From an uncultured Methylophaga sp. (GTDB taxonomy: Bacteria; Pseudomonadota; Gammaproteobacteria; Nitrosococcales; Methylophagaceae): a DNA stretch of 64,000 bases. Made by a program: the position numbers and the translations under genes. The stretch covers positions 558,001 through 622,000 of the forward strand of contig NZ_CAMYKO010000005.1 in assembly GCF_947259025.1 (NCBI RefSeq). Direction: 5' to 3'. The notes beneath the pieces were generated by a model. It did not search any database. It was given only the letters and a program-made list of their open reading frames with translations, and had not been told where the DNA came from. Shown here piece by piece: positions 1 through 64,000 of the stretch (position 1 is its first letter; every line of letters begins with the position of its first letter).

Positions 1-848
1 TCGCAGGCATAGCCCGTCAATTCACCCACTCGAGTATCAAACTCGGCATTGGCCAGTAGCGAGGCCATCCAGCCGGACTCGTCAATCAACTGACGTAGGC
101 GCTGTTCTGCATCACCGGCCATATTGTCGATAAAAGCCTGCTCGGCCACCACGCCGACCGAAGCGCGCCCTTCGTTGAAGGGAATCAGCCAGTACCAGAC
201 ATCGCGGTGCTCCGGGTGAACAGTAATCAGGATTTTATTACGGTCATAACGCTCATCCACGATATTATCCTGGATGTGGGTAAACAAGGAGGTTCTTGGC
301 GGGAATGTGGTCGGTTTTTCCAGATCGAGTAAACGTGGCAGTACACGGCCATAACCACTGGCATCGAGCACAAATCGTGCGCTAAGTTCTTCGATAGCGC
401 CGTTTTCATTTTCAACAACAACACGGGCGCAGTCTGCTTCATACTGGAAGTCAGTCACTGTCTGACCATAGCGAAAACTGACGCCTTGTGCTTCAGCAGT
501 ATCTGCCAGAATTTTATCGAAACGGTCTCGCTGCACCTGATATGTGGTGCCCCAGCCCTCAGTAAACTTTTCATTAAAATCAAAAAATTCGTAGCGTTCG
601 CCACAACTGAAAGCAGCCCCGTCTTTAAACTGGAAACCCGCGGCCTCCACAGCCTCAAGCATATTGGCCTGCTCCAGAAAACGCATGCTCTGTGGCAGAA
701 GGCTCTCGCCGATAGAAAATCGCGGAAAGTGCGTACGCTCCAGCACCAGAACCCGGTAATTTCGCTGGTTCAGCAAGGCTGCGGCCAGTGATCCTGATGG
801 CCCGGCACCAATAACGATCACATCATAGTCTGCTTGAAACTGCTTCAA
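1..848 (-). CDS. FAD-dependent oxidoreductase (halogenase/geranylgeranyl-reductase-like), partial
   Basis: The reading frame is open from 848 to the window edge, so the C-terminus is missing; the ORF track lists only shadows here. The N-terminus has a Rossmann dinucleotide motif (VIVIGAGPSGS, about residues 10-20) followed by an acidic residue in LVLERTHFPRFSIGESLLP. The FSIGESLLP stretch is typical of tryptophan-halogenase-like flavoproteins. The start is a TTG at 848 preceded by AGGGAG; no ATG is available. It overlaps the exporter gene by 26 bp and is the last visible gene of the aryl-polyene operon. Such flavoproteins are regular members of these clusters, with an unclear step in the pathway. 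A role in tailoring the polyene head group or chain is inference. Confidence 0.82.
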   Translation of the reverse strand, partial: MKQFQADYDVIVIGAGPSGSLAAALLNQRNYRVLVLERTHFPRFSIGESLLPQSMRFLEQANMLEAVEAAGFQFKDGAAFSCGERYEFFDFNEKFTEGWGTTYQVQRDRFDKILADTAEAQGVSFRYGQTVTDFQYEADCARVVVENENGAIEELSARFVLDASGYGRVLPRLLDLEKPTTFPPRTSLFTHIQDNIVDERYDRNKILITVHPEHRDVWYWLIPFNEGRASVGVVAEQAFIDNMAGDAEQRLRQLIDESGWMASLLANAEFDTRVGELTGYAC

Positions 849-3156
849 GACTCTCTCCCTGAGTGTGTGTCTGGCGCAATAAAGTCGCCAGAATCCAAAC
901 AAATGTCAGCCCCAGTAATACCGTGAGTCCAAAATGAACCAGCACCGGTGTCTGGCTTAAAGCCAGTAAACCAAAGGCCATTAAACTGGTCACCACCGAC
1001 ATGGTGACGGCAAGCCATGTCTGTCGGGCTTGCCGGGTTTCTGTCAGAAATATGCCCATATCCATGCCAATCCCCAGCACCAGAAAAAGGGCAATGGTGT
1101 GAAACAGGTTGATGCCCGGGAGCAATACCATCAGCACTGCCAGGGTATAAATTGAGGCCAGCATTGGGGGCAGCACAATTCGACAGGCGGCTATTCTATA
1201 TCGACAGGCCAGAATCAAAAAGACCGCTAAATAAGAAAAAGAGACCCAGACAGAAATATGTTGCCGGTATTTGTGCATAAGGCTTGAAATAGCATCGACC
1301 TGATCTACCAATATGACTTCGGGGACTTGCTGTTTCAACGGCGCCAAATCAGCGTCGCTCAATGTCTGCGATGAGGCAAAACTGATGACCGTCGCTTTCT
1401 GCTCTGGAAGGCTGGAAATGATTTGAGCGTCAGTGGTACTGAACATTTCGCCCTCATTCGACGCTGGCAACATGATCCGGTCAGAAGCTGAATCAAATGT
1501 TTCCCTGGCGCTTTGCAGCACTGAGTTTGAAAGTCCCAGTGCCTCAAACAAGGCTGCCAGCTCTTTTTGATAAAGCTTGGCGGTTCTGTCCAGGTTCTGC
1601 TGTTGCTGTTTGATGCTTGGTAATGCATCAGATACCAGACGGTAGCGTTCGATAAGCCCTGCTGATTGCATCGCCTCCAGTCCGGGCTTTACTGCTCGCT
1701 CCTTATCCAGGCAGGACTGCAGTTGCTGGCAGGGTAATAACAAAAACTGTGTGCTGCTGTTATAGCCCAACAGATTCTGCACGCGCTTTTCCTGTTCCAG
1801 CAAAGCCGGTGGCGAGGTCTGTAACAGGCGAATATCGTCCTCGGCCTGACCGTTGTAGATCAGCCCCAGCGACACAAGAGTGAGTATCGTCAATATCACG
1901 CCGATTGATTTAGGATGGTCATTAAAACTGGGTAGCTGACTTTGCCAGTTGGTCAGCCATTTCGCCGCTTTAAAGCTGGAAGAGGCATCATCGCGAGCCA
2001 GCAAGGGCAGCCACAGCACCACCGTCAACCAGGCAGCGATCAGCCCAGCCACTGAAAAAACGGCCATCTGCCTGAGCCCCGGGAATGGCGTCAGGGCCTG
2101 AGCTGCATAGGCCAGGACACTCGACACCAGCCCCAACAACAAGCCGGGTAAAATCCGCTGAATCACACGCCGATGCACCTGCCTCTCGCATAAGAAATGC
2201 AAGGCATAATCGATAGCCACACCAATCAGCCCGGCACCGAAGGCAAACGTCACGATATGAACCTGTTCAAACACCAGAAAGGCTATCGCTGTGGCGACCG
2301 TGCATCCCACCACAATGGGCAACAGCAATAAAGCCACTGCCCGCCACTGTCTGAACACCCAGAGCATCAGGGCCACAATCCCCAGCAAAGAGCCCAGGCC
2401 AATGGTCGACATTTCCTTTTGTGCCTGTTCAGCACCGGCATGGGCATGAATCAACAGGCCCGCGCTTTGAATGGAAACGCCCTGCTCAGCCATATCCGGT
2501 GATAGCGGTTGATAGGCATTCAACACTGCTTGCTGAGTGGCGATGGAAAAGGCATCGGCAGCCAGCTCGACAATAATCAAATACGTTGATGGCGACTTTT
2601 TAAGTTGCAGATAACCCTCATCGGCCACCACCTGAATATCATCCGTGCCTTCTGCCAGCCACGAATCCAGCAAACCAAAAGGGTCTGAAATCAGGTCGCC
2701 TCTGCCGCCAGCCAGGGGGCTGATAATTTTGGCCAGCGCACGCTGTCTGAGTGACTGTGTTTCTCCGGCATCAATCCTCTCGGCAATATCATCGGTTAAT
2801 AAGGCATAGCGATAAGGAAATACATTCTCTTCTATCTGACGAAGTCGCGCTCCCTCTAACTGCCAGGTGACAGACGCCACCTCGGGCAAGTCCGTCAATT
2901 GCGCTGCCAGACGCTTCACTTGTCGTTGGCGCAGGGTTTTATCTTCAGACTCGACCAGTAGCAACAGGCGTTTGGAGAATTGGCCACCCATTTTTTCCGA
3001 GGCTGCTTTAACTATCGGCTGTTGCTCAGATGCCGGCAATAGACTCATCATGCTGGTGTCTATGACCGGCCGCTGAAACAACGCCAGCACCACTAAAGCG
3101 AGTAAAGTTAACAACCACCCTGCGGCGAGGGCTTTAACGAGATAACGCGAGGACAT
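823..3156 (-). CDS. RND/MMPL-family predicted exporter of the aryl-polyene cluster
   Basis: A 777-residue inner-membrane protein with the duplicated MMPL layout. A first transmembrane helix (about residues 9-27) is followed by a large periplasmic domain, a block of five to six helices (about 245-395), a second periplasmic domain and a final helix block (about 635-765). The motif GLIGVAIDYALHFL in the first block and GIGMDMGIFLTE in the second are the equivalent polar helices. This family is found in aryl-polyene clusters and is thought to carry the polyene lipid to the outer membrane with a LolA-like partner. The start shares a TAATG junction with the upstream LolA-like gene. Substrate assignment rests on gene context. 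Confidence 0.88.
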   Translation of the reverse strand: MSSRYLVKALAAGWLLTLLALVVLALFQRPVIDTSMMSLLPASEQQPIVKAASEKMGGQFSKRLLLLVESEDKTLRQRQVKRLAAQLTDLPEVASVTWQLEGARLRQIEENVFPYRYALLTDDIAERIDAGETQSLRQRALAKIISPLAGGRGDLISDPFGLLDSWLAEGTDDIQVVADEGYLQLKKSPSTYLIIVELAADAFSIATQQAVLNAYQPLSPDMAEQGVSIQSAGLLIHAHAGAEQAQKEMSTIGLGSLLGIVALMLWVFRQWRAVALLLLPIVVGCTVATAIAFLVFEQVHIVTFAFGAGLIGVAIDYALHFLCERQVHRRVIQRILPGLLLGLVSSVLAYAAQALTPFPGLRQMAVFSVAGLIAAWLTVVLWLPLLARDDASSSFKAAKWLTNWQSQLPSFNDHPKSIGVILTILTLVSLGLIYNGQAEDDIRLLQTSPPALLEQEKRVQNLLGYNSSTQFLLLPCQQLQSCLDKERAVKPGLEAMQSAGLIERYRLVSDALPSIKQQQQNLDRTAKLYQKELAALFEALGLSNSVLQSARETFDSASDRIMLPASNEGEMFSTTDAQIISSLPEQKATVISFASSQTLSDADLAPLKQQVPEVILVDQVDAISSLMHKYRQHISVWVSFSYLAVFLILACRYRIAACRIVLPPMLASIYTLAVLMVLLPGINLFHTIALFLVLGIGMDMGIFLTETRQARQTWLAVTMSVVTSLMAFGLLALSQTPVLVHFGLTVLLGLTFVWILATLLRQTHTQGESLEAVSSRL

Positions 3157-3719
3157 TACTGATTTAAGTTGCTGAGAACAATATGAGTTTGATCGCCATT
3201 GCGTTCCAGCAAAGTGATCTCTCGTAACAGCTTATCCCCTGCCAACTCGACCGAAGAAATACTATTTTTGAGCACGTCGTTTCTGGGCGTTAGAGTCACG
3301 GTCCAGTCTTGACCGGACTGCTGACCGTTGGCAAAAAAGTAGTCCGATAATGAATACCAATCAGCGGTCATCACAGCAAAAAAGATGGTGCTCATGACTT
3401 TGACCGTGGGGTTTGTATCCGCCTCAATGGTTAGTGCGTTTTCCCCGTCCTGACGACTGATGATCAGGTCAGGCGTCATGACCAGCTCATCGGCAATCGG
3501 CTTTTCGGTTACCCAGCGAATATGCTCATCACGCTGATAATCAAATTGGCCTTCGGAAACAATGACAGCATCAATTTCACCCAGCGTTTTTTCCTGCCTG
3601 AAATCGCCCTGCAATGTGTGCGGCGAGTCAGTCAGCTTGTCCAGCAGATCATAGGAGAGTTCTGCATTAACGGCTATTGACGTTAGGCTTAACAGCAGCA
3701 GTACCACAAAGCGCATCAT
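3156..3719 (-). CDS. LolA-like outer-membrane lipoprotein carrier protein
   Basis: A 187-residue protein with a cleavable signal peptide (MRFVVLLLLSLTSIAVNA) followed by a LolA-like half-barrel sequence (LQGDFRQEKTLGEIDAVIVSEG). Its length fits LolA-related periplasmic carriers. The housekeeping LolA normally sits elsewhere; this copy lies between thioesterase and exporter genes, as in aryl-polyene clusters. It probably shuttles a hydrophobic polyene lipid across the periplasm rather than lipoproteins. ATGA overlap with the thioesterase gene upstream indicates translational coupling. The fold is clear and the cargo is inferred. Confidence 0.85.
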   Translation of the reverse strand: MMRFVVLLLLSLTSIAVNAELSYDLLDKLTDSPHTLQGDFRQEKTLGEIDAVIVSEGQFDYQRDEHIRWVTEKPIADELVMTPDLIISRQDGENALTIEADTNPTVKVMSTIFFAVMTADWYSLSDYFFANGQQSGQDWTVTLTPRNDVLKNSISSVELAGDKLLREITLLERNGDQTHIVLSNLNQ

Positions 3720-4123
3720 GGCTCCAGCCCCAGTTTATGAAACAACACGGCCGGCGAGGCAAACTGCATCTCCTCATCACGCATATCAACAGCGACCTGA
3801 ACGGTATAACCTTTGGTCAGCCGTTTCCCCGTTTCCAGGTCCTGTATCTGGTAGTTGATTTTCAGACGGTTTTCCCATTCCACCAGCTCGGCTATCACTT
3901 TGATTTTCTGTTGAAATGCCAGCGGCTGCGCATAACGAACGCGTAAATCGATCACCGGCCAGGCATAGCCCGATGCTTCCATTTGCGGGTAGTTGTAGTC
4001 GATTTCGTCGAGCAGCTTACAACGGGCAATCTCAAAATATTTCACATAGTGTCCATGCCATGCCACTCGCATCACATCGACGTCATGAAAAGGAATTTCT
4101 ATGATGGCTTCTGCCTTTATCAC
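3716..4123 (-). CDS. Acyl-CoA/acyl-ACP thioesterase, hotdog fold (4HBT/YbgC-like)
   Basis: A 135-residue single hotdog domain. The sequence IPFHDVDVMRVAWHGHYVKYFE matches the active-site region of the 4HBT family, with the catalytic aspartate in the HDVD segment followed by WHGHYVKYFE. It starts with GTG at 4123, giving a GTGA overlap with the acyltransferase gene; no ATG lies nearby. In this cluster it could release or edit acyl chains on the carrier proteins. No direct substrate information is visible. Confidence 0.83.
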   Translation of the reverse strand: MIKAEAIIEIPFHDVDVMRVAWHGHYVKYFEIARCKLLDEIDYNYPQMEASGYAWPVIDLRVRYAQPLAFQQKIKVIAELVEWENRLKINYQIQDLETGKRLTKGYTVQVAVDMRDEEMQFASPAVLFHKLGLEP

Positions 4124-5070
4124 TGTGACTCCTCGTTGTTTTCTGTGCTGGCTGTTGAGCTTGTCCAGAAAGGATAGAAATTAAACCATTGCAATGGTGC
4201 CAGGTACGCATGGGCTGCCAGGCGATCAGCATAACGCTGCTGAGCCTGCTGAATGATGGCTGTGCGTTGTTTGCGACTGGCTTCAATGCGAGTGGCAAAC
4301 TGTTCAATATGAATTTGATAACGTTGTTCGTGTTTCAGGCAGAACATTAAAAACACCGGGCACTTCAATAAACTGGCCAGAATAAACGCGCCCTGGGGAA
4401 GCGCCGCTTTTTCACCCAGAAAATCAACCTCCGACACCCTTTGCTGTCCGGTGACCGGCGTTCTGTCACCGGCAATCACCAGATATTCACCGGCTTCCAC
4501 TCTTTCAGACATCAGCATGGCAAAGGCCGGACTCATTTCGGTGACCTGGTACATTTCAATCTGATCACTGGCGCCCATTTTTTTCATCAGGGCATTAAAT
4601 TTCTCAGCATGCTGGGTATAGACCAGCAAGGTGAGCCTCAGTCCCGGCTGCTGATGTGCCAGTGCATTAGAGACTTCGGTATTGCCCAGGTGAGAAACAA
4701 CAATAATGCCGCCTTGCTGTTGTTCCAGCGCCTGTTCGAACAGGCCATCACTGACAAAGCTGATATCGTCCAGGTTGATGTGCCCGCTCCAGGCAAGCAG
4801 CTTATCCAGCAGAATGTCACCAAACATCAGAAAATGCCGGAATGAGGACAATTGCCCCAAGTCCGGATAGGTGTCGGACAAACGTTGCAAATACTGTTTC
4901 GATGCCTGCCGTGCTTGCTTTCTGCTCAGGAAATAATAGCTGATGACCGGAAACAGGCCGATACGGAACCCCCAGCGGCCAAAAACTCGGTAGATCAGTA
5001 ACAGAATGCGCATTCCCAGCACAGTGCCGGACTCTGCGATGCGAGACCAGTGAGGCGATGAATCAGCCAT
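4120..5070 (-). CDS. LpxL-type (HtrB-like) lipid acyltransferase
   Basis: A 316-residue protein resembling the COG4261 predicted acyltransferases. The conserved region VVSHLGNTEVSNALA (about residue 120) corresponds to the HxxxxE/D acyl-transfer motif region, and VIAGDRTPVTG corresponds to the second block. In many aryl-polyene clusters this domain is fused behind a family 2 glycosyltransferase. Here the two are separate genes overlapping by 8 bp. It probably acylates the lipid anchor of the polyene. Confidence 0.82.
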   Translation of the reverse strand: MADSSPHWSRIAESGTVLGMRILLLIYRVFGRWGFRIGLFPVISYYFLSRKQARQASKQYLQRLSDTYPDLGQLSSFRHFLMFGDILLDKLLAWSGHINLDDISFVSDGLFEQALEQQQGGIIVVSHLGNTEVSNALAHQQPGLRLTLLVYTQHAEKFNALMKKMGASDQIEMYQVTEMSPAFAMLMSERVEAGEYLVIAGDRTPVTGQQRVSEVDFLGEKAALPQGAFILASLLKCPVFLMFCLKHEQRYQIHIEQFATRIEASRKQRTAIIQQAQQRYADRLAAHAYLAPLQWFNFYPFWTSSTASTENNEESQ

Positions 5071-5812
5071 GTAGTTTCCGCCAGAGTAACCGGGGCAAGC
5101 GCGCTAACATGCCAAAGAACAGGCGTGTGTGCATGAGCGTGATGAGGCTATTGTCTTTCCACAACAGAAAATGTGAAACCCCGTCTATCGGGTATAGCAC
5201 CCGGGTTGGGATATTAATAATATCAGGGTATCGCCAGAACCAACGCACAATAATCTCCGGATCGAAATCCATCCTGTTACCGCAAGACTCGAGCAAAGGG
5301 ACGACCCGCATGAGTGGGTAAACACGAAAACCGCACATGCTGTCCTTGATGGTGAATGACAGGGTGTTAATCCAGATCCAGATATGGGTCAGATAACGAC
5401 TGTACAAGCGCAGCCTGGGCACAGATTTATCATACTGAGGGTAGCCTGTAACCAGGGACTGTGGCGAGGCCTGGGCTTGGGCAATAAAACTGGCTATATC
5501 GTCAATGTCATGCTGACCATCAGCATCAACCTGCAAGCCATGGCTGTAACCCGCCCGCTGCAACCATCGCAGGCCGGCCTTGACCGCTGCACCTTTACCA
5601 CCATTCACGGGCAGTCGGTGCAGGAAGACGCGCTCGGGCTGTTGTTCAGCCAATTGCTGTAGTACATCTTGACACGGCTTATCGCTGCCATCATCCACCA
5701 GCAAAATCGGCAACCCACTGTTCAACACCTGTTCAAGTGTTACCGTTATCGCCGCTTCATGGTTATACACGGGGATAAGGACAGCCGGCAGAAAAACATT
5801 ATCAGGCTGCAT
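5063..5812 (-). CDS. Family 2 glycosyltransferase
   Basis: About 249 residues from the ATG at 5812; the ORF-track start at 5887 lies deep inside the upstream gene and is unlikely. The GT2 pattern is clear: VLIPVYNHEAAI at the N-terminus, ILLVDDGSDKP (nucleotide-binding Asp), GKGAAVKAGL and QVDADGQHD (the DxD motif binding the metal and sugar nucleotide). Near the C-terminus CGFRVYP matches polyisoprenyl-phosphate-type GT2 enzymes. It overlaps both neighbours and lies in the aryl-polyene operon. The sugar donor and acceptor are unknown. Confidence 0.87.
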   Translation of the reverse strand: MQPDNVFLPAVLIPVYNHEAAITVTLEQVLNSGLPILLVDDGSDKPCQDVLQQLAEQQPERVFLHRLPVNGGKGAAVKAGLRWLQRAGYSHGLQVDADGQHDIDDIASFIAQAQASPQSLVTGYPQYDKSVPRLRLYSRYLTHIWIWINTLSFTIKDSMCGFRVYPLMRVVPLLESCGNRMDFDPEIIVRWFWRYPDIINIPTRVLYPIDGVSHFLLWKDNSLITLMHTRLFFGMLARLPRLLWRKLHG

Positions 5813-7481
5813 AGCAAAGCCTGCCACTGGAATGAATACCCTGTTCTGACTTGAACGTAAAATGGAGCTTGGCTTTGTCCTTGTCAAAACGCAATTGCAG
5901 CAGGAAGGTTTGCCCTGGCGTCAGTAACTGTTGAAACTTGACTGCTTCCAGACGGATGAAGTGGCCCTTAATAGCAAAATAATCCTGCCCGTATTTGGCC
6001 GCCCAGTGCACTTGCGTGATGCCGGGTAGGATAGCCTGCTCTTCAAAATGCCCCTTAAAGAACATCAGATCGCTGCCTAGCTCACAAGACAAACAGATTT
6101 CACCAGCTTGCTCCTGCTTATTCAAGACCTTAGGCCAGTTAGTTGTTATATCTTCAAATTGATCTTCGAGTAATTTCATGGTGGTTTTGCCCTGGGTATT
6201 CACTGGCAACTGTGCGACAAAGCGCCACCTGCGGGGAAGCAGCACCGGCTCAAAGTGTCCGGCAAGGTTTTGCTTGAGTTGCTGAATAAAGGCTTTACGG
6301 CCAAGTGCCTGCAGCCTTTCCAATCCCTGTGTTGATAGCACGGCAACAATCGCTGTCTCCGTACGTTTACGCGTTAATACCAGCGCCCGGACCTGGTCAA
6401 AGTGATTCAGCGTGACTAATTGCTGCTCAAGTTGGGTGAGTGACAGTCGTTTGCCTTCCACTTTCACGATCTGGTCAACGCGTCCCAGCAATGAAAACAG
6501 ACCCGCGTCACTGAACTGGACCCGATCAGCCAAATCCACGGCTTTGCTATGCCCCATCATGCTGACCTGCAATGTCTGCTCAGGACTCAGGCTTAATTCA
6601 ATATGTGATAACGCTCGCCAGAGGGCATCCTGTTCAGATTGTTGCTGACACCGCCAGGCAATGGCGCCGGTCTCGGTACTACCATAGATTTCTGTGACTT
6701 CAGAATCCAAGCAGCTTGAGACGGTCATGCTGTCATGACGCTGCAGGGGGGCAGCCGAGGAAAACACCTGCTGACAATCCGCTTTAACCTCGTGCCAGTC
6801 CTGCTCTGTGTTCATTCTGGACAAGTGCGCGGGGCTCGACACCAGCGTGAATCGCCCATATTTTTTGGCCATGCTGATCAAATCTTCAGGATAATCCTGC
6901 AGGTATTTACTGAAAGCCTGCTGATAACAAAATGGCCGCAGCAGGCGAAATACGATGCCGTAGAGATGGTGATGAGTGACCGTGGTCAGCACCACATCGC
7001 TTTGCTTGTGCAAATGGTCTAGGGCTGTGAGCTCAAGTTCCAGCTCGGCGAGGGTCTTGGCCACCCTTTTCGGCTCACCGCTCGAGCCAGAGGTGAATAT
7101 CTGCAGCGCCGTGTAATCCTTATCAATCACTTGCCAGTCTGGTTCAGCGGCCTGTTCTGATGGCTGTATAACGGCAGCATCAAACTCACCGATAAATCCC
7201 TCTACTTTGCTGGCTAACATAGCCTCTGTGCCTGGCAGTTTATCCCCGGCCACTACCGCTGTCTTGGACAGTTGCCATAATGCCAGTAGCATCGCCAGAA
7301 ACTCCGAAGCATCTGAATGATAGACCGCCCAGAGCTTGGCTTGCTCTTGTTCAAGCACATGTACCCAGTCAGCGACTCGCTGACGAAAGCTATGCCAGTC
7401 GGTGTCCTGCTCACCGCCCACGGCAAGCAAGGTATTGTCTGTTTGCTGCCACCAGCGTGATAGTGGAAAAGGATTTGTCAT
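5802..7481 (-). CDS. Fused AMP-dependent ligase and hotdog (FabA/FabZ-like) dehydratase
   Basis: The start is taken at the ATG at 7481, which forms an ATGA overlap with the upstream membrane-protein gene; the track's longer version begins inside that gene. About the first 425 residues are an adenylate-forming domain with the P-loop TSGSSGEPK, the motif EIYGSTETGAIAW and a C-terminal lid. The last 100 residues are a hotdog dehydratase segment with FFKGHFEEQAILPG, like ApeI-type dehydratases. In many aryl-polyene clusters these are two genes. The ligase probably activates the aryl starter (such as 4-hydroxybenzoate) for loading on a carrier protein, and the dehydratase acts during chain growth. 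Confidence 0.87.
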   Translation of the reverse strand: MTNPFPLSRWWQQTDNTLLAVGGEQDTDWHSFRQRVADWVHVLEQEQAKLWAVYHSDASEFLAMLLALWQLSKTAVVAGDKLPGTEAMLASKVEGFIGEFDAAVIQPSEQAAEPDWQVIDKDYTALQIFTSGSSGEPKRVAKTLAELELELTALDHLHKQSDVVLTTVTHHHLYGIVFRLLRPFCYQQAFSKYLQDYPEDLISMAKKYGRFTLVSSPAHLSRMNTEQDWHEVKADCQQVFSSAAPLQRHDSMTVSSCLDSEVTEIYGSTETGAIAWRCQQQSEQDALWRALSHIELSLSPEQTLQVSMMGHSKAVDLADRVQFSDAGLFSLLGRVDQIVKVEGKRLSLTQLEQQLVTLNHFDQVRALVLTRKRTETAIVAVLSTQGLERLQALGRKAFIQQLKQNLAGHFEPVLLPRRWRFVAQLPVNTQGKTTMKLLEDQFEDITTNWPKVLNKQEQAGEICLSCELGSDLMFFKGHFEEQAILPGITQVHWAAKYGQDYFAIKGHFIRLEAVKFQQLLTPGQTFLLQLRFDKDKAKLHFTFKSEQGIHSSGRLCYAA

Positions 7482-8026
7482 GTCGCTCTGGCCCTGACTC
7501 GTTGGCGAATGAGCCATTCTGCCGAGAACATCACCGCTACCAGCCCATAGGCAATCACGCCGTTATAGAGCAGCCAGGTTTGTTCATCAGCCCATATAAC
7601 CGTCGCTGCTGAGATGCTGGCATTGACCGCAAAAAACACACACCAGGCCTGGGTCACCTGTCTGGTATAAGTCACTGCAGACGCAGGCAGATTGGCTTCT
7701 CGTATTCTTGCAATGCGCTCGATGACTGGCATGCCTGAAAACAAGCTGGAGGCAAACACGAATAATAAGCTCAGATTAATGACCACCGGGTATATTTTCA
7801 GCCCCTCACTGACACTGAAGGCTGCCATTACTGCCAATATGGTCATCACAAAGGCCAATGCCGCGCTCCGCTCAAAGCCTTTTTTTGCCGACCAGACCCT
7901 GATTATCAGCAATACTGCGAGCAATATCACCAGCGCTGACTGATGACCTGACTGCAGCCCCCAGTAGACGACAAACGGATAGGCCACGGACATCAGGATG
8001 AGAAGCAGCTTCACAACAGGTGGCAT
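7478..8026 (-). CDS. COG4648-type integral membrane protein of the aryl-polyene cluster
   Basis: A 182-residue, strongly hydrophobic protein with about five or six predicted transmembrane helices, for example MPPVVKLLLILMSVAYPFVVY at the N-terminus. It matches in size and position (between the acyl carrier protein and ligase genes) the uncharacterised COG4648 membrane protein that recurs in aryl-polyene clusters. No catalytic motif is visible. Function is unknown; a structural or transport role in the inner membrane is possible. Confidence 0.75.
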   Translation of the reverse strand: MPPVVKLLLILMSVAYPFVVYWGLQSGHQSALVILLAVLLIIRVWSAKKGFERSAALAFVMTILAVMAAFSVSEGLKIYPVVINLSLLFVFASSLFSGMPVIERIARIREANLPASAVTYTRQVTQAWCVFFAVNASISAATVIWADEQTWLLYNGVIAYGLVAVMFSAEWLIRQRVRARAT

Positions 8027-8031
8027 GGCGC

Positions 8032-8280
8032 TCAGGCGTTCAGTAACTTATCGACCTGCTCGACGATGTCCTGCACTGTACGCACCATCTTGAAATCATC
8101 GGGCTGGATTTTCTTCTTGGTCATTTTTCGTAATTCAATCACGAGATCCACAGCATCAATACTGTCGATATCCAGATCTTCATACAGATTGGATTCGGGA
8201 CTGATATCGTCGGCTGGAATTTCAAATAGCTCCTCAAAAACCGATACTACTCTCTCGTATATTTCTTCTTGGCTTTTCAT
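8032..8280 (-). CDS. Acyl carrier protein
   Basis: An 82-residue acidic helical protein with the phosphopantetheine attachment motif DIDSIDAVDL; the serine in DSID is modified. It is one of two tandem carrier proteins, separated by 10 bp, as is usual for aryl-polyene synthases where both participate in starter loading and elongation. Activation could come from the phosphopantetheinyl transferase gene at 10641. Confidence 0.92.
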   Translation of the reverse strand: MKSQEEIYERVVSVFEELFEIPADDISPESNLYEDLDIDSIDAVDLVIELRKMTKKKIQPDDFKMVRTVQDIVEQVDKLLNA

Positions 8281-8290
8281 CTGGGTGACT

Positions 8291-8551
8291 CTATTTGGTT
8301 CGTTTCTCTTCCACCAGGGAGGCTAATGCGTTGACGCTGGCAAAATGCTGACGTGTCTCATCTGAGTCAGCCTTTAGTTTGATACCGTAGCGTTTTTGCA
8401 AGGCTAAACCGATTTCCAGCGCATCAATCGAATCCAGGCCCAAACCATCTACAAACAGCGGCTCGGAACTGTCGATATCATCAAGCTCAATATCTTCAAG
8501 CTCAAGGCTGTCAATAATCATTTGTTTTATTTCGTTATGCAGATCGTTCAC
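8291..8551 (-). CDS. Acyl carrier protein (second copy)
   Basis: An 86-residue carrier protein with the attachment motif LGLDSIDALEIG. The start is GTG at 8551, overlapping the acyltransferase gene by 17 bp. It differs clearly from the neighbouring carrier protein, so the two probably have separate jobs rather than being a recent duplication. Confidence 0.92.
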   Translation of the reverse strand: MNDLHNEIKQMIIDSLELEDIELDDIDSSEPLFVDGLGLDSIDALEIGLALQKRYGIKLKADSDETRQHFASVNALASLVEEKRTK

Positions 8552-9314
8552 GCAATCTTATCTCCTGATTAAAAAACTCGGATAACTCTCTGGTTAATGT
8601 TCTGGCTGCCACTGCGGGCTTATCCATCGCTGCATAGGGCGCCATTGAAATCGGCGCTTCGACGCGGATAGTGAAGTGCGGGCGTGAGGCCGGGACCTTG
8701 TACCAGGGCTGCCCCTTGGTCAGCGTGACCGGCTCACAGTAAATCAAAACCGGTGTGACCAATGCCTGGGTTCGTACCGCGACATTAGCGGCGCCGCGTT
8801 TCAGTTTCAAAGGCCGTCCCGGTACAGACCGTGTCCCCTCTGGGAAAACAATTAATGCATCACCCCGCTTAAAAGCAGCTTTAGCAGCATCTATCACATC
8901 GTCTGCAGATTCGTCGTTGACGATATAACCCGCGGCCTTAACCGCCCCACGGGTGAAAGGATTCTTCAACAATGCACTTTTCACTACACAATTTGCATTG
9001 GGCATTAGAGCAATCAAAAACACCACATCAATCAAGGAAGGATGATTCGCCAGCACCAACTGTGCCTGCTTGAGCTTATCAAGATCGTGGGTTTCGTAAG
9101 TCAGTACACCGAGGCTTTTCATCACCGTGATGTAAAAACGAAACAGATGATGAATGAGCGCTTTACCACGACGGTATCTCGTTTGCTCATCTGCTGAGAA
9201 AAGCAAAATAACAGGAACGATAAACAGCGGAATCAACAGGCCGCCAATGCCAAACAAAACAAAGCTGAGGCCTGTCGCGAACAGGCGCCAGAGTTGCGAA
9301 AGCCGCTTAAACAT
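8535..9314 (-). CDS. PlsC-like 1-acyl-glycerol-3-phosphate acyltransferase family protein
   Basis: A 259-residue membrane-associated acyltransferase. After an N-terminal hydrophobic stretch it has NHPSLID (here LANHPSLIDVVFL, the Hx4D catalytic motif with H and D conserved) and VFPEGTRS, the second PlsC signature. It sits between the carrier proteins and the chain-length factor, the normal place in aryl-polyene clusters. It probably transfers acyl or aryl-polyenyl chains to the lipid anchor; the housekeeping PlsC is expected elsewhere. Confidence 0.87.
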   Translation of the reverse strand: MFKRLSQLWRLFATGLSFVLFGIGGLLIPLFIVPVILLFSADEQTRYRRGKALIHHLFRFYITVMKSLGVLTYETHDLDKLKQAQLVLANHPSLIDVVFLIALMPNANCVVKSALLKNPFTRGAVKAAGYIVNDESADDVIDAAKAAFKRGDALIVFPEGTRSVPGRPLKLKRGAANVAVRTQALVTPVLIYCEPVTLTKGQPWYKVPASRPHFTIRVEAPISMAPYAAMDKPAVAARTLTRELSEFFNQEIRLRERSA

Positions 9315-10041
9315 TCAGTTCCCCTGACAGTAGCCAGCTACGCCCCCTGAATGGCAGGGTCAGTTGCTGTTTGCAGCCGCTGAGAAACGCAACCAGGTCG
9401 ATCATAGTCTGTTCTGAGGAGACTTCAGGCAGCGCATCATTGCTCTGCTCCAGCGTCAGCAAGCTGCCCTCTTCTGTTTCTCTGGTCAGTACAAAGGAAA
9501 TAGCGATCGGGAAAGGCAAGCTGTCTGAAAAGACTGTGTAGAGATCCGGCAGGGGCACATCATAAACAACGCAGAGTACCTGTTTGTAGCTCTGTAACTG
9601 AGCCACGGCCTCGTGAAAGGTGCTCAGTACCAGATTCTCTGTGCTGGCGATGGCCGTCATCGCCGACTGATCCTTTTTAGCTATCGATAACAGTCCGCCG
9701 ACGGCATTGTGAACTGCCAGGCTGAAACCGGTTGGTGACAATGGCTGATCACGGCCTATTTCCTCCAGCAGGGATAAAGTGAGCGGCGTATCGCCATGTC
9801 GTGAAGCAAACACCGTCGCTAACTGTTTATTGTCGAGGCGCAGGTTCAGTGCGGCGCGTGCCGCGTACTTGCCCAGGGTGCTGAAACGTCTTCTGAGCAG
9901 AGGAGGAATAGCTTTCAGGCTGGGAGAATAGTCATTCTGTGCTTCCCGCACAGCGCCGTCCTGAAACCAGGATCGCCATGACTCAATGTCCTCCATCCCT
10001 GGAGCCAATGCTGACCACGACTCCAGCTTTAACTTCATCAC
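9307..10041 (-). CDS. Beta-ketoacyl synthase-like chain length factor
   Basis: A 244-residue protein of the short ketoacyl-synthase-like family (Ketoacyl-synt_2). It has the core GFSLAVHNAVGGLLSIA region but no catalytic cysteine like a full ketosynthase. Such proteins pair with a ketosynthase to set polyene length. It is the first gene of the operon. The start is GTG at 10041 or ATG at 10038, behind GAGGTGGG. The partner ketosynthase must lie outside the window, beyond position 1. Confidence 0.85.
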   Translation of the reverse strand: MMKLKLESWSALAPGMEDIESWRSWFQDGAVREAQNDYSPSLKAIPPLLRRRFSTLGKYAARAALNLRLDNKQLATVFASRHGDTPLTLSLLEEIGRDQPLSPTGFSLAVHNAVGGLLSIAKKDQSAMTAIASTENLVLSTFHEAVAQLQSYKQVLCVVYDVPLPDLYTVFSDSLPFPIAISFVLTRETEEGSLLTLEQSNDALPEVSSEQTMIDLVAFLSGCKQQLTLPFRGRSWLLSGELNV

Positions 10042-10084
10042 TCAACCCACCTCAGTAATTCGAATCCATTCAGGAAGTTGTCTT

Positions 10085-10113
10085 TTTCTAGCCAGTCTGT
10101 TGGCGTGAGACAA
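10085..10113 (-). promoter_or_regulatory. Putative promoter of the aryl-polyene operon
   Basis: Reading the minus strand, TTGTCT (10113-10108) and TAGAAA (10090-10085) are separated by 17 bp and lie about 45 bp upstream of the first gene. The match to sigma-70 consensus is moderate. Confidence 0.4.
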
Positions 10114-10161
10114 TCCGGAGAATTCTACTTTGATGGCGTATTAATGCAAATAGCCTGCACA

Positions 10162-10190
10162 TTGAGACGCTGGTATTGATGCCATATACT
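10162..10190 (+). promoter_or_regulatory. Putative sigma-70 promoter for the small exported protein and PPTase genes
   Basis: TTGAGA (10162-10167) and TATACT (10185-10190) are separated by 17 bp, close to consensus, and lie 32 bp upstream of the ATG at 10223. It faces away from the aryl-polyene operon promoter. Confidence 0.6.
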
Positions 10191-10222
10191 CTGTGATTTT
10201 TGAGCACAAGGAGGTCGCCCTC

Positions 10223-10663
10223 ATGAAAACCTTTCTATCGATACTGGTCGTGGCATCACTGATGATTTCCGGCCCTGCATTGAGCCGTGATACCAAACAT
10301 CTATTATCAATTGAGGAAGCCATGGCATCAGCGGACTTCCAGGAAAGACTTGATCCTGATATCGGCTTTTATTTTGGCGATCAGGCTCACCCGCAGGTCA
10401 AAGACAGCAAAGGTAACTTCGTCAGCAACAAAAAGACTAATGCATTCAATAAGTCAGATGAAGAAGCCTGCAAATGGGTGTTACTCAGCGCGTTGTTATC
10501 ATTTCAGGACCGTGTCCGGGCAGAAGGTGGTAATGCCGTCATCAACCTGGAAAGCTATTACAAGAAAAAGACCTACCGCAGTAATACCCAGTATGAGTGT
10601 CATGCCGGTGCGATTATCGCCGGTGTCGCCTTAAGAGGTGATGTTGTCACGCTTGAAAAGTGA
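10223..10663 (+). CDS. Small exported protein, family often mislabelled 'excinuclease ATPase subunit'
   Basis: About 146 residues from the ATG at 10223, which has an ideal AAGGAGGT; the track start at 10193 has none. A signal peptide (MKTFLSILVVASLMISGPALS) precedes a conserved domain with NKKTNAFNKSDEEACKW, GGNAVINLESYYKK and YECHAGAIIAGVALRGDV. I recognise this as a family of small exported proteins common in gammaproteobacteria. Databases often carry the wrong name excinuclease subunit for it, although no nuclease or ATPase motif exists. The two cysteines may form a disulfide. It overlaps the PPTase gene, so the two are probably co-transcribed. Function unknown. Confidence 0.82.
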   Translation: MKTFLSILVVASLMISGPALSRDTKHLLSIEEAMASADFQERLDPDIGFYFGDQAHPQVKDSKGNFVSNKKTNAFNKSDEEACKWVLLSALLSFQDRVRAEGGNAVINLESYYKKKTYRSNTQYECHAGAIIAGVALRGDVVTLEK

Positions 10664-11393
10664 TCTGACCCACACTCCCCAGCTCTGGCTATTCCACACT
10701 GGGGAGTGTACCTCCTCTGACTTTTCACCGCCCCCTGCTGCCTGGTTCAACCCTTCCGAGCGTACTCGTTTCTCGCAGTTCACCTCAGCTCGGGCTAAAA
10801 GACAATTTCTTCAAAGCCGGCTGTTAATCCGACAAGCCTTGTCATATAACTTTTCCCTGCCGATAGATTACTGGGATATCGACTCTGTACCTGGCTCCAC
10901 TCCCAAAATTAACAATGCTGCTTATGAACTGAATATCAGTCTCTCGCACAGTCATGACTGGATTGCCGTAGCACTTGGCAGCGATCGTTTAGGCGTGGAT
11001 ATCGAAAAAATCAAGCCACGCAATCTCACTGAAGCAGCCCGGGTTTTTATGACCAGAGCTGAGCTGGATAGCTTTCTCTCTTCGCCCAGCGAAACTGGGT
11101 TTTACAGGGCATGGTGTTTGAAAGAAGCCTGCTACAAAGCTTTTCCTGACAGGCAACAGCAACGTGCTCTGCATCAGATTGATACGCTTGAGTTGATAAA
11201 TGAACCCTGCAGTATTGTTGAGCTTGGCAACAGCGATTATCTGCTGATTTTTTATCTACCCCAGCATATTGATGCAGTGTCATGCTTCCTGCTTGGCTCA
11301 GACGGCAAAAACTGGCAGAGAAAGAACATACAGCAGAGCCCAAGCTTGAATTTTTTCCACATAAGTAGCAGTGAGCTTAACGGCAGTATCTAA
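10641..11393 (+). CDS. 4'-phosphopantetheinyl transferase (Sfp-type)
   Basis: About 250 residues. The Sfp-family motifs are present: LGVDIEKIKPRN (the Mg-binding D-x-E) near residue 115 and WCLKEACYK (W-x-x-KEA-x-x-K) near residue 157. It transfers the phosphopantetheine arm of CoA to carrier-protein serines. GTG at 10638, ATG at 10641 and TTG at 10644 are possible starts; the ATG follows TAAGAGGTG. It overlaps the preceding gene by about 20 bp. Its place beside two acyl carrier protein genes suggests that it activates the aryl-polyene synthase. Confidence 0.9.
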   Translation: MLSRLKSDLTHTPQLWLFHTGECTSSDFSPPPAAWFNPSERTRFSQFTSARAKRQFLQSRLLIRQALSYNFSLPIDYWDIDSVPGSTPKINNAAYELNISLSHSHDWIAVALGSDRLGVDIEKIKPRNLTEAARVFMTRAELDSFLSSPSETGFYRAWCLKEACYKAFPDRQQQRALHQIDTLELINEPCSIVELGNSDYLLIFYLPQHIDAVSCFLLGSDGKNWQRKNIQQSPSLNFFHISSSELNGSI

Positions 11394-11446
11394 CAGCCCA
11401 GCTTTCTGCTAAATTGACCTGATTTGCATTAAAGACCCTAATAACA

Positions 11447-11896
11447 ATGAAACTTCAGCTGCTTTTATTCGTCGCTTGCTTCTATCTCTTCACAACACAA
11501 AGCTTCGCTGCCCCATCGACGGGTACGGGTCTGGAAATCAACAATCCCGAGCTGCTGCAACTGGTCTATACCATTGAGCCCGATGAGATTGATCAGGCAC
11601 CATTGCGGTCGCTTGTTGATGAAACGCTCGCTGATACCGACATCAAACTGGGTGAGCGCCCTGATGCCCAGTTGTTCCTGCGTATTGAAGAACATGCCGG
11701 CAGCTATATTCTGTATCTGGATTTCAGTCGGCTGATGCATTACAAGGTGGCCGATCAATGCTTCAGCAAAGATGGCTACGTCTGGGGCCGTTACGCCAAA
11801 AATATCAATGACATTGAACAGCTTCATGAAGATGTCAGCTTCTTCTTTGAAGAGTTCATTCAAAAATATCAAAGCGCCAACCATCTGCAACGCTGA
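11447..11896 (+). CDS. Hypothetical exported protein
   Basis: A 149-residue protein with a clear signal peptide (cleavage expected after TTQSFA) and a mostly acidic mature part. It has no motif I recognise. A single cysteine lies in VADQCFSKDGY. The C-terminal 30 residues look like an amphipathic helix (EQLHEDVSFFFEEFIQKY). It is the first of three unrelated exported ORFs in a row. The antisense ORF 11465-11917 is rejected because it lacks a signal peptide or sensible composition. Function unknown. Confidence 0.7.
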   Translation: MKLQLLLFVACFYLFTTQSFAAPSTGTGLEINNPELLQLVYTIEPDEIDQAPLRSLVDETLADTDIKLGERPDAQLFLRIEEHAGSYILYLDFSRLMHYKVADQCFSKDGYVWGRYAKNINDIEQLHEDVSFFFEEFIQKYQSANHLQR

Positions 11897-11972
11897 ATGA
11901 GCTGAATCAGAAACCAAGAACCTCTCCCGCGTTTATCTGTCACTGAAGTAGAACAAGCGCTGAGGTTTGTCG

Positions 11973-12392
11973 ATGCAGCATCTTTTAAGCGGGCTGGTGA
12001 TGTGGGCAGCCAGTATCAGTCCCTACCCTGAACCCACCTCAATGCCTGGTTTGAAGGCCATCACTCACCGGCAACTGGAAGTAATACTCTGTGCCGGCAA
12101 GCCCTGCAATGCGGTGGCCTATTACGACCATCATGCTTCGATCATTTATTACGACGAGGCAATGGACATTGAGAATGACATTCAGGCTAAAGGCTTCATC
12201 GTGCATGAACTGGTGCATTATCTGCAGGACGAGGCGGGCACGATGAAAGATGCGCCCCTGCCTTGTGATGTTTATGTTGCACTCGAACAAGAGGCTTACC
12301 AAGTACAGCAGCAATATCTGATGCAGCATCAGACACTCACCTATGAGGTGGAAGCCGCCGTGCGTTTACTGGATGGTCTGTGTGAAAACTAA
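11973..12392 (+). CDS. Zincin-like putative metalloprotease domain protein (DUF6647-like)
   Basis: 139 residues from the ATG at 11973, behind GAGG; the TTG at 11967 would be too close to that ribosome site. A short hydrophobic N-terminus precedes FIVHELVHYLQDEAG, an HExxH zinc-protease helix. A likely third ligand is the glutamate in ALEQEAYQVQQQY about 35 residues later. Two cysteine pairs (LCAGKPC and LPCDVY) suggest an exported protein, although the signal sequence is weak. The fold is inferred from the motif; activity and substrate are unknown. Confidence 0.68.
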   Translation: MQHLLSGLVMWAASISPYPEPTSMPGLKAITHRQLEVILCAGKPCNAVAYYDHHASIIYYDEAMDIENDIQAKGFIVHELVHYLQDEAGTMKDAPLPCDVYVALEQEAYQVQQQYLMQHQTLTYEVEAAVRLLDGLCEN

Positions 12393-12425
12393 GCCTCACA
12401 TCGAAGGTCAAAGCGCTTGGAAATG

Positions 12426-12481
12426 CCTGTTAAGCAGGTATATACTTTGCTGGTTTGGGAAAAACCTCCTGCATTAACAGG
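12426..12481. other. Nested inverted repeat (long hairpin)
   Basis: CCTGTTAAGCAGG (12426-12438) pairs with CCTGCATTAACAGG (12468-12481) with one bulged A. Inside the loop GGTTT (12452-12456) pairs with AAACC (12462-12466). There is no clean T-run on either side, so it is not a typical terminator. It lies between the zincin-like gene and the surface-antigen-like gene and could act at the RNA level on either. Confidence 0.6.
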
Positions 12482-12551
12482 ATGTTTTGCTCATCCATCA
12501 AAATGACTGGCGTATTTAAATAGCTACCCTACGCTCCAATTATGGAAGTCT

Positions 12552-12938
12552 ATGTTGGTTAACAAGCTACTCAGATATGGCATCGTTCCGTTGGCATCAT
12601 TTGGCATCCTGACAAGCACCGAAGCTTCTCTGGATTTGCTCGCCGGGGTCGAGGCCGGTATTGAGACCGATACCTCAATGACAAGCAGTGATTTGGAACA
12701 GACTCAGCAAGTGCTGTCGACTGAAGCTGTGGGATCGCGTCATTACTGGGTTAACGAAAACACCGGCAATGCCTACGAAATCATCATTGATCACAACTAT
12801 TCGTATGGCCACTACCCTTGCCTAGCTTATGAGCTTTCCATTACCAAAGGTAATTTTACCGAGACTAAATCCCTGGACGCCTGCAAAAACAGCAGTGGTC
12901 AGTGGATTTCCATCACCCCTGCCGCCACTGCTTTGTAA
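12552..12938 (+). CDS. Exported protein with surface-antigen (RT0821/17 kDa-like) domain
   Basis: A 128-residue protein with an N-terminal signal-like segment (IVPLASFGILTSTEAS). Its C-terminal half resembles the C-terminal domain of RT0821/Lpp0805-type surface proteins: YWVNENTGNAYEIII, PCLAYELSI, and DACKNSSGQWISI with two conserved cysteines likely to pair. The glycine-rich lipoprotein part of classical 17 kDa antigens is absent, and so is a lipobox cysteine. The stop codon abuts the cmoB stop on the other strand. Role in the envelope is inferred only from the family. Confidence 0.68.
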   Translation: MLVNKLLRYGIVPLASFGILTSTEASLDLLAGVEAGIETDTSMTSSDLEQTQQVLSTEAVGSRHYWVNENTGNAYEIIIDHNYSYGHYPCLAYELSITKGNFTETKSLDACKNSSGQWISITPAATAL

Positions 12939-13913
12939 TCAACGTGGCGCATCCGCGATAAACACCCCGCGCTTGGGTGCCGGATAACCCTCAATAGATT
13001 TATTCACATCATCCGGATCAAGAAAGTCAGCCAGGGACTCAAAAGTCATCCACTCAGTACGGCGTTGCTCTTCCAGTGATGTGGTATCGACGTCGACACA
13101 ACGGGCGTTTTTGAAGCCACAACGACGCAGCCACAGCAGCATGGTCTCCACTGAGGGAATAAACCAGACATTGCGCATCTTGGCGTAGCGCTGTTCCGGC
13201 ATCAGAGTGACGCCCAGTTCACCGTCAACAATTAAAGTTTCCAGTACGAGTTCGCCGCCAGGCCGCAGACAGCTGCGTAATTCCAGCAGGTGATCCAAAG
13301 GCGATTTACGGTGGTACAGCACGCCCATTGAGAACACCGTATCGAACCAGCCCAGGTTTTCCGGCATATGTTCAATGCCGATGGGCAAAACAAAATGCCG
13401 CTGACTCTGGATAAAGTGCTGCATCAGTTGATACTGCATGGTAAAAACCAGCGTCGGATCAATACCCAGCACCAGATCAGCGCCCTCGCCTTCCATGCGC
13501 CAGCCGTGATAGCCGTTGCCTCCCCCCACGTCCAGTACCTTGCGACCATTAAGCGGTGCAATATGCGGCACTACGCGATCCCACTTCCAGTCAGAGCGCC
13601 ATTCGGTGTCTATTTCAACATCGAACAGCGAATAGGGCCCTTTGCGCCAGGGGTGAAAGGTTTTCAGCAGATCAATAAACGCCTCGCGATCAACATCGCC
13701 CAGATCATCCGCATGGCCAATAGCGACCCGTTCCTTCAGTTCAATATCCGCAGGCTGAATCTGAGGTAAGGCATTCAGTGCCTGCTGCCACATCGGCATT
13801 TTACCGTGCCGTTCACGAGCCAGACGTTCGCAGGTCTGATCCTCAAGCTGCTGACGCCAGTGTTCCAGCCCGGCTTTGTCCAGTCGATCAAATAGCGGCT
13901 GATACAAACTCAT
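12939..13913 (-). CDS. cmoB: tRNA U34 carboxymethyltransferase CmoB
   Basis: A 324-residue protein, the usual CmoB length. It uses carboxy-S-adenosylmethionine to convert 5-hydroxyuridine 34 to 5-carboxymethoxyuridine in tRNAs reading family codon boxes. The methyltransferase fold carries [15 protein letters not shown] and LGIDPT motifs, followed by [16 protein letters not shown], a CmoB hallmark. It is the last gene of the tsaB-cmoA-cmoB run and has an ATGA overlap with cmoA. Confidence 0.96.
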
Positions 13914-14641
13914 TTCATTGCCACCATCGACACGAAGTTAAAGCATTGATACCACTTTTCGACAAAACTGAACCCGGCTTGCTGCAGCCGTGACTGATGC
14001 TGGGCCAGGGTTTCCGGGATCAGCACTTTTTCCAGCGCGCTGCGCTTCTGGCTGATTTCCAGATCACTGTAGCCATTGGCGCGTTTGAAATCATGATGCG
14101 AGTCGATATGAAACTGATCACTACGGGGATCTTCAAACGCCAGTTTTTCCGACAGGATTAAAATCCCGCCCGGCAACAGGCCATCATAGATTCTCTGTAT
14201 CAGCTGTTGACGCTGCGCCGGGGGAATAAACTGCAGCGTGAAATTCATCACCACCACCGAGGCCTGTTCAATTGCGACCGAATTAATATCAGCACAGCGC
14301 AGATCAACCAGTAACTGGCCATCGTCCTCAGCCAGCACCTGAGAGGCCTTGTCTATCATGGCGCTGGAGTTATCCACGGCCACAATGCGACAGTCATGCT
14401 GCTGGATAGCATGGCGCAGTGACAGACTGACCGCCCCCAGCGAGCAGCCCAGGTCATAACAGTTACTGCCGGGCTGAACATGACGCGAAGCCATGGTGCC
14501 AATGTTCTGGATCAAAGTGGCATAGCCGGGTACCGAACGCTGGATCATATCAGGGAAAACGCTGACCACACGCTCGTCAAAACGAAAATCAATCATTTTG
14601 TCGAGCGGGGCTGAATAAATCTTGTCCTTGCTATCGGCCAT
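13910..14641 (-). CDS. cmoA: Carboxy-S-adenosyl-L-methionine synthase CmoA
   Basis: A 243-residue Rossmann-fold enzyme making carboxy-SAM from SAM and prephenate, the cofactor for CmoB. Conserved regions include [20 protein letters not shown] near the N-terminus, [13 protein letters not shown] for SAM binding and [12 protein letters not shown]. Its start codon touches the tsaB stop. The coupling of cofactor-making and cofactor-using genes is the usual arrangement. Confidence 0.96.
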
Positions 14642-15324
14642 TACTGCTCGCCCTTTTTCTTGGCGACATTGTCACGCAGGTAAACCGGCACTGCCTGTTC
14701 GGCAGCGATAGTTTGTCCCTGGCTGGCAGCTTGTTGTGCCAGTTTGGCCATCGCTGCTGCGGTGGGTAGTAAGCTGGCATCCGTGTGCTGCAGCCGACCG
14801 GCAAAGGCTGTGTTCAGCTCATTAGCATAGACCTGCCAACCGGTGCCGGCGGCAAACCAGTCGTGACCGGACATTGGCATGAAAGCCTGCGGCTTGCAGA
14901 CCTGTTCATTATCATCGCTGACAGCCAGGCCGTCCTTGGCAATATAATGACCCGCGTAGATTTCACCCATGCGTGCATCCAGCGCAACGGCGACCTTGTC
15001 TGCGCCATGTTCATCTATCGCGCGTTGTGCCACGGCTGCCAGGGTTGAGACCGGCACCACAGGCAGTTCTCTGGCAAAAGCGATGCCCTGGGCCACTCCG
15101 ACCCCAACCCGAACCCCGGTAAATGACCCCGGGCCACGCCCGAATGCCAGCAGGTCGATCTGTTTCAGGGTGATGCCTGCCTGCGCCAGCACCGTGTCGA
15201 TCATACCCAGAATCCGGTCTGAGTGACCGCGTTGTGTCAGAGCTGCCTGCTCAAAAATTTCACCCTCTTTAATGACGGCGGCGGAACACATTTCGGTACA
15301 GGTATCTATAGCAAGAATATTCAT
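14641..15324 (-). CDS. tsaB: tRNA threonylcarbamoyladenosine biosynthesis protein TsaB
   Basis: A 227-residue ASKHA-fold protein. The start MNILAIDTCTEMCSAAV and the central FGRGPGSFTGVRVGVGVAQGIA are diagnostic of TsaB. TsaB forms the TsaBDE complex that places threonylcarbamoyl on A37 of ANN-decoding tRNAs. It has lost the metal-binding histidines of its paralogue TsaD, as expected. It is the first gene of an operon with cmoA and cmoB, so all three genes act on the tRNA anticodon loop. Confidence 0.95.
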   Translation of the reverse strand: MNILAIDTCTEMCSAAVIKEGEIFEQAALTQRGHSDRILGMIDTVLAQAGITLKQIDLLAFGRGPGSFTGVRVGVGVAQGIAFARELPVVPVSTLAAVAQRAIDEHGADKVAVALDARMGEIYAGHYIAKDGLAVSDDNEQVCKPQAFMPMSGHDWFAAGTGWQVYANELNTAFAGRLQHTDASLLPTAAAMAKLAQQAASQGQTIAAEQAVPVYLRDNVAKKKGEQ

Positions 15325-15368
15325 AGCTGGCTGTTGTTTATCGTCATTTTGCTGTCACAAGCGCGCAT

Positions 15369-15374
15369 TATAAT
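15369..15374 (+). promoter_or_regulatory. Putative -10 element for the 39-codon gene
   Basis: A perfect TATAAT lies 38 bp upstream of the ATG at 15412. No good -35 hexamer is seen at 16-18 bp; the nearest candidate, TTGCTG, is only 14 bp away. Confidence 0.4.
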
Positions 15375-15411
15375 GCAAGCCAATGATTGAGAGCAGACAA
15401 GGAGTCTAATC

Positions 15412-15531
15412 ATGGGTTTGATAATTGATTTTATTTATGTGTTGCGCGAGCTCGTCAAGCTGTTATTTGTAGTTATGACCTCGCCTTTCGCCTTTGTCCG
15501 CGGCCTGTTGATGCTGGGTAGTAATTACTAA
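15412..15531 (+). CDS. Small hydrophobic protein of 39 residues
   Basis: Too short for the ORF track. It begins with ATG at 15412, behind AAGGAG at a good distance, and ends with TAA. The protein starts MGLIIDFIYVLRELVKLLF and is hydrophobic over nearly its whole length with three arginines and one lysine, so one membrane-inserted helix is likely. It has its own TATAAT upstream and a terminator-like hairpin 11 bp downstream, which together look like a single-gene transcription unit. I do not recognise a family. It is divergent from tsaB. Confidence 0.6.
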   Translation: MGLIIDFIYVLRELVKLLFVVMTSPFAFVRGLLMLGSNY

Positions 15532-15541
15532 TAACAGCGCT

Positions 15542-15573
15542 TCAGGCAGCTTGATAAAGCCTGACTAATTTTT
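15542..15573 (+). terminator. Putative rho-independent terminator after the 39-codon gene
   Basis: TCAGGC (15542-15547) pairs with GCCTGA (15559-15564) around an 11-nt loop, followed by CTAATTTTT. The stem is short, so strength is moderate. Confidence 0.5.
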
Positions 15574-15630
15574 CATTTATATCAATCTGTTATAGCATAA
15601 TGTTGTCAAATCATTTCTGGGAGGATTGAT

Positions 15631-15870
15631 ATGGCAACACAACACTTACAATCTTTGGAACTGGCGGCACAGGGTGACTGGGATGGCGCTCACCGCATGA
15701 TACAGGTTTATGAGGATAGCCTTGCCTGCATGGTGCATGGTTATCTTCATTGCGTTGAAGGAGATAAAGGCAATGCTGCCTACTGGTACCGCCGCGCGGG
15801 CAAATCGCTACCAGCAAGCAGCCTGCCTGAAGAGTTTGACCGGCTCTACGAGTTGGCCAAACAGGTCTGA
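15631..15870 (+). CDS. Small conserved hypothetical protein
   Basis: A 79-residue protein with a strong GGGAGGA ribosome site. The sequence (LELAAQGDWDGAHRMIQVYED, and HCVEGDKGNAAYWYRRAGK) has the helix-turn-helix-repeat look of a single tetratricopeptide or Sel1-like unit. It is soluble and acidic. Similar short proteins occur in other gammaproteobacteria, but I know no function. Its stop is directly followed by the stop of yceI on the opposite strand. Confidence 0.72.
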   Translation: MATQHLQSLELAAQGDWDGAHRMIQVYEDSLACMVHGYLHCVEGDKGNAAYWYRRAGKSLPASSLPEEFDRLYELAKQV

Positions 15871-16443
15871 TTACTGGCGAATGCCCTCAATCGACAAGGT
15901 CAGGTGCACTTCCTGCGCTGACGGGCCCAGTTTAGTCACATCAATACCGTAGTCGGCGATGGTGAATTTGGTTTCACCAACAAAGCCGGCGCGGTATCCG
16001 CCCCACGGATCTTCCCCCTCGCCGACTTTTTCTACCGGAATCACCAGTTGATTGGTGACACCATGCAGGGTGAAATCGCCTGTCATGATCAGACTGCCGT
16101 CGTCCTGCTGTTCAAATGACGTGGATTTGAAAGTCGCTTGCGGATAGTCCTTGGTGTGCAGAAATTTCTCACGCAGGTGTTTGTCCCGCTCAGCAAAGTT
16201 GGTATCCACGCTGGCGACATCGATTTTGACATCAACACTGGACGCTTCCGGTTGTTCGGCATCATAGCTGAAGGTGCCGGTGAAATCATTGAAACGTCCG
16301 CTCATCCAGCTAAAGCCAATATGCTGAATACGAAAATCAATAAACGCATGGGCTTTCTCGGTATCGATCACGTAATCGGCTGCCTGGGCCGGCATCATCG
16401 CTGACAGTCCCAGCAAAGACATGGCAAACAAGGTCTTTTTCAT
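15871..16443 (-). CDS. YceI family periplasmic lipid-binding-like protein
   Basis: A 190-residue protein with a signal peptide (ending PAQAA) and the YceI lipocalin-like domain: DYVIDTEKAHAFIDFRIQHIGFSWMSGRFNDFTG, then FTLHGVTNQLVIPV. YceI proteins bind long isoprenoid chains such as quinone precursors in the periplasm; the exact role is not settled. It overlaps the cytochrome b561 gene by 4 bp, the same pairing as yceJ-yceI in Escherichia coli. Confidence 0.92.
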   Translation of the reverse strand: MKKTLFAMSLLGLSAMMPAQAADYVIDTEKAHAFIDFRIQHIGFSWMSGRFNDFTGTFSYDAEQPEASSVDVKIDVASVDTNFAERDKHLREKFLHTKDYPQATFKSTSFEQQDDGSLIMTGDFTLHGVTNQLVIPVEKVGEGEDPWGGYRAGFVGETKFTIADYGIDVTKLGPSAQEVHLTLSIEGIRQ

Positions 16444-17003
16444 AAATCATCTCCTGATTGAATAAACAACATGCGTTTTAAGGTCGCATCCTCATCGATA
16501 AAGTGATGTTTGAGCGCTGCCAGTGCGTGTAGTGACGCCAGGCCGATAATGAACCAGCCAGCCCATAAGTGCAGACTGCTGACCAGCTCAGACCAGCCAG
16601 CTTGGTCTTGCGTCAAAGCAGGGATAGTGAACCAGTCAAAAACACTGAGACCGTCGCCCTTGGCGGTGACAATCAGATAGCCGCTGATAAACAGCACAAT
16701 CACGGCAAGATTGAGCAGCATATGCACCAGGCCGGCAAGGAAATGCTGCCATGACGGGAGCGTGCTTACCGGGGCGGGAGTAGCTCTGCGTATCATCCAC
16801 AACCAGCGCAGCAGAATCAGGCCGGCGGTGATGACGCCAATGCCTTTATGCCACCATGGCGCCAGATAGTACCAGTCATCGTAATAACCCAGATCCACCA
16901 TCCACAGGCCGGAGGCAAACAAAGCGACGGTGAACAAAGCTATTGTCCAGTGCAGTAGAACGGACAACAGATCATAGCGGTGGACAGCGTTGTGAGTTGG
17001 CAT
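16440..17003 (-). CDS. Cytochrome b561 family protein (YceJ-like)
   Basis: A 187-residue four-helix membrane protein. Conserved histidines expected to hold two b-type hemes are seen in RYDLLSVLLHWTIALF, WWHKGIGV, HMLLNLAVIVLFISGY and SLHLWAGWFIIGLASLHALAALKHH. Such proteins move electrons between quinol and periplasmic acceptors. Coupling to yceI suggests a quinone-linked periplasmic redox function. Confidence 0.92.
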   Translation of the reverse strand: MPTHNAVHRYDLLSVLLHWTIALFTVALFASGLWMVDLGYYDDWYYLAPWWHKGIGVITAGLILLRWLWMIRRATPAPVSTLPSWQHFLAGLVHMLLNLAVIVLFISGYLIVTAKGDGLSVFDWFTIPALTQDQAGWSELVSSLHLWAGWFIIGLASLHALAALKHHFIDEDATLKRMLFIQSGDDL

Positions 17004-17092
17004 TGAGCACTCAGCCAGTTATTGGAACTTCATCATGGACAGCGGCCAAAAGCGAATGTTTCGCAAATAAGATAATTTTTTATTCCAACAGA

Positions 17093-19264
17093 CTAACGCT
17101 GACGACGACGTGATTTGACCTTGGTTTTCCCCGGCCGGGTATGCTGGGTACGGAAGGTCTTGCCTTTGTGGGCTTTGCTGCTGATGCGCTGGCCCTCACC
17201 GCGTCCCCCGGTGCCTGCCGGTTGCCAGTTAGGGATCAGATGTTTCTTGCCGTTACCGATCAGATCCGCCCGTCCCATTTTTTTCAGCGCCTCACGCAGC
17301 ATCGGCCAGTTTTCCGGATCGTGATAACGCAGAAAGGCTTTATGCAAACGCCGCACTTTCAGCCCCTTGGGCACCGTAATATCGCCGCCCTGACGACGCA
17401 CCTTGTGCAGCGTATTCTTGCCGGAATGATACATCGCAGCGGCAGCCGACATCGGTGACGGCAGATAGGCCTGTACCTGATCGGCCCGGAAGTCATTGCG
17501 CTTCAGCCACAGCGCCAAATTCATCATATCTTCATCAGTGGTGCCCGGATGGGCGGCGATAAAGTAAGGGATCAGATACTGCTCCTTGCCCGCCTCTTTT
17601 GAGTACTTGTCGAACATCTGTTTGAACTTGTCGTAAGTGCCGATGCCCGGTTTCATCATCTGCGACAAAGGCCCGTCCTCGGTGTGCTCAGGGGCAATTT
17701 TCAGATAACCGCCGACATGATGCGTGACCAGTTCTTTTACGTACTCGGGTGATAACACCGCCAGGTCATAACGCAGCCCCGAGGCAATCAGGATCTTCTT
17801 AATACCGGGCAAGGCACGGGCGCGCTTGTAGAGATTAATCAGCGGCGTATGGTCAGTATTCAGGTTTTTACAAACGCCGGGATAGACACAGGACAGGCGG
17901 CGGCAACTGGCTTCGATTTCTTCATCTTTACAGGCCAGGCGGTACATATTGGCGGTAGGCCCGCCCAGATCCGAAATAACGCCGGTAAAGCCGGGCGTGG
18001 TATCACGAATGGCTTCCACTTCCTTGATAATCGAATCTTCACTGCGGCTCTGAATAATGCGGCCTTCATGCTCGGTAATCGAACAGAACGTACAGCCACC
18101 GAAACAGCCACGCATGATATTGACTGAGAAACGAATCATCTCATAGGCGGGTATATTCATCTTGCCATACTGGGTATGCGGCAGACGGCTGTAGGGCAGA
18201 TCGAAAACCGCGTCCATTTCCTTGGTAGTGAGCGGGATCGGCGGCGGGTTAAGCCAGACATCACGGTCGCCATGTTGCTGAACCAGAGCCAGTGCATTGC
18301 CGGGATTGGTTTCCAGGTGCAAAATCCGTGAGGTATGGGCATAGCTGACGTCATCATCCTTGACCAGCTTGAAGGCTGGCAGGCGAATGACGGTTTTCTC
18401 GGCGTTACGCGGCGAAACGCGGTGGATCTTAATCACATTGCCAGCGGGTTTGTCGGCCTTTTCCTGTTCGGTGCGGGCTTTTTCTTCGGCGCAGCTGGCC
18501 TCAGTCTGCATCTGGTAGGGATCAATCGGCGGGTTCAATTTGCCGGGGGTATCGACCGAGGTGGAGTCTTTTTCCCACCATCCTTCTCTGCGGCCATGCG
18601 CAGTCATATAGGCGGTGCCGCGAATATCGTCCAGTGACTTGACCGGCTCTCCCGCCGCCAGACGGTGAGCAATCTCCACTACCTGGCGTTCCCCATTACC
18701 ATAGACCAGCAGGTCTGCCTTGGAATCCATCAGCACACTGCGGCGGACTTTTTCCGACCAGTAATCGTAATGGGCAATACGACGCAGGCTGGCTTCAATG
18801 CCACCAATGATGACTGGCACGCCTTTGAACGCTTCGCGGCAACGCTGACTGTAAACCACGACGCTGCGATCCGGGCGTTTACCACCCTCGCCGCCCGCGG
18901 TGTAGGCATCGTTGCTGCGTACTTTGCGATCCGAGGTATAGCGGTTGACCATGGAGTCCATATTGCCGCCGGTGACCCCGAAAAAAAGATTGGGTTTGCC
19001 CAGTTTTTGAAAGTCTTCAGCACTGGTCCAGTCAGGCTGGGAAATAATACCGACGCGGAAGCCGTGTGACTCCAGTAAGCGGCCGATCAGCGCCATACCG
19101 AAACTGGGATGATCCACATAAGCATCACCGGTGACGATGATGATATCGCAGGAATCCCAGCCCAGCGCGTCCATTTCCTCACGGGTCATAGGTAATTCAG
19201 GTGCCACACCAAAACGGTGGGCCCAGAACTTACGGTAGGAGAATAAATCAGGCGCGGCTTGCAT
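17093..19264 (-). CDS. YgiQ family radical SAM protein
   Basis: About 723 residues from the ATG at 19264 behind GAGG; the track start at 19282 is six codons longer. An N-terminal B12-binding-like region ([27 protein letters not shown]) is followed by the radical SAM core with [18 protein letters not shown] (CxxxCxxC) near residue 380. The C-terminal tail is very basic ([11 protein letters not shown]), suggesting nucleic-acid contact. The family is widespread but its reaction is unknown. It is a single gene with no evident operon partner. Confidence 0.93.
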
Positions 19265-19339
19265 CGGGTCCTCGGGGAGCATCAGGCGGAATTGGCATTA
19301 TTCTACCAAATTCAATCACCTGGGGTGAGGTTTTGCCGC

Positions 19340-19900
19340 CTAGTCAGTGATGGTGACCATCGTGCCTTTGGTAATGTAGCTGGCCAGTTGCTCGACCTCG
19401 TTGTTACGCAGAGCAATACAGCCCTGGGTCCAGTTCGCCAGTTGATGAATTTCCAGCTTATTTTTGGTTTCTATGCCAATACCATGGATGCCGATTGCGC
19501 CACCCAGCCTGGTATTTTGCGGTGGCAACCTGCCGTAGATATGCGCATCCAGAATATCGCGATATTCCTGCTTGCTGATTCGTTTGGCCTTTAATGCATT
19601 GATAGCATCACGCACACTCGGGTAATCGAGCTGGATAAACATATGAAAGCGGTCGCTGTCCCGTACCTGGACGATATGGTAATCCCCCTTTGGGGTTCTG
19701 CGATCGCCGACCTCTGCTTTTGCTTGACTGCCACCACTGCCCAGTGCCACATGGAATGAGCGCACCACCTGATCATCTTTTTTGACCACCAGACGCTGCT
19801 CGGAGCGTTTGATAAGCAGTTTGTAGTCGCCCATCGCCGCAACCGGCAGGTTCCACATACTCAGCAGTATTAAAATAATGAGGGCGGACAAATGTCTCAT
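19340..19900 (-). CDS. L,D-transpeptidase (YkuD family)
   Basis: A 186-residue protein with a signal peptide and a YkuD domain. The catalytic signature is seen as IGIHGIGIETKNK followed by WTQGCIALRNNEVEQL, with the nucleophilic cysteine in QGCIAL. Enzymes of this type crosslink peptidoglycan or attach proteins to it in the periplasm. It is the last gene of a five-gene overlapping run and has an ATGA overlap with the CBS-domain gene. Confidence 0.92.
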   Translation of the reverse strand: MRHLSALIILILLSMWNLPVAAMGDYKLLIKRSEQRLVVKKDDQVVRSFHVALGSGGSQAKAEVGDRRTPKGDYHIVQVRDSDRFHMFIQLDYPSVRDAINALKAKRISKQEYRDILDAHIYGRLPPQNTRLGGAIGIHGIGIETKNKLEIHQLANWTQGCIALRNNEVEQLASYITKGTMVTITD

Positions 19901-20331
19901 TGCAGGCTTTCCCGTACCAGTTCCGTGAGTCTGACTACGCCCAGCGGCGTGTTATCAGTCGCTAATACTATCAAATCTGTGATATCACTCTGCAACTGTC
20001 TGTGCAAAACCTGATTGACGGGCTCATCTTCACGGCAGTAGGTAAAATGTGGATCCATTAATTCTGCAGCAGTTGCCGTGGTGACTTGGGCAAATAACTG
20101 TCGGTGCGAATGAACCGGTCTTTCCGGTGAAAACAGATGGCTAACCAGCTTGTTAAAGCCGAGATGACCCAGCACTCTGCCCTTATCTACAACATAAGCA
20201 TCACGCGAGTCGCTGGCGAGTAAGGCTTTGACAATATCCGGCAAAGCCGTCTCCGGTTTCACCACAACCAAGCCATGCTGATGTTGCTGTATCCACTGAC
20301 CGACAGTGAGGTTGATGATGCACTCAGTCAT
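19897..20331 (-). CDS. CBS domain protein
   Basis: A 144-residue protein consisting of two CBS motifs. The first spans about residues 20-65 (LVVVKPETALPDIVKALLASDSRDAYVVDKGRVLGHL). The second spans about 90-140 (ELMDPHFTYCREDEPVNQVL, ending TDNTPLGVVRLTELV). Such pairs bind adenosine nucleotides. It overlaps the antiporter gene, so it could be a separate regulatory subunit for that transporter, which lacks its own CBS or TrkA domain. This role is inference. Confidence 0.87.
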   Translation of the reverse strand: MTECIINLTVGQWIQQHQHGLVVVKPETALPDIVKALLASDSRDAYVVDKGRVLGHLGFNKLVSHLFSPERPVHSHRQLFAQVTTATAAELMDPHFTYCREDEPVNQVLHRQLQSDITDLIVLATDNTPLGVVRLTELVRESLQ

Positions 20332-21515
20332 GATAACGTCCTCCTGATTTCACCCGCTTTCATTAAGGCATAGCGGGTGGCAATGGGTCCCAGAAGCTCA
20401 TATAAAAGCGTACTGGCCAGTATGACATTGACTATCAACAGCCCCTGCTCAGCAAAAGTCGGATGGTTGAGCAAAGACAGCGCCAGACCAATGGCAATGC
20501 CGGCTTGCGGTATCAGGCCCAGCCCTATATAGCGACTCACTGCACTCGGAGCACGACACCAACGTGCAGCAAGGCGGGTACCGGCCAGTTTGCCCAGCAC
20601 ACGGGCAATGACATAAATCACAATCAGCTCTGCGCCTTGCAGAAAAACATCCAGCTCAAAATGTGCACCGGCCAGGGTGAAAAATACTAAAAATACCAGT
20701 TCTTCCAGGTATTCTATCGGCGCCAGCAAGCGCTCACCGCCGGACTTGAAGGTAGCGCGGGCAACAAAGCCCAATGCCATCGCTGTGAGCAACGGTGAAC
20801 AATGCCAGACGGCGGCCAGTCCCTGGCTCAGCAATAGAGCACTGAGCACCATGGGTAAGAAGAAGTGCGGGTTTCTGACCCGGTGTCCGAAAAATGCCAG
20901 TGCCCATCCCATCAGCGCGCCCAGTAACAGCGCGCCACCAATCTCCAGGCCAGCCATTGAAATAGCCCCAGTCAGACTGGTGCCGATCGTCCACACCATT
21001 AACAGCGAGAACAACACAATACCCAGCGCGTCATCCAACGCCACCACACCCAGCAACGTGGTCGTTAAGGGGCCACGACTGCGGTATTCATGAATCACCG
21101 CCACTGTCGCCGCCGGTGCCGTGCTGGCCGCCAGCACCGCGAGCAGGGCTGCCAGACTCAGCGCATCGGGCTCTCCATTCAGAAACAGCCATACTGCAAC
21201 AAAGACGACTAAAGCAGCACCCGCTACTTCCCCTACTGTGCAGGCAAAAATGGTTTTACCCAGCCTTTTAAGCTGATTTGCGGTGACCGATCCACCTATC
21301 AGATAAGCAATAAGGGCCAGGGCCGTATCCGTCAGCGTGCTGGTCCAGTCACCCAACTGCAGCCCCGTGACTCCCCCAAGCAGATCCTGAGACCATACCA
21401 GCCCGGCCAGCGCATAAACTGCGATGCGCGGCAGATGAAAACGGGCAGCCAACAGGCTGAATAACAGGCCGGTGACCAGTAATAATCCGAGACTGAGAAA
21501 GATGCCCTGCTGCAT
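20328..21515 (-). CDS. Cation:proton antiporter, CPA2 family
   Basis: A 395-residue membrane protein with about 12-13 helices and the monovalent cation:proton antiporter-2 layout. The discontinuous-helix region AASTAPAATVAVIHEYRSRGPLTTTLLGVVALDDALGI carries the conserved acidic pair. It lacks a C-terminal TrkA-N domain, so it is NhaA/Kef-core only. The CBS protein encoded downstream may supply regulation. Ion choice (sodium or potassium) cannot be told from sequence. Confidence 0.9.
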   Translation of the reverse strand: MQQGIFLSLGLLLVTGLLFSLLAARFHLPRIAVYALAGLVWSQDLLGGVTGLQLGDWTSTLTDTALALIAYLIGGSVTANQLKRLGKTIFACTVGEVAGAALVVFVAVWLFLNGEPDALSLAALLAVLAASTAPAATVAVIHEYRSRGPLTTTLLGVVALDDALGIVLFSLLMVWTIGTSLTGAISMAGLEIGGALLLGALMGWALAFFGHRVRNPHFFLPMVLSALLLSQGLAAVWHCSPLLTAMALGFVARATFKSGGERLLAPIEYLEELVFLVFFTLAGAHFELDVFLQGAELIVIYVIARVLGKLAGTRLAARWCRAPSAVSRYIGLGLIPQAGIAIGLALSLLNHPTFAEQGLLIVNVILASTLLYELLGPIATRYALMKAGEIRRTLS

Positions 21516-22321
21516 TAGGCAAACAGACGGCTGATAAAGTTACGATTCTGCCGGATCAGGTTCTGAAGCGATTTGGGCAGATTAATCCGGTAACGCATTT
21601 CCCAGTCGTCGACCTGCTGTCTGAGTAATTTGAGTTCACTGTGACTGACTGCAAAGCGGCTTGCCAGCGCAATGACATTGCCCTTGTTTTCTACCGGCAA
21701 CAGCATAGTTCTGCCATGAAAGCTCTGGTTGATCCGTTGCATGGTGGTATTAAAGCCGGGCCGGTCACTGCCCCAGAGGTTGATGCTCATAACGCCATCT
21801 TCACTCATAATGCCTACGCAGGCATCAAAGAAAGGCTGCACACCGACACTGGCGGCCATGCCGTTGTGATTGTAGGCATCTACCAGCAACAGGTCGTAGC
21901 TGATATCGGTTTCATAGAAAAGCTGGCTGACATGGAGATAGCCATCGCCGCGTGTGATGTTTAGGCGGGGCTCTTGGTCTGGCAGACCAAAAAACTGATG
22001 GGCCACGTCAATCACATCCTGACGGTATTCGACCACATCGATCTGACAACGGGGAAAGTGATGCAACAGAAACTTGACCAGCGATCCCCCGCCCAGACCC
22101 ACAATCAGCACCCGGCGCGGAACTGGGTTTAGTAACAACGCGCCCATCATGGCCTGGGTATAACTGAGATCGAGATAAGCCGGATCGCTGATGCGCATTG
22201 AACTTTGACGGGGATGAGTACCAAAATGCAAAGACCGGCTATCGCCACTGTCGACGACTTCAATGACCCCTTCATCAGACTGCGCCTGATGCACCAATCT
22301 GCCATCACCGTAAAGGCGCAT
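21515..22321 (-). CDS. Spermidine synthase-like protein
   Basis: A 268-residue Rossmann methyltransferase-fold protein of the polyamine aminopropyltransferase family. It has SYTQAMMGALLLNP, VLIVGLGGGSLVKFLLHHFP (cofactor binding) and YDLLLVDAYNHNGMA. It lacks the usual N-terminal beta-hairpin domain with conserved substrate contacts, so true aminopropyl transfer is uncertain. It joins both neighbours by one-base stop/start overlaps. Confidence 0.85.
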   Translation of the reverse strand: MRLYGDGRLVHQAQSDEGVIEVVDSGDSRSLHFGTHPRQSSMRISDPAYLDLSYTQAMMGALLLNPVPRRVLIVGLGGGSLVKFLLHHFPRCQIDVVEYRQDVIDVAHQFFGLPDQEPRLNITRGDGYLHVSQLFYETDISYDLLLVDAYNHNGMAASVGVQPFFDACVGIMSEDGVMSINLWGSDRPGFNTTMQRINQSFHGRTMLLPVENKGNVIALASRFAVSHSELKLLRQQVDDWEMRYRINLPKSLQNLIRQNRNFISRLFA

Positions 22322-23199
22322 CAGTTAGAATCCTTAGTCACAAAATGTTTGCTAGCCCAGCCACGCAGATAAGCCAGCACCCGGTTTTCAAAGCCTGCAA
22401 AGTGATAGCCGGCGCCCGTCATCAGACGCTGGTCATATGCAGGATGCTGACTTTGTTTCATCAATTTTTTGCGTTTGATGGCCTCAAGGTTTTTGTCGCC
22501 CGCTGGTACAGCGTCAATATCCAGCAACGGGCTGATTTCCGGTGCTGCTGCCAGCGTGCTGGCAGGCGCGATCCAGACCAGACCACGCGGTGCTTGCATC
22601 TGGCTGACAGCCACATTGGTCAGTGTGGCACCTTCACCAATCGTAATCAGCACTGTGGGACCCGGCTGCTGGGCATTGAGATAGGCTAGAGCCGCGCCCA
22701 CCCTGGCCGTGTTGTCATTGTCAGGCTGTGCTGTATCGGTAACGGCGTCATTGTCTGCCGAAGGTTCTTGCTCAGCCTCAGTGGCACCGTCTTGCTCAGT
22801 GTTAGTGGCTGAGACAGCCTGTGTGGATAAAAACAGTTGCGGTGATGAGGGATAGGTCAGTGCCACTGTCATTGTCGACCAGCCCGAGTCGGCCAGTCCA
22901 GTGCGCAGAGTACGCACCAGACCATGACTGTCGATACCCTGCTCGGCATCATGCAGGATCAGAATCTTGCCATGATCCACGCCCTGTCGACCGGCGAGAA
23001 AAGTAGCATCCACCTCGTCATCGGCCACCGGTAAGCGCATAAAGCCCTCAACATGGCCGCTTTGCTGAATTAACCCCTTTGCGTCATCCGCCGAGCTTTC
23101 AGTCTCGTCAGCAGCTTGAACATAACTGACCAATATCAACAGCATCGCCGCGACAGCGGTTTTCCCGACTATTTGCAAACTGTGCACCATATCATTCAT
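22321..23199 (-). CDS. DUF3530 family exported protein (alpha/beta-hydrolase-like)
   Basis: A 292-residue protein with an N-terminal signal segment (VAAMLLILVSYVQAA). The DUF3530 pattern includes KILILHDAEQGIDSHGLVRTLRTGLADSGWSTMTVAL and, at the end, AYDQRLMTGAGYHFAGFENRVLAYLRGW. An acidic low-complexity insert (TEQDGATEAEQEPSADND) lies mid-protein. The fold resembles alpha/beta hydrolases, but I see no clear GxSxG serine; GEGATL occupies that place. First gene of the operon; function unknown. Confidence 0.85.
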   Translation of the reverse strand: MNDMVHSLQIVGKTAVAAMLLILVSYVQAADETESSADDAKGLIQQSGHVEGFMRLPVADDEVDATFLAGRQGVDHGKILILHDAEQGIDSHGLVRTLRTGLADSGWSTMTVALTYPSSPQLFLSTQAVSATNTEQDGATEAEQEPSADNDAVTDTAQPDNDNTARVGAALAYLNAQQPGPTVLITIGEGATLTNVAVSQMQAPRGLVWIAPASTLAAAPEISPLLDIDAVPAGDKNLEAIKRKKLMKQSQHPAYDQRLMTGAGYHFAGFENRVLAYLRGWASKHFVTKDSN

Positions 23200-23211
23200 A
23201 TTGCTGGCCCA

Positions 23212-23240
23212 AGTATAATCTTCACGAGATCATTTCAAAA
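23212..23240 (-). promoter_or_regulatory. Putative promoter of the DUF3530-to-L,D-transpeptidase operon
   Basis: On the minus strand TTTTGA (23240-23235) and TATACT (23217-23212) are separated by 17 bp and lie just upstream of the DUF3530 start at 23199. The leader would be very short. Confidence 0.45.
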
Positions 23241-23241
23241 G

Positions 23242-23270
23242 CTGAAAAATGCGACCTGATACGGTAAAGT
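23242..23270 (+). promoter_or_regulatory. Possible promoter of the rpe-gph-trp operon
   Basis: CTGAAA (23242-23247) and TAAAGT (23265-23270), 17 bp apart, four of six matches each, 46 bp upstream of rpe. Weak evidence; no trp attenuator-like leader peptide is visible here. Confidence 0.3.
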
Positions 23271-23316
23271 ACCGGGTTTAAGCAGAATTTCTAAATCGAT
23301 TTTAAGAGAGAACAAC

Positions 23317-24009
23317 ATGGCTGAATTTAAAATTGCTCCGTCTATTCTGTCTGCAGACTTTGCCCGTCTGGGTGAAGAAGTTGACAACGTGCTGGCCTCA
23401 GGTGCCGATATCGTTCACTTTGACGTGATGGATAACCACTATGTCCCCAACCTGACTATTGGCCCGCTGGTCTGTGATGCGCTGCGTAAGCATGGCGTCA
23501 CCCACGAAATTGACGTGCACCTGATGGTTAAGCCGGTTGACCGTATTATTCCCGACTTTGCCAAAGCCGGTGCTTCATTCATCACTTTCCACCCGGAAGC
23601 CTCTGATCACATTGACCGCAGCCTGCAACTGGTCAAAGGCGAAGGCTGTAAAACCGGTCTGGTATTCAACCCGGCAACACCGCTGTCGCTGGCAGAGCAC
23701 GTGCTGGACAAAGTTGACCGTATCCTGCTGATGTCAGTGAACCCCGGTTTCGGTGGTCAGAAATTCATTCCGCACACGCTGGATAAACTGCAACAGGCAC
23801 GCAAGATGATTGACGAAAGCGGCTATGACATCGATCTGGAAATCGATGGCGGCGTCAACGTCAACAATATCCGCGAAATCGCCGAAGCCGGCGCCCGCAC
23901 TTTCGTGGCCGGTTCTGCTGTATTCGGTGCTGCCAAAGACAGCGACCCGAACCAGTACGAAACAGTTATTGCTGCGCTGCGCGAAGAGTTGGCCAAAGCC
24001 AACATCTAA
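23317..24009 (+). CDS. rpe: Ribulose-phosphate 3-epimerase
   Basis: A 230-residue TIM-barrel enzyme interconverting ribulose 5-phosphate and xylulose 5-phosphate. Signature segments are [59 protein letters not shown] and [12 protein letters not shown]. In a methylotroph it would also serve the ribulose monophosphate cycle by regenerating the formaldehyde acceptor. It heads a run of six same-strand genes with very short gaps. Confidence 0.97.
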
Positions 24010-24018
24010 GCTATATCG

Positions 24019-24693
24019 ATGGCGCTGCCCCACCACGAGGTCGTGCTGATCGATCTGGACGGCACGCTGGTTGACAGCGTGCCGGATCTGGCGTGGTGTA
24101 CCAATCGTATGCTGGAACAAATGGGGCAGCCACCATGTGGAGAAAGCCAGGTCAGAAACTGGGTGGGCAATGGTGTTGAAAAATTGCTCAAACGTGCTTT
24201 GACCGGTGACATGGATGGCGAACCGGACGATGCACGCTATGAACAGGCATTCCCGCTGTTCATGGACCTGTATCGTAATAACAGTTGCCAGCGCAGTGAG
24301 TTGTATCCCGGTGTAATTAAAGGACTCGACTGGTTGCAGTCAGAAAATATTCATCTGGGCTGTGTGACCAACAAACCTGAGGCATTTACGCTGCCGATGC
24401 TGCAGACACTGCAAATCCGGGATTATTTTGAGATAGTGATCAGCGGCGATACGCTGCCGCAGAAAAAGCCCGACCCGGCACCGCTGTTACAAGGTGCCGC
24501 CTATTTTAGCGTCAGTGCTGACAAAGCGCTGATGATTGGCGACTCGGAAAGTGATGTAAAAGCTGCACGTGGCGCCGGATTTCGCATAGTATGCATGAGC
24601 TACGGCTACAACCACGGCACCGATATCCGCAGTGCCGAACCGGATGCCGTGATTGACAGTTTCGCCGAGTTGGAAGGCTTATTTAACGAATAA
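24019..24693 (+). CDS. gph: Phosphoglycolate phosphatase
   Basis: A 224-residue HAD hydrolase removing phosphate from 2-phosphoglycolate. HAD motifs are [11 protein letters not shown], a threonine motif in CVTNKP, a lysine in [10 protein letters not shown] and [12 protein letters not shown]. Lying 9 bp after rpe and 2 bp before trpE reproduces the common rpe-gph-trpE order of gammaproteobacteria. Related HAD enzymes could fit the sequence alone, but the neighbourhood favours Gph. Confidence 0.93.
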
Positions 24694-24695
24694 CA

Positions 24696-26192
24696 ATGAA
24701 ACAGGGACAATTCGAACAACTGGCCGCTGATGGCTATAACCGCATTCCGCTGGCCAGGGAGGTCCTGGCTGATCTGGACACCCCGCTCAGTACCTACCTG
24801 AAGCTGGCTGATGCCCCCTATTCCTACTTGTTTGAGTCGGTTCAGGGCGGCGAGAAATGGGGCCGTTATTCAATCATCGGCCTGCCCTGTGACACCGTGG
24901 TTCGTGTTCATGGCTTTGATATCACCGTCGAACACCAGGGCCAAATCACAGAAAGCGATTACAGCGAAGATCCACTGGCCTGGGTAGAACGTTTCCAGCA
25001 ACGCTTCAAAGTGCCGGAAATGGCGGATTTACCCAAGTTCAACGGTGGCCTGGTCGGTTACTTCGGTTATGACACGGTGCGTTATGTTGAGACACGTCTG
25101 GGTGAAGCGCCGGCTTCTGACCCTCTGGGCTGTCCCGATATCATGCTCATGGTGTCCGATGAACTGGTGGTCTTTGATAACCTCAGTGGGCGTCTGTTTT
25201 TCATCGTGCACGCCGACCCGGCACAGGACAATGCCTATCAGCGCGGTCAGGCAAGACTTGATGAACTGGTTGAGACCCTGCGCAACACCACGCCCAAATT
25301 CCAGCAGAAAGGCGAGCGTCGCCGCGTCAATGAAGATGACTTTGTCTCGGGCTTCACCCATGACGGCTTTGTCGACGCGGTAGATAAAGCCAAAAAGTAC
25401 ATTAACGATGGCGACATCATGCAGGTCGTTTTATCGCAGCGGCTGTCGATTCCGTTTGCTGCCCAGCCGGTGGATATGTACCGAGCACTGCGCACACTGA
25501 ACCCGTCGCCCTATATGTACTATCTGAATCTCAAGGATTTCCATGTGGTGGGTTCATCCCCGGAAATTCTGGTGCGTATGGAAGACCAGGAAGTCACGGT
25601 CAGGCCGATTGCCGGTACCCGTCGCCGCGGCAAAACTGAAGATGAGGATATCGCCTTCGAGCAAGAGCTGCTGGCGGATCCTAAAGAACTGGCCGAACAT
25701 CTTATGCTGATTGATCTGGGCCGTAATGATATCGGCCGCGTCAGCCAGACCGGTACTGTGGAACTGACCGACAAAATGGTGATCGAACGTTATTCCCATG
25801 TGATGCATATCGTCTCCAACGTCACCGGCAAAGTGCTCGAGGATATGTCTGCGCTGGATGCGCTGCGAGCCACCTTCCCCGCCGGTACAGTCAGCGGTGC
25901 GCCCAAGGTCCGGGCCATGGAAATCATTGATGAATTCGAGCCGGTCAAGCGTGGTGTGTATGCCGGTGCTGTGGGTTACCTGTCATGGTCGGGCAATATG
26001 GACACGGCGATCGCGATTCGTACCGCTGTGATTAAAGATGAAACGCTGCATATCCAGGCCGGTGCCGGTATCGTTTATGATTCCGTCCCTGAGCTGGAAT
26101 GGAAAGAAACCATGAATAAGGCAAGAGCCATTTTCAAAGCTGTTGCCATGGCAGAAGCGGGGCTGGAAGCCGACCCGCATCTGGCGCACTGA
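24696..26192 (+). CDS. trpE: Anthranilate synthase component I
   Basis: A 498-residue chorismate-using enzyme, normal length for TrpE. The chorismate-binding domain shows [53 protein letters not shown], and [20 protein letters not shown]. The N-terminal feedback site for tryptophan includes LLES-like [17 protein letters not shown]. It makes anthranilate with TrpG using glutamine-derived ammonia. No leader-peptide attenuator is visible directly upstream because gph ends 2 bp before it. Confidence 0.98.
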
Positions 26193-26205
26193 GCCGGGAA
26201 CACTT

Positions 26206-26784
26206 ATGCTGTTAATGATCGACAATTACGATTCTTTCACCTACAACCTGGTGCAGTACTTTGGTGAGCTGGGTGAAGAGGTCGTCGTACACCGCAACGA
26301 TAAAATTTCCATCGCCGATATCGAGGCACTGAATCCGGATAAAATCGTACTTTCACCCGGTCCCTGCACGCCCAATGAAGCCGGTATATCAATGGAAGTC
26401 ATCAAGCACTTTGCTGGCAAGAAGCCCTTACTGGGGGTATGCCTGGGTCATCAGGCTATTGGGCAGGTGTTTGGTGGTAAAATCGTGCATGCGCGAGAAA
26501 TCATGCATGGCAAGACCTCTATGGTGTATCACAACAACAGCAGTGTGTTCCGCGGCCTGAATAATCCGCTGGAAGCCACCCGCTATCACTCGCTGGTGAT
26601 TGATAAAAACACCCTGCCCGACTGTTTCAGCATCACCGCCTGGACTGAAACTGAAGACGGTGAACTGGATGAAATCATGGGCGTTGAACACAAAACCCTG
26701 CCGGTCGAGGGCGTGCAGTTTCACCCTGAATCGATCCTGACCCAGCAAGGGCACGAATTACTGAAAAACTTCCTGGAGCGTTGA
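26206..26784 (+). CDS. trpG: Anthranilate synthase component II (glutamine amidotransferase)
   Basis: 192 residues from the ATG at 26206; the track start at 26143 lies inside trpE. Class I amidotransferase signatures are present: [44 protein letters not shown] (catalytic Cys) and [11 protein letters not shown] (catalytic His and Glu). It supplies ammonia to TrpE. The same subunit may also serve 4-amino-4-deoxychorismate synthesis, as in other bacteria with one such gene. Confidence 0.97.
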
Positions 26785-26792
26785 GTCCCGTT

Positions 26793-27809
26793 ATGGATAT
26801 TCAAGCGGCATTAAAACTGGTCACCCGGCATCAGGATCTGGATCGCGATCAAATGCGTGACGTTATGAACCAGATTATGACCGGCAACGCCACGCCAGCC
26901 CAGATTGGTGGTTTTCTGATCGGCCTGAGCATGAAAGGTGAAACCGTGACTGAAATCGCGGCCGCCGCAGAAGTCATGCGCTCACTGGCTACCGCTGTGG
27001 AGATTGACGGCGACCATGTAGTCGACACCTGCGGTACCGGAGGCGATGGTGCCAGTACCTTCAATGTCTCGACTGCCAGCGCCATCGTGGTCGCCGCAGC
27101 CGGTGCTAAAGTGGCCAAACATGGTAACCGCTCAATCAGCAGCAGCTCCGGCAGTGCCGATGTGCTGGAAGCTGCAGGCGTCAACCTGGAACTGACCCCA
27201 GAACAGGTCAAACACTGCGTCGACTCGGTCGGTGTCGGCTTTATGTTCGCCCAGAAACATCATGGCGCAATGAAACACGCCATCGGCCCGCGCCGGGAAA
27301 TGGGCGTACGCACCATTTTCAACCTGCTGGGACCCTTGACCAACCCGGCCCGTGCGGCCCATCAGGTACTGGGTGTATACGACAAAAAATGGGTCAGACC
27401 CATGGCCGAAGTGCTGCAGAAACTGGGCAGTGAACATGTGCTGGTGGTGCATGCTGAAGACGGGCTGGACGAAATCAGTATCGGCGCCGAGACCCATGTT
27501 GCGGAATTAAAGAATGGGGCGATAAGCACTTACACCATCCAGCCGGAAGATTTTGCAATGAGCCGCAGTGATGTGAAGACTTTGACTGTGCAAAATGCTA
27601 ACGACAGTCTGACTATCATCAAGGGCATCTTTGACGGCAAGCCCGGACCGGCGCGCGATATCGTTGTGCTCAATGCCGGCGCCGCGATTTATGCCAGTGA
27701 TATTGCACCCAGCTTGGCAGAAGGCATCGAAATGGCAGCCGCCGCTATCGATGCCGGCGATGCCATGGATAAGCTTCATGCGCTCATCGTCAGCAGCAGA
27801 AACGGATAA
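26793..27809 (+). CDS. trpD: Anthranilate phosphoribosyltransferase
   Basis: 338 residues from the ATG at 26793; the TTG at 26781 given by the track overlaps the trpG stop and is less likely. Family motifs are [40 protein letters not shown] and [22 protein letters not shown]. It joins anthranilate to phosphoribosyl pyrophosphate, the second step of tryptophan synthesis. Confidence 0.97.
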
Positions 27810-27834
27810 ATTAGTTTAAGGCCCACATCGAATC

Positions 27835-28635
27835 ATGTCTGAAAACACGCCCGATATTCTGGTTAAAATCCTCGATCGTAAAAAAGAGGAAATTACCGAG
27901 CGCAGCAAAAAAATCCCGCCCGGCATCATTCAGCAACTGGCCGAACAGGCAGATCGTCCGCGTGGCTTTGTTGAAGCCATGTCGCAAAAAATTGCCGATG
28001 GCCAGCCCGGTGTGATTGCTGAAATTAAAAAAGCTTCACCCAGCAAAGGTCTGCTTCGGGAGCATTTTGAACCGGCTGAGATCGCCGCCAGTTATGCCCG
28101 CAATGGCGCAGCCTGCCTGTCAGTGCTGACCGACCGTGACTTTTTCCAGGGTCATGAAGAATATCTGCAGCAGGCCCGGAAAGCCTGTGACCTGCCGGTG
28201 ATCCGCAAGGATTTTATTATCTCGCCCTATCAGGTGTTTGAAGCGCGCGCCATTAATGCCGACTGCATTTTGCTGATTGTCGCCGCACTCAATGATAATC
28301 AGCTTGAAGATCTGAGCCAGTTGGCTTTGCAACTGGGGATGGATGTATTGGTCGAGGTACACGATCTGGCTGAACTGGAACGCGCCCTGGTGCTTAACCT
28401 GCCACTTATTGGTATTAACAACCGTGATCTGCGCACCTTCGATACCTCGCTGGACACGACTTTGTCTTTGCTACAGCGAATTCCTGAAGGCCACATCGTA
28501 GTGACCGAAAGCGGTATACACACGCCTGAGGATGTGCAGCTGATGCGCGAAAATGATGTCCATGGTTTCCTGGTCGGTGAAGCCTTTATGCGGGCTGATG
28601 ACCCGGGTGAACAACTGCACAAGCTGTTTTTCTGA
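27835..28635 (+). CDS. trpC: Indole-3-glycerol phosphate synthase
   Basis: A 266-residue TIM barrel, single-function (no TrpF fusion). Conserved segments include [64 protein letters not shown] and [12 protein letters not shown]. It closes the indole ring. It is the last gene of the trp run here; trpF, trpB and trpA must lie elsewhere, as in pseudomonads. Confidence 0.97.
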
Positions 28636-28652
28636 GCATTGATTGGAAACTC

Positions 28653-28676
28653 AGGCCGGTAAGACACCCGGCCTTT
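28653..28676 (+). terminator. Putative terminator after trpC
   Basis: AGGCCGG (28653-28659) pairs with CCGGCCT (28668-28674) around an 8-nt loop, followed only by TT. The stem is GC-rich but the T-run is minimal. It lies between the convergent trpC and crp-like genes. Confidence 0.5.
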
Positions 28677-28685
28677 CACTGAGAG

Positions 28686-29369
28686 TCAGAGTTTTTTGAT
28701 GACCGGCGTTTTCTGGCGATGAGCCTCGTCATAGATGATCACGGTTTTGCCGTGGGCCCAGACGCTGCCATCTTCCTGCAGCTCTTTCAGTACCCGGCCC
28801 ACCATTTCGCGGGAACAGCCGACCATGCGACTGATTTCCTGGCGGGTAACTTTGATTTGCGTGCCCTGCGGATGACGCATGGCATCAGGCTGGGCAGCGA
28901 GTTCGGTCAACGCGGCTTCTACACGCCCGGCAACATCAAGAAATGCCAGGTCGGTAGCCTTGCGGGTAGTTGAAAGCAGACGCGTGGCCATTTGCTCACC
29001 CAGGGTGTAAAGCAAAGTGGGATAACAGCTTTTCAGCTGGGTTTCGGCCAGGCTACGCAGTTGCTGGTAGGAGATTTCTTCGGTCCTGACATCGGTTTTA
29101 GCGCGAATGGTGACCATTCTGTCGCCTACCTCGGAAAAGAAACCGATTTCACCGATAAAGTCGCCCTTGTTCAGATAGGCAACAATCAGTTCTTCACCCT
29201 CTTCATTTTCCATGCAGACGGTGACGGAGCCTTCGCGGATATAAAACAGCGTGTCTGCGGGGTCGCCGGGACGGATGATGATATTTTTAGCAGGATAAAA
29301 TTTACTGTGACAACTGTGGAAGAAGTCTGCAAGACCTTCTTCAAGTGCTTTATGTTTGTGATATTCCAT
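28686..29369 (-). CDS. Crp/Vfr family transcription regulator
   Basis: A 227-residue protein with a cyclic-nucleotide-binding domain (about residues 20-125; GDFIGEIGFFSEVGDRMVTIRAKT), the dimer helix, the Crp-like linker LAFLDVAGRVEAAL and a winged helix (TRQEISRMVGCSREMVGRVLKEL). The arginine that binds the cAMP phosphate is kept, but the next residue, serine in E. coli Crp, is methionine. The ligand may thus differ from cAMP. It is convergent with trpC and divergent from the osmC-like gene. Confidence 0.92.
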   Translation of the reverse strand: MEYHKHKALEEGLADFFHSCHSKFYPAKNIIIRPGDPADTLFYIREGSVTVCMENEEGEELIVAYLNKGDFIGEIGFFSEVGDRMVTIRAKTDVRTEEISYQQLRSLAETQLKSCYPTLLYTLGEQMATRLLSTTRKATDLAFLDVAGRVEAALTELAAQPDAMRHPQGTQIKVTRQEISRMVGCSREMVGRVLKELQEDGSVWAHGKTVIIYDEAHRQKTPVIKKL

Positions 29370-29398
29370 CCATTATTCCAAATAAAAACCGGCTGCGA

Positions 29399-29404
29399 AT
29401 TGTA
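29399..29404 (-). promoter_or_regulatory. Possible -10 element of the crp-like gene
   Basis: TACAAT on the minus strand, 30 bp upstream of the start codon. No good -35 element accompanies it, which would suit an activator-dependent promoter. Confidence 0.33.
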
Positions 29405-29487
29405 GCGTTGCCACGCTTGTTTTATCGTTGGCAATTTCACAAATATGGCAAAATTAAAGTTATTTATCAACTTCGGGAAGCATTTGA

Positions 29488-29907
29488 ATGAAAGCACGAG
29501 TGAAATGGGTTGAAGATGTGATGTTCCTGGGTGAATCAGGAACCGGTCACACAATTGTGATGGACGGTCCGGAAGAAGCCGGCGGCCATGGCACCGGCAT
29601 GCGCCCCATGGAGTTACTATTGCTGGGGATGGGCGGTTGCACAACCTTCGACGTGATTGAAATCCTCAAAAAGTCACGTCAGGATGTAAGAGACTGTGTG
29701 GTAGAAATTGACGGTGAACGCAGCGAGGAAGTGCCCAAGGTGTATACCAACATCCATGTTCACTACAAAATCACCGGCAAGAATGTGAAAGCCAACTTTG
29801 TTGAGCGGGCCATTAAAATGTCGATAGAAAAATACTGTTCGGCCACGCTAATGCTGGCTAAAACCGCCACTATCACCCACGATTACGAGATCATTGATGT
29901 CGACTGA
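29488..29907 (+). CDS. OsmC family protein
   Basis: A 139-residue OsmC-fold protein. The two redox cysteines of the family are in GMGGCTTFDVIEILKK and KYCSATLMLAKTA. Members reduce organic hydroperoxides with thiols; this one is of the YhfA-like branch often found next to crp, where function is less certain. Pairing of a crp-type gene and a divergent OsmC-like gene is common in gammaproteobacteria. Confidence 0.92.
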   Translation: MKARVKWVEDVMFLGESGTGHTIVMDGPEEAGGHGTGMRPMELLLLGMGGCTTFDVIEILKKSRQDVRDCVVEIDGERSEEVPKVYTNIHVHYKITGKNVKANFVERAIKMSIEKYCSATLMLAKTATITHDYEIIDVD

Positions 29908-31537
29908 ACCCGGCCACAGCTATCGGCGTATTGAAAACAGCTACCTGGCGAGCTGGTGCCGCTTTAACCCTGAAGATGCACTGGATGCCGGCGTTGAGGA
30001 TTATGCCGGTGAGCTGACGCCCTGTGATGAGACCAGCCTGGGCATTCAACTGGTGCTCAATGAAAAGTGCCTGGCGGCGCTGGACGAAGTTGATGCAGCA
30101 AAGCTTGATGCGGATCAGCACCTCAACTACCAGGTGCTCAAGGGCTGGGCCGTTCTGGAACATCACGAATTAATGGAACATGACTGGCGTTACCGCGATC
30201 CCACCCGCTTTCTGCCCATTCATGCCCTGCATCAGCTCACTATCAGACCGCTGGAAAGTTTCAGTCAAGCCTTATTGTCACGCTTGCAGAAGATTCCGCT
30301 ACGGGTACGTGAAGCCAAGACCTATCTCAATGCAAAACCCGCCATCATCCCGCCGGTCTGGCTGCAAATGGCCACGCAGGAATGCAAAGCAGGCGTGCAT
30401 TTCTGTCATGAATTATCTTCCCACCCTCGGGTGCAGAAGGCGCTGCTCCAGCATGAGTCGATAGATGGCGCTTTGCAGGAAGCCGGCAAAGCACTGGAAG
30501 ACCTGCACCACGTTCTGCAGCGCCTGGAAGGCAAAGCCAGTGGCGACGCCGCCTGTGGCCGTGAGCATTTTGAACGCTTGCTGCAACATCGCCATTTTCT
30601 GCCGGTCAGCGCCGAGCGTCTCAAGCGTTTTGGTGAAAAACTGTTTAAACAGACTCTGCAGCAGCTTGAACAAGCCGAGACTGAATCCGGTCTGAGTCTG
30701 GCGCAGATCCGTGAGCATCACCCACGTGCGGCACAATTATTGTCGACCTATCAGCAGGAAATGCAGGCCGCCAAGGATTTTCTGAAAGAGCATGATCTGG
30801 TTACATTACCAGGCCGACAACACCTTAACGTCGTGGACACACCGGGCTTTTTGCGTCACCAGATTCCATTTGCCGCTTATCTGGACCCCAGTGTCGCCGA
30901 CCTCAGTCAGAGCGCGTTTTACTATGTGACGCCAGTGAGCAGAGATGCCGAGCTTCTGGAACATAACTATGCTGCCATCACTCAAACCAGCGTGCATGAG
31001 GCCTGGCCTGGACATCACCTGCAGTTTGTGACCGCCAACCAGTCTGATGAGGGAAGTCAGTTACTGCGGCGTCTCTATCCCTGCGCCACCCTCTATGAAG
31101 GCTGGGCACTCTACTGCGAACAGATGATGCTGGAACAAGGTTTCGAACGCTATCGAGGCCAGCAGATTGTGATGCTGCGCGACAGGCTGTGGCGTGCGCT
31201 TCGTATTATCATTGATGTCAATATTCATACCGGCGTCTGGACTTTGGAACAGGCCGCCCAGCAAATGGTCGATAAGCTCGGCTTCAGCCAAGCTCAGGCG
31301 ACGGGCGAATGTAACTGGTACAGCCAGGCACCGACCGTGCCCATGAGTTATGCCGTGGGCTGGGCATTGATTAATGCCTTGCGAGATATTATCAAACCTG
31401 CTGATGGTGAAGAGCTCAAGGCATTTCATGACAGGCTGTTGAGCTGTGGTTCGGTCGCGCTGCCACTGGTGATTGAGAACCAGTTCGGCCTCGATATCTG
31501 GCAGCGCTGCTGCCAACACGTATTTGGAGAAGATTAA
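29897..31537 (+). CDS. DUF885 family protein, putative zinc peptidase
   Basis: 546 residues from the ATG at 29897, overlapping the OsmC gene by 11 bp. DUF885 proteins are distant zinc-peptidase relatives. The signature SVHEAWPGHHLQFV near residue 365 supplies two histidines and a glutamate, and CATLYEGWALYCEQMMLE carries a further acidic ligand. There is no signal peptide, so a cytoplasmic location is expected. Substrate unknown. Confidence 0.9.
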   Translation: MSTEPGHSYRRIENSYLASWCRFNPEDALDAGVEDYAGELTPCDETSLGIQLVLNEKCLAALDEVDAAKLDADQHLNYQVLKGWAVLEHHELMEHDWRYRDPTRFLPIHALHQLTIRPLESFSQALLSRLQKIPLRVREAKTYLNAKPAIIPPVWLQMATQECKAGVHFCHELSSHPRVQKALLQHESIDGALQEAGKALEDLHHVLQRLEGKASGDAACGREHFERLLQHRHFLPVSAERLKRFGEKLFKQTLQQLEQAETESGLSLAQIREHHPRAAQLLSTYQQEMQAAKDFLKEHDLVTLPGRQHLNVVDTPGFLRHQIPFAAYLDPSVADLSQSAFYYVTPVSRDAELLEHNYAAITQTSVHEAWPGHHLQFVTANQSDEGSQLLRRLYPCATLYEGWALYCEQMMLEQGFERYRGQQIVMLRDRLWRALRIIIDVNIHTGVWTLEQAAQQMVDKLGFSQAQATGECNWYSQAPTVPMSYAVGWALINALRDIIKPADGEELKAFHDRLLSCGSVALPLVIENQFGLDIWQRCCQHVFGED

Positions 31538-31929
31538 TGCAAAGACCCGGTAAAACCGGCGGTATGCGCCATATTGCCCTGTTTGTGACTGATCTTGCTG
31601 GCTGCGAAAAATTTTATGTGGATCTGATGGGTATGGAGGTCGAGTGGCGGCCTGATCAGGATAATGTTTACCTGACCTCGGGCAACGATAATCTTGCCCT
31701 GCACAGGGCCGAAGTGACCCCGGCGCCGGCCGAGCAGCAAAAGCTGGATCATATCGGTTTTATTATTCCCACCATGGATGAGGTTGATGCGTGGTTTGAG
31801 TTCCTGCAAGCTCATGATGTTAATATGCGTAACGCCCCACGCACCCACCGCGACGGCGCCCGCAGCTTCTACTGTTTCGATCCGGCTGGCACCGTGGTGC
31901 AGATTATCTACCATCCACCGATTGCCTAG
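31537..31929 (+). CDS. VOC (glyoxalase/bleomycin resistance) family protein
   Basis: A 130-residue protein with two beta-alpha-beta-beta-beta modules: MRHIALFVTDLAGCEKFYVDLMGMEVEWR in the first half, and LDHIGFIIPTMDEVDAWFEFL in the second. The histidines at the start of each module and the C-terminal glutamine-rich edge (GTVVQIIY) fit a metal site. Its start codon shares a base with the DUF885 stop. The reaction is unknown. Confidence 0.88.
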   Translation: MQRPGKTGGMRHIALFVTDLAGCEKFYVDLMGMEVEWRPDQDNVYLTSGNDNLALHRAEVTPAPAEQQKLDHIGFIIPTMDEVDAWFEFLQAHDVNMRNAPRTHRDGARSFYCFDPAGTVVQIIYHPPIA

Positions 31930-31940
31930 TTTCTAATACG

Positions 31941-32222
31941 ATGAAAACCTTTATCTATAAAAGCACCAAAAAAGAAGAGCTCTATCTCTACATTGCCAAC
32001 AAGGATGATTTCTCCGACGTGCCTCAGGAACTCTATGATTCCATGGGCAAAGAGCCGGTGTTTGTGATGGAACTGGAATTAAGTGCAGAACGTCCACTGG
32101 CACGGGAAGACGTCAACTTGGTAATGCAAAACCTGGCAAATCAGGGTTTCCACGTACAGATGCCACCGCGTCCGGAAAAACTGGGCGAGTTCATGAACGC
32201 CAGGAAGCAACACCTACACTAG
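31941..32222 (+). CDS. YcgL domain-containing protein
   Basis: A 93-residue YcgL family protein: YKSTKKEELYLYIANKDDFSDVPQELYDSMG, ending LGEFMNARKQHLH. The family is widespread in gammaproteobacteria, small and soluble, and its function is not established. It follows the VOC gene by 11 bp and is probably co-transcribed with it. Confidence 0.9.
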   Translation: MKTFIYKSTKKEELYLYIANKDDFSDVPQELYDSMGKEPVFVMELELSAERPLAREDVNLVMQNLANQGFHVQMPPRPEKLGEFMNARKQHLH

Positions 32223-32226
32223 CTAC

Positions 32227-32377
32227 ATCCGCAGATTACGCAGATGGACATCGATTAAAACGACTAACAAAGGCTTATTCTTGCAACGGCTTTATCGTGG
32301 CCTGATCGTGGCCTGCTTCTGAAGTAACGTCCCGCCAGCCTTGTCTGTTTATGCGAAAATCTGCGTAATCTGCGGAT
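32227..32377. repeat. Perfect 19-bp inverted repeat flanking a 113-bp spacer
   Basis: ATCCGCAGATTACGCAGAT (32227-32245) recurs exactly inverted at 32359-32377. The spacer has no gene but contains a near-tandem GTGGCCTG(AT)C repeat. The repeat lies between the ycgL-like gene and the end of mutS (4 bp from its stop). I recall this motif as a dispersed sequence in many bacterial genomes; that needs a search. Confidence 0.8.
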
Positions 32378-32380
32378 AAG

Positions 32381-34942
32381 TTACATACCCGCTTTCGCCA
32401 TACGGCTTAACTCATACAGCAAATCCAGCGCCTGTCTGGGACTGAGTTCATCAGGACTGATTTGCTGCAGCCGTTTTTCCAGCTCGGACTGTTCATTGCT
32501 GACAAACAGATCCGGTTGCGGTGCATTCTGAACGGCTTCGCCCTGATAGCGGCTCTGTTCCAGTTGTTGCAGCTTCATTCTCGCCGCTGAAATCACATCT
32601 GCCGGCACCCCGGCCAGATGCGCCACCTGCAGGCCGTAGCTCTGATTCGCCGCCCCTTCTTTGAGCTGATGCAAAAACACAATCTTGTCACCATGCTCAA
32701 TCGCATCCAGATGGACATTGCGCGCCTTGTCGAATAATTCAGGCAGTTGCGTCATTTCAAAGTAATGGGTGGCGAACAGGCTATAAGCGCCAATATCGCG
32801 GATCAGTTTTTCAGCGCAGGACCAGGCCAGAGCCAGACCATCAAAGGTGCTGGTGCCGCGGCCGATTTCATCCATCAAAACCAAGCTGTGATGCGTGGCA
32901 TTGTTAAGAATATTGGCGGCCTCGTTCATTTCCACCATAAAGGTCGAACGGCCAGCGGCCAGATCATCCGACGCGCCGATACGGGTAAAGACCTGATCGA
33001 CCGGCCCAATCACCGCCCTGCTCGCCGGCACAAAACTGCCCATATGGGCCATCACTACGATCAGCGCCGTCTGGCGCATATAAGTGGATTTACCGCCCAT
33101 ATTGGGGCCGGTAATAATCAACATCGGCTGGCTGCCGGAAAGTCTTAAATCATTGGCACAAAATGGCGCGCTTTGACTGGCTTCGACCACAGGATGACGG
33201 CCCGCTTCGATACTGATTCCGGCCTCATCAGTAAATTGCGGTGCGACATAATCCAGCGTCTCGGCGCGTTCCGCCAGATTGGCTAAAACATCCAATTCAG
33301 ACAGTGCAGCCGCTGAATGCTCCAGCGCTGGCAACTCGGGCAGCAGTTTGTCGAACAGCCCGTCGTAGAGTGACTTTTCCAGTGCCAACGCTTTTTCATT
33401 GGCGCTTAGCACCTGTTCTTCGAAACTTTTCAATTCAGGCGTGATATAGCGCTCGGCATTCTTCAGGGTCTGCCGACGCACGTACTCGGTGGGCACTTCA
33501 ATATCATGGGCACGGCTGAATTCAATGTAATAGCCATGCACCTTGTTGTAACCAACCTTAAGGCTGCTGACCCCGGTACGCTCGCGTTCACGCACTTCGA
33601 CATCATCGAGAAAACCGCTGGCGTTCTGATGCAGATCGCGCAGCCGATCCAGTTCTTCATCGTAACCGGGCCGAATCACCCCGCCATCACGAATCAATAC
33701 CGGCGGTTCATCCAGGATGGCCGTTTGCAACAGCTGCTTTAATTCGCTGAAATGCCCCAGGGTTCGATCCAAATGACGCAAATGCAGGCTGGTCATCGGT
33801 TTCAGTAAGTCATGCATGTCCGGCAGCATGTCCAGCATGCGCCGCAGGTGCATAAAATCGCGGGGCCGGGCACTACGCAGCGCAATCCGTGACAAAATTC
33901 GCTCGATATCACCCAGTGGTCGCATCAACGCATGACAATCACTGAATGTTTGCTTATCAATAAACTGCTGAATGCCTTCCTGACGCTGCTTTAACGTCCG
34001 GGTATCTCGAATCGGCCGCATCAGCCAGCGTCTCAGCAGACGCGCGCCCATCGGTGTGGCGGTTTTATCCAGTACTGAAATCAAAGTATTGTCACGACCG
34101 CCTGCCAGGTTCTGTTCCAGTTCCAGGTTACGTCGTGACTGCGGATCCAGACGGATGCTGTCCTTGGTATATTCAACGCGAACCTGGCGCAGATGCGGTA
34201 AGGCGGTGCGGTGGGTTTGCTGGGCATAATTGAGCAGACAGCCAGCAGCACTGGTGGCCAGGGCCAGATCATCACAGCCAAAGCCTTTTAAATCCGGTGT
34301 TTTGAAATGTTCACACAGCCGCGTTCGCGCCGCTTTCTGTTCAAAGTGCCACTGTGGCAATGGCCGCAAAGATTTTTCAAAATTCTGGAAATCATCCAGT
34401 TCGCTATCGCTGATCAAAATTTCAGCGGGTTGCAAACGCGCCAGTTCAGCGAAAAGCTCACTCTGGCTGTCCATTTCAGCCACGCTAAAACGGCCACTGG
34501 CAATCTCCGCCGAGGCAAGGCCATAACGGCCCTTATTGTGACTGACTGCAACCAGCAGGTTTTCATTGCGACTGTCGAGCAGGGCTTCTTCGGTCAAGGT
34601 GCCGGGCGTTAAAACCCGCACCACTTTCCTTTCTACCGGGCCTTTGCTTTTGGCCGGATCGCCGGTCTGTTCACAAATCGCTACCGACTCACCCAGTTTG
34701 ATTAGCCGCGACAGGTAGCTGTCGGCGGCATGGTATGGCACACCGGCCATCGGGATCGGTGCGCCGTTACTGCTGCCCCTGGCGGTCAGGGTGATATCCA
34801 GCAACTCGGCGGCTTTATGCGCATCATCAAAAAACAACTCGTAAAAGTCGCCCATGCGATAAAACAGCAAAAAATCAGGATGTTCCGCCTTGATGCGCAG
34901 ATACTGCTGCATCATCGGTGTATGATTTTGGGATTGAGTCAT
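32381..34942 (-). CDS. mutS: DNA mismatch repair protein MutS
   Basis: 853 residues from the ATG at 34942, the same length as E. coli MutS; the longer ORF in the track would run into pncC on the other strand. The mismatch-reading segment is [15 protein letters not shown] (Phe-x-Glu: FYEL), and the ATPase has [17 protein letters not shown] (Walker A), [21 protein letters not shown] (Walker B region) and [10 protein letters not shown]. It recognises base mismatches and recruits MutL. The ribosome site is weak. Its start is only 16 bp from the divergent pncC start. Confidence 0.97.
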
Positions 34943-34958
34943 CGCAATAGTGTATATC

Positions 34959-35459
34959 ATGAAAAAAATTTCTGACGCCTCCCTCACGCAGCAGGTTGAC
35001 GAAGTGGCTGAGCTGTTACTGCAGCTGGGCAAAACCCTGGTGACTGCCGAGTCCTGCACCGGTGGCTGGGTCGCTAAATGCTGCACCGACAAACCCGGCA
35101 GTTCCGCCTGGTTTGAACGTGGCTTTGTGACCTACAGCAATCAGGCTAAACAGGATCAACTCGGCGTTGATCCCGATACATTGGATAAAAACGGCGCAGT
35201 CAGTCTCTCGGTGGTAGAAGAAATGGCCTTTGGTGCCCTCTCCCACTCGCAGGCCGATTTAAGCATCGCCATCACCGGTGTTGCCGGCCCAGATGGCGGT
35301 ACTGAGCAAAAGCCGGTGGGCATGGTTTGGATCGGTTGGGGCATCAGAAACGGCGGCGTTCACAGCATCTGTTTTCAGTTCGATGGTGATCGTGATGCGG
35401 TTCGCAGACAGGCCGTGTTTGAGGCCCTGTCAGGGATCGTTAAAAACGCTAGAGACTGA
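34959..35459 (+). CDS. pncC: Nicotinamide-nucleotide amidase (CinA C-terminal domain)
   Basis: 166 residues from the ATG at 34959 (GTG at 34950 also possible). It is a stand-alone CinA C-terminal domain: [18 protein letters not shown] (catalytic Ser/Cys region), [39 protein letters not shown]. It deamidates nicotinamide mononucleotide to nicotinate mononucleotide, recycling NAD after DNA ligase activity. Position immediately before recA is classic for gammaproteobacteria. Confidence 0.94.
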
Positions 35460-35514
35460 CTGCTATCTATGGGATAATCCATTAATTTACACCAACAAGC
35501 TCAGGGGTGGCGCA

Positions 35515-36555
35515 ATGGACGAAGACAGAAAGAAAGCGCTCGGTGCAGCGCTGGGACAGATTGAAAAGCAATTCGGTAAAGGCACGGTCATGCGTCTGGG
35601 CGACGCCGGTGCTTCACGCGATATCGCTTCTGTCTCGACCGGCTCTTTGGGGCTGGATATTGCACTGGGCATCGGTGGTCTGCCACGTGGCCGTGTTATC
35701 GAAATCTACGGCCCGGAATCATCTGGTAAAACCACGCTGACGCTGCACGCCATTGCCGAAATGCAAAAACAGGGCGGCACCGCGGCTTTTGTCGATGCTG
35801 AGCACGCCCTGGATCCGGTCTATGCCGAAAAGCTGGGCGTTAATATCGACGACCTGCTGGTCTCCCAACCTGACACCGGTGAACAGGCACTGGAAATCAC
35901 CGATATGCTGGTCCGTTCCGGCGCTGTGGATATCGTCGTGGTCGACTCGGTCGCGGCGCTCACGCCCAAAGCTGAAATCGAAGGCGAAATGGGCGACAGC
36001 CACATGGGCCTGCAGGCCCGCCTGATGTCTCAGGCTTTGCGTAAGCTGACGGCTAACATCAAACGTTCCAACACCCTGGTGATTTTCATCAACCAGATCC
36101 GGATGAAGATCGGTGTGATGTTCGGTAACCCGGAAACCACCACCGGCGGTAACGCGCTCAAATTCTACTCTTCTGTCCGTCTCGATATCCGCCGTATCGG
36201 TGCTATCAAGAAAGGTGACGAAATCCTGGGTAATGAAACTCGCGTTAAAGTCGTTAAAAACAAAGTCGCGCCGCCGTTCAAACAGGTCGAATTCGATATT
36301 CTCTACGGCCAGGGCATTTCCCGCGAAGGCGAGCTGATTGATCTGGGCGTCAAGGAAAAAATCGTCGAAAAATCCGGTGCCTGGTACAGCTATGACGGCA
36401 ACCGTATCGGCCAGGGCAAAGACAATGTCCGTAGTTTCCTGCGCGAAAACCCGGAAATGGCGGCCGAGATCGAAGCCAAATTGCGTGACATCATGCTGCC
36501 CAAACCGACCAAGTCCAAACAGAGCGACGAGGTCGAGGACGATCTGGAGGCGTGA
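35515..36555 (+). CDS. recA: Recombinase RecA
   Basis: 346 residues from the ATG at 35515 behind AGGGGTGG; the track's 425-residue form begins inside pncC. Motifs: Walker [34 protein letters not shown] (Walker B), [34 protein letters not shown] (loop 2 and ATP cap). It forms filaments on single-stranded DNA for strand exchange and SOS induction. I see no CTGT-N8-ACAG LexA box in the 55 bp upstream. The antisense 348-residue ORF is a shadow. Confidence 0.98.
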
Positions 36556-36990
36556 AGAAAACGGCCAGTGAACAAGCTGTGAGCTACCTGGCCCGCCGTG
36601 AGCACAGTGCCCTGGAACTGCGCCGTAAACTGGACAAGTCCGGCTTTGACACGGCAGATATAGAACTTGTCCTGTCCCAGTTACAGCAGGCTGATTTGCA
36701 GAGCGATGAGCGCTTTGCCGAGAGTTATGTCCGCTCCCGTACCGGCCGCGGTTATGGAAAAACACGGATCCGTATGGAACTGCAGGAACGTGGTGTCGCC
36801 GACGAGTTGATTCGCGACAGCCTGCAGCAAGCAGAAATAGATTGGTTTGCCCTGGCAGCTGAAGTCAGGCGTAAACGTTTTGGCGAGCAAAACCCGGAAG
36901 ACTTTAAAAGCCGTGCCAAGCAGCAGCGGTTTTTACAGTATCGGGGTTTTTCTCATGACGAGATAACAGAAAGTTTTAATTTAACTGATA

Positions 36991-37001
<11 letters not shown>
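36552..37001 (+). CDS. recX: RecA regulatory protein RecX
   Basis: A 149-residue three-helix-repeat protein: [56 protein letters not shown]. RecX limits RecA filament growth. It starts with GTG overlapping the recA stop (GTGA), which ties its translation to recA and usually keeps its level low. Confidence 0.94.
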
Positions 37002-39594
<2,593 letters not shown>

Positions 39595-39597
39595 AGC

Positions 39598-40824
39598 ATG
39601 TCTTTAATTGTTCAGAAGTACGGCGGGACGTCCGTAGGCAGCGTCGATCGCATCAGAGAAGTGGCTAAAAAAGTCATTGAATATCGTCAGCAGGGCCATG
39701 ACATGGTGATCGTGGTCTCTGCTATGAGCGGCGAAACCAATCGCCTGATTGATCTGGCTAAACAACTCAATGATCACCCCCGTGGTCGTGAGTTGGATGT
39801 CTTACTCTCCACCGGCGAGCAAGTCACCATTGCCCTGCTCAGCATGACCCTGCAACAAATGGGCATGCCTGCCGTGTCTTATACCGGCAGCCAGGTGCGT
39901 ATCCTGACCGATAACACCCACAACAAAGCCCGCATCATGGAAATCGACGATGGCAAGATCGGCGATGACCTTAAGCAAGGCAAAGTGGTCGTGGTTGCCG
40001 GCTTCCAGGGCTGCGATGATAACGGCAATATCACGACACTGGGACGCGGCGGCAGTGATACCACGGCGGTGGCACTGGCAGCAGCGCTGAAAGCGGATGA
40101 GTGCCAGATTTACACCGATGTCGATGGGGTGTACACCACCGACCCGCGGGTTGTGCCCGAGGCCCGTCGGCTGGATCACATCACTTTCGAAGAAATGCTG
40201 GAAATGGCCAGCCTCGGTGCCAAGGTTTTGCAGATTCGTTCGGTCGAGTTTGCCAGTAAATATAATGTTCCGCTCCGTGTGCTCTCCTCTTTCACCGAAG
40301 GAGGTGGCACCTTGATCGCTGCAGAGGACCCATCAATGGAACAAGCGCTTATCTCCGGTATCGCATTCAATCGCGATGAGGCTAAACTCACCATACTCGG
40401 CGTGCCCGATCATCCGGGCGTGGCCTCCAAGATTCTGGGCCCGATTGCCGCCGAAAATATCGAAGTCGACATGATCATCCAGAACACTGGTTACGATGCC
40501 ACTACCGACTTTACCTTCACTGTTCACCGCAATGACTTCAAGTCGGCATTAACTATTCTGCAGAAAACGGCTGAAGCGTTGGGTGCACGTGAAGTCACCG
40601 GCGACGAGCATATTGCCAAGATTTCGGTGGTCGGGGTCGGCATGCGTTCTCACGCCGGCATCGCCAGCAGCATGTTCGATGCGCTGGCCAACGAAAACAT
40701 CAATATCGAAATGATATCCACCTCCGAAATCAAAATTTCCGTCGTGGTTGATGAAAAATATCTGGAACTGGGTGTACGCTCGCTGCACAAGGCATTCGAG
40801 CTGGAACAAGACCCAGCTGCCTGA
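39598..40824 (+). CDS. lysC: Aspartate kinase
   Basis: A 408-residue monofunctional aspartokinase: VQKYGGTSVGSVDRI at the start, FQGCDDNGNITTLGRGGSDTTAVALAAAL, DVDGVYTTDPR, then two ACT domains (GIAFNRDEAKLTILGVPDHPG and SVVGVGMRSHAGIASSMFDAL). It phosphorylates aspartate for lysine, threonine and methionine synthesis; the ACT domains imply feedback by lysine and/or threonine. It lies 3 bp after alaS and upstream of csrA, an order seen in pseudomonads and relatives. Confidence 0.96.
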   Translation: MSLIVQKYGGTSVGSVDRIREVAKKVIEYRQQGHDMVIVVSAMSGETNRLIDLAKQLNDHPRGRELDVLLSTGEQVTIALLSMTLQQMGMPAVSYTGSQVRILTDNTHNKARIMEIDDGKIGDDLKQGKVVVVAGFQGCDDNGNITTLGRGGSDTTAVALAAALKADECQIYTDVDGVYTTDPRVVPEARRLDHITFEEMLEMASLGAKVLQIRSVEFASKYNVPLRVLSSFTEGGGTLIAAEDPSMEQALISGIAFNRDEAKLTILGVPDHPGVASKILGPIAAENIEVDMIIQNTGYDATTDFTFTVHRNDFKSALTILQKTAEALGAREVTGDEHIAKISVVGVGMRSHAGIASSMFDALANENINIEMISTSEIKISVVVDEKYLELGVRSLHKAFELEQDPAA

Positions 40825-40967
40825 TTTTTGTCATAAAATTGACATAGATGTATCGCGTGCAATCAAACTTCCTGATAAAATGTTTGCATGTCTGCGGATA
40901 GTCAAGACTATTTCACAGTCCAAAAAGAAAGAGACATTTAAGATCTCTGCACAAGGAAACTTTAAAT

Positions 40968-41058
40968 AGGACAAGGCACGAGGCCTTACTGCATGGAAGA
41001 AGCCTGTATTTTCTCCTGGTAACCTCGAGCCTAATTTTGCGAGTAAAGGGGAAAAGTC
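40968..41058 (+). promoter_or_regulatory. csrA leader with several GGA motifs (possible autoregulatory region)
   Basis: Upstream of csrA, GGA occurs in AAGGAAAC, ATAGGACAA, CATGGAAG and in the ribosome site AAGGGGAAAA. A small hairpin AAGGC/GCCTT lies between them. CsrA binds GGA motifs, and in E. coli it represses its own mRNA at several such sites. Autoregulation here is inference. A TTGACA occurs farther up (40839) without a good -10 partner. Confidence 0.4.
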
Positions 41059-41244
41059 ATGTTAATACTTACACGCCGTGTCGGCGAATCACTCATCATC
41101 GGTGATGACGTTGTTGTGAACGTTCTGGGTGTCAAAGGCAACCAGGTCAGAATCGGTGTTGACGCACCGAAAGATGTCTCTGTTCACCGTGAAGAAATCT
41201 ACGATCGCATCAAGGCTGAAAAAGACGAGCCTAACGCCGGTTAA
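41059..41244 (+). CDS. csrA: Carbon storage regulator CsrA
   Basis: A 61-residue dimeric RNA-binding protein: [45 protein letters not shown]. The RNA-contact residues (L4/R6 strand and the VHREE patch) are intact. It controls translation and stability of mRNAs for carbon metabolism, motility and biofilm. It sits between lysC and tRNA-Ser, as is common in gammaproteobacteria. Confidence 0.98.
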
Positions 41245-41299
41245 TTTCAGATTATCACTAGCCAAATAGAATACATCTGTTATACTGTGCCGCTTTGAA

Positions 41300-41390
41300 G
41301 GAGAGCTGGCCGAGTGGCTGAAGGCGCGCCCCTGCTAAGGGTGTATAGGGTAATCCCCTATCGAGGGTTCGAATCCCTCGCTCTCCGCCA
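41300..41390 (+). tRNA. tRNA-Ser (anticodon GCU)
   Basis: Acceptor arms GGAGAGC and GCTCTCC close the cloverleaf, and CCA is encoded. The anticodon loop CTGCTAA gives GCU, reading AGC/AGU. A long variable arm (GTATAGGGTAATCCCCTATC region) identifies a class II serine tRNA. A TATACT at 41281-41286 followed by a GC-rich start region may be its -10 element. Confidence 0.97.
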
Positions 41391-41399
41391 AATTGATTA

Positions 41400-41428
41400 T
41401 TGCAGATGGCTCTCCAAGCCAGTATAAT
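41400..41428 (+). promoter_or_regulatory. Putative promoter of tRNA-Arg
   Basis: TTGCAG (41400-41405), 17-bp spacer, and perfect TATAAT (41423-41428), just upstream of the tRNA at 41440. Confidence 0.6.
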
Positions 41429-41439
41429 TAAACGCTTTA

Positions 41440-41516
41440 GCGCCCGTAGCTCAGCTGGATAGAGTACCTGGCTACGAACCAGGCGGTCGGAGGTTCGAAT
41501 CCTCCCGGGCGCGCCA
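41440..41516 (+). tRNA. tRNA-Arg (anticodon ACG)
   Basis: GCGCCCG pairs with CGGGCGC and CCA is encoded. The anticodon stem CCTGG/CCAGG holds the loop CTACGAA, anticodon ACG (A34 normally edited to inosine), reading CGU/CGC/CGA. The T arm GGAGG-TTCGAAT-CCTCC is canonical. Confidence 0.97.
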
Positions 41517-41530
41517 AAAAGAACACCAGA

Positions 41531-41566
41531 AAAGCAGTTATTCGCTCAGCGATAACTGCTTTTTTT
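41531..41566 (+). terminator. Rho-independent terminator after tRNA-Arg
   Basis: AAAGCAGTTAT (41531-41541) pairs perfectly with ATAACTGCTTT (41552-41562) around a 10-nt loop, and a run of seven T follows. Confidence 0.88.
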
Positions 41567-41781
41567 GTGCTCATCGTTTTCCTGTCACTGTTCTGTGTGA
41601 CAATCTTCACACTATTGCAAAGACAGAGTCCTAGTCGTGATCATTATGACGGCTTATAACGGCTAGAATACTGAGACTGATTATTTGCCAAACCACATGG
41701 TCGCTCAGTTGCCTTATCAGCGATTTTGATTGGCTGACTGGCGATACTCCAAGCTACAGGAAAACAACAACGAGTCATCTT

Positions 41782-42690
41782 ATGAAGATTTTGCTTGTCG
41801 ACGATAATAAGAAAGATCTCAAAACCAGCGCCAGTCTGGTGGAGGAAGTCGGTCACACACCGATTGTTTGTGATAATGCCCATGAAGCACTGACTTTTTT
41901 CGACTCTGAGGCCAGCACACCCTATCTCATTATTACAGATTGGGAAATGCCGGACATGGATGGCAGTGAGCTGTGTCAGCGACTGCGGAACCTGCCATTT
42001 ACTGTGTCGCCTTATATCATTCTGACCAGTGCCGAAGAGTTCAGCGATGCTGAAGTCTGTGCTTTGGAAAATGGCGCCGATGACTTTATTGAAAAGCCCA
42101 TGTCATTACGTTCACTAACAGCAAGAATACGAGTCGCTGAGCGCATACTTTCAACACAGTTAAACCTGAGAAACCTGGCGCTGACAGATGGTCTGACCGG
42201 CTTGCTTAACCGACGTGCAGGCATGACCGCCATCCAAACACAAATCGCCCGTATCGAGCGCCACGAAAATCTGCATGGCTGCGTCATTATGTGTGACATC
42301 GACTATTTCAAACGTATCAATGATAACTACGGCCACACTGCCGGTGATATTGTGCTGCGTGAAGTGGCAAACAGAATGAGTGAGTCACTGCGCCCCTTCG
42401 ATACGATTTGTCGTTACGGCGGCGAGGAGTTTCTGATTTTCTGTGAAGCCGGTGAAAAAGAAATCACCGCGATCCTAGATCGCATTATGGACGTGGTCTC
42501 CAGTGAACCGGTGATGCTGGATAACGGTGACTACCTTCATGTGACCTTAAGCATGGGCTGCCATGTGGATGAGCAATCAGCCCCTTTGACGTCAAAATTA
42601 AAACAGGCCGATGAGTTGCTCTACCAGGCCAAGGGGAATGGCCGCAATCAATACGTCACCGACCTGGGTGCGCTCAGCGCTAACGGTTAA
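41782..42690 (+). CDS. Response regulator with GGDEF diguanylate cyclase output
   Basis: A 302-residue two-domain protein. The REC domain (about 1-120) has KILLVDDNKKD, the phospho-acceptor aspartate in IITDWEMPDMDG, and the lysine in FIEKPMS. The GGDEF domain (about 130-295) has ADGLTGLLNRRAG-like TDGLTGLLNRRAG, VIMCDIDYFKRINDNYGHTAGD and the active site RYGGEEFLIF. An inhibitory RxxD site (RPFD) lies five residues before GGEEF, so product inhibition by cyclic di-GMP is likely. No histidine kinase gene is next to it. Confidence 0.94.
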   Translation: MKILLVDDNKKDLKTSASLVEEVGHTPIVCDNAHEALTFFDSEASTPYLIITDWEMPDMDGSELCQRLRNLPFTVSPYIILTSAEEFSDAEVCALENGADDFIEKPMSLRSLTARIRVAERILSTQLNLRNLALTDGLTGLLNRRAGMTAIQTQIARIERHENLHGCVIMCDIDYFKRINDNYGHTAGDIVLREVANRMSESLRPFDTICRYGGEEFLIFCEAGEKEITAILDRIMDVVSSEPVMLDNGDYLHVTLSMGCHVDEQSAPLTSKLKQADELLYQAKGNGRNQYVTDLGALSANG

Positions 42691-44668
42691 CACCCCAGCT
42701 TTTGTATATTTTCTCCATCACGGTATTCAGTTCCGTTTCGGGCACGGCAGCCAGTTCACCCGGCTCAAGCGGATCAAAATGGAATATGTAGAGTCGCGAG
42801 GCAAACTGCTCGAAGGCCAGAGAGGCTTCCCCAAAGCGTTCGCCGTGACCTGATGTGCTGACCAGTATGTCGTCGCCCCAATGCTGACCGCTGTCATTAT
42901 TGGGGTTATAGAAATAAACCCGCATGGTCTGCTCCTGATCCAGCGCCACGCGTAAGATACTGATCGCATGCCAGCCGATAAAGCGCATAGCGCTGTCGGT
43001 AATGGCAACCCCCGCAGGCTGCGGATGAATCAGCGGCTGATTTCCGTTGTAATAGGGATGATAACTAGCATAAAAGCGTCGCAGGAAGGCATCCAGGTTA
43101 ACCAGCTTGCCTGTGGGCACATCGACATTGATATCAAAACCGCGGCCACACCACCAGCCATGAAACTCCGGATTGACCCAGCGATGAGGGTCGCTCTCAC
43201 GCTCGGCACAGCGCCGACCCATTTCGGCATAGATGCGATCCAGGTGCGGCACTAAAATTAATGAGACCGGATCCAGATCCATCGGCAGTTCCGAAGCGAC
43301 GCCCGATGGCAAAGTTTTCGAGGAAAGTGCCTGTCCTTCAAAATGCATAATGACTTCATCGTCACGCGCTGCCCAGACCAGTAACTGCAACAGATAATCC
43401 GGATCCTGGTAAGCCCACATGGAAATCGCCCGCGCAGACTGACAGGTCGGATTATTACCCTGCCCCACGCCCAGCGGCTGACCCAGTACACACAAGACGC
43501 CTTCCAGTAATCGGATTTCCGGCGCCGGATTGTCACCGAACAAAGTCAGCAAGCGTTGGCGCGCAAAGTCCGATAATGGCAGCGATAACTGCCGCCACAA
43601 AGCCGGGGCCAGTGGTGGTTGATAGAGTATGCTACGCTCAAGCATCATCGCCAGGCCATAAATGGCCTGTGCGCTGGCCGGGTGTACCGCCTTATCGATC
43701 AGCGCGTGAACCAATTCCTGGAAACTGAGCAGGCAGTCACGGCCTGTAGATGATAACCCCAAGGCTTCGCTCAGCAGGTGATCACTGTTTTCAACAAGGT
43801 ATCGCAATAAAACAGCATGATAGGGAGACACCAGACCGGTATCATGCATGGCCCGGGCAAAACCGGTGGCTTCATATTGCAGCGCCGCGGCATCCATTGT
43901 TGCCAGTCTTTCCAGATAGACATCGACGCCGGGATCTTCGCGGCAGCTCTGGGTGGGACCATAAAGGCTGCTAATAAGTCGATCGGCACCCTGCCCGCTG
44001 GTGCCCAGATCAATATCCGGGCTTTGCTGACAAATGGCTATTTGAGTGACCATTTGCTTGATGTTGGCGAGCTGAATCGGTCGCTGCTGCAAAATACGCC
44101 AGATTTCGTCGATCAGTTGCTCGATGATGTGTTCGTAGCCAATACGCTCGGCCAGGTGCTGTAATAAATGCCGGCTAAGCTGACCCAGCTTGCCTTGTCG
44201 GGTTCTCTCGGCTTCATCAGCGGCACTGAACAGCCGCTCCAGATTAATCGCCAGCACATGCGTCAGGTGATGATGCGCCTGTTCGGCGGACACATGCTGA
44301 TGCTTGTAGACACCTTTCGCTACCGCCAGCAATCGCAGATTACTCAGCGCTTCCATCACCACGCTATTGGCATCAGCACTTTTCAGCGCCTGGGCACTGA
44401 GTGAGGGAATCAGGATTTGCGGCTGGGCGTAATCGGTGTTGTTGAACACGCCTGCCTGTTCAATCCGCTGCATATAAGACTCAATCAGCGCACAGCCGCC
44501 CGGCTGTTGCATGATACGGCGGCAGCAATCAAACAAGCGCGAGACCTTGTCCGGCTTGATAAAGTCCCGCGCCTGCTGGAGCAGGTCAATCGCCTGCTCC
44601 AGTTGCTCAATCAAATGCGGACTGGTCTCGGCAACGCTATGGCCGGTGTTGCTGGCGGATTCAATCAA
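42680..44668 (-). CDS. Large uncharacterised protein with a possible papain-like C-terminal domain
   Basis: I do not recognise this 662-residue protein as a named family. It starts with TTG at 44668 behind GAGGAAG, 30 bp after the ATP-grasp gene, so the two form an operon. The first 370 residues are mostly helical with no membrane segment or signal peptide. In the C-terminal part a glutamine (Q403) precedes a cysteine (C409) by six positions in GQGNNPTCQSARAIS. Later come GWHAISIL (H567) and YFYNPNNDSGQHWG (N588). This Q...C...H...N order and the Q-to-C spacing match papain-fold cysteine peptidases. The fold call is inference; an alternative is an inactive or unrelated alpha/beta domain. Its last codons overlap the convergent diguanylate cyclase gene by 11 bp. 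Confidence 0.72.
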   Translation of the reverse strand: MIESASNTGHSVAETSPHLIEQLEQAIDLLQQARDFIKPDKVSRLFDCCRRIMQQPGGCALIESYMQRIEQAGVFNNTDYAQPQILIPSLSAQALKSADANSVVMEALSNLRLLAVAKGVYKHQHVSAEQAHHHLTHVLAINLERLFSAADEAERTRQGKLGQLSRHLLQHLAERIGYEHIIEQLIDEIWRILQQRPIQLANIKQMVTQIAICQQSPDIDLGTSGQGADRLISSLYGPTQSCREDPGVDVYLERLATMDAAALQYEATGFARAMHDTGLVSPYHAVLLRYLVENSDHLLSEALGLSSTGRDCLLSFQELVHALIDKAVHPASAQAIYGLAMMLERSILYQPPLAPALWRQLSLPLSDFARQRLLTLFGDNPAPEIRLLEGVLCVLGQPLGVGQGNNPTCQSARAISMWAYQDPDYLLQLLVWAARDDEVIMHFEGQALSSKTLPSGVASELPMDLDPVSLILVPHLDRIYAEMGRRCAERESDPHRWVNPEFHGWWCGRGFDINVDVPTGKLVNLDAFLRRFYASYHPYYNGNQPLIHPQPAGVAITDSAMRFIGWHAISILRVALDQEQTMRVYFYNPNNDSGQHWGDDILVSTSGHGERFGEASLAFEQFASRLYIFHFDPLEPGELAAVPETELNTVMEKIYKSWGVNR

Positions 44669-44698
44669 ACTACTTCCTCAGTATCTAACGCCGCGCGA

Positions 44699-45940
44699 TC
44701 AGATGTAGAAATCGAGTGATTCCTGGTGTTCCAGTAAATCGCGCATGGTTAATGCATCATCGCCGAAAAAGTATAGCAAACCCCAGTGGGTGCCGAACGC
44801 GGTACGTTTGGTCACTGTGGCCTCAAGCGGCTGATTCAGATCATGGAAGTCGTAATAGGGATGATTCTCGGTTTCTTCCGGAATCTCCAGGCGGCTCACC
44901 ACACGCAGGCGTGGATAGACACCGAAACAACCGGCATGGCCCTTGGCATCGACCACTTCGCGGGGGAAGAAATCGGTGATTTCCTGTTCGGTGGTTTTAG
45001 GGTCAAAGGCCAGAATCATTCCCTGATAGGCATTAAAGCCGTAGGCGCGCTCAAGCAGTTCAAAGACTTTGAAACCGGGCGGCCGGTAGGCGACTTCGCC
45101 AAAGTACATTTCACCATCACTGGTGACGAAATATTCGGGGTGAATGAAGCCGAATTCAATATCGAACGTTTTGATCAGCTTCTCAATTTGCTGCGTGATC
45201 TGGTCACGGTATTTTTCCAGCTCCGGTGAAGCAGGCACAAACACCGAGTAACCCAAGGTGACGTATTCGGAAATGTTGAGAAAGCGGATCTTGCCATTGT
45301 GAATCCAGGCTTCAACAGCAAACTCCCAACCATCCAGATGTGACTCCATCAGCACCGGAAACTCTTCATCGGGGATGGTATCCACCTCATCCGGTGTGCG
45401 GATAACCCGGTGGCCCAGACAACCGGCTTTGTCGAACGCTTTCAGGTGAATCGGATCGTTGGGATCGCCATCAAGCTTGAGCAGCGTCTGGTTAACGCGC
45501 TTCAGAAAACGGATGACGTCGCCCTTGTCATGCGCCTCCTCGAAAATGCCGACCCGGATACCCCCTAATTGTGCGCGGCGTTTCATCAGCGCCTTGTCAC
45601 GCAAAAGCATTGATTGGCCCAGCAAACGCGGATTATCCATCAATACCGAGTTGATAGCGCCGGCCCATTCCACGGTTTCCTCAAACAGGGGAATGGCCAC
45701 ATCCACCCCCTGCTCTTTCAGGGTCTGGGCGATTTCCATGGAACGATCATTGAGGCGCTCAAAATTCCACTTGATGTAGGGGATATCGTGCTGTTTACAG
45801 TAATCCTCGGCCCAGTCAGGGGCGACCACCACATAACGGCGGTCAAAATCCTCGGCCGCCTCGACAGCGTTCAGACTCCAGCCCAACAGCGCGATATAGC
45901 CTTTTTCCGGATTATAAGATGAGGGGGTTTCAGACGACAT
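44699..45940 (-). CDS. ATP-grasp domain protein (carboxylate-amine ligase-like)
   Basis: 413 residues from the ATG at 45940 behind GAGGAG; the track start at 45982 lacks a ribosome site. An N-terminal Rossmann-like domain (GYIALLGWSLNAVEAA) is followed by ATP-grasp parts: MLLRDKALMKRRAQLGGI, LMESHLDGWEFAVEAWIHNG, and GEVAYRPPGFKVFELLE. In the last, the metal-binding E-x-N-x-R pattern of most ATP-grasp enzymes reads E-V-A-Y-R, so the asparagine is lost. The family usually joins a carboxylate to an amine or thiol. It is first in an operon with the unknown 662-residue protein. The product is unknown. Confidence 0.83.
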   Translation of the reverse strand: MSSETPSSYNPEKGYIALLGWSLNAVEAAEDFDRRYVVVAPDWAEDYCKQHDIPYIKWNFERLNDRSMEIAQTLKEQGVDVAIPLFEETVEWAGAINSVLMDNPRLLGQSMLLRDKALMKRRAQLGGIRVGIFEEAHDKGDVIRFLKRVNQTLLKLDGDPNDPIHLKAFDKAGCLGHRVIRTPDEVDTIPDEEFPVLMESHLDGWEFAVEAWIHNGKIRFLNISEYVTLGYSVFVPASPELEKYRDQITQQIEKLIKTFDIEFGFIHPEYFVTSDGEMYFGEVAYRPPGFKVFELLERAYGFNAYQGMILAFDPKTTEQEITDFFPREVVDAKGHAGCFGVYPRLRVVSRLEIPEETENHPYYDFHDLNQPLEATVTKRTAFGTHWGLLYFFGDDALTMRDLLEHQESLDFYI

Positions 45941-46227
45941 GTTGCACTCCTCTGCAGCGATAAAAAGAACCGGCCGTATCACGACCTCTTGCCAGGGTTT
46001 CAGAGCTCATGCGCCATTTAAAAAAGATTACGGCGCGCCTGAGCGGTTTCAGCGCCCGGCTTGCGAGTTAAATTCCCGACCTGTCTTAGAGGTGACAGCA
46101 ATTGATTGCCATTGGTTTACAAAGCGACCTTGAGGACGCTCCTTCCAACTGGATAAAACAACTTGTAGCGTACAGGCTGTGTCAGGCTTGGCGAGGGTTC
46201 GAGAGGCCCGGCTGTCAGTTGAAATCG

Positions 46228-46629
46228 CTAGTCTTTTTTCTTCTTGGCTTTTTTGGCTTTCTTTTTGTTTTTCTTATCTTTCTTTTTATCTTTGTCTTTC
46301 TTGGCGTCTTTCTTGTTTTTGACCTTTTTCTTGTCTTTATCCTTTTTGGCTTTCTTCTTGGATTTTTTGTCTCCACCCGCGCCGGAGCTGACGGCATCTG
46401 ATTGTGTCGCCTGCTGTTTCAAAGCCTGCATGCCCAGGCGCCGGAAACGCGTAACGATATACTTGACCTGGCCAATACTGAGGCCACTGGCCTCGGCAGC
46501 GGCTGCCTGGGTCATGCCCTGATGAATGGCGAGTAAAGCGGCAGCCCGCTGACTGTCAGGCAAAGCACTGGCAGCCAGTGTTTTACAGGCGGTCACGTCA
46601 CGGGGTTTGAGTAAGCGGGTTGTAGTCAT
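46228..46629 (-). CDS. Helix-turn-helix protein with long lysine-rich tail
   Basis: A 133-residue protein behind AAGGAAT. Residues about 20-75 form a helix-turn-helix domain (GMTQAAAAEASGLSIGQVKYIVTRFRRLG), similar to the N-terminal region of IS630-type transposases and other HTH proteins. From about residue 85 on it is almost only Lys, Asp, Ala and Asn (KKDKDKKKVKNKKDAKKDKD), like histone H1-like or AlgP-type tails. The arrangement suggests a DNA-binding protein with nonspecific tail contacts. It is third in an apparent operon after the radical SAM and DUF2726 genes. The plus-strand ORFs opposite the tail are artefacts of the repeat. Confidence 0.75.
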   Translation of the reverse strand: MTTTRLLKPRDVTACKTLAASALPDSQRAAALLAIHQGMTQAAAAEASGLSIGQVKYIVTRFRRLGMQALKQQATQSDAVSSGAGGDKKSKKKAKKDKDKKKVKNKKDAKKDKDKKKDKKNKKKAKKAKKKKD

Positions 46630-46672
46630 AACTATTCCTTATCATGGGCTCACTTTGAATGGGCTTGCCGTC

Positions 46673-47224
46673 TCACTGGCGCTGACGATCCTGGCCCGGC
46701 TCGAGATAGACTTTGACATCATCCGAAGGTGGTTTATCGACAATAATGGTCGGCTCCAGCAGCATTTTTACTTTCTGCTGAATGTCTTTATCTGTCAAAG
46801 CATTATGCTCATCAAACTGCAGATAGGGCAACTTGCCCTGCTCGCATACCTGCTTGATAAACCGTTGACGGGGGCCGGGCCGATCATGATGCACCAGTGC
46901 CACCACGCAACTGATGCTGGCGCTGTCCTTATCGACCAGCACAAAGTCGACACTGGTCCGCTCCAGGCGCTGACACAAGTCACGGGAAAGTGGGTCCTTG
47001 GCGGCATCGCACAAAAACAGCTCTGCCAGGCAGACTTGACTGTAGACTTCAAAGTCGGCTTCCAGCGCTTGTGCCAACTGCTTTCTGAATGCCGCCACAT
47101 GGGGTTCGAGTAATTGTTTTCTGCGGGTAATCTTGACCCTAGGTTGACGATTTTTCCGGTTCAGCCGGATAAAAAACCAGAGCAACAGTAATACGGCAAT
47201 CACAGATGCAGCCTGCCAGACCAT
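46673..47224 (-). CDS. DUF2726 domain protein with N-terminal membrane anchor
   Basis: A 183-residue protein with one N-terminal transmembrane helix (VIAVLLLLWFFIRL) and a basic stretch, then a DUF2726 domain: YSQVCLAELF, VDFVLVDKDSASISCVVALVHHD, EQGKLPYLQFDEHNALTDKDI. The fold is related to restriction-endonuclease-like nucleases, but I cannot place all catalytic residues; D in FVLVDKD is a candidate. It lies 11 bp after the AmmeMemoRadiSam radical SAM gene. Function unknown. Confidence 0.82.
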   Translation of the reverse strand: MVWQAASVIAVLLLLWFFIRLNRKNRQPRVKITRRKQLLEPHVAAFRKQLAQALEADFEVYSQVCLAELFLCDAAKDPLSRDLCQRLERTSVDFVLVDKDSASISCVVALVHHDRPGPRQRFIKQVCEQGKLPYLQFDEHNALTDKDIQQKVKMLLEPTIIVDKPPSDDVKVYLEPGQDRQRQ

Positions 47225-47235
47225 TTTTCCCCCTT

Positions 47236-48339
47236 TTAGCTATGCATATTGACCCTGAGACGCTTCGCACCCCAGTCACCCGGTAAGGCCTCAAAAATAC
47301 CGGGACAGTGGCTGCCACAGTCGGGACAACAGCCCGATGCATCCAGCCGCCAGTCAGATAACTGATACCAGTCCCGGGCAATTAACAGGGCGCCGCACTG
47401 ATGGCACCAGGTGCTGTCAGCCTTGGGATCGTGGACATTACCAACATAGGCGTAATGTACACCATTTTGTATCGCAATCTGCCGAGCCCGTCGCACTGTG
47501 GCAGACGGTGTAACCGGTTTATCAGTCATTTTCCAGTCAGGGTGGAACACGGTGAAATGCATGGGCACTTCCGGTCCCAGATTTTTCACCACCCACTGCG
47601 TCATCTGATCCAACTCTCGATCTGAATCATTTTCACCCGGGATCAGCAGCGTGGTCAGTTCAAACCAGACGGCGGTCTCATGTTTGAGATAAAGCAGTGT
47701 CTCCAGTACCGGCTGAAGTTGTGAGCCGGTCACTTTTTGGTAAAAGCGCTCGGTGAAAGCCTTCAGATCAATATTAGCGGCATCCATGTAACGATAAAAT
47801 TCCTCACGCGGCTCGGCACAGACATAGCCCGCGGTCACCGCAATGCTACGGATATCTCGTTCCTGACAGGCGCGGGCCACATCAATGGCATATTCATGAA
47901 AAATGACCGGATCATTATAGGTAAAGGCCACACTGCGGCAGCCGGTTTCCAGTGCCTTATCAGCCAGTTGCTCGGGCGTGGCCCGCGACATCAGCGTGTC
48001 CATTTCACGGGACTTGCTGATATCCCAGTTCTGGCAGAATTTACAGGCCAGATTGCAGCCGGCAGTGCCAAAAGACAGTACCGGTGTGCCCGGCAGGAAA
48101 TGATTCAGGGGCTTTTTCTCAACCGGATCGATCACAAAGCCACTGGACCGACCCCAGGTAGTCAGCTTGACTTCATCATCGAGGTTGGCGCGGACAAAAC
48201 ACAAGCCCCTTTGCCCCGCTTTTAATCGACAGAATCGTGGGCACAAATCACATTGCAGCCGGCCGTCAGCCAGGCGATGCCAGTAACGGCTGCTGACCGT
48301 ATCACCGGCATCAGAATGCAGGGAAGTGTCGTCAGTCAT
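47236..48339 (-). CDS. amrS: AmmeMemoRadiSam system radical SAM enzyme
   Basis: 367 residues from the ATG at 48339 behind GGAGGG; the track start at 48426 overlaps the divergent gene. An N-terminal cysteine cluster (CDLCPRFCRLKAGQRGLC) precedes the radical SAM core GTAGCNLACKFCQNWDIS (CxxxCxxC). The C-terminus has a zinc-ribbon-like part, WCHQCGALL and CCPDCGSHCPG. The name comes from its constant pairing with AMMECR1 and Memo family genes, both present here on the divergent side. The reaction is unknown. Confidence 0.93.
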   Translation of the reverse strand: MTDDTSLHSDAGDTVSSRYWHRLADGRLQCDLCPRFCRLKAGQRGLCFVRANLDDEVKLTTWGRSSGFVIDPVEKKPLNHFLPGTPVLSFGTAGCNLACKFCQNWDISKSREMDTLMSRATPEQLADKALETGCRSVAFTYNDPVIFHEYAIDVARACQERDIRSIAVTAGYVCAEPREEFYRYMDAANIDLKAFTERFYQKVTGSQLQPVLETLLYLKHETAVWFELTTLLIPGENDSDRELDQMTQWVVKNLGPEVPMHFTVFHPDWKMTDKPVTPSATVRRARQIAIQNGVHYAYVGNVHDPKADSTWCHQCGALLIARDWYQLSDWRLDASGCCPDCGSHCPGIFEALPGDWGAKRLRVNMHS

Positions 48340-48363
48340 ACTGCCCTCCGCCACTCGGAGATA

Positions 48364-48392
48364 TTGCAAAAACTTGTTGATGAGCAGATACT
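48364..48392 (+). promoter_or_regulatory. Putative promoter of the AmmeMemoRadiSam B-A genes
   Basis: TTGCAA (48364-48369), 17-bp spacer and GATACT (48387-48392), 32 bp upstream of the ATG at 48425, in the 85-bp divergent region. Confidence 0.42.
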
Positions 48393-48424
48393 TGTAATAA
48401 TACGCCGACACGCGGAGGGTTGCC

Positions 48425-49213
48425 ATGGAAATCGTTCGCCCCAGCGCTGTAGCAGGCCTGTTTTACCCGGCTAATGCTGCAAAATTAATCAAGATGATCG
48501 CCAGCAATATGGCTGATTGTGATCTTGATACCACACGCACGCCCAAGGCACTCATCGTGCCCCATGCCGGCTATGTGTATTCCGGCCCGGTGGCGGCGCG
48601 CGCCTATAAATATCTGCAACCGATCAAAGACCGTATCAAACGCGTGGTCCTGGTTGGTCCTTCGCACCGGGTGCCATTTGACGGGCTTGCCGTTTCCACT
48701 GCCGACTGGTTTGAAACACCGATGGGTTTGATTCAGGTTGATCGCCAGGCTGAAAGTGAAATTATGGCGATAGAAGGCGTTCACGCACTGGAACAGGCCC
48801 ACGCCCGGGAACACAGTCTCGAGGTGCAACTCCCCTTCCTGCAGTTTTTACTGAATGATTTTAAGATCGTGCCTATCGTTGCCGGCCATGCCAGTCCGCA
48901 GCTGGTCGCCAAGGTACTGGAGAAGCTCTGGGACGGGCCGGAAACGCTGGTGGTGATCAGTTCGGATCTGAGTCACTTCCTGGATTATGAAAGCGCCTGT
49001 GAAACTGACGCTGAAACCTCGCAGGCGATTATCAGCATGGATAATCATGTGATCGACGGCTTTCACGCCTGTGGCAGTGTCGGCATCAATGGTTTACTGC
49101 TTTTCGCCCGCCACCATGATTTACACGGCGAGATCCTGGCGCTGAAAAATTCGGGCGATACGGCCGGCAAAAAGGACAGTGTGGTGGGCTACGGCGCCTA
49201 CCTGTTTCAATAG
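48425..49213 (+). CDS. amrB: AmmeMemoRadiSam system protein B (Memo family)
   Basis: A 262-residue Memo-family protein, related in fold to non-heme iron dioxygenases. Conserved segments are VAGLFYPANAAKL, LIVPHAGYVYSGPVAARAY (metal-site histidine), LVGPSHRVPFDGLAVS, HSLEVQLPFLQ and VISSDLSHFLDYE. Human MEMO1 binds metal and is linked to redox control; bacterial roles are unknown. It is divergent from the radical SAM gene and 2 bp upstream of the AMMECR1 gene. Confidence 0.94.
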   Translation: MEIVRPSAVAGLFYPANAAKLIKMIASNMADCDLDTTRTPKALIVPHAGYVYSGPVAARAYKYLQPIKDRIKRVVLVGPSHRVPFDGLAVSTADWFETPMGLIQVDRQAESEIMAIEGVHALEQAHAREHSLEVQLPFLQFLLNDFKIVPIVAGHASPQLVAKVLEKLWDGPETLVVISSDLSHFLDYESACETDAETSQAIISMDNHVIDGFHACGSVGINGLLLFARHHDLHGEILALKNSGDTAGKKDSVVGYGAYLFQ

Positions 49214-49215
49214 AT

Positions 49216-49767
49216 ATGTTAGATCGACCAGACCGCTTTCTTTTACGTAAGATTGCCCGTGACGCTATCCAGTACGGGTTGCGTCATCAGGCACCCATGC
49301 CTGTTGACCTGGAGAGCCTGCCAGCCAGCATCCGCCAACAACAGGCCTGCTTTGTCACATTATTCGCCACCGGTACCCTGAGAGGCTGCGTTGGTTCGCT
49401 GGAAGCTTATCGTCCGCTGGCCGAAGATGTGGCCGCCAATGCGTTTGCCGCCGCATTCCGTGATAATCGTTTTTGCCCTATCAGTCGGGATCTGGTGGAT
49501 GAACTGGATATTAATATTTCGCTGCTCACGACGCCACAGCCTATTGAATGTGATTGCGAGCAGTCGCTGTTATCTCAGCTTATACCGGGTAAAGACGGAC
49601 TGATTCTGGAAGCCGGTGAACATCGTGCCACCTTTCTGCCCGCGGTGTGGGACGCTTTACCCAGCCCGGCTCGATTTGTTGCCGAACTGAAACGCAAAGC
49701 GGGCTTGCCTATCGATTACTGGTCAGAGCAGATGCAGTGTTACCGCTATCACACCGAGCATTTCTGA
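49216..49767 (+). CDS. amrA: AmmeMemoRadiSam system protein A (AMMECR1 family)
   Basis: A 183-residue AMMECR1-domain protein. The hallmark LRGCVGSLEAYRPLAEDV is present with the conserved RGC core, followed by AAFRDNRFCPISRDLVDELDINISLL and a C-terminal WDALPSPARFVAELKRKAGLP. The family is conserved from archaea to humans, with no proven activity. It is coupled to the Memo gene. Confidence 0.94.
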   Translation: MLDRPDRFLLRKIARDAIQYGLRHQAPMPVDLESLPASIRQQQACFVTLFATGTLRGCVGSLEAYRPLAEDVAANAFAAAFRDNRFCPISRDLVDELDINISLLTTPQPIECDCEQSLLSQLIPGKDGLILEAGEHRATFLPAVWDALPSPARFVAELKRKAGLPIDYWSEQMQCYRYHTEHF

Positions 49768-49784
49768 GGCTGTGTCGATCAGCG

Positions 49785-50558
49785 TCAGGACTCGGTGCTC
49801 ACTGCCTGGCGTTCAAACACCTGACTGACTGCCTCCACCACAGAATCAGCCACTGCCGCCTTGCCGGCCTTGTTTTCATCACCGGGCAGAAACTTGCCGG
49901 TACGGACCAGGCAAGCCTGCAGACCGGCATCCATAGCGCCAATAACATCTGACTCTACGTCATCACCTATCATCAATACTTCTGACTTGTCGCAGCCCAG
50001 AGAATCCACTGCTGCCCGGAAAAAGCCGGCGGCCGGCTTACCCAGAATGTCTGCCTGGGTATCCGCGGCATATTCCAGCGCCCGGATAAACGGTCCGGCA
50101 TCCAACTGCAGTTCACCGTCTTTTTTGAAATAGCGGTTAAGCCCGATACCGAGCAGCGGCGCGCCCTGCATCAACAGAGAAAATGCCCGGTTGAGATGCT
50201 GGTAATCAAAACCTTCAGCGGCATCGGCGATAACCACCGCATCAGGATCGCTTTGATCCAGATCGGCAAATTCAGCTCTCAGGTCGGGATGAATCAGACA
50301 ATAAGGTCTGAGACCTTGTTGCTGACAGCGCAGCTTCAATGCCAGCGGCGCGGTGAATATTTCGCTGGCTGCCACCTCAAAGCCCATTTGCCGGAGCTTT
50401 TGCATGACAGTCTGACAGGTTGAACGCGAGGTATTGGTGACAAAGCGCATCGGCACCCCGGCCTGACGCAGTTTGGCAATCGTCTCGACCGCACCGCTTA
50501 TCGGCTGGTTATCAACATGCAAGACACCGCTGATATCGAACAGAATCGCTTTGAGCAT
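49785..50558 (-). CDS. HAD hydrolase, subfamily IIA (LHPP-like, TIGR01458 type)
   Basis: A 257-residue HAD phosphatase. Motif I reads LFDISGVLHVD, D-x-S rather than D-x-D, as in the LHPP group that acts on phospholysine, phosphohistidine or pyrophosphate. Motif II is RFVTNTSRST, motif III the lysine in DILGKPAAGFF, and motif IV is MIGDDVESDVIGAMDAG. It is convergent with the AMMECR1 gene. The exact substrate is not known. Confidence 0.9.
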   Translation of the reverse strand: MLKAILFDISGVLHVDNQPISGAVETIAKLRQAGVPMRFVTNTSRSTCQTVMQKLRQMGFEVAASEIFTAPLALKLRCQQQGLRPYCLIHPDLRAEFADLDQSDPDAVVIADAAEGFDYQHLNRAFSLLMQGAPLLGIGLNRYFKKDGELQLDAGPFIRALEYAADTQADILGKPAAGFFRAAVDSLGCDKSEVLMIGDDVESDVIGAMDAGLQACLVRTGKFLPGDENKAGKAAVADSVVEAVSQVFERQAVSTES

Positions 50559-50624
50559 CGCAAAGTCTTCCTCTGTTGGAAGTTATATTCAGTATGCACC
50601 CAGGCGGATCTTGACTCAAACCGG

Positions 50625-52085
50625 CTAGCGAGAAGACGGTCTGACATGCCGGCGTAAAATGCGCTGATTCTCGGCTTTGACCTCGCTGTTTTTGCGCCAG
50701 GACCAGAGCAATTCACGGGCACGCCGGGCTTGGGTCTGATAATCGATTAATGGCTGTGGGTAATCCTCACCTAGCTGGATCTGATACATCTGCTGCTCCA
50801 TCGGCGTTAATTGCCAGGGCTGATGAATCAAATCATCAGGCAAATCAGCCAGCTCGGGACACCACTGGCGGATAAACCGTCCCTGCGGATCCTGATCTTC
50901 ACTTTGTTTGATCGGGTTATAAATGCGAATGGTGTTGGTACCGGTCACCCCGGCCTGCATCTGAAACTGTGGATAATGAATGCCGGGCTCGAAATCCAGA
51001 AACAACCGCGCCAGATGCTGCACGCCCAAACGCCAGTCGAGCAGCAAATGATGGCTCAGAAAACTGACCAGCATTGCCCGCATGCGAAAGTTGATATAGC
51101 CGGTATGATGTAAACAGCGCATGCAGGCATCAACCAGCGGGAACCCGGTATGGCCCACTTTCCAGGCAGTCAGATCCGCTTGAACCTTATCATCGTTACG
51201 GTAGGGAAAATCAGCATAGCCACGATTAACCGGACGAAACTCCATCGCGGATTCACTTTCGAACTTCTGAATAAAGTGACAGTGCCAATGCAGACGCGAA
51301 GATAACGCTACCAGAGAACGCCGCCAGCCAGGTTGCTGCCAGTGTTGCAGCAGGTGCTGATACATCTGGCGCAGGCTGATATTGCCCCAGGCAAGATATG
51401 GCGACATACGGCTACAGGCATCGCGGCTCAGTGACGGACTGGAAAGCCGTCGATAATAATCCTGGCCACGCCCCTCATAAAAGCTTTCCAGTGTCTGCCA
51501 GGCGGCGGTTTCGCCGCCATATTGAAAGTCCGCTTGTGGCTGTTGCCAGTTTTCCGGTGGCTGAAAAAGCATCGTGTCAGGCACTGAGACCGTTCTAAGC
51601 TGTGTCCAGTCGGGCTGTTGCAAATCCGCGCGCATCACCCGATTCCAGTGCTTGTCCCAGTCTTCCCGGTGGGCTTTGGCACGCTCTACTGCGCCGTAGG
51701 CAAACTCCTGCCAGTTCACCTGCTGCTGTTCGCACCACTGCTGCACCTGAAGGTCACGGCGAAAGGTATTATCGAGGCCAATTTCCTGATAGCTGAAAAG
51801 CTCACGGATAGTAAACTGCGCTGACAGTTGCTCGAATATCGCCGGCACATCGCCCTCAACAATACAAAGCTGATGCGGGTTCAGCTTTTGCTGCATATCC
51901 TGCAAAGACTGCCAGATAAAGCGCCAGTGACGCAGGCTGTAATGCGGGTCATCCAGCAACATGGGTTCCACCACATACAACAACAGCGTCGGTAGATCCG
52001 AACGGCAGGCAGCGGCCAGCGGCGCATGATCCTGCAATCGCAGATCTCGCTTTAGCCAGACGATGTTAATCGCCTGTCGGCTCAT
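50625..52085 (-). CDS. Photolyase/cryptochrome family flavoprotein
   Basis: A 486-residue protein with the N-terminal antenna domain ([21 protein letters not shown]) and the C-terminal FAD domain ([61 protein letters not shown]). It probably uses blue light to repair pyrimidine dimers, though a signalling cryptochrome cannot be ruled out. Its start overlaps the stop of the DASH-type gene by 4 bp, so the two are made together. Confidence 0.9.
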
Positions 52086-53413
52086 TGAGTGGGTTTGCCG
52101 GGAAGAATGGGCCAGTCTGCGGCATCAACAGAATCCAGTTGCGGCGCGGTGACTTCACCCTGCCAGTCGCGTATAAAGCGTCCTTCCGGGTCAAACTGGC
52201 GGGTCTGTTTGTCGATATTAAAGTGACGACCACCACGCGGATCCATGCCCACACCGGCAATGTACTGCCAGTTTCCCCAGTTTGACGCAACATCATAATC
52301 AATCAGTTGCTGTTCAAAATAGGCTGCGCCAAAACGCCAGTCCAGTTGCAGCTCATTGACCAGGCAACTGGCCACGATCTGGCGGCCGCGGTTGGACATA
52401 TAACCGGTCTGATTAAGCTGATTCATCAAGGCATTGACCAGCGGGTAGGGGGTATTGCCATGGCACCATTTCTGGTAGCGCTCGGGGTAAAAGCAGCACT
52501 GTTTTTTATTTTTAGCAACGCCCTGGGCACTGAACAGTTTATGTCCGAGCTTTCTGGCCACCCATTGAAAATATTCCCGCCAGAGCAGCTCGAAAAAGAT
52601 CCAGTAGGTGGACTCATTGGCGACCTGCTCCTGTTCGAAATCACGCAGGCGTTTAAGCAGGCGCCGCACTGACAGATTGCCATTGGCCAGCCAGGGCGAG
52701 AACTTGGTGGAGTTGCTCCAGCCATCGAGTTCATTGCGCCAGTGTTTGTAGTGCGCGGGACGGTCACTGCTGAAATAGGCTTCTAACTGCGCCAGTGCTG
52801 CCCGCTCGCCGCCCTCGAAAAGGCTCTGTTCAGCATCGCTGATGGCAAAACCCTGAGATTCTTCTGTCAGCGCTTCCACCGGCGCCGACAGCTGCTTGGG
52901 CATCATCAGCGGCGGATCAATATCCAGCGCCTCCACCTGCCTGCGGAAACGGCTGAAACTCTCAGGTAGTGAGGTCAGTGTGAACGGTAGTTGTTCTGGC
53001 CGGAACAAGGTATGTGAGCTGAGCGAGACAAACTCCAGCCTGGGAAAATCGGCTTTCAGGTGCTGCCACTGCCGGTTTTCATAGACCCCGACATGGTCAC
53101 TGCGGTAGAGGGCTTCAACTTTGAAGCGGCGTATCAGATCCGATATCACCGCCACCGGCTCCCCGCTGACCACGATCAGTGACTGTCCGCGGCGGGCCAG
53201 TTGATCGGATAGATCCATCAGACTCTGGTTAAGAAAACGATGGCGGGTATCGCCCAGCGGTCTGGCATTAAGGCCAGTAGGCTTGAACCAGTGACTGTCA
53301 TAGCAGAACAGACAGATCAGACGCTGACAGTGCAGACTGGCTTCCAGCAAGGCCGGGTTGTCATGCACGCGAAGGTCGTTGTTGAACCAGATAAGTCCGG
53401 TCTGTTTCATCAC
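52082..53413 (-). CDS. DASH family cryptochrome
   Basis: A 443-residue flavoprotein. The DASH pattern is clear: [22 protein letters not shown] at the N-terminus and [64 protein letters not shown] at the C-terminus. The SNRGRQ and NWQY-GVG-DPR segments separate DASH proteins from ordinary photolyases. DASH proteins repair dimers mainly in single-stranded DNA and may have other light roles. First gene of a two-gene photoreactivation operon. Confidence 0.94.
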
Positions 53414-53484
53414 CCTTCTCCCAAAAGATTGCTGACCTCAGCATACCCCCGTCAGGTCATTTTTAGGTGAAGAATTTGTGTGAA

Positions 53485-55440
53485 TCAGGTTTGCTGCAGC
53501 CAGTAGAAGCTGAATGGCGGAATCACCAGCATTTGATTGAAAATATCCGGCCGCCGGCCACTGTAGAGATCAATGATTTCACCGTACTGCGGGTCGCCCC
53601 AGCCCACCAGCTCGCGCATATTCAAATGCTGAGGATTGTCATTGAAGTTGGCCACCACCAGAACCCGGTCGAACTGCTGGGCAATGCTGTAGCGCTCAAA
53701 CACAAACAGCTCTTCATTGCCGACATCCAGCAGATCGCGGTTATTAAAGTCGGCAAACACATCAATCTCTTTACGAACCGCGATCATGCGCTTAAGCGCG
53801 GTGAAGATCTCGTACTGGTAATGACCCGGCTGATTACGCAGCTCGGCCTTGTCCCAGTCAATGACCGGCCGGTGAACCCAGCGCGAATCGCCCTGTTTGT
53901 GCGGATCATCGAGAAAGGACACATCATTAATCGTGCCCAGTTCATCCCCGTAATACAGCAGCGGAATACCACCGAAAGACATAATCAGACTGTGTAGTAG
54001 CAGGATAATGCGGATGGCATCTTCCTCGGCTTTGACGTCACCGGTTTCCAGCGCGTATTCCAGGCCGACCAGGGATGCCAGCGAGCCGGAAATCCGGGCA
54101 TCGCCGGTTTTCTCATTCTCGCCAAAAGGCAGCCCCCGGGCATGCGAATTGTCATAGCGGCCCATGAAGTAGTCGATCAGAAATTTGCGGTGGCTTTGCG
54201 ACTCGTAGCCCACCAGTTCAATATCCCTGTCATCGAAACCCAGGCCGATATCATCATGACAGCGGATATAGTTGAGCCAGGTTGCCCTTTCCAGCTTGAC
54301 CGGCAGGCTCTTGATCCCCTGATTGAGCAGCTTGGCGTTTTTGGTGGCCACCGCATCCCACATCAGTGCCATAAAGGTGGCGTTGTAGGCGATTTCGCAC
54401 TCCTTGGCGATCACGGCATCCTCACCAAAATACTTGGTGACCTCGACCGGCGCCACAATGGCCTCAGCGATATACAAGACACCGGGTGCGGTTACCTGAC
54501 AGCAATCTTTTAGAAGCTGCAGGATAAGGTGCGCCTCACGCTCATTCTGGCAGGTGCTGCCGATTTTTTTCCACAGAAAGGCCACCGCATCCAGCCGCAG
54601 GATATCAGCGCCCTGGTTGGCCCAGAACAGGATGACATCCAGCATTTCGATGAACACCGCGGGATTGGAGTAATTCAAATCCCACTGATAGTCGTTGAAT
54701 ACCGTCATCACCCAGCGTTGCATGCTCTCATCCCAGGTAAAGTTGCCCGGTGAGGTCTCGGGGAACACCTCCGGCATGCTCTGTTCGAACATTTCCGGCA
54801 CATTGCGGGTTTCAAATGTGTAGTAGTAATCGCGGTAAACCGGATCACCTTCGCGCGCTTTCTGAGCCCATTCGTGCTCGTTGGAGGTGTGGTTAAGCAC
54901 CACATCCATAGTCAGCAGCATATCCCGCTTGTGCATGGCACGGGACAGATGCAGCAAGTCATCAATGGTGCCGGCCCGCTCATCGATTTGGCGAAAATCA
55001 CTAACCGCATAGCCCCCATCACTACTGCCCTTGGGGCACTGCATAATGGGCATGATATGCACCATGTTCACGCCCAGCTCCTGGAAGTAATTCAGGTGCT
55101 GTTCCATGCCCGGCAGATCTTCCGCAAAGCCATGACTGTACAGTGCCATGCCTACCCAGTTCTGACTCAAGAACCAGTTATGGTCGGCTTCACGTTCGAT
55201 ATCACGCTGACGCAAATCCTCGGGCCGGCGAATATATTGCCAGGCCATGGTTTCCACCAGTTTCTGAGCCTGTTCCTTAAAGTCTTCCCGCTGGCCATAG
55301 AGGCGCTCAAACAGGGAGTGTATTGCGTAGAAATTGGCACCCAGCCGGGTATAAAAATAGCGCAGGTCCTGACGCGAAATCCCTGACTCAATTTCATTCA
55401 GAATATCGTTAAGTAAGGTGTGTGCCTGTTGTTCGTACAT
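53485..55440 (-). CDS. ams: Amylosucrase (GH13)
   Basis: A 651-residue alpha-amylase-family enzyme of the amylosucrase subfamily, which splits sucrose and builds alpha-1,4-glucan while releasing fructose. Seen are LGVNMVHIMPIMQCPKGSSDGGYAVSDF, VLNHTSNEH, the nucleophile segment ILRLDAVAFLWK, the acid/base segment LYIAEAIVAPVE and the transition-state aspartate in IRCHDDIGLGFDD. It is the last gene of the sps-spp-fructokinase-ams operon, 26 bp behind the kinase gene. Together with it, amylosucrase lets the cell recycle stored sucrose. Confidence 0.93.
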   Translation of the reverse strand: MYEQQAHTLLNDILNEIESGISRQDLRYFYTRLGANFYAIHSLFERLYGQREDFKEQAQKLVETMAWQYIRRPEDLRQRDIEREADHNWFLSQNWVGMALYSHGFAEDLPGMEQHLNYFQELGVNMVHIMPIMQCPKGSSDGGYAVSDFRQIDERAGTIDDLLHLSRAMHKRDMLLTMDVVLNHTSNEHEWAQKAREGDPVYRDYYYTFETRNVPEMFEQSMPEVFPETSPGNFTWDESMQRWVMTVFNDYQWDLNYSNPAVFIEMLDVILFWANQGADILRLDAVAFLWKKIGSTCQNEREAHLILQLLKDCCQVTAPGVLYIAEAIVAPVEVTKYFGEDAVIAKECEIAYNATFMALMWDAVATKNAKLLNQGIKSLPVKLERATWLNYIRCHDDIGLGFDDRDIELVGYESQSHRKFLIDYFMGRYDNSHARGLPFGENEKTGDARISGSLASLVGLEYALETGDVKAEEDAIRIILLLHSLIMSFGGIPLLYYGDELGTINDVSFLDDPHKQGDSRWVHRPVIDWDKAELRNQPGHYQYEIFTALKRMIAVRKEIDVFADFNNRDLLDVGNEELFVFERYSIAQQFDRVLVVANFNDNPQHLNMRELVGWGDPQYGEIIDLYSGRRPDIFNQMLVIPPFSFYWLQQT

Positions 55441-55466
55441 GAATAATCTGTCTTAGGTTTATTATT

Positions 55467-56339
55467 TTAGCTATTGATATTATATATGTTTTTATCTTTA
55501 CCAATGGCGCCGCGCTGGCCTACCACGCGTGAGGCGAAGGCCTGCGCCCGGTGCAGAGCGGTATTGATATCCCAATCATGCAGCAGGCCATGAATATACA
55601 TTGCGGTGAAGGCGTCACCCGCGCCGACCGTATCTACCACCTCGGTGCTGCCTGACGGCTTAACCAGATGAATTTCACCATCATTATCCCGGACAATCGC
55701 CCCCTCATCACCGCAGGTCACGATCAATTGATCCAGATGGAAGTGGGTATGCATGCGGGTAATATCCTGATGCAGATCGGCGCTGCGAAACCCCAGCTCA
55801 GCCAGCTCATCCTGATTAAGCTTGACCCAGCGGGCCTGTTCCAGCCAGCGATACAGCGTTTCTTTCTGCCACCAGGGCGCGCGCAGGTTCACATCAACAA
55901 AAATGTCATAGTCGGGGTTTTCAGTCAGCTTTTGCAGGGTGTTAAAACTGCTGTCACTGCGTGCAGCCAGGCTGCCGTGGTAAAACAGACCGCGTGCCGG
56001 CAATGCCGCCAATGCCGGCGAATCAATAAAGTCCCAGGCACTGCCCTCAGCAATATCATAGCTGGGCTCATCATGGCTGATGGTGATATTCACGCGCCCG
56101 GTGGGATGTTGTTTGTCATGCTGAAGCAGCGCCGTATCCATGCCCCACATTTCCATATCGGCTTCGATTAATGCACCCAATTCATCTTCGCCAATGCGGC
56201 TGATAAAAGCCGGCGCATCACCCAGCGCCTGTAAATGCCAGGCAACATTGAACGGCGCCCCGCCCAGTTTCTGCTCGCCGCCGGGGAAACAGTCAAACAA
56301 GACTTCGCCAAAAATAGTGACCGGTTTCGTATTGCTCAT
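55467..56339 (-). CDS. fruK: PfkB-family fructokinase
   Basis: A 290-residue ribokinase-fold sugar kinase. Motifs: GGAPFNVAWHLQALG near the N-terminus and the catalytic VDTVGAGDAFTAMYIHG near the C-terminus. Within the sucrose operon it most likely phosphorylates the fructose freed by amylosucrase, returning it as fructose 6-phosphate for sucrose-phosphate synthase or glycolysis. Overlaps the phosphatase gene by 4 bp. Naming follows the equivalent cluster in methylotrophs; sequence alone says PfkB-type sugar kinase. Confidence 0.88.
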   Translation of the reverse strand: MSNTKPVTIFGEVLFDCFPGGEQKLGGAPFNVAWHLQALGDAPAFISRIGEDELGALIEADMEMWGMDTALLQHDKQHPTGRVNITISHDEPSYDIAEGSAWDFIDSPALAALPARGLFYHGSLAARSDSSFNTLQKLTENPDYDIFVDVNLRAPWWQKETLYRWLEQARWVKLNQDELAELGFRSADLHQDITRMHTHFHLDQLIVTCGDEGAIVRDNDGEIHLVKPSGSTEVVDTVGAGDAFTAMYIHGLLHDWDINTALHRAQAFASRVVGQRGAIGKDKNIYNINS

Positions 56340-57193
56340 GAGAGTTTCTCTGTGTTGGCTTTGTGGGCAAATGCCGGGGCAAAATGGGCCACGCCCTGTA
56401 ATACCCCGGCTGAGTAATTACCATTGTTATTACGTGCTTCGTTCTGTGCCAGATAGAGGGCATCGCCATGCCCGTTATGCTGGGACAACTGCAATGCCGC
56501 CTTTTTGATTTCATCACTGGCATTGGCCACTAACACCGACTGCACAGCGCTGGTCAATACGGGCAGATCGTTGCCGCTGTCACCGGCAAAAATCACTTCC
56601 TCATCGGCGTAGGCCAGCTTTTGCTGGAGAAATTCAATCGCATGCAATTTGGTGGCGTGTTTAGGCAGCACGTCCAGCAGGCCGATGTTTTTCGGTTCAT
56701 CAACGCTCCAGAGGATGCTGGCCTCAATCCCCGCCTCATTCAGAAAAGCCTCAATACGGGCGATAATGGTGTCTTTTTCTAAATATAAAGGTAGGTAGTA
56801 GCTGAGTTTGTGGGTATTCTGCTTGCTGCTCTCCTGCAACCGCAGCTCGCTGATCGGTTTCAGCAGGGTCTTGAGCTGTGCATGGGTATGGCCATGCCAG
56901 TCCTGGTCAATTTCCGCTTCCCAGTCGGCCATTTGCTGCCAGCTGCCCTTGGCTATCTGGTAGATTTTGGTGCCGACATCGGTAATCGCATAATCCGGCA
57001 GCGGCAGCGCGTAGTTCTTAATAGCCCGTTTTACCAAAGACACGTGGCGGCCGGTGACATAAGCCAGTTTGACATCGGGCCGCTGGCAGAACTGGTTAAA
57101 CTCCCGCCGGGCACTGGCCGGTTCTGGCTGAAAACCATTGGGGATCACAGTGCGATCCATATCGGTACAGAGCAGCAATCTGGGTTCGGTCAT
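56336..57193 (-). CDS. spp: Sucrose-phosphate phosphatase (HAD-IIB)
   Basis: A 285-residue HAD enzyme with intact motifs: LLCTDMDRTVIPNG (D-x-D-x-T), a conserved AYVTGRH, the lysine region HATKLHAIEFLQQ, and IFAGDSGNDLPVL. It removes phosphate from sucrose 6-phosphate. It overlaps the synthase gene by 4 bp. All catalytic residues are present, in contrast with the C-terminal phosphatase-like domain of the synthase. Confidence 0.92.
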   Translation of the reverse strand: MTEPRLLLCTDMDRTVIPNGFQPEPASARREFNQFCQRPDVKLAYVTGRHVSLVKRAIKNYALPLPDYAITDVGTKIYQIAKGSWQQMADWEAEIDQDWHGHTHAQLKTLLKPISELRLQESSKQNTHKLSYYLPLYLEKDTIIARIEAFLNEAGIEASILWSVDEPKNIGLLDVLPKHATKLHAIEFLQQKLAYADEEVIFAGDSGNDLPVLTSAVQSVLVANASDEIKKAALQLSQHNGHGDALYLAQNEARNNNGNYSAGVLQGVAHFAPAFAHKANTEKLS

Positions 57194-59343
57194 GGTAGGG
57201 CTTTTTGGGTCTCGGTTTGTTGAAAGAACTGGTAATAGTCGAGGGCTTCCAGAATCCCGGCAGCATGTGACTGGTTGGCAAAATAAATGCGATCGGTATC
57301 CACCAGTTGAGATAACTCCTCATGGTGGCGGTTGGCCACCACGGCGGCCAGCGTATTACCGCGCATCATGTCCTCATCGGCACCGGAACCGCCCGCAACA
57401 AAGATCTGCTCCAGCGGGATCTGCCAGCGATCGGCGACATAGCGCAGAGCCATACCCTTGGAGGCGCGTATCGGCATAATATCCAGGTACTGGCCGAAAG
57501 CCAGCTGAACATGTACAGACTGTTCTTCCTGATGCAGTAAACGCTTGATATCCTCGATATCAGACTGCTCCGGATCGATGTAGTAGCTGAGCTTGAAACG
57601 ACTTTGCTCCGCTTTGGGTTGTCTTTCCAGCCCCGGGATATCCGCCAGCAAAGGCCGGATTTTATGCGGCAGCCAGTGATAATCAATGTGCTCAGCCCAG
57701 GCGGTATCCGGGGTCAGCTTGGGCGCATAGTATATTTCGGTACCGGAGCTGGTAATCAGGATGTCGGGTTCCGGGATCTGGTGCTTTTTCATTAAACGCA
57801 GAGCGACATCCAGCCGACGACCAGTGGCGATGGCGAACTTGGTGGTTTTGCGGTGATCACGCAGCAGCTTAAGCAGCTTCTGCAGGGATTCATCATCACC
57901 GATAAGGTTGAGATCAAGGTCGGTGAAAATGGCTTTTTCCGCAAACATCTGGCTGGTTCGCTGTAAGGGCTTGCGTTCCAGTAGTTCGGCCCGTTCGGCA
58001 ATCGGCTTGACCAGTTCCAGGTAGCGCTGAGCATGCGCCTGCCAGGAGTAGTGTTTGGCGACACCGGCCAGCCCCTGGCGCGAATAATCCAGCCAGGTGT
58101 CATTGTCTGTCAGCAGTTTGAGTAAAGCTTCGGTGACAGTAGAGGCTTCCAGCGGGTCAATTAAGATACCGTTGTGGCAATTGCCGATGATATCGCGCGG
58201 ACCGCCATCTTCAGTGGCCACAATAGGCAGACCGGATGCCGCCGCCTCGATCAGGGTCAGACCGAACGGTTCTGTCAAAGCCGGGTTAACAAACACCCCG
58301 CCCGACGCGGCGGCAATGCGATACATCATCGGTACCTGGTCACGCTGGTGATGCTTGGGCATGGCCACTTTGCCGTAAAGGTCATAGCGATCAATCGCCA
58401 CCAGCAGGTCGTGAAAGACTTCCTGGGCACCCTGCTCCAGATCATCAATATCATCGCGGTTACCGGCAATAATCACCAGGTTGGCCAGTTGCTGCAGCCG
58501 CTCAGACTCACCATAAGCTTCGATGAGTTCACCAATGTTTTTGCGCTTATCCGGTCGTGACAAAGCCAGAATGATGGGTTTACCCGCATCCGTCAGGTGA
58601 CTGGTCAGATACTGGAACAGGTCGGTTTCCAGCTCGCCACCGCTGGGCGGCTTGAACTGCTTGATATTGGTGCCGGGCGGAATAACCCGCATCTGCTCCG
58701 GCTGATAATGATCATAGATTTCGTATTGTTCTTCGATTTCCTGATGGGTACTGGTAATCACCCGTTCAGCCGTAGCCAGCGTGATTTCCTCGGCCTCAAC
58801 CCGGCGGCTCATGTTGTAGCGTTGTTCAATCTGTTCAGCACTGAGACCGCTAGCCAGCAAACGGCGGCGTTTGACCCGGCCCAGTGAGTGGCCGGTGTGA
58901 ACCAGCGGAATTCCCAGCAGACTGGCTACGTGAGCACCGACCAGCCCGGCATCGGCGTAATGGCTGTGGATCAAATCGGGAAAGCGATTCTGTTCGCGGA
59001 AAAAGTCGGCAAGGTTATCAGCAAAGACATCCAGGTGATCCCAGAGCTGTTCTTTATAGATGTATTCATCCGAGCCGGCTTCAATGCGCACAATGCGGAA
59101 ACGATCATTAATCTGTTCAATCGGCTCGGCATATTCCGGCGACACGTCATCACCGTCCACCCGGCGGGTGATCAAATCAACCTGAGCGACTTCCGGCAGT
59201 TCTGACAGGGCCTGAGCCAGCTCCAGTACGTAGAGGGTCTGACCGCCGGTATCTGCATCGCGGCCCAGCTCCAGGTTACGCCCCCGGATCAAGCCATGAA
59301 CACTGATCAGCGCGATATAGATCTTACCCGGCTTGTCGCTCAT
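57190..59343 (-). CDS. sps: Sucrose-phosphate synthase with C-terminal phosphatase-like domain
   Basis: A 717-residue bidomain protein. The GT4 part (about 1-460) carries SVHGLIRGRNLELGRDADTGGQ and TEPFGLTLIEAAASGLPIVATEDGGP and joins a nucleotide glucose to fructose 6-phosphate. The C-terminal HAD-IIB domain (about 465-710) has altered motifs: TDLDLNLIGD instead of DxDxT, and GGSGADEDMM instead of GDSGND. It may therefore be inactive and structural. It is the first gene of the sucrose operon; sucrose is a compatible solute in halotolerant methylotrophs. Confidence 0.94.
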   Translation of the reverse strand: MSDKPGKIYIALISVHGLIRGRNLELGRDADTGGQTLYVLELAQALSELPEVAQVDLITRRVDGDDVSPEYAEPIEQINDRFRIVRIEAGSDEYIYKEQLWDHLDVFADNLADFFREQNRFPDLIHSHYADAGLVGAHVASLLGIPLVHTGHSLGRVKRRRLLASGLSAEQIEQRYNMSRRVEAEEITLATAERVITSTHQEIEEQYEIYDHYQPEQMRVIPPGTNIKQFKPPSGGELETDLFQYLTSHLTDAGKPIILALSRPDKRKNIGELIEAYGESERLQQLANLVIIAGNRDDIDDLEQGAQEVFHDLLVAIDRYDLYGKVAMPKHHQRDQVPMMYRIAAASGGVFVNPALTEPFGLTLIEAAASGLPIVATEDGGPRDIIGNCHNGILIDPLEASTVTEALLKLLTDNDTWLDYSRQGLAGVAKHYSWQAHAQRYLELVKPIAERAELLERKPLQRTSQMFAEKAIFTDLDLNLIGDDESLQKLLKLLRDHRKTTKFAIATGRRLDVALRLMKKHQIPEPDILITSSGTEIYYAPKLTPDTAWAEHIDYHWLPHKIRPLLADIPGLERQPKAEQSRFKLSYYIDPEQSDIEDIKRLLHQEEQSVHVQLAFGQYLDIMPIRASKGMALRYVADRWQIPLEQIFVAGGSGADEDMMRGNTLAAVVANRHHEELSQLVDTDRIYFANQSHAAGILEALDYYQFFQQTETQKALP

Positions 59344-59402
59344 AAAAATTGCTTCTCCGATTTGAATAAGGAATCCTGCGCTGCAGTTTCTAGCTGAAAT
59401 CT

Positions 59403-59430
59403 ACTATAGCATTAGTTTTGCGTAGCCCAA
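59403..59430 (-). promoter_or_regulatory. Putative promoter of the sucrose operon
   Basis: On the minus strand TTGGGC (59430-59425), 16-bp spacer and TATAGT (59408-59403) with an upstream TG making an extended -10. It lies 60 bp upstream of sps. Confidence 0.5.
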
Positions 59431-59553
59431 TGACAGCCATGGCTGTATTGGCAACATTGCTCATCACCGACTTTGGTGACGACGTCTGAGACAGGCGCAG
59501 AAACGACGTTGTTCCGCGGTTAGCAGCCCGTTGCGCGGGCCGGCGTATTTGGC

Positions 59554-60174
59554 TTATTTGAACAGGGACTTGAGTCTGGCACTGAGTCGGTGAAAAAAGC
59601 GATGCTTATTCCCGGCTGCTTCGCTGGTGAGGAAATTGATCTGAATCGACTGGCGTTTGCCTTCAAAACTGGGGTAACCATGCCAGCAATTATCCGTCAC
59701 TTTGAATGCCATCAGGCTGCCGGGCCCCGGTGTGATTTCCTCAACATAATCATTCATATCCTGCTCACCACGCAGCACGCGCAATCTGCCGCTGTCTGCC
59801 GGCCATGTTTCGTTGAAGTAAATCAGGATGGTAGCAATCTTGGTTTTGGAATCAGTATGGATGCGGCCGTCTTTTTTGCGGGAATACCCACGCAAAGTAA
59901 TCATCATCGGCAGATCCATGACCTCAACATCAAACTTATCACAGATAATGCGGCGAAACGCCGGGGTGTCGATAGAATCAATCAGCGAACGGAAGTCCGG
60001 CTGCATTTCGACGTCATCAATATTGTAGCTGCCGCCGTCATTGATAGCCGGAAATGCCCGGATAATATCGCTAATTTTATCGCCATCAATAGCCTGGTCG
60101 ACCGTAAAGTAAGGATACGGGTCAGTTTTCAGTGGCGCATTGGCCAGGGCATCCAGTTTGAATACGTTTTGCAT
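59554..60174 (-). CDS. 2OG-Fe(II) oxygenase family protein
   Basis: A 206-residue double-stranded beta-helix protein. Iron ligands are likely the H and D of GRIHTDSKTKIATILIYFN (HxD) and the histidine in DNCWHGYPSF, with the arginine in GKRQSIQINF holding 2-oxoglutarate. It resembles prolyl-hydroxylase-like bacterial proteins often linked to sugar-nucleotide or surface-polysaccharide genes. It lies upstream of sps on the same strand, separated by 210 bp that hold the sps promoter. Substrate unknown. Confidence 0.86.
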   Translation of the reverse strand: MQNVFKLDALANAPLKTDPYPYFTVDQAIDGDKISDIIRAFPAINDGGSYNIDDVEMQPDFRSLIDSIDTPAFRRIICDKFDVEVMDLPMMITLRGYSRKKDGRIHTDSKTKIATILIYFNETWPADSGRLRVLRGEQDMNDYVEEITPGPGSLMAFKVTDNCWHGYPSFEGKRQSIQINFLTSEAAGNKHRFFHRLSARLKSLFK

Positions 60175-60248
60175 AAGCCTGTCATCGAGTTCTGATTGCC
60201 AGTAAGCTTAACATGCAGCAAATTTGCCAAACAGCTTTTATCAGCTTG

Positions 60249-60767
60249 TCAGCGGTATAACGCCAGCTCACGCTCGGCACGAGCCTCATCATGATCCTGC
60301 TGCGTAGGTTCAGCTTCAATCATGGCGATATAATCAGCCGGCAATGCGTGTTCACGGGCACCGTTGAGCACATGTTGTTTATACCAGGGATAGGGCCTGA
60401 GTTCAGGCTTAATCAGGACTGCAGCATAAGACAGTGCCCGGACAAGCTCACCGTCTTCGGTTTCCACTTCAACATGGACAACTTTATAGCCCTTTCCCTC
60501 GCAACGGTCGAGGTGCGCCAGCTCGGCCTGTTCAAATTCAAACAATACACCCAGCACCCTGTCATCGGGCTCACCGGTTCGGTAGGCATCACATTTGGCA
60601 GAGTGGTCATCAAGGCTGTGTTTGTGAAAGCGCAGTTGATGACCATGCAGGCTGGCCCGGCTGACCAGTGTTGCCGAGGGCACTCTTGCCTGCAAGCGCC
60701 TGCTCGACATATTCGAGCCGTAGGCAAAATACAGTACGGTGTCAGCTTGCCCGGATAGCATGGTCAT
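60249..60767 (-). CDS. Gamma-glutamylcyclotransferase family protein
   Basis: A 172-residue cyclotransferase-fold protein with the substrate loop LYFAYGSNMSSRRL and the catalytic glutamate in LDRCEGKGYKVVHV. Members convert gamma-glutamyl compounds to 5-oxoproline, but many bacterial homologues lack a proven substrate. Start at 60767, or the third codon ATG at 60761. It lies 36 bp downstream of the DUF2380 gene. Confidence 0.88.
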   Translation of the reverse strand: MTMLSGQADTVLYFAYGSNMSSRRLQARVPSATLVSRASLHGHQLRFHKHSLDDHSAKCDAYRTGEPDDRVLGVLFEFEQAELAHLDRCEGKGYKVVHVEVETEDGELVRALSYAAVLIKPELRPYPWYKQHVLNGAREHALPADYIAMIEAEPTQQDHDEARAERELALYR

Positions 60768-60786
60768 ACGCCCGGCCTTTGTCAGC

Positions 60787-60830
60787 GTTGCGACAGCCTG
60801 TTATCAATGTTGCGACAGCCTGTTATCAAT
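60787..60830. repeat. Perfect 22-bp tandem duplication at the end of the DUF2380 gene
   Basis: Two exact adjacent copies, 60787-60808 and 60809-60830, beginning GTTGCGACAGCCTG. The junction falls on the stop codon region of the DUF2380 gene. Confidence 0.95.
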
Positions 60831-61328
60831 ATCGACCATCACATTCTCGATGTTTCTGGGAATAGTCTCCTGCGGACGGCCTTTCACTTCGGTTTTGAAC
60901 TCTTCCACCAGTTCACCACTGTTAACATCAACGACGCGCAACATGATGTAGGAAAACAGGTAGGTGGGTTTGTGGTAGCGCCCGACCACAATATAATCAG
61001 CACCGAAATCCTGGCCCAAGCTGGCAGCGGCATCGGGGCGGTCAAACAGAAAGCCCACCGACTCATCGGCCTCTGCGTGGGCTGCATCGCTGATCTCCAC
61101 CAGCTGATACTGCTCGCGTTTGGCAAACCCCTCACGCACCAGGCTTTCTGTTAAAGCCACATTGCGCTGGTCGTTTTCAGCAATCTCGGCGTTTTTCTGT
61201 GGATCTTTCAATGCCATGGTCAGGTTGAGCAATTCCATATCCAGCACCGCGACTTTGCTTTCAGCAGCATTGGCGTGGGACGACACCATTAAACTCATTG
61301 AAATAAACAGCATTAACAGCGACTTCAT
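60804..61328 (-). CDS. DUF2380 family exported protein
   Basis: A 174-residue protein with a signal peptide (ending SHANA) and a DUF2380-like domain: KVAVLDMELLNLTMAL, QYQLVEISDAAHAEADES, GADYIVVGRYHKPTYLFSYIMLRVVDVNSGELV. The AdyivvG segment and the layout recall the FlgT/CsgG-like family of periplasmic lipoprotein-related proteins. Ribosome site GAGGAG. Its 3' end carries a 22-bp tandem duplication; with one copy it would end in Arg instead of His. Function unknown. It follows the molybdopterin oxidoreductase gene by 70 bp. Confidence 0.82.
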   Translation of the reverse strand: MKSLLMLFISMSLMVSSHANAAESKVAVLDMELLNLTMALKDPQKNAEIAENDQRNVALTESLVREGFAKREQYQLVEISDAAHAEADESVGFLFDRPDAAASLGQDFGADYIVVGRYHKPTYLFSYIMLRVVDVNSGELVEEFKTEVKGRPQETIPRNIENVMVDIDNRLSQH

Positions 61329-61398
61329 GTTTCTCCTCTATGAATTGAACAGATGACGACCTTCAGCGCTGCAGTGCAGCACTGAGGGTCGAGGTTGA

Positions 61399-63522
61399 TT
61401 AGTGGGCCAGGCTGACCTGCACCAGGTTATCTGTGAAGGTCGGAGCATGGCCCATATCGACAAATTCGGCGGAACTGACGCAGTTGACCGTGCCTTTGTT
61501 AAGTTGACGCCAATAGCCCAGAGAGGCCACAACAATACCGGCACTGACATCATCCGTGATCTGCGCGCGGCCTTCAAAACCACCCCGGTCATTAAACACC
61601 CGCACCTGATCGCCGCTCTGAATATTACGGCGGTCAGCATCAACGGCATTAATCATCACAAACTGCTCACCCTGCCCCTGGATCTTGTCCTCGATATTGG
61701 CGTAACAGGAATTGAGAAAGCCGTGACTTTTGGGTGAGATGATATTGAGGGGATATTTTTGTGCGAGTTCCGGATTGCTCTCCGGCGTTTCCCGTGATGC
61801 CACATAATCCGGCAGACTGTCGATGGGCTCACCCGGTTGGAAGCCTTCGTACATTTGCCGGAATGGGGGCGCCACAAAGTTGGTCGCGCCTTCCACCATA
61901 AAGTGACATTTACCGGTTGGGGTCGGGAAATTGCCGGCTTTATGCGGCGCGCGGTCATCCTTGGTGCCGACATTGAGCTTGGCAAAACCATGCTCACGCA
62001 GATACGCGAGATCAATGCCTTCACAGGCTGGCGCATCCCAGTCGACATAATTTTCCAGACATTCGCTGTCAGACCATTTGAAGTTGTCTTCCTGGTAGCC
62101 CATTTTCGCAGCCAGACGACGGAAGATCTCATTATTGGGCAAGGCTTCACCGGGCGACTCAACGCATTTTTCGTTATAGGTCAGATACAAGTGCCCCCAT
62201 GACAGGATCATATCTTCCATCTCGGCGCCCATTGAGGCCGGTAATACGATATCGGCATAAGACGCGGTATCGGAGAGGAAGTGTTCAGCAGATACCATAA
62301 ACAGGTCTTCGCGCATCAAGCCTTCAACAATCTTGTCGGTTTCGGCCGCCTGGGTCACCGGATTGGCATTCCAGCACATCATCGATTTAATCGGCACATC
62401 CAGATCCATCTCGCCGTTTAGGGCCCGACCAATCTGAATGGCGTTAATCACCCGTGTGCCTTCCGGAATCAGATCCGGACGACTGATAACATCAAACTTG
62501 TAAGGGTGCTCCCAGACCGGGAATTGTGTGGCGCCGCCACCCACATGACGCCAGGCACCGGTCAGGGCCGGCAGGCAAGTCACGGCGCGGATTGCCTGAC
62601 CACCCCCATAGTTACGTTCCAGCGCCACACCCAGGCGAATCGCGGATGGCTGACTGGTCGCATATTCACGGGCAAACTGACGAATCAGATCGGCATCGAG
62701 GCCAGTGATCTCGGCGGCCCATTCCGGGGGGCGGGATTTCACTCTTTCTGCCAGATCGGCAAAACCTTCGGTGTAATTATCGACATAATCCTGATCCTGC
62801 AGGCCTTCTTCGATAATCACGTGCATCATCGCCATGGCTAATGCGCCATCTGTACCGGGTTTAGGCGCAATATGCCAGTCGGCTTCCTTGGCGGTGCGGG
62901 AACGGTAAGGATCAATCACTACCACCTTGGCACCCTTCTTCTGAGCTTCCTTGACGATATGCCAATGGTGCAGATTGGTGCTGACCGAGTTACAGCCCCA
63001 GATAACAATGTACTTTGAATGGATATAGCTCTCTGGGTCGACACCGGCCGTTGGGCCGACGGTGAGCAGCCACGCGGTACAAGAACCTTCGCCGCAGAAA
63101 GTACGTTCACAAACGGTCGCGCCCATCTTATTAAAGAAGGCATCGCCGCCATTCAGACCATGCACCAGTCCCTGATGACCCAGGTAGCTGTAGGGAATAA
63201 TCGCCTGTGGTCCGTATTCGTCAATGATGGCTTTCCAGCGTGTGGTGATTTCATCCAGCGCTTCATCCCAGCTAATCTGCTCGAACTGACCGCTGCCTTT
63301 AGGGCCAGTGCGGCGCATAGGGTGCAATAATCGATCGGGATGATAGTGACGTTTTTCGTAATCTTTGAGCTTGACGCAGAGGCCGCCGCGCGTCATCGGG
63401 TGTTCACGGTTACCGCGAACCGCTGTCAGTTTGCCATTTTCAACTTCAAACACCATTGAGCAGGTGTCGGGACAGTCATGCGGACAGCCCCCGTGATGGC
63501 TGGTTTTCATAACACTGGCCAT
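61399..63522 (-). CDS. Molybdopterin oxidoreductase (DMSO reductase family), soluble
   Basis: A 707-residue enzyme. An N-terminal [4Fe-4S] site is formed by CPHDCPDTC and the cysteine of GGLCVK. Molybdopterin-binding regions include VIWGCNSVSTNLHHW, VVVIDPYRSRTAKEADWHI and, near the end, GDQVRVFNDRGGFEGRAQI. ERTFCGEGSCTAW is the likely metal-ligand region. There is no Tat signal, so it should act in the cytoplasm, and no partner iron-sulfur or membrane subunit gene is adjacent. Formate-dehydrogenase- or thiosulfate-reductase-like names are often given, but the substrate cannot be told. Confidence 0.9.
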   Translation of the reverse strand: MASVMKTSHHGGCPHDCPDTCSMVFEVENGKLTAVRGNREHPMTRGGLCVKLKDYEKRHYHPDRLLHPMRRTGPKGSGQFEQISWDEALDEITTRWKAIIDEYGPQAIIPYSYLGHQGLVHGLNGGDAFFNKMGATVCERTFCGEGSCTAWLLTVGPTAGVDPESYIHSKYIVIWGCNSVSTNLHHWHIVKEAQKKGAKVVVIDPYRSRTAKEADWHIAPKPGTDGALAMAMMHVIIEEGLQDQDYVDNYTEGFADLAERVKSRPPEWAAEITGLDADLIRQFAREYATSQPSAIRLGVALERNYGGGQAIRAVTCLPALTGAWRHVGGGATQFPVWEHPYKFDVISRPDLIPEGTRVINAIQIGRALNGEMDLDVPIKSMMCWNANPVTQAAETDKIVEGLMREDLFMVSAEHFLSDTASYADIVLPASMGAEMEDMILSWGHLYLTYNEKCVESPGEALPNNEIFRRLAAKMGYQEDNFKWSDSECLENYVDWDAPACEGIDLAYLREHGFAKLNVGTKDDRAPHKAGNFPTPTGKCHFMVEGATNFVAPPFRQMYEGFQPGEPIDSLPDYVASRETPESNPELAQKYPLNIISPKSHGFLNSCYANIEDKIQGQGEQFVMINAVDADRRNIQSGDQVRVFNDRGGFEGRAQITDDVSAGIVVASLGYWRQLNKGTVNCVSSAEFVDMGHAPTFTDNLVQVSLAH

Positions 63523-63548
63523 GATCTCTCTCCTGTTGTTATCTGATT

Positions 63549-63577
63549 TTATTAGGTTTTTATTATTTTGATGTCAG
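63549..63577 (-). promoter_or_regulatory. Putative promoter of the molybdopterin oxidoreductase gene
   Basis: On the minus strand CTGACA (63577-63572), 17-bp spacer, TAATAA (63554-63549), 27 bp upstream of the start, which has GGAGAGAG. Confidence 0.42.
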
Positions 63578-63645
63578 TACCTAATCAATGACTATACACC
63601 AGATTCAGACAGGAAATTTGCCCGCGATTCAGACACGATTTTTAA

Positions 63646-64000
63646 CTAACGGTGGAGAGCGACGTTGGAGAGCGCCTGCTGCAAATCTTCAATTAAATCA
63701 TCGCTCTGCTCCAGCCCCACAGACAGCCGAATCATTGAAGCCGAAATGCCGGCTTTTTTCAGTAAGGCTTCCGGCAGTCCATGGTGTGAGGTAAAAACCG
63801 GCTGAGTCGCCAGCGACTCGGCGCCACCCAGGCTGGGTGCCCGTTTAATCAACGTCAGCCCGTCAATCATCTGGCGTGCTTTGTGACCGCCACCTTTGAC
63901 AGTAAAGCTGAGCATGCCGCCAAAGCCGCTCATTTGTTTTTTTGCGAGTGGATGACCGGGATCCGTTATCAGGCCGGGATAAAAAACCTGATCGACACTG
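63646..64000 (-). CDS. Cystathionine gamma-synthase / O-succinylhomoserine sulfhydrylase family enzyme, partial
   Basis: The frame is open to the window edge, so only about the last 118 residues are seen; the track's internal ATG at 63933 is not the start. The end of the PLP-dependent Cys/Met metabolism domain is clear: VFYPGLITDPGHPLAKKQMSGFGGMLSF, then LGGAESLATQPVFTSH and IRLSVGLEQSDDLIEDL. The active-site lysine lies outside the window. MetB, MetZ and MetC share these features, so the exact reaction is open. Confidence 0.9.
   Translation of the reverse strand, partial: SVDQVFYPGLITDPGHPLAKKQMSGFGGMLSFTVKGGGHKARQMIDGLTLIKRAPSLGGAESLATQPVFTSHHGLPEALLKKAGISASMIRLSVGLEQSDDLIEDLQQALSNVALHR

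Follow-up and report, generated by a model that had tools for sequence, protein, structure and literature searches.

A dispersed inverted-repeat unit beside mutS in Methylophaga and its association with repeats that bracket GxxExxY nuclease-like genes

We propose that the 151-bp inverted-repeat unit lying between ycgL and mutS in the window (the whole stretch of DNA analysed, 64,000 nucleotides of an uncultured Methylophaga sp. genome) probably belongs, as a non-autonomous element, to a REPIN-like system that has a Cas4/RecB-like PD-(D/E)XK nuclease of the GxxExxY family in place of the RAYT transposase. The observations behind this proposal are the dispersal of the repeats, their orthologous empty sites, the bracketing of GxxExxY genes by such ends, the match between end type and protein type, the co-occurrence of gene and repeats, and the nuclease fold and catalytic residues of the protein. 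The link between ends and GxxExxY genes is shown by sequence comparison, and the nuclease would move or maintain the repeats.

The unit beside mutS and its copies elsewhere

The initial annotation had described a perfect 19-bp inverted repeat beside mutS that encloses 113 bp without a gene, and both statements held. The 19-mer ATCCGCAGATTACGCAGAT is exact at 32227-32245 on the plus strand and at 32359-32377 on the minus strand, whereas shuffled windows gave an expectation of 0.01 matches at up to 3 mismatches and none of 100 shuffles contained two. The interior was confirmed to be gene-less (Table 1), and a DNA search found no other match to it in the source genome or in 37 relatives. The placement next to mutS was right for that side and left unremarked the ycgL stop codon (TAG, 32220-32222; YcgL Pfam E-value 7e-29), which lies 4 bp off the other side. 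The two genes converge (mutS stop codon at 32381-32383) and the unit almost fills the 158-bp gap between them. Its ends extend beyond the 19 bp, with a decayed third tandem unit that reaches about 32256 on the left and starts at about 32348 on the right. Intrinsic terminators, defined as a GC-rich stem followed by a T run, were sought over 32000-32600 with 0 found, and Rfam gave no match to the unit up to an E-value of 1.

Table 1. Features of the ycgL-mutS region, in window coordinates
Feature	Positions	Strand	Basis
Non-autonomous inverted-repeat unit, AGAT type, 151 bp	32227..32377		Motif match and copy comparison
Left end: CCGCAGATT / ACGCAGATG / decayed third unit GACATCGATT	32227..32256	+	First 19 bp exact
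Right end: CCGCAGATT / ACGCAGATT / decayed third unit TTCGCATAAA	32348..32377	-	First 19 bp exact
Interior, 113 bp, without gene	32246..32358		Sequence search of source genome and 37 relatives
ycgL, convergent neighbour	31941..32222	+	Stop 4 bp from unit
mutS, convergent neighbour	32381..34942	-	Stop 3 bp from unit; start codon inferred

The suggestion of a small dispersed element, either non-autonomous or of a REP-like kind, is supported. The source genome (2.70 Mb) contains 3 exact 19-mers and 21 near copies with up to 3 mismatches, compared to 0 for the reversed-pattern control, and the copies are mostly arranged as inward-facing pairs 74-208 bp long. Counting the 19-mer in relatives, as had been advised, recovered it with at most 1 mismatch in 14 of 24 genus genomes. 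The empty sites that had been asked for were also found: at the mutS locus of most relatives the unit is absent and the two genes lie only several bp to some tens of bp apart; the closest relatives, G013 and G003, carry a diverged version of the unit in this position. Comparison between species showed that other unit loci, too, are occupied in certain species and vacant in the rest. A local terminator, with the motif confined to this place and conserved with mutS, is contradicted by the dispersal of the motif and by the lack of the unit at mutS in most relatives. Target duplications had been proposed as a further sign, and none was found: direct repeats of 4-8 bp were not clearly above shuffled sequence in 70 copies. 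In the same copies, 3-mer direct repeats were slightly raised at the unit borders (4 against 0.8 shuffled). The bases just outside the units are A-rich in the outward direction. A second repeat, ACCACAGAGGCACAGAG, has 43 copies (up to 2 mismatches) in the source genome and the same end architecture.

About three degenerate units of 9-10 bp in tandem make up each end. Comparison of copies gave their order as CCGCAGATT, ACGCAGATN and a third that is set off by a somewhat wider gap, the linker often differing between the ends of one copy (GATGGAC on the left, GATTTTC on the right). This architecture recurs in several sequence types, CCGCAGATT, CCACAGAGG and CCACGAATT among them. Interiors are mostly unrelated among the copies of one genome, those with perfect ends included and with few partial exceptions; orthologous copies in different species have interiors in common. 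In G104, which contains 59 exact 19-mers in units mostly 163-183 bp long, a short interior stretch is common to only three of them.

The units also nest. In several cases a CCGCAGATT unit lies inside a CCACAGAGG unit, and at C5:209596 the nesting is the other way round. At one locus a short CCACAGAGG-type hairpin stands alone in G020, whereas its centre is occupied by a CCGCAGATT unit in five other species and by a different palindrome in G015. The G015 palindrome, AAATGGAATGGTCCGC..., lies at the centre of the CCACAGAG hairpin (L301, G015:C57:29500-30250), where other species have the CCGCAGATT unit. Palindromes of the GTAGGTTGGG type, which appear to resemble GTAG REPs, are sometimes innermost in units (compare PMC3733652). 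Within 150 bp on each side of one GxxExxY gene (L067, G011:C70) we observed three palindromes nested in one another, CCACAGAGG - CCGCAGATT - CCACAGAGG; the gene is central and the two 151-bp arms score 139. At L239 and L241 (G017, G021) the flanks within the outer hairpin look inverted or chimeric between the two species, as if inverted arms recombine. The GCACAGAG sequence at G242:C12:8242-8297 is a head-to-tail 8-bp tandem array, a minisatellite and not a set of dispersed elements.

GxxExxY genes between repeat ends

The source genome has two GxxExxY (TIGR04256) genes, and both lie between such repeats. The first (C1:181944) is flanked by CCACAGAGG ends; the second (C6:147304) is near CCACGGAA ends, which are imperfect and were overlooked by the array pattern. 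An AGAT-type GxxExxY gene was not detected in the source genome. We then considered 117 GxxExxY loci from many phyla, drawn by protein similarity and therefore not an unbiased sample. Inward arrays were present on both sides at 93 of these 117 loci, compared to 2 of 97 stretches at a distance of 1 kb that served as controls. An unsupervised inverted-repeat search (score of at least 14) gave 93 of 117 genes compared to 0 of the 97 controls, and mismatched upstream/downstream pairs reached score 14 in 22 of 232 cases, as expected if types recur. Recognisable arrays were absent at 10 of the 117 genes. The arms mostly comprise three units spaced 9-10 bp, and the gene-bearing unit has a median length of 484 bp. 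The motif had initially been called unexplained; it can now be described more narrowly as one type within a larger class of ends bracketing GxxExxY nuclease-like genes.

Left and right ends are alike in type at 88 of 94 GxxExxY loci, for 33% by chance. End type tracks the GxxExxY protein tree and not the host phylum: 11 changes of end type were counted on the tree compared to 37.5 after shuffling, while phylum needs 26, with the proviso that near-copies inflate the clustering and many forks are poorly resolved. The last base of the tandem unit, G or T, defines a split that nearly coincides with a supported branch of this tree. Such matched types suggest that the GxxExxY protein may recognise the ends. 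Within the genus the gene usually sits, by our reading of the flanks, between dhaK and dhaL, where CCACAGAGG ends accompany one protein subtype and CCGCAGATT ends another. The loci L023 (G000:C1:180444-183788) and L065-L073 combine this fixed dhaK-dhaL address with two protein subtypes and two end types. Methylophaga sp. OBS4 and genus member G015 have GxxExxY proteins that do not differ in the part that was matched. Phages and plasmids were considered as carriers and essentially lack the gene: 8 of 72,556 plasmids and 0 of 50,697 phages had it.

Gene and repeats also occur in the same genomes, as judged by tests that ignore kinship. In the genus, the 19-mer is present in 11 of 11 GxxExxY carriers and in 3 of 13 other genomes (p 1.5e-4). 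Among 323 genomes of the class, the gene was detected in 6 of the 7 with at least three 19-mers (p 1.8e-4) and in 14 of the 18 in which CCACAGAG sites number three or more (p 2e-8); of the four CCACAGAG exceptions without the gene, one is a tandem array. The type of the gene was matched to that of the repeats at inspected loci only. The motif without a detected GxxExxY gene was seen in G020, G010, G018 and G074, two of which are incomplete assemblies; G074 has 21 copies of the 19-mer. G104, with 229 sites, has several GxxExxY matches, none seen with AGAT ends, and its inspected gene loci have ends of another type or none recognisable.

The product of the bracketed gene matches Pfam PF13366 (PDDEXK_3) with E-values of 3e-38 or better and scores 142-146 bits against TIGR04256, compared to a curated cut-off of 35 bits, which makes these proteins clear GxxExxY members. 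A domain search detected no transposase domain in them. In 40 sequences E82, K84 and Q96 (L072 numbering) are invariant, and D72 and Y100 are conserved in at least 90%, giving a pattern D...ExK...QxxxY (D72, ExK 82-84, QxxxY 96-100) that would fit an active PD-(D/E)XK nuclease; the activity is predicted from these residues. The best PDB matches of the AF2 model (pLDDT 91.2) in Foldseek were, with modest scores, Cas4 SSO0001, LHK-Exo, lambda exonuclease, AdnAB and MGME1. The modelled fold is Cas4/lambda-exonuclease-like, and the protein can be described as a small Cas4/RecB-like PD-(D/E)XK nuclease. PADLOC returned weak Cas4/AbiEii similarity only.

Proposed mechanism and alternatives

In the mechanism that we favour, the GxxExxY protein would bind and cut the ends, thereby driving insertion, and the approximately three 9-10-bp units per end are its candidate recognition sites. 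The gene-bearing form would consist of end, GxxExxY gene and end, about 480 bp in all, while the short units would be ends without the gene, spread or kept alive in trans by a nuclease of matching type, on the model of REPINs with RAYTs (PMC3116915). Cutting would take place at the tandem units, and spread or renewal would follow via repair or single-strand intermediates, as for REPINs (PMC3116915). Insertion may proceed through the hairpin or by the repair of breaks, because there is no target duplication and interiors are not common to copies. The mutS copy may now be decaying, since its genome yielded no AGAT-type GxxExxY gene; the 1-3 mismatches present in most AGAT ends of this genome agree with such decay. 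In G006, however, AGAT copies are perfect although the only gene is of the CCACAGAGG type, so decay without a matching gene would not be a strict rule.

A broader proposal, put forward tentatively and at less than even odds, is that GxxExxY proteins are the mobilising enzymes of minimal mobile elements that span phyla, have the Cas4/RecB-like nuclease as their sole gene and fill genomes with short inverted-repeat units, which insert themselves into each other's hairpin centres. Against our explanation stands the fact that copies of one genome mostly differ inside, unlike ordinary MITEs. As to the role of the gene, it could be a passenger, it could encode a nuclease resident at sites that another agent, for instance a RAYT, disperses, and possibly the nuclease merely homogenises the units.

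A homing-like variant of our explanation seems rather unlikely, although it accounts for several observations. The nuclease would here cut unfilled or diverged sites, and break repair by gene conversion would copy the ends and sometimes the interior, in place of excision and insertion. Nearly perfect ends around differing interiors, different interiors at one site across species with seemingly chimeric or inverted flanks, and the lack of target duplication would all agree with it. However, new sites in unrelated sequence require more than conversion, and the ends are precise at many different flanks. It is improbable that the units are of REP/REPIN or TIR type and moved by a RAYT (Y1 tyrosine transposase) encoded elsewhere, with GxxExxY as a passenger or chance insert. 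REPINs do look alike, with conserved ends, a variable spacer, a hairpin and a single-copy enzyme gene (PMC3116915), TIRs can flank RAYTs (PMC3733652), no target duplication is seen here and some units contain GTAG-type palindromes. Nevertheless, the GxxExxY gene is directly bracketed, in units whose median of 484 bp leaves no room for a RAYT; the end type follows the GxxExxY tree, and presence of the gene predicts the repeats.

We strongly doubt that selection keeps host-useful hairpins, such as a terminator acting in both directions or an element that stabilises RNA where convergent genes end. The mutS unit folds as a long and strong hairpin (-57.8 kcal/mol, z -5.5) placed exactly between two convergent stops, but it offers no terminator-like site or Rfam match and is missing at mutS in most relatives. 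Moreover, the ends mutate independently (4 of 66 deviations compensating, 2.6 expected, p 0.36), so that hairpin pairing under selection is unsupported. Least credible of all are ordinary MITEs derived from a DDE insertion sequence that would have the same terminal repeats. Empty sites, interiors without coding sequence and terminal inverted repeats in pairs suit them, but ordinary DDE-type transposition fits poorly with interiors mostly not common to copies and target duplication not above chance in 70 copies, and the bracketed gene fills the examined units, all found through GxxExxY, leaving no room for a DDE transposase.

Relation to known repeat systems

In the papers found, no function or repeat association is described for GxxExxY (TIGR04256/PF13366). 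A literature search that covered few subscription papers and no figures returned nothing on these end sequences or on their link to GxxExxY; the two matches to the 12-mer were unrelated papers and one GxxExxY mention was a cas4-neighbour annotation. Our analysis provides a candidate identity for the repeats CCGCAGATTACGCAGAT, CCACAGAGGCACAGAG and CCACGAATTACACGAATT, scattered across many bacterial phyla, and a candidate role for the GxxExxY nuclease family. With protein types and end types in a matched series, recognition can be put to a direct test.

Correia (NEMIS) MITEs are, like the present units, gene-less, about 100-200 bp long and bounded by terminal inverted repeats; unlike in MITEs of this type, the present copies mostly differ inside and target duplication was not found. 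Rpn (YhgA-like) proteins have a PD-(D/E)XK-type fold, and we know of no dispersed cognate repeats for them. They belong to Pfam PF04754, unlike GxxExxY, and are recombination-promoting nucleases linked to DNA mobilisation (PMC5350276), as in the role proposed here. In TIRtrons and TIRYT a dispersed repeat also flanks an enzyme gene as TIRs, but that enzyme is a tyrosine transposase (PMC3733652); the text of that paper, figures aside, contains none of the present end sequences.

As in REPIN/RAYT systems, inverted pairs of ends with a variable spacer are dispersed at extragenic sites, a low-copy enzyme gene is tied to the same ends, several end types each have their own enzyme and the enzyme gene is rare on mobile replicons. 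In contrast, the bracketed enzyme is PD-(D/E)XK nuclease-like and not a Y1/HUH transposase, and the ends are three tandem 9-10-bp units that begin ATCCGCAG and lack the GTAG tag, not short GTAG-tagged palindromes. Because the defining transposase and GTAG tag are missing from the units, we regard this as a variant of the REPIN/RAYT kind and not as a member. If this is true, the REPIN-style combination of a resident enzyme and a short-repeat population has a second origin, with an unrelated enzyme.
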